The translations under genes were made by a program, and so were the position numbers. From IMG/VR virus record IMGVR_UViG_3300030389_000748, positions 1-26,630 of that record: a stretch of 26,630 bases of DNA; one strand, written 5' to 3'. The notes under the pieces were generated by a model. That model was not told the DNA's origin. It was given only the letters and a program-made list of their open reading frames with translations, and ran no database searches. Shown here in pieces: positions 1 to 26,630 of the stretch (the stretch's first letter is position 1; each line of letters starts with the position of its first letter). Origin of the DNA: a virus.

Positions 1-454
1 AAAGATCGCCCTTTTGAACGCCAGTTGACATTGCACCAGCCGTCACAGTGCATCCATATTTTGTGCCTAATAAAAACAGGTTGTCATTATTATCAAGAAC
101 ATAGACTTGACATCTACCTTTTAGAATTAAATCCAATTGGTTCAAGTCCTCAGCTTCTATTTTTTGAAGTGTTACTTCAAGAACTTGTTCATAATATGTT
201 GTTCCTGTTGCGTCATCACTTGTGAAATTTGATGTATAAGAGCCTGTTCCTTGTCTTAAATCATATTGGAACACTGTAATTGCTGGAACGTCATCAATTT
301 CATTTACTAATGCAGACGAACCAAAAGATAATCCATTGATTAAATCTTCGTCATACGCTTGTAAAAAGATTTTGTTTATTCCACCTATTACGTCTTTGCA
401 CCCTAACAACCTCCCAGCCGTAACATCACACGCAAATTTATAAAACTTATTCAT
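1..454 (-). CDS. Major tail tube protein, N-terminal part (cut by window edge)
   Basis: An open frame starts at ATG 454 (MNKFYKFACDVTAGRLLGC) and runs off the left edge after 151 codons, ending ...STGVQKGDL plus one base. The protein is acidic and rich in beta-type segments, with the pattern of a tail tube subunit: a repeated description-like core (VYVLDNNDNLFLLG, YGCTVTAGAMSTG) and a KGDL turn just before a C-terminal strand. Tail tube subunits stack as hexameric rings around the tape measure. The missing C-terminus is very likely the fragment at the other end of the window (26487-26630), which starts GFTLTFTGQEQENF. The gene follows the major capsid gene and its terminator by 22 bases, so it depends on readthrough or on a promoter I cannot identify. 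Role inferred from sequence pattern and position; no motif proves it. Confidence 0.7.
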   Translation of the reverse strand, partial: MNKFYKFACDVTAGRLLGCKDVIGGINKIFLQAYDEDLINGLSFGSSALVNEIDDVPAITVFQYDLRQGTGSYTSNFTSDDATGTTYYEQVLEVTLQKIEAEDLNQLDLILKGRCQVYVLDNNDNLFLLGTKYGCTVTAGAMSTGVQKGDL

Positions 455-475
455 AAGAATATTTTGTATTAAGTT

Positions 476-506
476 AAAAAAAAAGGGATGGTGATTAAAC
501 CACCCC
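476..506 (-). terminator. Rho-independent terminator after the major capsid gene
   Basis: On the minus strand the 8-bp stem GGGGTGGT/ACCATCCC (506-499 with 492-485, one G-T pair) closes a 6-base loop and is followed by nine T (484-476). It lies 12 bases past the capsid stop codon. It probably ends or attenuates the heavy capsid transcript before the tail tube gene. Confidence 0.85.
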
Positions 507-517
507 TTAATAAAATT

Positions 518-1438
518 TTATGAGTAAAGAACCATGTCTGAACCGAATGCGTAATTCACACCAGTTGCAAACCTCATTACGATTCTCACGTTGTCAGAAC
601 CATCAAGATCTGACATGTCTAACAATCGAACTTCACTTCTTGAACCATCAATTCCAAAGAACATGTTTGACTTTCTTCCAGCAACCATTGTGTCATCAGC
701 AAGTCCAGGTGCATGTTTAATTGGCACACCATTGAATGTATAAGCAAACTCATTGTTCATGTTGTAAAGGTTGCCATATCCAAGTGTTGCCTGTGATTGA
801 ACATAAAATTTCAATGCACTTGTAGGAACATAGATTGCAAAGTCCTCTTTACCATATACAGCGTTTGGTGTTGCAGTAATAACTTTTTGAATTTCATCAA
901 CAACATTACCAGCGTTGATTGTTGTTCCAGCAACAGTGTTGACAGTTCCATCAGCAGACAATAACAATTTGAAACCATCAAATTGACCATTGTTTGTCCC
1001 ATTACCATCCCAGATTGATTGCTCAATCTCAGCAGAAACACGTTCAGCCGTTTGTGAAATTAAATAATCAGAAAAATCAAGTGGAAGCGTTCCATTTAAA
1101 CCAGCAGTCATGTTTGCACCTTCCCAAGTTTGAATAAATTCTTTTTTACAAACCTGAGTGTTAACATCTAGATCTTTTGGTGTTAATACTCTTTCTGCAT
1201 ACGTAACGTCTCCAGAGTCATCAAAAGAACAAGTTGCATCAGCCATTAAATTACCAGCTTGTCCAGCAATAGTTATTTTTCTTAAATTTGCCTTATATTT
1301 TACATTATTTAAAACAGTTAAGTTTCCTTCCGATAATGTTGTTCCAGATAAAAGACTTGCTGAAATATATCCTTGAGCCTCTTGACCAGCATAATTTGAA
1401 GTAACAGTCTGTGTTAATTCGTATTTTTTATTTGCCAT
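518..1438 (-). CDS. Major capsid protein (HK97 fold)
   Basis: 306 residues from ATG 1438, 4 bases after the stop of the scaffold-like gene. The protein builds the icosahedral head. Length, lack of cysteine-rich or enzymatic motifs, and the order protease - scaffold - this gene - terminator all fit an HK97-fold capsid gene. Visible capsid-like features are an N-arm (residues 1-60), an E-rich helix near 130-145 (SQTAERVSAEIEQSIWDGNG), a mid domain with DGFKLLLSADGTVN, a P-domain stretch NVVDEIQKVITATPNAVY, and a C-terminal strand RFATGVNYAFGSDMVLYS. The ATVTSN-type N-terminus gives no obvious cleavage site. Its upstream sequence (1439-1480) contains ATATTATAAA, a weak version of the late element found in front of neighbouring genes. 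Identity rests mainly on context and fold-like pattern. Confidence 0.8.
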   Translation of the reverse strand: MANKKYELTQTVTSNYAGQEAQGYISASLLSGTTLSEGNLTVLNNVKYKANLRKITIAGQAGNLMADATCSFDDSGDVTYAERVLTPKDLDVNTQVCKKEFIQTWEGANMTAGLNGTLPLDFSDYLISQTAERVSAEIEQSIWDGNGTNNGQFDGFKLLLSADGTVNTVAGTTINAGNVVDEIQKVITATPNAVYGKEDFAIYVPTSALKFYVQSQATLGYGNLYNMNNEFAYTFNGVPIKHAPGLADDTMVAGRKSNMFFGIDGSRSEVRLLDMSDLDGSDNVRIVMRFATGVNYAFGSDMVLYS

Positions 1439-1442
1439 TTTT

Positions 1443-2060
1443 TTATTTTTTATTGTTTATAATATATGCAATTCTTTCTTTTGTTGTCATTTTTGACAAG
1501 TTTGTTTTAATTGCGTTAGTTTCGTTTGGTGTAACCTTTAAACCATCACTTGATGGTGTTTCTTCCATTTTTGAAAGTTTTGTTTCTAAATTATCAATTT
1601 TTGTTAGCATTTCGCCCATTACATCATTTGACATTTCAACGTCATCACCTTCACCAATCATTCTTTTTATGTCTGCAATTGCGTCCTCTAAGTTTTGAAT
1701 CCTTTTTTCCATTCCAGCCCAGTCATCAACATCAGCTTCTTTTCCGTCATCAACAGCAAGTTCTTCTTCAACAACTTCTTCTTCAACAACTTCTTCTTCT
1801 TCTTCACCATATCCAGCAACACGTGAATCAGCATCAATTCTGATTTTTGTTCCGTCCTCTAGTGTATAAATGCCTTCTGCAAGACTTTCAACTTCACCAG
1901 CATCATTAATAACATAGACTTCAGCACCCATGTCAAATGCGTCTGAATCTGTTGCAATGACACGTGCGTCATCAAGAATTGCCTCTGCATACATTTTTAT
2001 TTTGTATGTCTTTTTTTTACTGAACTTCAAAAGTTCTTGAATTTTTTTTATTGAACTCAT
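1443..2060 (-). CDS. Scaffold-like head assembly protein
   Basis: 205 residues from ATG 2060. It lies between the XkdF-type protease and the major capsid gene, the normal place for a scaffold. The N-terminal 80 residues form a small basic-to-neutral domain (KTYKIKMYAEAILDDARVIATD, GIYTLEDGTKIRIDADSRV). Residues about 84-103 are nearly pure acid (EEEEEVVEEEVVEEE, a tandem EEVV repeat at DNA level around 1752-1800). Residues 115-165 are a predicted coiled coil (MEKRIQNLEDAIADIKRMI, MLTKIDNLETKLSKMEE), and the C-terminus is basic (MTTKERIAYIINNKK), the usual capsid-contact signature of scaffolds. A late promoter candidate lies just upstream. The function is inferred; the N-terminal domain could also be a decoration-type or head-fibre domain. 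Confidence 0.65.
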   Translation of the reverse strand: MSSIKKIQELLKFSKKKTYKIKMYAEAILDDARVIATDSDAFDMGAEVYVINDAGEVESLAEGIYTLEDGTKIRIDADSRVAGYGEEEEEVVEEEVVEEELAVDDGKEADVDDWAGMEKRIQNLEDAIADIKRMIGEGDDVEMSNDVMGEMLTKIDNLETKLSKMEETPSSDGLKVTPNETNAIKTNLSKMTTKERIAYIINNKK

Positions 2061-2071
2061 TTTGATTTTTT

Positions 2072-2103
2072 TTTATAAATATATATTAATGTTAATTGTT
2101 TAT
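2072..2103 (-). promoter_or_regulatory. Candidate late promoter, copy 1 (before scaffold gene)
   Basis: On the minus strand ATAAACAA (2103-2096) and TATAAA (2077-2072) are separated so that AAACA and TATAAA stand exactly 19 bases apart; the second box reads ATATTTATAAAA. The same arrangement occurs at 3071-3102, 11931-11962 and 26397-26428. TATAAA ends 11 bases before ATG 2060. The upstream box overlaps the stop codon of the protease gene. Confidence 0.6.
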
Positions 2104-3059
2104 TTTCGATACTTAATTGAACCACAGACTTTTTCTGCAATTTCTTTGCTTCCATATTCTTTTATTTGGTCTTTTATACATTGATCCCAGTCATATTTTG
2201 CAAGTTCACTTTCTGAATATTTTCTTTTATATTTATTCGTTTTATAAGTGATTTTTTTCTTTCTTTTTTTCATAATTTCAGCATGAGATTTACATCCCAT
2301 ATAATAGACTTCACCATCAATTTCGTGTTTGTGACTACCTTCACAATCATAAAACAATTGACCATATAATTCAGCTTTTTCAATGTCTTTATATATTGGT
2401 GTTCCATCAAGTGTTTTGTCTGGTGACAATTCAGCATCTAACAAAATAGTTTTTATTTCGTCAAGAACTTCCATTTGTTCACATTCAATGCAGTCCTCAG
2501 CTAAGTCAAGAATGTCATGTTTTTGCATTTTTTCAATTGAATCAACAAAAAACCCTTCTATTGAATATCCTTTTATTTCACCTTTTTTTACTTGATTCCA
2601 AACGTCATCATTGTAAACCTTCATTTTCACAAACCAACTACCAACAGGAACATCAGAAAATCCGTATAAACTTGATTTGTCGTTTTTGTCCTCTTTGATC
2701 CATGTTTCAATAACAGAAACACCCTCAATGTCTTTTTCATGTTGAATAGTTGCATTGTTGTTTTTTAATCCCTTCATAAATAATTCTTGTGCTTTTTCAA
2801 TTGTTTCTTTTGAAAAATAAACAAGATATTCTTCTTGTTTTTCTTGGTCGTATCTTGGGATTTTTTTGTCTGGAATTAATGCCGTTCCGACTAGGATTCT
2901 TTTTTCTTCGTCTACTTTTGCAAGTGACAAAAAATTGTCTTTATTTAACGCAACAAAGTCACGTTGAATTGCTGGTTCTGTAACAAGTGATATTGCTTGT
3001 ATTCCATGCAATTCCTCGTCCTCATCAATCAGTAATTCTACAATTTTAGTTTTTTTCAT
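2100..3059 (-). CDS. XkdF-type putative prohead protease
   Basis: 319 residues from ATG 3059. The N-terminal 180 residues follow the XkdF-like serine protease family: ISLVTEPAI near 23-31, VGTALIPDKKIPRYD at 57-71, YLVYFSKETIEKA at 78-90, NATIQHEKD with candidate catalytic H107, a VIETWI strand at 116-121, PVGSWFVKMKV and GYSIEGFF with candidate nucleophile S166. It would process head proteins during maturation. The C-terminal 100 residues carry two Cys/His segments seen in phage head proteins: CEGSHKHEIDGEVYYMGCKSH and a DWDQCIKDQ...YGSKEIAEKVCGSIK motif, possibly metal-binding. It precedes the scaffold and capsid genes. No cleavage site in the targets is obvious, so proteolysis is inferred from the family. 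Confidence 0.8.
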   Translation of the reverse strand: MKKTKIVELLIDEDEELHGIQAISLVTEPAIQRDFVALNKDNFLSLAKVDEEKRILVGTALIPDKKIPRYDQEKQEEYLVYFSKETIEKAQELFMKGLKNNNATIQHEKDIEGVSVIETWIKEDKNDKSSLYGFSDVPVGSWFVKMKVYNDDVWNQVKKGEIKGYSIEGFFVDSIEKMQKHDILDLAEDCIECEQMEVLDEIKTILLDAELSPDKTLDGTPIYKDIEKAELYGQLFYDCEGSHKHEIDGEVYYMGCKSHAEIMKKRKKKITYKTNKYKRKYSESELAKYDWDQCIKDQIKEYGSKEIAEKVCGSIKYRK

Positions 3060-3070
3060 TATTGTATTTT

Positions 3071-3102
3071 TTTATAAATATAATAATGATGTATTTGTTT
3101 AT
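3071..3102 (-). promoter_or_regulatory. Candidate late promoter, copy 2 (before protease gene)
   Basis: ATAAACAA (3102-3095) and TATAAA (3076-3071) on the minus strand, with 19 bases between AAACA and TATAAA, as in the other copies. The downstream box is ATATTTATAAAA, and TATAAA ends 11 bases before ATG 3059. The upstream box includes the TAA stop of the tape measure gene. Confidence 0.6.
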
Positions 3103-4712
3103 AATGTAGTTTGCAAATTAACTTCTTCTTGTAACGCTTGAGCATTTGAAATTTCGTTTTCTACAACATACGCTTGAATCGGTTCTTGTGATGTTCCGTT
3201 TGCAAATTGTTCTGTCAATTGTGTTGGAATCATGTTTTGAACTTGTGACATAAGACCAGCACTGTTTGTTTGTGGAACACTAGCGTTGCCACCACCAGAT
3301 TGACCACCACCACCACCACCAGTTGATGTTGTTGTGTCTGTTGTTTTCATTATTTGTTTAACAGCACTCATTCCTTGCAATAAAGTTGCACCAGCTTGAA
3401 TAAAATTGAATGGTGCTGGAACATTTGCAAGTGCGTTTGTAACACCTTGATATGTGTTTCTAATAGCTTGAGCAATTGCAATCCCTTTTGACGCTTTTGA
3501 GTTTTCACCTAGCAAACCAGTAATTGCAGACAGTCCGTTTTGAATTATTTTTTCTTTTGCTTCTTGTGTTAATTTTTCGTCATTAACACTTTCTGTTTGA
3601 TATTTTGTGTTTATTGCTTCAATTTGCAAATTATATTGATCTGTCAATTTTGTTGTGTCTTGACCATATTTATTTGCCAGAGCAAGTAATTTTTCATATT
3701 TGTTTCTTGCTTGGTCAATTTCTAGTTCTTGAGCCGTCAAATTTGCCTGTCTTAATGTCTCAATTTCTGCAACTCTTTGCTCTTCATCTTTGACCTTTTG
3801 TTGTTCATCTTTTTGTCGTTGCTGGTCAATTTTTGTTTCTTCTTCTTTTCTAATTGAATTTATTTTGTTGTTAAGTTCAATTTGTTTTGTGAATGATTCC
3901 TGTTTTATATTAAACAACGCAATTTCAAGTTCAGCAAGTTTGTCATAATCAGCTTCCGTTGAATCACTCAACGCCATTTGTTCCTTTTGTATTCTCACTG
4001 ATTCTTCAGCATTTGCAACTCTTTTTTCAAGCAAATCATTTTCAATTGCAAAGGCTTTTTCAGAAGCAACAAGTCTTTCTTCTGTTGTTTTGGTTTGGTC
4101 CTCTGCAATCAATTTTAATTGTTCAACCTCAGCTCGTCTCCTTGCAGTTTCAACATTTATTTCTCTTTCTGCATCACGCAATGCAATTGCAGATTTTGTT
4201 AATTCAGTGGTTAACGCAATGTCATTTTTTATTTCTTCACCAATATTTTGAAAACTTTCTTTCATGTCTTGTAATCCTTCACGCCCTTTGCCACTAAACA
4301 ATTTAACAATTCCACCACCAAATTTTGCAACTCTGTCAATCACAACATTAAATGTTGCACCTATTTTTGACAATGCAACCTCAAGTTTTTCTGCACCATC
4401 TTTTGAGTTATTAAAATATGTTACTAACGAACCAACAGCAACAACGAATGCACCAATACCAGTAGAAATTAATCCAACCCTAATTGATTTAAACATAAGT
4501 TTCCCAGCTGTTGCAAGTGCTTTAAAGTTTTGTTTAATTCCACCAATAGACACACCAAATGCACCAAATGAATTAATAAGGTCGTCTTGTTCTTTTTTAA
4601 GTTCTTTTTCTTCTGTTTTTGCTTTTTTAACAGCTTGTGTTAATTCGTCAACTTCTTTTTTTCCTTTTGTTGCACCTTTAACATTTATATTTACATTTAC
4701 TTCTTGAGCCAT
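3099..4712 (-). CDS. Tail tape measure protein
   Basis: 537 residues from ATG 4712. The protein sets tail length and guides tube assembly; at about 1.5 angstrom per residue it suggests a tail near 80 nm. Residues 1-50 are charged and helical (KKEVDELTQAVKKAKTEEKELKKEQDDL). Residues about 72-102 form a hydrophobic membrane-type segment (GLISTGIGAFVVAVGSLVTYF). Residues 150-375 are an alanine/glutamate coiled coil. A second hydrophobic region follows (ITGLLGENSKASKGIAIAQAI), then a glycine run near 470 and a C-terminus with IQAYVVENEISNAQALQ, a pattern common at the end of tape measures in Bacteroidetes phages. It is the longest helical protein of the tail module and follows the tail-tip genes rather than preceding them, an unusual order compared with lambda. 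Confidence 0.9.
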   Translation of the reverse strand: MAQEVNVNINVKGATKGKKEVDELTQAVKKAKTEEKELKKEQDDLINSFGAFGVSIGGIKQNFKALATAGKLMFKSIRVGLISTGIGAFVVAVGSLVTYFNNSKDGAEKLEVALSKIGATFNVVIDRVAKFGGGIVKLFSGKGREGLQDMKESFQNIGEEIKNDIALTTELTKSAIALRDAEREINVETARRRAEVEQLKLIAEDQTKTTEERLVASEKAFAIENDLLEKRVANAEESVRIQKEQMALSDSTEADYDKLAELEIALFNIKQESFTKQIELNNKINSIRKEEETKIDQQRQKDEQQKVKDEEQRVAEIETLRQANLTAQELEIDQARNKYEKLLALANKYGQDTTKLTDQYNLQIEAINTKYQTESVNDEKLTQEAKEKIIQNGLSAITGLLGENSKASKGIAIAQAIRNTYQGVTNALANVPAPFNFIQAGATLLQGMSAVKQIMKTTDTTTSTGGGGGGQSGGGNASVPQTNSAGLMSQVQNMIPTQLTEQFANGTSQEPIQAYVVENEISNAQALQEEVNLQTTL

Positions 4713-4876
4713 ATTCGTTTTATTTCTTTAAACATTCGTTTTATACTTGTGTGTTTTTCATTGTGTCCATAAAGAAACTCGTATTCCTTTTGACCATACA
4801 ATTCAAATTCATTGATTGTTTTTAATTGTGCAATCATTGACGTTAAAATTGATTCTATATATTTTTTTAATTCCAT
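4697..4876 (-). CDS. Small hypothetical tail-module protein, 59 aa
   Basis: ATG 4876 to TAA 4697 gives a 59-residue protein (MELKKYIESILTSMIAQLKT...). It overlaps the end of the upstream structural gene by 10 bases and the start of the tape measure gene by 16 bases, the tight packing typical of real phage genes. It is helical and basic at its C-terminus (SIKRMFKEIKRIWLKK), without membrane segments or cysteines. It fills what would otherwise be a 154-base gap. Its place just before the tape measure would suit a small tail assembly factor, but I do not recognise a family. Confidence 0.65.
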   Translation of the reverse strand: MELKKYIESILTSMIAQLKTINEFELYGQKEYEFLYGHNEKHTSIKRMFKEIKRIWLKK

Positions 4877-5586
4877 AATAATCTATCTTGATTTTGAAAC
4901 AATATCGGATTGCCGTCTTGCCAGATAGCACCCCCACCACGTGATTGATACATTTTAAACTCTGAAAGTCTAAAAATACATTCACCTGTCCACTCAGTGA
5001 TTTTGTTTCCTGTGTTGCTTATTAAGAAAGTTATTTGTCCATAAGATGACGCATTTGTTGTTGTCTGTGCGTTTTCATTATAACTTATATATACGCTAGG
5101 ACTACCAACACCAGAATCAGCAAATATTGGTGTTATCTTTCCCCCTGTTGTTCCAACTTGTGTGACAGTTGATCCGTCAAATCTAAACAATGTCTGAATG
5201 TTTGTTTGAAACGAATGACCAATGTTTCCATCAGTGCCACCAACAATTGAACCCTGAACCATTAAATCAACAGTCATCATTCCAGTTGTAATTGGTGAAA
5301 ATGAAAATCCTAATTCACCTAAACCGAAACGCAACACGTCTTTTGTTGTGTATTCAGTCCGTCCAAACATTGTGACTTGTTGTGTTTCATAATACATTGG
5401 TGATGGTGAACCATTTGGATTGTAATATGATAATGACGAAATACTGTTTTCTAATTGTGGAAACCTTGATGTTTGTTGAATTGCGTTTCCACGTTTTGAC
5501 AAATAATTTCCATTTTTAGAAACAGGAAGTTTTGATCTTTTTGCTTTTTCAACATCACTTTTTTTAACAAATCTTTTTAATCCCAT
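4867..5586 (-). CDS. Virion structural protein of the tail tip, beta-rich
   Basis: 239 residues from ATG 5586 (MGLKRFVKKSDVEKAKRSK). This start sits one base after the stop of the 983-residue tail gene; an in-frame ATG at 5721 would add 45 residues that fully overlap that gene and is not favoured. The N-terminal 40 residues are basic and probably unstructured. The rest is rich in Gly, Ser, Thr and aromatic residues (MTVDLMVQGSIVGGTDGNIGHSF, QITFLISNTGNK, WTGECIFRLSEFKMYQSRGGGA), like a jelly-roll or fibre domain. It probably decorates the tail tip or acts in host contact. I do not recognise a named family. Confidence 0.7.
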   Translation of the reverse strand: MGLKRFVKKSDVEKAKRSKLPVSKNGNYLSKRGNAIQQTSRFPQLENSISSLSYYNPNGSPSPMYYETQQVTMFGRTEYTTKDVLRFGLGELGFSFSPITTGMMTVDLMVQGSIVGGTDGNIGHSFQTNIQTLFRFDGSTVTQVGTTGGKITPIFADSGVGSPSVYISYNENAQTTTNASSYGQITFLISNTGNKITEWTGECIFRLSEFKMYQSRGGGAIWQDGNPILFQNQDRLLWN

Positions 5587-5587
5587 T

Positions 5588-8539
5588 TTAAGTTTGATTT
5601 GAGTTAATACATATATAAAAGCCAACGTATGGTGCAACAGTAAATGGACCATAAGAAGTATATCCCAGACCAGCACAACATTCTTGTGACACAAATATTG
5701 TTGTTGTGTTGTCTGTTGCATTCCCCCAAGTTACCACAGGAAAAAATGGTGAACCATATCCGACTGGATAGTAGTCGCATCCAGTATAATCATTTAATGA
5801 CGTTAATTTTTCAACTATTTTAATTAATTTGACTTTTACGCTTGAGCCTGTTCCAGCTTGATAGTTTTCAATATCCAAAATCCGATAATATGCGTCTTTT
5901 ATAAATATTTCATCATTAAATTTAAACTGTGCAATGTCAACTTCATTCAAATTAAAATATGCAGTCATGAGCCTTGTGTCTGGGTGATACAGTTGTGACA
6001 AATAGTTTGCATAATACATTTCATAAAGTGTGTTGTTTAATGTTCCACTATAGTTGAACGCAATACTAGAACCACCATATATGAATGCGTTGTCAAATCT
6101 TAACGCTTTCGTGTTTTCATTAATTTGTGTTGTTCCAGCATCAACATTGTTGTCAGCATCTACTTCAAACGCACTACAAAGTGGATATTCGTCAAATCCA
6201 GCAACTTGACCACCAGTTGCGTTAACATAATGTAAATAAAAATTGTTTGTTGTGTTTAATGCAGTGTCAAGAGTAACAGGTGAACCACCATAATAAAACA
6301 ATTTTGGTTTTGTTGCTGGAAACGTTATATTCCCCTCGTCATCATAGCTGTAATTTCTATGTAATAGCATTCGCCTCGCAGACGGATTGACTGTTGATGA
6401 ACTTGTTGACACTGGTGTTTCTTCAACTATATAAGGTGAAAACACACTTTCATTTGATAATGTTCCACCTGTATTGTATGATGTATTTGTGTAAACCCTG
6501 TCAAATTTACCATGTGGATTTGTAGATGGAAAAAAGTCAGCAACAAATTTGTTTAAAAAGTCTTTATCTGGCAAATCTTTTAAAATAATATCTTTGTATT
6601 TCATTGACGTTGTAGGTTCAAAAAACACTTCTTTTGATGTGTCTAGTTTATCAGTCCAAAATTTTGTTTCACCACTAGAGGCCAAAAAATCAGTCATTGG
6701 TTCAATGAGCAAATTTGTAGGTGAATCTTTATCTTGTTGAATTACTAGATTAAACCTGTCTGTTAGATCTTTTATAAATCCCTTTTGTGTAATTGATGGA
6801 TCAATACATTCTGGAACGCTAACAGTCAAACCATAGGTATTTAATTGATCCATTTGGTTGCCAACAAACATTAATTTTGTCACACAATCAACACCATTGA
6901 CTGGAGAGCCGACAAATGTTGATGGTTTTCCAATTAACATAATTATCTCATTTGTGTTTATTGAACCACCTCCATAATATCCACCTTGAATGACACTTCC
7001 GTTTGCAGTGACGCCAACAGGAATAAATTTAATTCTAATTTTTGAGTTTTGTGGAATTTCAGCAATATTGTTTCCAATTTGAACACTGATTTCTTCAAAA
7101 TCAAATGTGTATGCAGTTCCAGAATCTATTGGAATATTGTTTCTTATATTTTCAAATGGGAAACCAGATGCCGACTGACCAGCAAAGGTGTTTTCTGCAT
7201 TTGTTTTCCCAGCAATAAATTGTTCGTTTAACTGGTTGCCATTTAAATTGTTTCCAAGTTCATTGTCATTTTCATCTAACAAAACAATCTTTAATCCAAC
7301 TCTGTTTTCTGGTGAAGAACTATATGAAACACCAGAGCCATCACTTAATGGTGTGATTAAGTCTGAACCATCCTTTTCAACTATAATTGTGATATTTGTT
7401 TGCAATACAAATTGAAGCTCATTAATGTCATGATATGATGGAATATTAAGGAAACCAGATGAATCTGGATTTGGTGTTCCATCTGAATTTACTGACAAAC
7501 TACCATCACTTTGTGCAAATGTTCCAGATGACGTTGCTTGATCCCATGTGATGTTTGCATACGTTTGTGTGTCTGGCAAAGGCAAATTGAATCCGTCTGT
7601 TGCTGTTTCTGGAAAGTTGTCACCAGATGCACCTTTCCAAACAATTGATCTCATATCTGTATATCCATACTGACCAAACAAAGATGGTGAAAACGCTTGA
7701 TCTAAATTTGCAAAAGGAGGTTGTGAATTTGGTTCGCCCAAAAAATTGCACGTTGTCATGTATAGTCGCCTAAAATATACACTATCTAAAAATGTAGATG
7801 TCCAAGTGAACCCATTTGTTGCAAAGATTCTTTCAAGAACTGTCCTTAACTGAATAGCTGGTTTTTGACTTGTTAATTGAATCCTGTGAGGTGAATAACC
7901 TTGCACTGTGACATTTGCACCAGCATCAGCATCATAAATTGAATATGATGTAAAGTTTCCGTCATTATTTAAATAGTCATTATCTTTCCACAATAAAGGT
8001 TCAGATGCACTTGTGACAGGATACACAATCTTTGAACACCCCCCTGTTGAATCTTGAAAGTCAGCTCCCATTGTGTTGTTCCAACTTTGTGAAATTTTAG
8101 TTTCTGTCAATACATGATTTAATGTTGTATAATTAACAAATGCGTCTTTAACAAGTTTTGCACCCATTGATGAAAATATATTTGCAACTTGTGACAACAA
8201 CATCACATCATAATATTTTGCTTTGTTGTAAGTTCCTTTTAAAACAATAACACCAACAAATTGTTCAATTTCATTTACAAATAATGACGCTTGATTTTCA
8301 TTGTTTGTAGAAAAACCATTTGTCAATTCTGTAACATTTGAATTATGCCAGTCTTGAAAATAAATATTATTATTGTCTGTAAATGGAAGTTTAAACGTGT
8401 ATGAATAGCTTGATTGTCTTGTTTGTGGATTTTTAATGTCTGTAAACTTAAAATTTAACGAAACATTTGGTGCGTCCAATAAGTCCAACGGATATGAAAC
8501 GTCATTTCTATATGCAACTAAACGAATATTTTGTGTCAT
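5588..8539 (-). CDS. Large tail-tip/hub-like protein, 983 aa
   Basis: ATG 8539 overlaps the stop of the upstream tail gene by one base. The longest protein of the window. The N-terminus (YPLDLLDAPNVSLNFKF, SSYSYTFKLPFTDNNNIYF) is the pattern of large tail proteins of Bacteroidetes phages, in which a hub-like beta domain is followed by carbohydrate-binding-type or fibre modules. The middle (residues 300-560) is Gly/Ser/Asn-rich and beta. Residues 590-720 (GFIKDLTDRFNLVIQQDKDSPTNLLIEPM, WTDKLDTSKEVFFEP) resemble a tail hub core. A region near 850-930 (LMTAYFNLNEVDIAQFKFND, YYRILDIENYQAGTGSSVKVKLIKIVEKL) looks like a hub OB/LysM-like connector. The last 50 residues carry QECCAGLGYTSYGP, a Cys pair also seen at the ends of such proteins. 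Function inferred from place and composition. Confidence 0.75.
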   Translation of the reverse strand: MTQNIRLVAYRNDVSYPLDLLDAPNVSLNFKFTDIKNPQTRQSSYSYTFKLPFTDNNNIYFQDWHNSNVTELTNGFSTNNENQASLFVNEIEQFVGVIVLKGTYNKAKYYDVMLLSQVANIFSSMGAKLVKDAFVNYTTLNHVLTETKISQSWNNTMGADFQDSTGGCSKIVYPVTSASEPLLWKDNDYLNNDGNFTSYSIYDADAGANVTVQGYSPHRIQLTSQKPAIQLRTVLERIFATNGFTWTSTFLDSVYFRRLYMTTCNFLGEPNSQPPFANLDQAFSPSLFGQYGYTDMRSIVWKGASGDNFPETATDGFNLPLPDTQTYANITWDQATSSGTFAQSDGSLSVNSDGTPNPDSSGFLNIPSYHDINELQFVLQTNITIIVEKDGSDLITPLSDGSGVSYSSSPENRVGLKIVLLDENDNELGNNLNGNQLNEQFIAGKTNAENTFAGQSASGFPFENIRNNIPIDSGTAYTFDFEEISVQIGNNIAEIPQNSKIRIKFIPVGVTANGSVIQGGYYGGGSINTNEIIMLIGKPSTFVGSPVNGVDCVTKLMFVGNQMDQLNTYGLTVSVPECIDPSITQKGFIKDLTDRFNLVIQQDKDSPTNLLIEPMTDFLASSGETKFWTDKLDTSKEVFFEPTTSMKYKDIILKDLPDKDFLNKFVADFFPSTNPHGKFDRVYTNTSYNTGGTLSNESVFSPYIVEETPVSTSSSTVNPSARRMLLHRNYSYDDEGNITFPATKPKLFYYGGSPVTLDTALNTTNNFYLHYVNATGGQVAGFDEYPLCSAFEVDADNNVDAGTTQINENTKALRFDNAFIYGGSSIAFNYSGTLNNTLYEMYYANYLSQLYHPDTRLMTAYFNLNEVDIAQFKFNDEIFIKDAYYRILDIENYQAGTGSSVKVKLIKIVEKLTSLNDYTGCDYYPVGYGSPFFPVVTWGNATDNTTTIFVSQECCAGLGYTSYGPFTVAPYVGFYICINSNQT

Positions 8540-10035
8540 TAGCTATTTGAATTTAATTCATTTGAATACTCAATATCAAAAGTGTATTGTATAAGCAACT
8601 TGTCTTTTTCAATTGTTTTTCTTTCAAAACTTTTGTTTGTTACAACAACCGATTGTTGTTGTCCTGTCAAGATAATCACATTATTTGATTTAAACAAAGA
8701 TTCTAAAAATTGACTTTCTTCTTCTAAAATATATTGCGTTTGCAACCTTGATTTCAATTTTGGTTTTGTGTATAGTGTCCTTGTTCCACCTTGCCAGTTG
8801 TAATAAGCATATTTTGTCCCTGTGTCTAGTGATGGTGTTCCTAGCAATTGACCATAATTCATGCGTTCTGTTTCAATTGTTTCTGTTTGACCAGCATTAA
8901 AATTGTAGTAATCCCACGCACCCAGACTGTTTGTCCACGCAAGTCTAATAATTGGAATATCTTTACAATTAACAGTTGAATCAAATTGTCTCACAAAATA
9001 ATATATTTTGCTTTTTCTAGTTGCACCAGCGTCATCACTTGACAAATAAATTGTGTAATATGAATAATTGGTGTAAACTGGTTGTGCTGGTTGACCATCA
9101 AACACAGCCGTTGCAACACCATTTTTGAAACACGCCCCAGCATATCCGTTTAAATTTGCAGAACCACAGCCACCATAAATGATATATTCGTCATCACTGT
9201 TTGCACTTGATGGAGGTTCACCACCTTGTGTTGATGCGTTTTCAAATGTGTATGTGTTGCCAATTTGACCACCATTTGAACCATAATATTTTAAACACAT
9301 ATAGTTTCCTTCACTGTTGTATGCGTTTTTATTAATAAATGAAATTGTGTGTTCATCATTGTTTTTTGTAATATAATTAATTTCACCAGACAATAAAGAA
9401 CCACCTCCAATTGCTTTATTTAATTTTCTTAAGTCGTCAAAAGATGTGTTGTTGTCTGTTAACAAACTTGACGTTAATCCATTAATTACAAAACCATTGT
9501 CAAGTGGATTTGTAAATGAATTAAAAAGATTAAAAGTTGCCCTTGTTGTTTCAAATGAGATTTGAACATATCCTGTTGTTTCTTCAATTGGTGCTGTTGT
9601 TGACGATGTTGCTTTTTCGTAAGTTGCTTTTATGACTATTGTTTGAACTTGTTCATAGTTTTTACTAAATATTTTAGAAGTGTTATTTATACCAAGTCCA
9701 TGAATTGATTCAGTTGTGTCATCAGCATCAAAAAATGTTGATTGCAATTGTGTGTTGACAATTCCTTTAATATCAAACAGAGCAACAGAATTTGTTGTTG
9801 TTGACGCATTGTTTGGTCTTTGTTTTAATGTTGCCAATAAATTTGAACTTGAAACACTATCTTTATAAACACGCAATATCACTTTGTATTTAAAAAAGCC
9901 AGATATGTCATCAGTTAATTGCACTGATACTGGTGCTATAGGTTGCCAATTTATTGGAATCATTTGGTCATAAATAGATGTTCCAGTGTATGTTGTTGAT
10001 GCGTTTGTTGGTATTTGTATTATTTGTAATCCCAT
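8539..10035 (-). CDS. Distal tail/tail-tip structural protein
   Basis: 498 residues from ATG 10035, 3 bases after the stop of the gp10-like gene. The N-terminal 180 residues look like a beta domain (INWQPIAPVSVQLTDD, FFKYKVILRVYKDS). The centre is Gly/Asn/Ser-rich (residues 260-320; several Cys in GGCGSANLNGYAGACF). Residues 355-395 hold the conserved-looking segment PIIRLAWTNSLGAWDYYNF, followed by QTETIETERMNYGQLL; this pair recurs in tail proteins of Bacteroidetes phages of unknown exact role. It is transcribed directly before the 983-residue hub-like protein and is probably its neighbour in the tail tip. Confidence 0.7.
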   Translation of the reverse strand: MGLQIIQIPTNASTTYTGTSIYDQMIPINWQPIAPVSVQLTDDISGFFKYKVILRVYKDSVSSSNLLATLKQRPNNASTTTNSVALFDIKGIVNTQLQSTFFDADDTTESIHGLGINNTSKIFSKNYEQVQTIVIKATYEKATSSTTAPIEETTGYVQISFETTRATFNLFNSFTNPLDNGFVINGLTSSLLTDNNTSFDDLRKLNKAIGGGSLLSGEINYITKNNDEHTISFINKNAYNSEGNYMCLKYYGSNGGQIGNTYTFENASTQGGEPPSSANSDDEYIIYGGCGSANLNGYAGACFKNGVATAVFDGQPAQPVYTNYSYYTIYLSSDDAGATRKSKIYYFVRQFDSTVNCKDIPIIRLAWTNSLGAWDYYNFNAGQTETIETERMNYGQLLGTPSLDTGTKYAYYNWQGGTRTLYTKPKLKSRLQTQYILEEESQFLESLFKSNNVIILTGQQQSVVVTNKSFERKTIEKDKLLIQYTFDIEYSNELNSNS

Positions 10036-10038
10036 AGT

Positions 10039-10635
10039 TTAAACGAAATATTCTTCTTTTATTAAATTTTCTTTAATGTCTTGTGCATACGCACTTTCTA
10101 AGTTTTGATTCATAGCTTTTAAATTTTTATCTAATGGTATTGAAAAAAAACCTTTTCCAGTTAATCCCTGTCTGTGTATAGATAACGCAATTGCAATTTT
10201 TAAACCCATTCTTGAAATAAAACGCCCCCTTGCGTCTCTAGTGCCTTTGATTCCTTTTTCAATAATCCATTTGTCAATTGCACTTGGTGGAATCATTCCC
10301 ATTCCATCAGATTTTTTTTTAAATGATGGTGTTTTGTTATACCCAAAAATTGATTGTGCAAATTTGCCTTGTGAACCAGTCAATTGTTTTTTCATTGTCA
10401 ATGGTTGTGCATCTTTTGTTTTTGGTTTTTGTCCAGTTCCTTTAACACCAACATCAACAAATCCAGCATAATATGGAAGTGTAAATTCAACAACTGGTTC
10501 TTTTTCAAAGTCACCAATTACTTTTGACTTAATGTCACCAGCTAAATGTTTTGATCCTTTTAGCTTTTTTTTAGCGTCTGCAACTTGTTTTTTTGCAAAT
10601 CCTTGTAAAACCCTAATTGAATTTTCAAACGCCAT
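10039..10635 (-). CDS. HK97 gp10-like neck or tail completion protein
   Basis: 198 residues from ATG 10635, 2 bases after the previous stop. Strongly basic N-terminal helix (LQGFAKKQVADAKKKLKGSKHLAGDIKSKV) followed by a beta part (VVEFTLPYYAGFVDVGVKG) with the Y-x-x-F-V-x-x-G segment typical of gp10-like proteins. Then KKKSDGMGMIPPSAIDKWIIEKGIKGTRDARGRFISR, a segment found in this group in flavobacterial phages, and a C-terminal helix. Proteins of this family join head and tail or complete the tail. Its neighbour at 10638-11132 is a tail-terminator-type protein, which agrees. Confidence 0.65.
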   Translation of the reverse strand: MAFENSIRVLQGFAKKQVADAKKKLKGSKHLAGDIKSKVIGDFEKEPVVEFTLPYYAGFVDVGVKGTGQKPKTKDAQPLTMKKQLTGSQGKFAQSIFGYNKTPSFKKKSDGMGMIPPSAIDKWIIEKGIKGTRDARGRFISRMGLKIAIALSIHRQGLTGKGFFSIPLDKNLKAMNQNLESAYAQDIKENLIKEEYFV

Positions 10636-10637
10636 AC

Positions 10638-11132
10638 TTAAGAATTAAATGTTTGTGGTGAAATACAAAGATTGTTGTCATTATTAACTACAATATTAAA
10701 AGTTCCAACCCACCCAGTCAACATGTTTGCAAATCTTGATGTAAATGGATTTAATGATATTGGAAGTTCAATTTCAGTTCTTGAATCTGCCCAGCTTGTT
10801 GAACTCATTGATTGTCTAAAATTAGCAATTACATCTTTCATGATTTGTAATGTTTCAGAATATGCGTCAGTTTGATTTGAATAGTCCTCAAGTATTCTGT
10901 CAGCAATAATCACATCAAATGAATATGTCAATGTTTGTGTGTCAATTGAAACTGGTTGTGGTTCAACATACATCATTACAAATTGCGTTGCATCAAGTTT
11001 ATCAATGTCAACATCATTCAAACTTCCAGTTTTAAAAAACTTTATTTCAAAATGATTTGTTGCAATTGTGTTAAATGTGTCAATTACATTTCTATATGTT
11101 ACATTGTTTGGTGTGTTATATATTATTGCCAT
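10638..11132 (-). CDS. Tail terminator-like protein
   Basis: 164 residues from ATG 11132; the ATG shares two bases with the TAA that ends the frameshifted tail-chaperone product (TAATG). Layout: an N-terminal helix (NVIDTFNTIATNHFEIKFFKTGSLNDVDIDKLD), two strands (FVMMYVEPQPVSIDTQTLTYSFDVIIADRI), a helix (ETLQIMKDVIANFRQSM) and a last pair of strands ending in VGTFNIVVNNDNNLCIS. This alpha-beta order and length match small tail-terminator proteins, which cap the finished tube. Assigned from pattern and place; no diagnostic motif. Confidence 0.6.
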   Translation of the reverse strand: MAIIYNTPNNVTYRNVIDTFNTIATNHFEIKFFKTGSLNDVDIDKLDATQFVMMYVEPQPVSIDTQTLTYSFDVIIADRILEDYSNQTDAYSETLQIMKDVIANFRQSMSSTSWADSRTEIELPISLNPFTSRFANMLTGWVGTFNIVVNNDNNLCISPQTFNS

Positions 11133-11928
11133 TACGCTATTTGATTTGGATTCATTTGTTGTTTGTCAAGAATAAATTTGTCTTGCTTATAAGACAAAAA
11201 TGTTAATGATTCGTAAAGTTTTAATTCAGTCACTTTTTCCATATTTAAAATGTTTCCATTTGCTAGTTCATATAAAATTGGATACCATCCCCATTTATCT
11301 TGATATCTTTTTTCAGTTGTGATTCTACGTTCATTTGGTTTTCCTTGATTTTGAACTGATTCAGTTCCTCCAAATAATTGTGAAAATCTGTTGAAAGTCG
11401 TTCGCCTAAATGAAAAAAAAAATTTAAAACCCCCAGAACATTGCTCATTGGAAACATCAAAAAGTCATGTTGTTTTTCTGGTGTTGGTTTGTATGGTTCA
11501 ACCTCATATCTTTCAAACCTGTCAACATCACCAATTAATGGTCTATATAATACACACATAATTTTGTGTAAATTATTTATTACATTATCGGCACAATATG
11601 TTTCTAAGTCTATAAATTCACCAGTTGTCATTTCACTCATGTTTGGAATTAATCCGTATTTTTTATTATTAAACAAAACTTGTTTTTCAATTTTGTCATC
11701 TGTGTTTTCAGTGTCAACCATTTTAACAATAATGTCATAAATCTTTTTTAAATCTTTTAATGCCATTTGTTTAACAACTTTTGTTTCTATATTACAAAAG
11801 ATTGAAACACCTTCAATCATTTTTTTTTGTTCACTCTTTTTTGATTCAATCAACGTCATAAATTGTTGATATTGTTTTATGGTGACATCTTTCCAGCTAT
11901 CTGGAACTATAACTTTTAATCTTTCCAT
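11132..11928 (-). CDS. Tail assembly chaperone, long form made by -1 frameshift
   Basis: The first 172 codons are read in the frame of ATG 11928. At a run of ten T (11413-11422) the ribosome or polymerase slips by -1 and reading continues without a stop for 93 codons (SFRRTTFNRFSQLFGG...) to TAA 11132-11134, giving 265 residues. The extra part contains DKWGWYPILYELANGNI and KLYESLTFLSYKQDKF, coherent protein sequence with a conserved-looking W-G-W-Y-P motif. Short and long forms from one start are the hallmark of tail chaperones such as lambda gpG/gpGT, which hold the tape measure during assembly. The TAA overlaps the ATG of the next gene, which supports the long frame being real. Whether slippage is translational or transcriptional cannot be told here. 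Confidence 0.75.
11263..11928 (-). CDS. Tail assembly chaperone, short form
   Basis: 221 residues from ATG 11928, with a late promoter candidate directly in front. Helical protein with the opening PDSWKDVTIKQYQQFMTL, a central SIFCNIETKVVKQMALKDLKKIYDII and TTGEFIDLETYC, and FPMSNVLGVLNFFFHLGERL just at the slip site. This series of segments is common in tail chaperone candidates of Bacteroidetes phages. After the slip site the unshifted frame gives only 49 lysine/glutamine-rich residues (to FYMN), probably a less structured tail. It follows the large terminase and precedes the tail genes, but is not next to the tape measure, which lies about 6.5 kb downstream. Confidence 0.75.
   Translation of the reverse strand: MERLKVIVPDSWKDVTIKQYQQFMTLIESKKSEQKKMIEGVSIFCNIETKVVKQMALKDLKKIYDIIVKMVDTENTDDKIEKQVLFNNKKYGLIPNMSEMTTGEFIDLETYCADNVINNLHKIMCVLYRPLIGDVDRFERYEVEPYKPTPEKQHDFLMFPMSNVLGVLNFFFHLGERLSTDFHNYLEELNQFKIKENQMNVESQLKKDIKINGDGIQFYMN
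11413..11422 (-). other. Slippery run T10 for -1 frameshift
   Basis: On the minus strand the sequence reads AAA followed by ten T and CATTTAGG. In the entry frame the codons are AAT TTT TTT TTT CAT; a -1 slip re-reads as TTT TTT TTT TCA. Downstream, the shifted frame stays open to 11132. I did not find a strong pseudoknot by eye just after it. Confidence 0.75.
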
Positions 11929-11930
11929 TT

Positions 11931-11962
11931 TTTATAAATATAATTTTAATTTTTTTGTCTAA
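11931..11962 (-). promoter_or_regulatory. Candidate late promoter, copy 3 (before tail chaperone)
   Basis: TTAGACAA (11962-11955; two changes from ATAAACAA) and TATAAA (11936-11931), again with exactly 19 bases between RACA-type box and TATAAA, and the same ATATTTATAAAA second box. TATAAA ends only 2 bases before ATG 11928, so a transcript from it would be leaderless or start inside the gene; this is the copy that fits a promoter least well. The upstream box holds the TAG stop of the large terminase. Confidence 0.5.
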
Positions 11963-13134
11963 CTAATATAATACTTTCCACTATATGAAACCATTAATTT
12001 GTTTAATGCAACATATCTTGTTGCGTCTATTATGTGATTATAATGGTCAATAGGTTTATTTGTAATTTGATTGTTTTTATCTTTAATCCATTTATAATTT
12101 CTAAATTCTTTGATTGCGTTTTCACTGTTTTTTGTGATATTAATTTTGTGTCTTTTAAGTATATCAATTCCAATTCTTATTGAATCAGCACCCTTTTTTG
12201 TTGGTTTAATATTAATCCCACCCATTAAAAAAATTTCATGAATTGATTTCGGTTCGCTTGAATCTGCAAATATTTCAGTGCTTCTAGTTATTCCAAGTTT
12301 TTTAATTTTGTTTGCGATGTCTTGATTTGTCAAGCCTTTTTCATAAATTAATTCGTCAATGTATATATCCAAATCATGTTTATAAACTTTTACCAATGCA
12401 GTTGGATCAGCTGAAAACCCAAAGTCAAGACCACAAGAAACCAGTTTTGCGTTTTCTGGAACTTGGTCAATAATATTGAAATTAGTGAAAATTGTTTCTG
12501 TTGCAATACCTCTTTGACCTTGTGCATACACTCTAAACAAATTTGCATCAACATCTTTCAATCTTTCAATTTCATCAATTGTTGCTTTTTCTAAAAACGG
12601 ATTGTCTTTGTATGTTGAAATATGAAAGTCAACATCATCTCTGTTTGCGTCAATTAGGTGTGTATATAACCAATGAAATTGTTCTGATGGATTAAAGTCT
12701 ATTATAATTTTGAATGTTGTTCTAAGTGACAATTGAATAAAATTTTCAAGTGTGAATTGATTGCATTCATTAAGAAAAAGGACAGCACGTTTTCGCCCTC
12801 TAATTTTCATTGAACCATTTTCAACACTTATAAATTCAAAATTGTTTCCGTATAATGTGTAAATATGATTTGACTTGTTGTGAAATCTTTCATCATAAAG
12901 GTTTTCTTTTTTTAATATTTCAAAAAAATCACGCATTGATGAAGAACGCAAACTTGGAAACGTCTGTCTTGCAATTGTAATATATAAATTTTTCCCTTTG
13001 TTTTTATACGCAAACTCAATCAACGCCAAAAGGATTGAATATGTTTTTCCACTTCTAGTTCCACCCTGTAATATACATATTCTCTTTTTACTGTTTTTTA
13101 CATCATAGTATGGTTTCGCCTGTTTCATCATCAA
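11959..13134 (-). CDS. terL: Terminase large subunit
   Basis: 391 residues from ATG 13134 (three ATG codons in a row; 13131 or 13128 are equally possible). The ATP-driven motor and nuclease that packages DNA through the portal. Walker A GGTRSGKT at 24-31, Walker B with catalytic Glu in VLFLNE at 118-123, and a coupling region FNPSEQFHWLYTHL around 147-160. The nuclease domain shows SCGLDFGF (D237), EIFADSSEP (D291) and HYNHIIDATRY (D370), the three acidic clusters of RNase H-like terminase nucleases. The overall form matches the PBSX-type terminase group. It overlaps the small subunit gene by 32 bases. In this genome it is not next to the portal gene. Confidence 0.95.
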   Translation of the reverse strand: MMMKQAKPYYDVKNSKKRICILQGGTRSGKTYSILLALIEFAYKNKGKNLYITIARQTFPSLRSSSMRDFFEILKKENLYDERFHNKSNHIYTLYGNNFEFISVENGSMKIRGRKRAVLFLNECNQFTLENFIQLSLRTTFKIIIDFNPSEQFHWLYTHLIDANRDDVDFHISTYKDNPFLEKATIDEIERLKDVDANLFRVYAQGQRGIATETIFTNFNIIDQVPENAKLVSCGLDFGFSADPTALVKVYKHDLDIYIDELIYEKGLTNQDIANKIKKLGITRSTEIFADSSEPKSIHEIFLMGGINIKPTKKGADSIRIGIDILKRHKINITKNSENAIKEFRNYKWIKDKNNQITNKPIDHYNHIIDATRYVALNKLMVSYSGKYYIS

Positions 13135-13474
13135 TTAAATCATCATATTCTTGTTCAATTTCTGGTTCAGAAATCCAAGATGGTGCGTTTGCACTCACAT
13201 TTACATTTTGATCTGGCAAACCCTCAATTCTGTCAAGGATCTCTTTTATTGCTTTTAATTTGTCATTGTTATTTGAATCATTACTGAATGCAATTTTAAT
13301 TAACATTTTTGCAATAGGTGAACCAAAGTCACCAACACCCCCAAGTGTTTGGTCATGTGTTGACAATAATTCTTTTAATACAGTTGCAACATTTCGCACA
13401 CCTTTTGGTCGCCCTCTTTTTTCTGGTTGATTTGTTGAACTGAATTGAGTTGCTTTGTTTGGAAACTTATTCAT
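13103..13474 (-). CDS. terS: Terminase small subunit-like DNA-binding protein
   Basis: 123 residues from ATG 13474. It sits immediately before the large subunit, with a 32-base overlap, and starts inside the last codon of the second methyltransferase (ATGA). The N-terminus is basic with the KRGRPKGVRN segment (19-28), a DNA-binding or hook-like stretch in small terminase-type proteins. The middle is helical (IAKMLIKIAFSNDSNNNDKLKAIKEILDRIEGLP) and the C-terminus very acidic (EPEIEQEYDDLIDDETGE), probably for contact with the large subunit. It should select phage DNA for packaging. Family assignment rests on place, size and charge pattern. Confidence 0.75.
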   Translation of the reverse strand: MNKFPNKATQFSSTNQPEKRGRPKGVRNVATVLKELLSTHDQTLGGVGDFGSPIAKMLIKIAFSNDSNNNDKLKAIKEILDRIEGLPDQNVNVSANAPSWISEPEIEQEYDDLIDDETGETIL

Positions 13475-14208
13475 AATAAATTATTTATTCTTTGTTCAGC
13501 TATTTTAAAATAGTTTTTATCTAATTCAATACCTATAAAATCTCTGTTTAAATTGCAACATGCAACCCCTGTTGTGCCACTACCCATTGTAAAATCTAAT
13601 ACAGTTTCTAATTCGTTTGTATATGTTTTAATAAGATATTCCATTAATGCAACAGGTTTTTGTGTTGGATGCACTCTATTCAAACCATTACATTCTTTTT
13701 TATCTTTATGATAGTTCAAAATTGATGTCGGAAATTTATCTTTGTAAATTCTTCTTGGTTTTTCTTTGCTATCGAAATTTCCATTTTCACTATGTATTGT
13801 TTTAAAATTCCAATTACTACTGTCTAATATTTTTTTTCTTGGCGTTTTAATTGGATAGTAATTATGTCTTTTATTAGCAAAAATAGATATTATTTCGTGT
13901 TGCTTCATTGGTCTATATTTCACACTACTGGCACCAACACCACGTTCCTTGTTCCATATCCAATCATATTTGTAGTTTTTTATATTTGACATTCTCAAAT
14001 GACTTGAAAATGGTTCTGAACCAAATAAAACAATAGCACCATTTGGTTTTATTATTCTATTTAATTGTTTCCACATTAAATCAAAAGGTATAATACTATC
14101 CCATTTACAAGCTGTTGTTCCATAAGGCGGATCAGTAATAATTGCATCAACACTTTTATCTTTAATTGACTTCATTATTTCTAAACAATCACCATTGTAT
14201 AATTGCAT
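13471..14208 (-). CDS. DNA methyltransferase (beta class, DPPY)
   Basis: 245 residues from ATG 14208. Transfers a methyl group from S-adenosylmethionine to adenine N6 or cytosine N4 in DNA. Catalytic motif DPPY at 26-29 comes before the SAM-binding motif FTMGSGTTG at 206-214, the beta-class order. Other family marks are NGDCLEIMKSI at 5-15, the HPTQKPVALMEYLI block at 180-193 and FIGIELD at 224-230. It lacks a separate target-recognition domain, so the target is short or set by the region 90-170. No restriction enzyme gene is beside it; it could protect phage DNA from host restriction or mark it for packaging. The stop overlaps the start of the small terminase gene. Confidence 0.9.
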   Translation of the reverse strand: MQLYNGDCLEIMKSIKDKSVDAIITDPPYGTTACKWDSIIPFDLMWKQLNRIIKPNGAIVLFGSEPFSSHLRMSNIKNYKYDWIWNKERGVGASSVKYRPMKQHEIISIFANKRHNYYPIKTPRKKILDSSNWNFKTIHSENGNFDSKEKPRRIYKDKFPTSILNYHKDKKECNGLNRVHPTQKPVALMEYLIKTYTNELETVLDFTMGSGTTGVACCNLNRDFIGIELDKNYFKIAEQRINNLL

Positions 14209-14241
14209 ATCATTCCGTTTTTATACCGATTTATTAATCTA

Positions 14242-15693
14242 TTATAATTTAGTTGCCTTTTGTCCTGTAAACTGTTCCCATCTTTCTATAATTACATCAC
14301 AGTATTTAGTATCTAATTCCATGCCATAACAAACTCTATTTGTTTTTTCACAAGCTATTAATGTTGAACCACTACCAAGAAATGGTTCTATTACTTTTTT
14401 CTTGCTACTTGTTTTTATTATTCGTTCCATCATTTCTACTGGTTTTGGTGTAGCGTGGTTGTGTCTTTCTTTCCCTTTTACTCTTTCATAGTTCCAAACA
14501 TCAGTCATATTATCGTGTGTATTATTAAAGTATGTTCTCGTATCATAAAACGCTTTTTTTAATTCTTCGTATTCTTTTTTTAATTCTTTATATTCTTTTT
14601 TGAAAGCATTTATATTGTTTTCTTTACAATAATTTTTCCAAGAATTATATACTTCTTTTGTGGGCATTCCCCATTGTGATTTATCAAACCAATGGCAACC
14701 ACTATTTTCACTATGTCCTGCAATTTTTTTAAACTCTTTAATTGTTAATTTAGATTTGTTTTTTTCTTCTTTTAAATAATTAACCATAAAATCCCACCCT
14801 TCCCAATAATTATCTGCATTATTATTAAATCCTTGTTCACCTATCATAAAAAACAAACACCTTTCTGATACTGTTGGATACATTCTGTGTTGTTCGCTTG
14901 ACATACCCATTCCGTGTCCTTTATTCCAAACTATCTCATTTCTAAAAGTTAAGCGTTCTGTGTCTTTTAATAGTGAATACCACAAACGCCACAAGTCCTC
15001 AGCATTGCCCCAAATATAACAAGAACCATTATCATCTAAATAAGGTCTAAATGTTTTAAACCATTCTAATTGGAAAGTGTCTAATTTCTGTTTATATAGG
15101 TTATCATTTAATACGCCATCTTTTTCTTTGCCCATTCCATAAGGGGGATCAGCGTGTAATAATTCTGCTTTATCTCCATTCATTAACTTTTCAACATCAC
15201 TTTCTTTTGTGCTATCTCCACACATTAATCTGTGCTTTCCTAGTTGCCAAACATCACCAAGTTTTACTCTGCTTTCTTTTACTTCTGGAATATGGTCATC
15301 TTCTGTGTTGCCCTCTGTAATTTTATCAATATTAATATCAAGGTCAATATGCTTAAAACCCCAGTCAACAAGTTCATCAATGTCAAAATGGTTTGCAAGT
15401 AAATCAAAATCAAACTCACCACCAGATTTGTTTAATCTAATATTCAATTCTTTTTCTTGTTTTTTGTTTAATTCTAATACCACACAAGGAATGTTTTCTG
15501 TTTCCATTTCTTGCAACACTTTAAATCTTTGATGTCCACCGATAATTGTTCCATCAAAATTTATTATTATTGGATCAACAAGACCAAAATTTTCAATTGA
15601 TTTTTTAAGGTCATTATATTGTTTAGTTGAAATTTGTCTTGGATTATATTCAGAAGGTTTTAAATCCTTTGCTTTTTTATTAGTTATTTTCAT
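14242..15693 (-). CDS. ParB-like domain fused to DNA methyltransferase
   Basis: 483 residues from ATG 15693, overlapping the HNH gene by ATGA. Residues 1-105 form a ParB/sulfiredoxin-type domain (LKPSEYNPRQ, SIENFGLVDPIIIN, GGHQR at 52-56). From about 142 a beta-class DNA methyltransferase follows: LGKHRLMCGDS at 151-161, catalytic DPPYG at 182-186, HATPKPVEMMERII at 413-426 and SAM motif EPFLGSGST at 436-444. A 60-residue stretch near 300-385 is lysine-rich, with a near-exact tandem repeat KEYKELKKEYEELKK, which probably is a flexible arm. Such fusions are common in phages and prophages; the ParB part may act as a nuclease or nucleotide-binding clamp. With its neighbour it gives this small phage two methyltransferases. 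Confidence 0.9.
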   Translation of the reverse strand: MKITNKKAKDLKPSEYNPRQISTKQYNDLKKSIENFGLVDPIIINFDGTIIGGHQRFKVLQEMETENIPCVVLELNKKQEKELNIRLNKSGGEFDFDLLANHFDIDELVDWGFKHIDLDINIDKITEGNTEDDHIPEVKESRVKLGDVWQLGKHRLMCGDSTKESDVEKLMNGDKAELLHADPPYGMGKEKDGVLNDNLYKQKLDTFQLEWFKTFRPYLDDNGSCYIWGNAEDLWRLWYSLLKDTERLTFRNEIVWNKGHGMGMSSEQHRMYPTVSERCLFFMIGEQGFNNNADNYWEGWDFMVNYLKEEKNKSKLTIKEFKKIAGHSENSGCHWFDKSQWGMPTKEVYNSWKNYCKENNINAFKKEYKELKKEYEELKKAFYDTRTYFNNTHDNMTDVWNYERVKGKERHNHATPKPVEMMERIIKTSSKKKVIEPFLGSGSTLIACEKTNRVCYGMELDTKYCDVIIERWEQFTGQKATKL

Positions 15694-15962
15694 CTGTTAA
15701 GTTTTTTTTTCAAATCTATTAATGCGTAAACCTGTTGACATACATATTCAAGGTGTTTAATTCTGCAATACATATTAAATAAAGAATCACTTTCAGCTTT
15801 TATGTGACAATCTCTACACAAACACATTATGTTTTCAATAAAGTCTTTTTCTTTTTTACTTCCAAATTTTGATTGTTTTTCTATGTGATGAATGTCAACG
15901 CCTGTTGAATTACACATTTCGCATGGAATCCAGTCGCCCTCACCATATCCAAAAAAATCCAT
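15690..15962 (-). CDS. HNH endonuclease
   Basis: 90 residues from ATG 15962 (MDFFGYGEGDWIPCEMC), which lies 7 bases past the preceding stop. An in-frame TTG at 15986 would add 8 residues but overlaps the upstream gene; the ATG fits the family start better. Cys pairs C14/C17 and C49/C52 probably hold a structural zinc; DIHHI at 23-27 gives the catalytic His pair, and ENIMCLCRDCH at 43-53 the Asn and final His. It is a small beta-beta-alpha-metal nuclease. HNH proteins next to terminase genes can take part in DNA packaging, but here two methyltransferase genes separate them; recombination or a homing-like role is also possible. Confidence 0.85.
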   Translation of the reverse strand: MDFFGYGEGDWIPCEMCNSTGVDIHHIEKQSKFGSKKEKDFIENIMCLCRDCHIKAESDSLFNMYCRIKHLEYVCQQVYALIDLKKKLNR

Positions 15963-15969
15963 GTAATTT

Positions 15970-16143
15970 TTAGTGTATCTTTTCAAAACTTTTGTGAAAT
16001 AAATAATTGTCTTTATATCCGTAAACCAAAAATTTGCCTTTACAATTGCAACACTTTCCGTTTTTAATTAAAAATGTGTTTACACACCTACAACAAAATC
16101 TGAATATTTGATTATCAGACTTTTTATTCGCAACTTTTTTCAT
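15970..16143 (-). CDS. Zinc-ribbon microprotein, 57 aa
   Basis: ATG 16143 to TAA 15970. Sequence MKKVANKKSDNQIFRFCCRC...KCCNCKGKF: two Cys clusters, FCCRC and CCNCKGK, spaced like a rubredoxin-type zinc ribbon. It overlaps the end of the 120-residue gene by 20 bases and stops 7 bases before the HNH start. Basic N-terminus, suggesting nucleic acid contact. No named family recognised; small zinc-ribbon proteins of this kind are frequent among early phage genes. Confidence 0.75.
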   Translation of the reverse strand: MKKVANKKSDNQIFRFCCRCVNTFLIKNGKCCNCKGKFLVYGYKDNYLFHKSFEKIH

Positions 16144-16486
16144 AAATCTTTTTTAAATTGTGTATTGTTTTTTGGTTACAAGAACCACAACTTGACCACT
16201 TTGCATTTGTTTCAAAGACCCCTCTATATAAAACATTTAACGCTGTTTTTTGGTCAGTTGTGATTCGTTGTGTTTTGTCAATTTCTGGAATAATAGATTC
16301 ATAAACTTTTTTTTCATCATTTGTAAATGGTCTAATATTTTTAAAATTTGGATATAGGTCATTTAATTTTTTTCGTCTTTCTTCACATCCACAAGAATCA
16401 CCAAACAACATTTTAACACCTTTTTTGATTCCTGTTTTTGTTGTTATAGAATCAATTAAATCTCCTAAGCCTTTATTTTTTTTCAT
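16124..16486 (-). CDS. Conserved phage protein with Cys pairs, 120 aa
   Basis: 120 residues from ATG 16486, overlapping the 27-residue membrane gene by ATGA. It begins GLGDLIDSITTKTGIKKGVKMLF, followed by DSCGCEERRKKLNDLYPNF and ends with a second pair, SCGSCNQKTIHNLKKIYE. This arrangement (start GLGD..I...TGIKK, CGCE.RR..LN, late C..C) is one I have seen in many Bacteroidetes phages without an assigned function. The four cysteines could bind a zinc ion across the two halves. Its place between the sigma-like gene and the HNH gene puts it in the early or middle region. Confidence 0.8.
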   Translation of the reverse strand: MKKNKGLGDLIDSITTKTGIKKGVKMLFGDSCGCEERRKKLNDLYPNFKNIRPFTNDEKKVYESIIPEIDKTQRITTDQKTALNVLYRGVFETNAKWSSCGSCNQKTIHNLKKIYEKSCE

Positions 16487-16566
16487 ATTGCAAATGTAAA
16501 TCCAATTATTAATAAAATTAAAATTGTTGTCACAATTATTGTTTCAATTATTTCTTCATAATTCAT
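16483..16566 (-). CDS. Tiny membrane protein, 27 aa
   Basis: ATG 16566 to TGA 16483 gives MNYEEIIETIIVTTILILLIIGF... with one clear transmembrane helix (residues about 7-26). The start overlaps the end of the sigma-like gene and the stop overlaps the next ATG (ATGA), so the 70 bases between the two larger genes are fully used. Such tight overlap on both sides is the main evidence. Function unknown; single-pass membrane peptides in phages can affect superinfection or membrane potential. Confidence 0.6.
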   Translation of the reverse strand: MNYEEIIETIIVTTILILLIIGFTFAI

Positions 16567-17116
16567 TTTTAAAATATTTTTTTACTTTTTTAATCGATGC
16601 GTAAAGTGTGTTTCTATTTATTCCAGTGTCTTTTGACATTTTGTTTAATGAATAATTTTTTCCCATTTGGTGATATATTCTAAAAACTTCACTGTCAAAC
16701 CAGTGTATTTCTTTTAATTTTTTGTTTATTCTTTCAATGTCTTTTTCTAATTGCTTTTTTTTATTAACACCATCGTCATCTAACATCCTGTGAATCCTGT
16801 CTGATGTGCTGTTAATATATTCAACATTCCAACAATTCAAAACAAATCTTTCGTCTTTGTCTCTATAATATTTTCTATATTTTTTATAAAATGGTGACGT
16901 TTTAGAATGGTATTGATTTATCATAATTCTTGCAATCCAGTATAAAAGTTGATTATTTTCAATTAGTTTTTTAATTTTTTCTTTGTCACTATCATACAAA
17001 GCCAGTATAGTGTCATGAAGCAAGTCATCACTGTCATATTTTTCACTTGTTATTTTTTTTGATATATCTTTTAACTTTTTATAGTTTTTAGTAATATATT
17101 CGTTTAATTCAAACAT
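16556..17116 (-). CDS. Sigma-factor-like protein
   Basis: 186 residues from ATG 17116 (MFELNEYITKNYKKL); a TTG 33 bases further upstream would only add a tail that overlaps the previous gene. Residues 25-85 resemble sigma-70 region 2: SDDLLHDTILALYD, then LLYWIARIMINQYHSKTSPFYKKYRK, which matches the helix that meets the -10 element. Residues 147-186 form a helix-turn-helix like region 4 (YSLNKMSKDTGINRNTLYASIKKVKKYF), the -35-binding part. The two are joined by a charged linker. It probably redirects host RNA polymerase to phage promoters, and the bipartite element found before late genes is a candidate target. Region 2 is divergent, so a different DNA-binding role is possible. Confidence 0.65.
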   Translation of the reverse strand: MFELNEYITKNYKKLKDISKKITSEKYDSDDLLHDTILALYDSDKEKIKKLIENNQLLYWIARIMINQYHSKTSPFYKKYRKYYRDKDERFVLNCWNVEYINSTSDRIHRMLDDDGVNKKKQLEKDIERINKKLKEIHWFDSEVFRIYHQMGKNYSLNKMSKDTGINRNTLYASIKKVKKYFKNEL

Positions 17117-17394
17117 TTGTAAATTGTAGGAACACCAGCCAACAAACAAAGATTATATTCACTCATTGACAATGTGTCAATTTCTATATCAAAGATGTTG
17201 TTTTGATTCTTTATTTTTTTATAAATATAATCAATTGTGTCTTTGTTTTTTTTTACGTTTTTAAATATATAATTTTTTTCAATTAGCTTTTTATCAACTA
17301 AATACATAATTTTAAACAAATGATTGTTAATATCTGTATATTCCCAGAATGTGCCTTGATTCCTTGTGTTTCTAAATGTTGGTTTTAATTTCAT
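17104..17394 (-). CDS. Hypothetical early protein, 96 aa
   Basis: ATG 17394 (MKLKPTFRNTRNQGTFWEYTDINNHLF). Residues 1-45 look like a beta fold; residues 46-70 are strongly charged helix (KNVKKNKDTIDYIYKKIKNQNN); the last part, TLSMSEYNLCLLAGVPTIYKCLN, has a helix-turn shape. It overlaps the start of the sigma-like gene by 13 bases, which suggests translation coupling. No family recognised. A sequence similar to the late promoter element lies inside it (17218-17249). Confidence 0.6.
   Translation of the reverse strand: MKLKPTFRNTRNQGTFWEYTDINNHLFKIMYLVDKKLIEKNYIFKNVKKNKDTIDYIYKKIKNQNNIFDIEIDTLSMSEYNLCLLAGVPTIYKCLN
17218..17249 (-). promoter_or_regulatory. Possible promoter-like element inside a gene, before the sigma-like gene
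   Basis: Minus-strand TATAAA (17223-17218) within ATATTTATAAAAAA, with AAACA at 17248-17244 one base further (20 rather than 19) than in the late copies. It lies about 102 bases before the sigma-like start and could drive its own gene, but in AT-rich coding DNA chance matches are likely. Confidence 0.25.
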
Positions 17395-17415
17395 TTTTAA
17401 TGGTTCGATATTAGT

Positions 17416-17772
17416 TTAGTTAAGGTCATTTAATAAATTGTTTAAATATTTGTCAATTAATAAGGTTGCTTCATCATACCCATATACAATTTCTGAAATA
17501 AAATTTCTTTTATTTAATTCATTACGCCACCAGATTTGCTCTTTTGTTGGTCGTCCTTTTAATGTTTTAACCTCTAAAAATAATGAATGAAATTGTCCAC
17601 GTGGTTCATATATTGCAATGTCTGGTGTTCCTTTGACATATCCTGTTGCCTTCATTCGTTTTGCAACTGATATTGACGTTCGCATTCCCCCAGCACTTGC
17701 ACAATATAAAATATTTGGATATTTTAATTTTATAAATTTAATTATAGACTTTTGCAATTCGTATTCTTTCAT
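17416..17772 (-). CDS. VRR-NUC domain nuclease
   Basis: 118 residues from ATG 17772; the ATG overlaps the stop of the upstream microprotein. Single VRR-NUC domain of the PD-(D/E)XK type: MKEYELQKSIIKFIKLKYP at the start (Glu and Gln of motif I), GTPDIAIYEPRG with D51, LEVK at 66-69, and TKEQIWWRNELNKRNF with Gln79. Such standalone phage nucleases act on branched or flapped DNA during replication or recombination. It follows the replication initiator, which agrees. Length is normal for phage VRR-NUC proteins. Confidence 0.9.
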   Translation of the reverse strand: MKEYELQKSIIKFIKLKYPNILYCASAGGMRTSISVAKRMKATGYVKGTPDIAIYEPRGQFHSLFLEVKTLKGRPTKEQIWWRNELNKRNFISEIVYGYDEATLLIDKYLNNLLNDLN

Positions 17773-17885
17773 TTATAAAACTTTAATATTATATAACTAA
17801 TTACAGGTGTTGTCATTAATAAAGTAAATATATTCATATGTGGTTCACCACAAATGCCAAATAAATGTTTAAAAACTTCAATCAT
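17769..17885 (-). CDS. Small membrane protein with CGEPH motif, 38 aa
   Basis: ATG 17885 to TGA 17769; both ends overlap neighbouring genes by ATGA. Sequence starts MIEVFKHLFGICGEPHMNIF and ends with one hydrophobic helix (LLMTTPVISYIILKF). The HLFGxCGExHxN segment recurs in small proteins of flavobacterial phages, in my memory, without known function; it has one Cys and two His that could bind a metal. The double overlap and this motif make it a real gene. Confidence 0.75.
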   Translation of the reverse strand: MIEVFKHLFGICGEPHMNIFTLLMTTPVISYIILKFYK

Positions 17886-18661
17886 TTTTTAATCCATTTT
17901 ATTTTTCCATCATAATTGTTTATTTCTTTTACATATCCAATACTTTCCAAATGTTTCTGATATAAATTTCTAGCATTCATGTCTTGTTCAATTCTTTTAG
18001 CAAAGTGTATATCGTAATAATCTGGAAATTTTATACCTGTTTCTTTTTTATTAAATTTTGAATTAACCCACCTAGAAACACGCCTTTTTAAATTCCAAGT
18101 TTTCTCAAGTTCAAAACGCATCTTTGTTTCTGATTTGTTTAGTTCAGACCAATATTCAAAAAACTCTTTTTTACTTTTACTATCAACATCTAGTTCTTGT
18201 ATTGCGTTTTTGAACGCAACAATTCTTTCTTTTATTTTATTTACTTTTATTTTATTTAATTTACTTTTATTTAATAGCATTGCGTTTGCATTACTGTCGC
18301 ATTGCGTCTGCATAGCGTCTGCATTATTTGACCACCTTTTTTTTGCATTTAATGACGCTTTTGTTGATTTAGATTGTATCTGTTCAATAGTGTCATCTAG
18401 TCTTTTAGAATAAAAACAATTTTCTTCAATAATAAATAAATCAAAGTTTGTAATAATGTCTTTTAAAATGTCTTTATCACATTGTAAACCAAATGCAAGT
18501 GTTTCAAGGTCGTCAACACAAAGTCTGTTGTTTTCAGAAAATAACAATTCAATTAATGCAAAATACAAACCGAATCCATTCCATGAATGTTTTGCCCTCA
18601 ATTTAATTAATTTTATGTCATTTCTTGCGTTTGAATCGTGTGGGAAATATGTCTGTTTCAT
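17882..18661 (-). CDS. Replication initiator-like protein (DUF4373-type N-terminus)
   Basis: 259 residues from ATG 18661 (MKQTYFPHDSNARNDIKLIKL); a TTG at 18673 would add four residues. The N-terminal 95 residues match the DUF4373/Lin1244-type winged-helix domain (YFPHDSNARND, GFGLYFALIELLF, FDLFIIEENCFYSKRL). A low-complexity linker of N, A, Q and K (115-140) follows, then a C-terminal helical domain (SKKEFFEYWSELN, WNLKRRVSRWVNSKF) like helicase-loader or primosome proteins. With no polymerase, primase or helicase in the window, it probably starts replication and recruits the host machinery. The linker is encoded by a set of short DNA repeats beside an AT-rich tract (18202-18325), a likely origin. 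A host-type promoter inside an inverted repeat lies just before the gene. Confidence 0.8.
   Translation of the reverse strand: MKQTYFPHDSNARNDIKLIKLRAKHSWNGFGLYFALIELLFSENNRLCVDDLETLAFGLQCDKDILKDIITNFDLFIIEENCFYSKRLDDTIEQIQSKSTKASLNAKKRWSNNADAMQTQCDSNANAMLLNKSKLNKIKVNKIKERIVAFKNAIQELDVDSKSKKEFFEYWSELNKSETKMRFELEKTWNLKRRVSRWVNSKFNKKETGIKFPDYYDIHFAKRIEQDMNARNLYQKHLESIGYVKEINNYDGKIKWIKK
18202..18325. other. Candidate replication origin: iterons plus AT-rich tract inside the initiator gene
   Basis: On the plus strand GCGTTTGCAT (18282), GCGTCTGCAT (18304) and GCGTCTGCAT (18315) lie 22 and 11 bases apart; with the weaker units ending GCATT at 18271-18281 and 18293-18303 they form five tandem 11-mers, one helical turn each. 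Left of them is a 51-base run of nearly pure A/T (18226-18276) with the repeat TTTACTTTTATTT. A perfect dyad TTGCGTT-N4-AACGCAA (18202-18219) on the other side repeats the TTGCGTY core. 11 is not a multiple of 3, so protein repeats do not explain the pattern. Origin function is inferred by likeness to lambda O/ori. Confidence 0.5.
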
Positions 18662-18677
18662 AATTGTGTTCAATAAT

Positions 18678-18736
18678 TTAAGGTGACTAAACTAATTAAA
18701 ATAATAAATAAATACAAATAACTTAGCCACCCTTAA
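18678..18736 (-). promoter_or_regulatory. Inverted repeat enclosing the initiator promoter (operator candidate)
   Basis: The arms TTAAGGGTGGCTAA (18736-18723) and TTAGTCACCTTAA (18690-18678) are inverted copies with one bulged base and one mismatch, 32 bases apart, filling the gap between the SSB-like stop and the initiator start. Each arm has its own TTA...TAA dyad, like a repressor site. As RNA they could also form a hairpin with a 32-base loop. Confidence 0.5.
18687..18718 (-). promoter_or_regulatory. Host-type promoter before the replication initiator
   Basis: TTTG (18718-18715), 20 bases, then TAGTTTAG (18694-18687): the Bacteroidetes housekeeping pattern TTTG-N19/20-TAnnTTTG with one mismatch. 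The same TAnTTTAG variant is used at 20519-20526. The -7 box lies in the right arm of the inverted repeat. Expected start near 18680, about 20 bases before ATG 18661. Confidence 0.45.
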
Positions 18737-18737
18737 G

Positions 18738-19046
18738 TTAAAATGGTAAATCTTGTTTTTCTTCTTGTTCTTCAATAATGTTTTTAATATTTAAAGAATT
18801 AAAAAACCTGTTTTTCCATTCGTTAGTTCTAATATAAAATTCTATTGTCACTAATCCATTAATTTTTATTTTATCTTTTTGTGATTGTATAGCCTCAGAG
18901 CCAAACAATTCAAATTGATGTTTAAAATCGTTTCCTGTTTCCTTTTCTTCTATTGTAACATATAGCTTTTCAAAACTGTCACCTTTTTTGCTTTCAACAG
19001 TTTTAATTTCACTGTTTAAAATTATTCCTTTTATTTTATAATACAT
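18738..19046 (-). CDS. SSB-like protein (DUF3127-type OB fold) with acidic tip
   Basis: 102 residues from ATG 19046. One OB-fold: MYYKIKGIILNSEIKTVESKKGDSFEKLYVTIEE, then FKHQFELFGSEAIQSQ and GLVTIEFYIRTNEWKNRFFNSLNIKNI, the strand order of DUF3127 single-stranded DNA-binding proteins. The end, EEQEEKQDLPF, is an SSB-type acidic tail with the terminal P-F used by SSBs to recruit replication partners. It should coat single-stranded DNA in replication. Neighbours are the recombination-type protein and the initiator. Confidence 0.8.
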   Translation of the reverse strand: MYYKIKGIILNSEIKTVESKKGDSFEKLYVTIEEKETGNDFKHQFELFGSEAIQSQKDKIKINGLVTIEFYIRTNEWKNRFFNSLNIKNIIEEQEEKQDLPF

Positions 19047-19057
19047 ATTTTTATTTT

Positions 19058-19453
19058 TTATTGATTATTTTTTTTATTGAATGAATCAGCTTCGTCCTCA
19101 CCATAAACACCACCTTGTGCATATAAACCACAAAGCATTAAACAAATCCTTGATTTTGCACGTTTTTCAGCCATTGAAACACCATAAGAATTTGAATTGT
19201 TTTGTGGTGAACATTCACCAAATGTTTCAATTTCTTTGTTTCCCATTTTTCCAATTGCTTTAATTATAACAAATTTTAAATCTGGCGAACTATACAACAA
19301 TTCATATTTAATTGTAATAGAATTTTTTGACATGATTTTGTCAATTCCGTTTCTTGTTATAATAGTATAAAATTTGTGTTTGAAAACGTCCTCATCTGTT
19401 AAATTGTTTTCTTTAAATAGTCTATTTAATATCTGTTTTTTAGTTTCTTTCAT
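19058..19453 (-). CDS. Putative ssDNA annealing/recombination protein
   Basis: 131 residues from ATG 19453. Starts with a charged helix (KETKKQILNRLFKENNLTDEDVFKHKFYTIITRNGIDKI), then beta strands (SITIKYELLYSSPDLKFVIIKAIGK) and EIETFGECSPQN, and ends with a helix GVSMAEKRAKSRICLMLCGLY followed by GGVYGEDEADSF. The last helix, AEKRAKSR..L...G, and the GEDE end are the pattern of a widespread phage protein that resembles the core of Erf/Rad52-like annealing proteins. It lies next to an SSB-like gene, the usual partner. Not a full-length Erf or RecT, so the function is tentative. Confidence 0.5.
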   Translation of the reverse strand: MKETKKQILNRLFKENNLTDEDVFKHKFYTIITRNGIDKIMSKNSITIKYELLYSSPDLKFVIIKAIGKMGNKEIETFGECSPQNNSNSYGVSMAEKRAKSRICLMLCGLYAQGGVYGEDEADSFNKKNNQ

Positions 19454-19459
19454 CTGTTT

Positions 19460-19675
19460 TTAGTTTTTAATTAATAATTCTTTTACTGACACTTTCAAAA
19501 CAACACACATTCTTTTAAATTGATTTAGTGTCATTGAATGTGGTTCGTTTACTTGTTTTATTATTGTTGGATAAGATACATTCAACTTTTTAGAAAGTTG
19601 CATTTTGTTAAAATTATTTTTTAACATTTCAATTTTAATATCTTTTGATAATTCTTTATTGTTTTTGATAGTCAT
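19460..19675 (-). CDS. HTH (XRE-like) regulator, 71 aa
   Basis: ATG 19675. Residues 22-66 form a helix-turn-helix of the Cro/C1 type: NKMQLSKKLNVSYPTIIKQVN, then MTLNQFKRMCVVLKVSVKELL. The N-terminal helix is short and no dimerisation domain follows, so it is Cro-sized. It is the only repressor-like gene in the window and could act on the inverted repeat upstream of the initiator. It overlaps the preceding gene by 20 bases. Confidence 0.75.
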   Translation of the reverse strand: MTIKNNKELSKDIKIEMLKNNFNKMQLSKKLNVSYPTIIKQVNEPHSMTLNQFKRMCVVLKVSVKELLIKN

Positions 19676-19970
19676 AATCTTGTTTTATATATTCCATAAT
19701 ATCATTATATTCACTCAATTTCATAATTTTTGGAAAACTGTCAGCATCAACAATTTTTTTTCCTTTATATACTTTACATTTTAAATTGTAAATAATATCA
19801 CCACGTTCAGCATTTTTAATTACTTTTTCCCAGTTTTTAAAATTACGCATATTTTTATATAATGCAGTTCTATACGATTTAGTTTCGTCTTTAAAATAAA
19901 TATGAAACCACTTTCCACCATGAGTTGATGTGTATTCTTTTCCAATTTTTACAAATTCTAGTTCAATCAT
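19656..19970 (-). CDS. Hypothetical early protein, 104 aa
   Basis: ATG 19970, overlapping the upstream gene by ATGA. Sequence MIELEFVKIGKEYTSTHGGKWFHIYF...: alternating strands, then a helix (KNWEKVIKNAERGDIIYNLKCKVYKGKKIVDADSFPKIMKL) and a final acidic helix. The GDIIYNLKCKVY...DADSFPKI part has the look of a small OB- or SH3-like nucleic-acid-binding fold, but I do not recognise a family. Part of the early run of overlapping genes. Confidence 0.65.
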   Translation of the reverse strand: MIELEFVKIGKEYTSTHGGKWFHIYFKDETKSYRTALYKNMRNFKNWEKVIKNAERGDIIYNLKCKVYKGKKIVDADSFPKIMKLSEYNDIMEYIKQDYDYQKQ

Positions 19971-20215
19971 ATTTCAGATAATTTTTTACATTCATTATTA
20001 CAGTAATTGTCTTTTTCCCAGTCTGGATGTTCTTCACCACAACCAATGCAAACAGAATTTCTATATTCACAGTGTTCATAACATTTAGAACATATTTCTA
20101 AGTCATCAATTACAGGTTCCCAGCAACAGTCTGATTCGCCAGACCTTGTGAAATCATATTGTGAAATCAAATCTGGTTCTAAATACAATTTTCTTTTTAA
20201 TTTATTACTAATCAT
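19967..20215 (-). CDS. Cysteine-rich zinc-binding protein, 82 aa
   Basis: ATG 20215. Eleven cysteines: SDCCWEPVIDDLEICSKCYEHCEY, NSVCIGCGEEHPDW and DNYCNNECKKL. The pairs C..C at ICSKC, CIGC and YCNNEC fit two or three small zinc sites. Similar Cys-rich early proteins occur in Bacteroidetes phages with segments such as CCxxP...ICxxCxExC, as I recall, and have no known role. ATG overlaps the stop of the 50-residue gene by 8 bases. Confidence 0.7.
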   Translation of the reverse strand: MISNKLKRKLYLEPDLISQYDFTRSGESDCCWEPVIDDLEICSKCYEHCEYRNSVCIGCGEEHPDWEKDNYCNNECKKLSEI

Positions 20216-20360
20216 TTTTTATAACTTTTTTTTCAAATAACATGTTGATCCCTAAAAAAGAACCACTTATCAATTCCCATTCTGAATTTTTTTGCAATTC
20301 TATTGCTTTTTTCCATCCATCTTTTTTTGTGATGTCTATTGTTTGATAATGTAGTTCCAT
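20208..20360 (-). CDS. Small hypothetical protein, 50 aa
   Basis: ATG 20360 to TAG 20208: MELHYQTIDITKKDGWKKAI... It begins one base after the TAA of the 43-residue gene and overlaps the next gene by 8 bases, the packing of a true cistron. Mixed alpha/beta, no cysteine or membrane segment. Unknown function; second gene of the early run. Confidence 0.6.
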   Translation of the reverse strand: MELHYQTIDITKKDGWKKAIELQKNSEWELISGSFLGINMLFEKKVIKND

Positions 20361-20361
20361 A

Positions 20362-20493
20362 TTAATTTGATTTAATTAAGTTATCTAATAGTTTTTGATA
20401 CTCACCTTTATAGTGCATTAACATTTGTTCTTTGTTAATTATCATATCAATTAAAAATTCTTTATCTAATTCTTGTAATTCATCTCTATTCAT
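20362..20493 (-). CDS. Small helical protein, 43 aa, first early gene
   Basis: ATG 20493 to TAA 20362: MNRDELQELDKEFLIDMII... Charged amphipathic helix throughout, with NKEQMLMHYKGEYQKLLDNL. First cistron behind the early promoter candidate, with an A-rich leader (ACAAAAAACAAATATT) typical for Bacteroidetes starts without Shine-Dalgarno. Function unknown; first-transcribed small genes often deal with host takeover. Confidence 0.6.
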   Translation of the reverse strand: MNRDELQELDKEFLIDMIINKEQMLMHYKGEYQKLLDNLIKSN

Positions 20494-20518
20494 AATATTT
20501 GTTTTTTGTTTGTTATTG

Positions 20519-20550
20519 CTAAATTAAAACAATTTTATTAAATAGCAAAA
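20519..20550 (-). promoter_or_regulatory. Early host-type promoter
   Basis: TTTTG (20550-20546), 19 bases, TAATTTAG (20526-20519) on the minus strand, close to the Bacteroidetes consensus TTTG-N19/20-TAnnTTTG. Start expected near 20512, about 20 bases before ATG 20493. It lies just downstream of the module-ending hairpin, so it is well placed to start the early operon. The rest of the 125-base gap (20494-20618) is A/T-rich with no gene. Confidence 0.5.
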
Positions 20551-20612
20551 TTATTTTATAAAAAAACAAATAATTTTTATTTAACAGATAAGAAAATTTT
20601 TAAAAAAAAGTG

Positions 20613-20681
20613 AAAAAAGGTGTGCTTGTTGAACACATTTGATTGTTGACAAGACTAATTAAAAACAATCACAAACACACC
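20613..20681 (-). terminator. Large hairpin terminator between lysis and early modules
   Basis: On the minus strand the outer stem GGTGTGTTTG/CAAGCACACC (20681-20672 with 20628-20619, 10 bp) encloses a perfect inner stem TGATTGTT/AACAATCA (20671-20664 with 20647-20640), with an 11-base bulge on one side and a 16-base loop, then six T and more T-rich sequence. A run of A before it (complement of CCCTTTTT at 20681-20688) means it could also work on the plus strand. It starts 6 bases after the stop of the 57-residue gene. Confidence 0.7.
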
Positions 20682-20686
20682 CCTTT

Positions 20687-20860
20687 TTATGGTCTATGTT
20701 TTGAACGTATAAAATCAAGTTTTTCTTTTACAGTCATATTTTTCAAAAGTTTATTAATTAAATCGTGTTTAGTTAATGACATGTTAAATTGTCTTTTAAC
20801 TTCATTGTTTATTTCATCTTTTGAATAGTATGCCTTTGAAGAATAATTAAATTTCTTCAT
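20687..20860 (-). CDS. Small hypothetical protein, 57 aa
   Basis: ATG 20860 to TAA 20687: MKKFNYSSKAYYSKDEINNE... It starts 11 bases after the metallophosphoesterase stop and ends directly at the large hairpin, making it the last gene of that transcript. Helical and basic (MSLTKHDLINKLLKNMTVKEKLDF). No family recognised. Confidence 0.6.
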   Translation of the reverse strand: MKKFNYSSKAYYSKDEINNEVKRQFNMSLTKHDLINKLLKNMTVKEKLDFIRSKHRP

Positions 20861-20870
20861 TTTAAAACAT

Positions 20871-21596
20871 TTATAAATTCATTAACAAATTTAATGGAAT
20901 TTTTCCATTTAACAAAACAGCACATCCAATGACTGGTTTTTTGCCATATTTAGCATATGCGAAGCTGTATTCTGAAAAATCAATTCCTGTTCCAACTTGA
21001 CACCCAAACACTCTAAAATTTTGACCAACAAAATGTTCTGTGTAACATTGTGTGTGATAGTGTCCAGATACAGTGTTCATCATGTCGTCTTTTGCTTTTT
21101 TTCTAGCGTTGCCACCTTCACCATGACAATATTGAACACCATCTTGAACATATCTCTCAACAAAATCCCAGTTTGGAACATTTAAAACTTCTTTATATGA
21201 TTTAATCCATTTACTAGGTATTGCAGATGTTTGTGCTTTACGCATAATTATTCTGTCATGGTTGCCGATTATGACTTTTGTTCCTTTTTTATTAAAATAT
21301 TCGTAATATCTTGCAATCCTTTTAATTGCATAATCAAGTTCATCAGCACCACCAAGACCATCAGCAGATGTCTCATGATAACTTGAATAGTGATTGTCTA
21401 TGATGTCACCAATGAAAATTGTTTGACTACAATTCCAGTATTCGTATTGCTCAATTAACCAGTCTCTGTATGAATCAAGATCAAATGGACAATGGAGGTC
21501 GCCCACCACTAAGACGTTGCGTGAATTTTTTTGTCTATGACTTTTTATATAGTCATGTTCTGTTTTTGTAAGTCTTAACCTGTGGTCTTTTTTCAT
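20871..21596 (-). CDS. Calcineurin-like metallophosphoesterase
   Basis: 241 residues from ATG 21596, overlapping the upstream membrane gene by ATGA. All the metal-binding motifs are present in order: VGDLHCP at 31-37, GDIIDNHYSSYH at 63-74, GNHDR at 111-115, a His at CHGEGG (158) and GHYHTQ at 178-183. It binds two metal ions and hydrolyses phosphoester bonds; the substrate may be DNA, RNA or a nucleotide. The first 25 residues are basic (KKDHRLRLTKTEHDYIKSHRQKN), perhaps for nucleic acid contact. Its place right behind the lysis genes is unusual; DNA metabolism or destroying a defence signal nucleotide are both possible. Confidence 0.9.
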   Translation of the reverse strand: MKKDHRLRLTKTEHDYIKSHRQKNSRNVLVVGDLHCPFDLDSYRDWLIEQYEYWNCSQTIFIGDIIDNHYSSYHETSADGLGGADELDYAIKRIARYYEYFNKKGTKVIIGNHDRIIMRKAQTSAIPSKWIKSYKEVLNVPNWDFVERYVQDGVQYCHGEGGNARKKAKDDMMNTVSGHYHTQCYTEHFVGQNFRVFGCQVGTGIDFSEYSFAYAKYGKKPVIGCAVLLNGKIPLNLLMNL

Positions 21597-21829
21597 TTAC
21601 AACATTTAGTTTCACACTTTCTGCACTCAAACATTGACAAGCACAGGGGCAAAACACCAATAAAACAAAGACAAACACCCTCCCAGCTTATTGACGCACC
21701 CATTGAGTTGATTGCGTATATAACTATTGCACCTCCTATTGTTCTTTTTGACGACCATCTTTTTAGATCACCAAACTTTTTTTCTTTGAATATTGTTGTT
21801 AAATCTAAATTTTTTAATATTTTATTCAT
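21593..21829 (-). CDS. Membrane protein of the lysis cassette (holin candidate), 78 aa
   Basis: ATG 21829 (MNKILKNLDLTTIFKEKKFGDLKRWSSKR), preferred over an in-frame ATG at 21868 because a Shine-Dalgarno sequence sits 8 bases before it. Residues 32-66 give one long or two short transmembrane segments (TIGGAIVIYAINSMGASI, GVCLCFIGVLPLCLSMF) and the end is Cys-rich (ECRKCETKCC). An N-terminal amphipathic part and two hydrophobic segments fit a class II holin or spanin-like partner. Position two genes after the endolysin supports this, but no family is certain. Confidence 0.65.
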   Translation of the reverse strand: MNKILKNLDLTTIFKEKKFGDLKRWSSKRTIGGAIVIYAINSMGASISWEGVCLCFIGVLPLCLSMFECRKCETKCCK

Positions 21830-21995
21830 GTTGTCCACCTCCTTTTTTATAGTTTGGTATAATTGCATTAAAAATACTGTCTAAATAAGAAAACACGTTG
21901 TTGTCTTTTTCTGTTGGTGTTAGATTAACAACAATTTTAATAAATGCCATTAATCCAATTAATAATTCAATCCAATTTTGTGTAATAAATTCCAT
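21822..21995 (-). CDS. Small membrane protein, holin candidate, 57 aa
   Basis: ATG 21995 to TAA 21822: MEFITQNWIELLIGLMAFIKI..., then VNLTPTEKDNNVFSYLDSIFNAIIPNYKKGGG. One transmembrane helix (residues 5-26), a conserved-looking LTPTEKD turn and a short amphipathic helix ending in NAIIPN. This arrangement is common in small holin-like proteins beside endolysins in many phages. It begins 9 bases after the endolysin stop, and its end overlaps the next gene start by 8 bases. Confidence 0.75.
   Translation of the reverse strand: MEFITQNWIELLIGLMAFIKIVVNLTPTEKDNNVFSYLDSIFNAIIPNYKKGGGQHE
21835..21842 (-). promoter_or_regulatory. Shine-Dalgarno GGAGGTGG before the 78-aa membrane gene
   Basis: Minus-strand GGAGGTGGACAACATG: perfect core GGAGG 8 bases before ATG 21829. 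It is the only clear Shine-Dalgarno I found; all other starts have A/T-rich leaders. It also encodes the Gly-Gly tail of the upstream protein. Confidence 0.6.
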
Positions 21996-22004
21996 AATAA
22001 TTTT

Positions 22005-22469
22005 TTAAAGATTTGTAAATTTTTTTGTTATATCAATATAAAAAGTCTTGTTCTGTTTATTTTTTCTAGCTTCTAATACTTGACATCTGTTTTTTTCTGT
22101 ATATGACACATGAATCCAACTAAAATTGTATTCATTTATTAACTGGTCAAATTCACCATGTTCAATGATTGCATCAAATAATATTTTATTTTGCATTGTT
22201 CCGTCAACATGATATTGAATGTCACACGCTTCGCCTTTTGTGTGTTGTGATGTCATTTTGCTTCCTAATGCAAGACACAAATCAACACATCTGAATCCAG
22301 AGGTCACACGAATTGCACCAATTTTATCTCTAATTTTTTGAAGCAAATTATCAACTAATTTTTGAATGTTGTTCACTTGTTCAATGTTTGGTTCATTTTC
22401 AATTCCTAGTCTTTGAGCTGTTGCCGACCTTGTAAACTCACTTAAATAAAAATTATTAGACAATCTCAT
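22005..22469 (-). CDS. Endolysin, peptidase M15 (D-Ala-D-Ala carboxypeptidase type)
   Basis: 154 residues from ATG 22469, overlapping the preceding stop (TAATG). Zinc peptidase of the M15A group: SEFTRSATAQRLGI at 10-23, RVTSGFRC at 54-61, SQHTKGEACDIQ with zinc ligands H76 and D83, and WIHVSY with the third ligand H120. It cuts peptide cross-links in the cell wall to free progeny. No signal peptide, so it needs a holin; three small membrane genes surround it. The length equals that of phage single-domain M15 lysins. Confidence 0.92.
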   Translation of the reverse strand: MRLSNNFYLSEFTRSATAQRLGIENEPNIEQVNNIQKLVDNLLQKIRDKIGAIRVTSGFRCVDLCLALGSKMTSQHTKGEACDIQYHVDGTMQNKILFDAIIEHGEFDQLINEYNFSWIHVSYTEKNRCQVLEARKNKQNKTFYIDITKKFTNL

Positions 22470-22633
22470 TATTTGCCTTTTAAGAGACTTTTAATGTAAT
22501 TATATATGTCTTTACTTAACATAGCAACAAAACCCCCTAGAAGTCCTAAAATGACTGTTTCCACGATTGTTTGCGTTGGTATTGCAACAACTGTTAAGAA
22601 ATTCCCACAAATAAAACAATTTATTTTGTCCAT
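22469..22633 (-). CDS. Small membrane protein before the endolysin, 54 aa
   Basis: ATG 22633 to TAA 22469: MDKINCFICGNFLTVVAIPT..., then TQTIVETVILGLLGGFVAMLSKDIYNYIKSLLKG. One transmembrane helix (residues 22-41) with a positively charged C-terminal helix, plus a CFICG pair at the N-terminus. It overlaps both neighbours by TAATG, the tightest coupling in the cassette, and directly precedes the endolysin. Holin or antiholin candidate. Confidence 0.7.
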   Translation of the reverse strand: MDKINCFICGNFLTVVAIPTQTIVETVILGLLGGFVAMLSKDIYNYIKSLLKGK

Positions 22634-23181
22634 TATAATTTAATTACTGTATAAGTTGTGTAAACTGTTGCAGACCATCCACCATTAAAATTGTTACTTG
22701 CGTATAAATGCAATCTTGTGTTGTCTGTTGTTGTGCCACCAACACCAGCCGTTGATGACGTTGGTGTAGCTTGTATAAAAGGAACATCAACAGGAACGCC
22801 ATTCATAAATCTGTTGAAATACGTCCAATAAGAACTTGTTGATGTTGGATCAAAACCAACATATAAATTTGAATTTGAACTTTCAGTTGAACTCGCATAG
22901 GTGACAAAAATTGCTATTGATAGGGGTATAATTGAAAAACCTGATCCAGACGTGTCAACTAGAACTTGAAACGCACCAGCAGAACCAGTGTTGTCAAGTG
23001 CTTGGATGTTTGCATTACTTAAAACAAGTTTGTCAGTTTGAATCAAAAATTTATTGTCAATTTGTTTACTTGTTCCAGCACTTGATGAACTTGTGTCACT
23101 TGTATCAACAAGCATCAATTTGTCATCACTAGCTGGATTTTCATTTAACGCACTTTTGTCGGTTAATCTGTAATTTGCCAT
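22633..23181 (-). CDS. Virion protein, fibre-like, 182 aa
   Basis: ATG 23181 (MANYRLTDKSALNENPASDDKLMLVDTSDTSSSSAGTSK). The opening, with its ..DKLMLVDTSD..., is typical of phage tail-fibre or trimer-forming proteins in which a short anchor is followed by a Ser/Thr-rich linker. The rest (GAFQVLVDTSGSGFSIIPLSIAIFV, SNLYVGFDPTSTSSYWTYFNRF, WSATVYTTYTVIKL) is a beta domain without cysteine. It comes between the connector and the lysis cassette and may be a host-binding fibre. No family certain. Confidence 0.6.
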   Translation of the reverse strand: MANYRLTDKSALNENPASDDKLMLVDTSDTSSSSAGTSKQIDNKFLIQTDKLVLSNANIQALDNTGSAGAFQVLVDTSGSGFSIIPLSIAIFVTYASSTESSNSNLYVGFDPTSTSSYWTYFNRFMNGVPVDVPFIQATPTSSTAGVGGTTTDNTRLHLYASNNFNGGWSATVYTTYTVIKL

Positions 23182-23254
23182 TGTTTATTTTTTTAATATA
23201 CTTTTTTAATTTTTCAAAGTTCAACTTTGATTTTTTATATTTACCTCTCAACAT
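23141..23254 (-). CDS. Possible basic peptide gene, 37 aa
   Basis: ATG 23254 to TGA 23141 reads MLRGKYKKSKLNFEKLKKYI..., thirteen lysines or arginines in 37 residues. The start overlaps the connector stop by 7 bases and fills the 66-base gap, but the end runs 41 bases into the fibre gene, more than other overlaps here. A basic peptide is also what AAA-rich noncoding sequence would give. Doubtful. Confidence 0.3.
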   Translation of the reverse strand: MLRGKYKKSKLNFEKLKKYIKKINNGKLQINRQKCVK

Positions 23255-23811
23255 ACTTTATATCCCATTGCAGACAATAACGCTTTTAATCTTTTATCAT
23301 AAATGTTTGTGTCCATGTTAATCCCACTATAATAATTTCGTGTGGTTGCACTCATCTGGTTGTTTGCGTTTGTTGAATATTGACTAAATGATGACGAATT
23401 ATTTTGTAAATAATCAATCAATCTTTCTGTATAGAATTGAGCCGAGTCCTCAGCACTTGCAATTAATGGTTTTAATTCGTCATAACTTGCAGACGTTCCC
23501 TGTTCATTGTCCATTGACACAACGCTATGATTAACCATTCTATATTTTAAAAGTGGATACAATTTCGCAAGTGTCCAATAAACCAAAGGCTTTTGAATGT
23601 AATCATTTAAAAGTGTTGCATAATCACCAGTAACAGTTGTCATATTTGCTTTCATATAATCAAATAAATCCGTTCCAAGTATCGGTTGAATGTGTTGATC
23701 TTGTGACACCAGAATAACAGGATGAATCAAATTGTCATCAACATTTTCTGAAAGTGTTGTGTTTAATTTAAGTGTTTCGGCACTTATTAATAAATTGTGT
23801 GTTATTGCCAT
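23248..23811 (-). CDS. Head-tail connector/adaptor protein (DUF6712-like)
   Basis: 187 residues from ATG 23811, 2 bases after the portal stop. The N-terminus LLISAETLKLNTTLSENVDDNLIHPVILVSQDQHIQPILGTDLFDYM is the known pattern of DUF6712 connectors in Bacteroidetes phages (L.T.LS.NVD...I.P.I...QD..I.P.LGT.L). The centre is helical (LLNDYIQKPLVYWTLAKLYPLLKYRMVNHSV), and NYYSGINMD...LLSAMGYKVC ends it. It sits under the portal and joins the head to the tail. Order portal - connector supports it. Confidence 0.8.
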   Translation of the reverse strand: MAITHNLLISAETLKLNTTLSENVDDNLIHPVILVSQDQHIQPILGTDLFDYMKANMTTVTGDYATLLNDYIQKPLVYWTLAKLYPLLKYRMVNHSVVSMDNEQGTSASYDELKPLIASAEDSAQFYTERLIDYLQNNSSSFSQYSTNANNQMSATTRNYYSGINMDTNIYDKRLKALLSAMGYKVC

Positions 23812-23813
23812 GT

Positions 23814-25778
23814 TTAACCTACTTTAGTATTGTAACTTCTTTCTTTTTCTCTTTTTGGTTTTAAGAAACCATGATTTTTTTTGTTCCAACTTGGTGTTCG
23901 CATTTCTTTGTCATCTGGCATTTCAATTTTGCCATTTGCAAATTGTTGTGAAACTAACCTAAAATTGTTTAATGTTCCATTTGGCAAAAATTCGCCACCT
24001 GTGTATTCTTTACCATCATCATCAACAAATGTTTCACCTTCTGGAACTTGTCGTCTAAAATAGAAAACACGTTCCCATTTATGTCTGCAATTAGCACCCC
24101 CACAATATAATGCAATATTATATGTATTTGAACCATTTGGTCCGAACCCTCTGTTTACAGCTTTTGTTGACGCTTTTTCAAGGTCCTCCATGTTGTAAAG
24201 TGTTCCAGACACAGATTTTGCAACCATTTTTTGACAAAATTCACGACTTGAAACTTGTCCAGTTTCTTTATTTATTGACAATGTTTGCGAATACCTATAT
24301 AATATCCTAAACATTCCAATGTCAGCAGACTTTGAAATTGCGTTTGGTGTTCCAGCTGGTGCATAAGCAAATTCATGATACCTTTTGTCTAGTGTGTGAC
24401 TTTCAACAGGTTCTGAATAAGCTTCAAACCATTCATTGTTGTCAAGATTAATTCCAATTTCATCAAAATATTCAAGACACACCTTGTCGTCTTTTACTTC
24501 AATCCCTTTAAAATTTTCTTTTTTATTTTTTTTTTCAGTTTTTTCAATAACTTTTTTTAATTGTTCAATTGATCCGTCACCAATATCAACACCAGCGTCT
24601 TGTTCGTCAATTGCGTCAATTTTATCAAGATTTAAAAAATCAGCTGGTTGCAATGTTTTAAAATATATTGACAATTCTGTTATTCCATTTAATCTGAAAA
24701 TCTTGTCAAGACCTTCAAGAATTGTGGTTTGGAATGGTTTTATTACTGTTGAATTTAGCAAACTATATGAATCACGCATTTCATCAGCATTGTTTCCAAA
24801 TCCAGATTCACCTTTAATTCCAAATAACATTGGAGACACGATTCTATGTGCTGTCAAAACCTTTCTTGAAACCTCAGATGATAAAAACTGATATTTGTCA
24901 TCATTGTCACCAGTGTTTAATGGTGTAATTTCTGGTGATGTTTCTTTTCCATCATTAAACGTAATTATTAGTTTTCCACTGTTTCCAGAACCACTAAATT
25001 TTTGATTCAATTTTCTTTCAACTTCTTGTCTTTCTTCATCTGATGGAATCCCATTATTGAAAGAGACCATTGCAGAGGGCATAAAATTATTCTCAATATT
25101 TGCAAGGTGCAATTCTGCAATTCCCATATCAAGCTGAATATAATCAGTTCCACCAATGTAGTCTGGCAAACCATAATAAAATGATTGTGGATTATATTCT
25201 TTTATTTGCATTAATTGTGATGTCTCAATTCTGTTTTCTGGATTGAATGCCTTAATCACACGTGGTTTGTGTTTTCTCATGTCACGCCAGTCAAATGAAT
25301 AATAATATTCCTCAACATCACCGAAACTGTTAACTTTACCACTTCTAACATATTGCGCTGGAACGTGTTTAATTTCTGCAATTGCAGTTTTTGTCTTGTT
25401 CCATATTGTGTTGACATAACACGCACCAAATAATTTTAAATCAAATGCAAGTTTTTTGATTGTGTTTCTGTCACCTTTTTTTAATAATTTGTTTAATAAA
25501 AGATATTGTTCTTTCATTGAACCCTCCAGTTCATCTTTGTCAACAACGTCAAGACCTTGCATTGTTCCTTGTTGGTCGCCAGCAATCATTGATGACACAC
25601 CTTTTATTATAGCACTATTAATCCCAGAACCAGTGTATAATTCAATCAAATATTGGGGGTATAAATTATCTAATCCAAAAGTCACATATTCCTTGTTTGC
25701 GTTTTCTCCTATGTGTGGTATGTTGTAATGTGATAAATCAACAACTGAAAAATTTTGTTTGTATTTCTTTTTTGCCAT
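23814..25778 (-). CDS. Portal protein with C-terminal Cys/His extension
   Basis: 654 residues from ATG 25778. Forms the ring through which DNA enters the head. Residues 1-420 match portal layout: GLDNLYPQYLIELYTGSGINSAIIKGVSSMIAGDQQ at 35-70, FDLKLFGACYVNTIWN with the inner core, HVPAQYVRSGKV, YGLPDYIGGTDYIQLDMGIAELHLANIENNFMPSAMV around 215-250, then LTAHRIVSPMLFGI and the wing helix ...SYSLLNSTVIKPFQTTILEGLDKI. After an acidic-basic linker (KKVIEKTEKKNKKEN), residues 440-654 form an added domain with DKRYHEFAYAP, REFCQKM, NRGFGPNGSNTYNIALYCGGANCRHKWERVFYF. In other phages a similar domain is found in XkdF-like or separate head proteins, to my knowledge. Confidence 0.88.
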   Translation of the reverse strand: MAKKKYKQNFSVVDLSHYNIPHIGENANKEYVTFGLDNLYPQYLIELYTGSGINSAIIKGVSSMIAGDQQGTMQGLDVVDKDELEGSMKEQYLLLNKLLKKGDRNTIKKLAFDLKLFGACYVNTIWNKTKTAIAEIKHVPAQYVRSGKVNSFGDVEEYYYSFDWRDMRKHKPRVIKAFNPENRIETSQLMQIKEYNPQSFYYGLPDYIGGTDYIQLDMGIAELHLANIENNFMPSAMVSFNNGIPSDEERQEVERKLNQKFSGSGNSGKLIITFNDGKETSPEITPLNTGDNDDKYQFLSSEVSRKVLTAHRIVSPMLFGIKGESGFGNNADEMRDSYSLLNSTVIKPFQTTILEGLDKIFRLNGITELSIYFKTLQPADFLNLDKIDAIDEQDAGVDIGDGSIEQLKKVIEKTEKKNKKENFKGIEVKDDKVCLEYFDEIGINLDNNEWFEAYSEPVESHTLDKRYHEFAYAPAGTPNAISKSADIGMFRILYRYSQTLSINKETGQVSSREFCQKMVAKSVSGTLYNMEDLEKASTKAVNRGFGPNGSNTYNIALYCGGANCRHKWERVFYFRRQVPEGETFVDDDGKEYTGGEFLPNGTLNNFRLVSQQFANGKIEMPDDKEMRTPSWNKKNHGFLKPKREKERSYNTKVG

Positions 25779-25780
25779 AA

Positions 25781-26242
25781 TTAATTTGTTACGTAAACAG
25801 GTGAACTCTGTGTTGTTGTGTATTCTGTGTAAGTTGTTCCAAGATTGTCTGAATTTGTTAAATAAGCAATTCCGTCAAACACCTGTTTCACAACAGATGA
25901 ATCATTTGGATCAAGATTTGATGATGATGACTGTTGCCAAATTTTAACATTATAGAATCCATAAGGATAGTTTGATTCACCAAGATAAATTTGTCCCTGT
26001 GTTAATGATTCAAAACCATCTGTTACAAATATAAATATATATACATATCTGTCTCTGTTTCCATATACAACATTTGGCAAACCAGCCGAAATAAAATATT
26101 TCTTTTTGTTTGTTTGTTGATTTTCTAACATAATTAACGGATTGTAACTGTCTGAAAAAACAGACTTGTCATATTCATCAAATAAGTTTAAATATATTTG
26201 GTTAATACCTGAACCTGTGTTTGGTCTATTCAGTTGAATCAT
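25781..26242 (-). CDS. Conserved neck/structural protein
   Basis: 153 residues from ATG 26242 (MIQLNRPNTGSGINQIYLNLFDEYD). An in-frame ATG at 26284 would add 14 residues that lie inside the small upstream gene; the later start matches the usual opening of this family. Short beta-sandwich-like protein: YVYIFIFVTDGFESLTQGQIYLGESNYPYGFYNVKIWQQSSSSNLDPND, with the LxxG.Y.Y.VYxQxSxxNLDP segment that recurs next to portal genes in Bacteroidetes phages. Its ending VYVTN is common too. It lies 2 bases before the portal and is probably a small head or tail decoration or adaptor; function not known. Confidence 0.7.
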   Translation of the reverse strand: MIQLNRPNTGSGINQIYLNLFDEYDKSVFSDSYNPLIMLENQQTNKKKYFISAGLPNVVYGNRDRYVYIFIFVTDGFESLTQGQIYLGESNYPYGFYNVKIWQQSSSSNLDPNDSSVVKQVFDGIAYLTNSDNLGTTYTEYTTTQSSPVYVTN

Positions 26243-26387
26243 TTTTCTTTTTTTTAGTTTGTTTTTCAAACCACTTGTCACCATGTCTTTCCTTTACACC
26301 TTCTAATTGATTTTGATTCATTTCACCAAGTGTTAAATTATAACGTGAAACTCTTGTATTTAAATGTTCTTTTTTAACAGTAATCAT
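26226..26387 (-). CDS. Small head-region protein, 53 aa
   Basis: ATG 26387 to TAG 26226: MITVKKEHLNTRVSRYNLTL, GEMNQNQLEGVKERHGDKWF and a lysine-rich end. The Lx.R...LTL..M.Q.QLE.....G..WF pattern matches small proteins of about 50 residues seen beside portal and tail genes in flavobacterial phages. It is the first gene behind a terminator and a late promoter candidate, and its end overlaps the next gene start by 17 bases. Role unknown. Confidence 0.7.
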   Translation of the reverse strand: MITVKKEHLNTRVSRYNLTLGEMNQNQLEGVKERHGDKWFEKQTKKKKNDSTE

Positions 26388-26396
26388 AAGTTCTTT

Positions 26397-26428
26397 TTTA
26401 TAAATATAAATATATTAAAATTGTTTAT
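26397..26428 (-). promoter_or_regulatory. Candidate late promoter, copy 4 (behind a terminator)
   Basis: ATAAACAA (26428-26421) and TATAAA (26402-26397), 19 bases between AAACA and TATAAA, same as the other copies, and 9 bases before ATG 26387. It lies directly downstream of a rho-independent terminator, so transcription must restart here; this is the best evidence that the element is a promoter. Confidence 0.7.
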
Positions 26429-26456
26429 AAAAAAAAGGCAACCATAATTGATTGCC
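26429..26456 (-). terminator. Rho-independent terminator after the tail tube gene
   Basis: Minus-strand stem GGCAATC/GGTTGCC (26456-26450 with 26443-26437; one T-G pair) with a 6-base loop and an eight-T run (26436-26429). It follows the tail tube stop codon by about 30 bases. Confidence 0.85.
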
Positions 26457-26486
26457 CTTTTAAAAACAGAGATAAACTATATTTTT

Positions 26487-26630
26487 TTAAGATGGATATG
26501 TTCCAGTTGTAATTGTTACGTTTGCATCAGTTGTAACACCATCAAACGGATATTTTGCAGTTCCAACACCAGCTGTTGGTTTAAATATGAAATTTTCTTG
26601 TTCTTGACCTGTAAATGTCAATGTGAATCC
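26487..26630 (-). CDS. Major tail tube protein, C-terminal part (cut by window edge)
   Basis: Open frame entering from the right edge with 47 residues, GFTLTFTGQEQENFIFKPTA...TITTGTYPS, and stop TAA 26487-26489. It has no start inside the window. The GFTLTFTGQEQENF strand is what normally follows a KGDL(S) turn in tail tube proteins, and KGDL is where the other fragment at 1-454 ends. Joining the two with two extra bases (for example TCA for Ser at the seam) would give about 199 residues in one frame. The terminator just after it matches the end of a strongly expressed gene. Confidence 0.7.
   Translation of the reverse strand, partial: GFTLTFTGQEQENFIFKPTAGVGTAKYPFDGVTTDANVTITTGTYPS

Follow-up and report, generated by a model that had tools for sequence, protein, structure and literature searches.

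In Salmonella phage 7-11, early genes are transcribed with the host sigma factor, and a late sigma factor of the phage, SaPh711_gp47, serves several bipartite GTAAtg-16-aCTA promoters upstream of late genes (PMC8948821). The scheme has been proven for 7-11 and for phiEco32, with transcripts starting 6 to 9 bp from the promoter element (PMC8948821), and phiEco32 also encodes gp79, an inhibitor of the host polymerase (PMC4331800, PMC8948821). Bacteroidota phages are abundant, and no pair of phage sigma factor and late promoter was found for them in the literature searched. Here, we describe a viral record of 26,630 bases (the window, i.e., the whole stretch of DNA analyzed) that carries a repeated bipartite motif before virion genes together with a gene for a sigma-like protein. 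Its relatives point to Bacteroidota as the host phylum of what is probably a small tailed phage.

All genes of the window lie on the minus strand, its coding strand. The open reading frame (ORF) cut at position 1 (1–454) resumes at position 26630 (26484–26630) after a gap of approximately 2 nt, judging by relatives, and this continuity indicates a phage genome of approximately 26.6 kb that is circular or circularly permuted and almost completely covered by the record. Upstream of the terminase (13471–15693) lie two neighboring genes for N6/N4 DNA methyltransferases, one of which has an N-terminal domain resembling ParB.

Motif copies in the window

The motif, (A/G)(A/G)ACAA-N12-TATATTTATAA, was found four times on the coding strand, not once on the opposite strand, and in none of 400 shuffled sequences. 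Counting matches in shuffled sequence had been proposed as a check by the first-pass annotation, and the result was the same for the narrower form ARACAA-N12-TATATTTATAA, with four copies in the window against none in 400 Markov-1 shuffles of it. Even for the looser ARACA-N19-TATAAA, four matches on the coding strand and none on the other compared with a shuffle mean of 0.29 and a maximum of 2 (400 Markov-1 shuffles). The four-copy motif is real and far beyond chance. The features to which we refer below are as follows.

26398–26426, minus strand: predicted late promoter P1; AAACAA at 26421–26426, 12-nt spacer, TATATTTATAA at 26398–26408; the small gene that follows has its ATG at 26387; score, 33.4 bits; relatives carry orthologous copies
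11932–11960, minus strand: predicted late promoter P2; AGACAA and TATATTTATAA; overlaps the TerL stop, and the ATG that begins the tail gene (11928) follows after 3 nt; 35.1 bits
3072–3100, minus strand: predicted late promoter P3, upstream of the head-maturation protease gene (ATG at 3059); 36.6 bits
2073–2101, minus strand: predicted late promoter P4, upstream of the scaffold-like and capsid genes (ATG at 2060); 30.9 bits
26429–26463, minus strand: predicted intrinsic terminator ending directly at P1; T run; fold of 26418–26475 with z = -5.0; equivalent hairpins in 17 relatives
477–508, minus strand: the second strong terminator predicted on this strand, right behind the capsid gene
16556–17116, minus strand: gene for a divergent ECF-type sigma factor; 186 aa from the ATG, ORF extendable to 17149; matches to TIGR02937, the PHROG sigma family, and sigma structures
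20886–20915, minus strand: host-type promoter TTG-N19-TAAATTTG, a candidate early promoter, at the end of the phosphatase gene; it overlaps coding sequence, which makes the evidence weaker
26226–26387, minus strand: small gene under P1, leading into the portal operon
11263–11928, minus strand: tail gene under P2; PHROG 32199 and a weak tail match
2100–3059, minus strand: head-maturation protease gene under P3; Pfam Peptidase_S78_2, E = 5.3e-19
1443–2060, minus strand: scaffold-like gene under P4; the major capsid gene (518–1438) starts 4 nt later

The first box reads AAACAA in three copies and AGACAA in one, and 12 nt later TATATTTATAA follows in each. The positions first given for the four copies proved exact, all of them on the coding strand, and the 19 bases counted between AAACA/AGACA and TATAAA were correct. 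A gap of N16 between ATAAACAA and ATATTTATAAAA, on the other hand, was a miscount of a true gap of 13; when the N16 form was scanned against 2.9 million viral contigs, it returned 15 contigs, none of which was a family record that had been fetched. Nor does TATAAA hold as the conserved element. In wider relatives, the conserved core was TATA(T/C)TTAT, 13 nt after ARACA, and the bases behind it differed (AA, TA, AT, AC, or GA).

Three of the four copies overlap the stop codon of the preceding gene (TAA of the protease gene, TAA of the tape-measure gene, and TAG of TerL), and the remaining one lies directly behind a terminator, as had been noticed from the start. Two further candidates had been named. 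Before the capsid gene, which begins 4 nt after the scaffold-like gene, the weak match was not recovered, as no site reached the 9-bit weight-matrix threshold. At 17218–17249, the string is present with its 20-base type of spacing, off by one; it was rejected as a promoter, since it encodes a conserved YIYKK and synonymous changes in relatives break the motif, so that the match is a coincidence of coding.

Conservation in relatives and adjoining terminators

With the sigma-like protein (16556–17149) as query, 28 related viral loci were found; the whole records of 18 of them were read, followed later by six more, and a weight matrix was built from 36 sites. Scanned with this matrix, most of the long records among the approximately 24 related ones showed 2 to 5 sites, and every site was on the coding strand; at most real places the scores were 17 to 40 bits, compared to shuffle maxima of approximately 12. 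Their places correspond to those in the window, at the starts of four genes: the small gene in front of the portal operon, the tail gene that follows TerL, the protease gene, and the scaffold-like gene. Conservation upstream of orthologous genes, another check put forward with the original observation, was thus borne out in the long relatives read. The scaffold-gene copy was degenerate (9 to 16 bits) in several close relatives and clear in others. The spacing of the boxes and the total length were fixed in the relatives, whereas the 12-nt spacer sequence was not conserved, and the distance to the ATG varied between genes while box spacing stayed constant.

A scan of the 2.9 million viral contigs for ARACAA-N12-TATATTTATAA alone yielded at least 119 loci. 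Among the matches listed, 90 of 119 carry structural genes of the phage family of the window, a figure to be read as a proportion among those matches and not as a census. Of 92 distinct family sites among the matches listed, 91 were followed after 1 to 16 nt by an ATG that begins an ORF of 40 codons or more; by the same measure, 3 of 29 sites in other contigs were, again among the matches listed. When a single base of the motif was changed as a control, the scan found 51 loci, of which the family accounted for 4. A T-to-C variant, considered as proof of co-evolution, was present at 3/3 sites in the genome G015 and at 1/4 in G048 and was not used as evidence. Direct back-translation search for relatives of the capsid gene found none. 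In another genome (G013; L095/L096), the same promoter copy was observed at positions 10 and 28868, at both contig ends, which suggests that the contig is terminally repeated or that the genome is circular and complete.

The P1 site starts directly after the hairpin with its T run, and at the equivalent place in the 17 relatives there is also a hairpin, with differing stem sequences. Of 30 terminators predicted across 25 genomes, 16 ended no more than 30 nt before a motif site, against 0.10 expected. A stop signal with the motif immediately behind it is what a restart of transcription would look like. In G009 (L089/L090; coding positions 9328, 18106, and 21523), a strong terminator stands directly before 3/3 predicted late promoters, compared to one such junction in the window.

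The ECF-type sigma gene and a cultured relative

Along its entire length, the protein encoded at 16556–17116 matched TIGR02937, the NCBIfam model of the ECF sigma superfamily (E = 1.7e-9, 37.5 bits). We call it ECF-type only, because this score lies below the curated NCBIfam cutoff of 42.9 bits, and regard it as a divergent relative rather than a certified ECF member. TIGR02937 was matched over full length by all 18 aligned family members (best E = 4.6e-11), and the PHROG sigma family by 13 of the 18; a Pfam search of the window protein gave no significant sigma match. Its predicted structure was of middling confidence (pLDDT 73, pTM 0.51). In a Foldseek search of the PDB, the first 34 matches were sigma factors or transcription-initiation complexes, many of them ECF, each being weak (E of approximately 0.2 or higher). 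A second structural look aligned region 2 (residues 1–88) and region 4 (approximately 110–186), in this order, to RpoE, SigH, SigL, SigW, sigma-E, and others. By the predicted model and the matches above, the protein consists of these two regions alone, with a low-confidence linker (88–112) between them. A PDB sequence search with the sigma profile gave only weak matches to unrelated or HTH proteins.

The sigma gene was present in 9 of 10 motif-bearing family contigs of at least 21 kb and in 0 of 12 contigs outside the family that match by chance, although co-occurrence within one phage family cannot single out which of the family's genes reads the motif. No sigma relative was found in the phages collection at E 0.01, and none was confirmed in genome contigs, so that the search there yielded neither a prophage nor a host. 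More distant sigma-like proteins (26 to 29% identity) were noted on four contigs with a motif match (L138, L174, L218, and L137), and these may extend the family.

A cultured representative exists in Nonlabens phage P12024L, which infects a sea bacterium and shares its gene order with the window phage. Its gp35 is a sigma-region-2 protein (Pfam E = 1.4e-5; ECF-type matches in NCBIfam) located between VRR-NUC and terminase, the same slot as that of the window sigma. P12024L has no TATATTTAT sites. Instead, it carries seven AAACAA-N14/15-CGTTA(A/T) sites, all on the plus strand, before gp01 (protease), gp05, gp08, gp37, gp42, gp45, and gp46, with the ATG 7 to 8 nt after CGTT. These sites share their -35 box and geometry with the window motif and depart from it in the -10 box: the -35 box holds AAC or GAC in all groups, and a CGT -10 box occurs in the P12024L group only. 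A transcript map of F. psychrophilum assigns the CGT box to ECF sigmas (PMC9723704), which favors an ECF-type reader in P12024L; that the -10 box of the window lacks CGT counts against the reading proposed below. In a profile comparison of the two sigma families, hhalign gave a nonsignificant probability of 1%; the two proteins match by domain and position only, and common descent is not claimed. P12024L also has a late-type promoter before gp37 and terminase (L106 22058–22084), and the window group is without one before TerL; the timing of terminase expression may differ between the branches.

Late transcription, rival readings, and known systems

Conservation at orthologous gene starts, adjacency to terminators, a sequence unlike that of host promoters, and the co-traveling ECF-type sigma gene make a phage-specific late promoter, as the first-pass annotation had proposed, the best fit, and we infer that the motif is very probably a late promoter of virion genes. 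The sigma factor encoded by the phage is likely to be what reads it.

In the proposed scheme, host RNA polymerase with host sigma would transcribe the early genes from TTG-N19-TAnnTTTG promoters, and this early run would include the small sigma gene. The phage sigma would then take over the host core polymerase, with its region 4 contacting the -35 box (A/G)(A/G)ACAA and its region 2 the -10 box TATA(T/C)TTAT, and would start the virion operons at four points, while terminators before some of the promoters would halt transcription arriving from upstream. With the -10 box this near to the start codon, late leaders would be approximately 0 to 10 nt long. Applying the start distance of 6 to 9 bp known from 7-11 and phiEco32 would place the start of the tail-gene mRNA at or next to its AUG and leave the other late leaders a few nucleotides. 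A leaderless tail-gene mRNA seems moderately likely to us. That a start so near the ATG is a weak point of the copy at 11931–11962 had been conceded at the outset; the ATG does lie 3 nt past TATAA, but gene and distance alike recur in most relatives, and in P12024L the distance is 7 to 8 nt. We see the short distance as a feature, since mRNAs beginning on the AUG, or immediately ahead of it, would lead one to expect it. Leaderless or very short-leader mRNAs are a minority in Bacteroidota, which counts against the proposed leaders: 5.5% of mRNAs are leaderless in F. psychrophilum (PMC9723704), in F. johnsoniae 87% of leaders are longer than 10 nt (PMC6847099), and in B. thetaiotaomicron approximately 3.7% are below 10 nt. 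Taken as a whole, we hold late promoters used by host RNA polymerase with a phage sigma, giving virion mRNAs with very short or no leaders, to be the probable explanation.

The rival that survives best, though unlikely, is that the motif is read by a host sigma factor, either the primary one (TAnnTTTG type) or an ECF sigma, and not by a phage protein. TATATTTA is only one position off TAnnTTTG, and flavobacteria have several ECF sigmas, with a CGT -10 box in one predicted motif class (PMC9723704). Taking TATATTTA as the -7 box would put the ACAA box approximately 12 nt upstream, with no TTG at 19; the mismatch with the host consensus claimed in the first place, an A for the final G and no TTG where one belongs, is confirmed. 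Moreover, the motif is largely confined to the phage family of the window, and canonical host-type promoters occur elsewhere in the same genomes. TTG-N19-TAnnTTTG was found at the end of the phosphatase gene in approximately 10 genomes (the window and approximately 9 relatives), where it overlaps coding sequence, and such sites showed no overall enrichment on one strand. A sigma-70 consensus scan gave nothing useful in the AT-rich DNA of the window. For a T7-like polymerase (PF00940), neither the window nor four relatives gave a match, in a search in which the control genomes gave none either.

Two other roles would leave the motif outside the promoter core. An operator for a phage regulator that activates or represses a host promoter is very improbable, even though a small HTH protein is encoded at 19460–19675: the motif is asymmetric, oriented with the gene, and of sigma-like geometry, no separate host promoter was seen beside the copies, and by abutting terminators and start codons it leaves no room for another promoter before the ATG. 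Just as improbable, and if anything more so, is an RNA element, an A-rich, Kozak-like ribosome-loading signal before virion genes. The motif does adjoin start codons and is followed by A-rich sequence, and F. johnsoniae uses an A-rich upstream context (PMC6847099). A translation signal would, however, hardly consist of two invariant boxes around an unconserved 12-nt spacer, the first of which lies some 27 to 40 nt ahead of the ATG and overlaps the stop codon of the preceding gene; the motif is present at no more than four genes, terminators end directly at it, and its distance to the ATG differs by gene while the box spacing is fixed. Chance repeats in a genome of 30% G+C, in which TATAAA-like strings are common, are refuted by the shuffles, the strand bias, the orthologous positions, and the family-specific matches.

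Returning to phage-read late promoters, we give slightly less than an even chance to a fuller reading, in which this phage family of Bacteroidota would express its virion genes with a dedicated ECF-type sigma from promoters fused to start codons, and late mRNAs would be largely leaderless in a phylum where few mRNAs are. The -10 box, changed between branches (CGTTA or A(T/C)TTA) with the -35 box and geometry kept, would then form a natural series of sigma/promoter divergence. The predicted pair spans dozens of contigs, has a cultured representative in P12024L, and makes operon boundaries readable from sequence. Bacteria in which E. coli promoters fail might gain an orthogonal sigma and promoter from it, and it might serve as a model of how mRNA with a very short leader or none is translated when Shine-Dalgarno sequences are absent.

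Among known systems, the late promoter of T4, TATAAATA, is read by gp55 and resembles the window motif in being an AT-rich, -10-like box before late genes; TATAAATA itself occurs in the window on the opposite strand, and the window motif, unlike that of T4, has a conserved upstream box. Bacteroidota primary-sigma promoters (TTG-N19-TAnnTTTG) have host-type copies in the same genomes, before the early operon, but the late motif lacks their TTG at -33 and the final G of the -7 box. The bacterial ECF sigmas share the two-domain build, a -35 box holding AAC and, for P12024L, a CGT -10 box with approximately 17 nt between, comparable to sigma-W promoters. In the window group, the -10 box differs, being A(T/C)TTA and not CGTTA. 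In phiEco32, a phage sigma, gp36, likewise serves middle and late promoters (tAATGTAtA), but that promoter is a single element without a -35 box, and gp36 lacks region 4 homology (PMC4331800, PMC8948821). Closest is Salmonella phage 7-11, with a divergent phage-encoded sigma, bipartite late promoters in several copies, and host sigma for early genes, for which a candidate promoter is present here. It belongs to another phage group and host phylum, its boxes are unrelated, its scheme is experimentally proven where ours is predicted, and only in the window family is the -10 box so near the ATG that leaders of approximately 0 to 10 nt would result. The principle of a phage sigma with late promoters is known from the enterobacterial phages 7-11 and phiEco32; this sigma/promoter pair appears to be undescribed, and what seems new is the pair itself, its Bacteroidota host phylum, and the closeness of the -10 box to the start codon.
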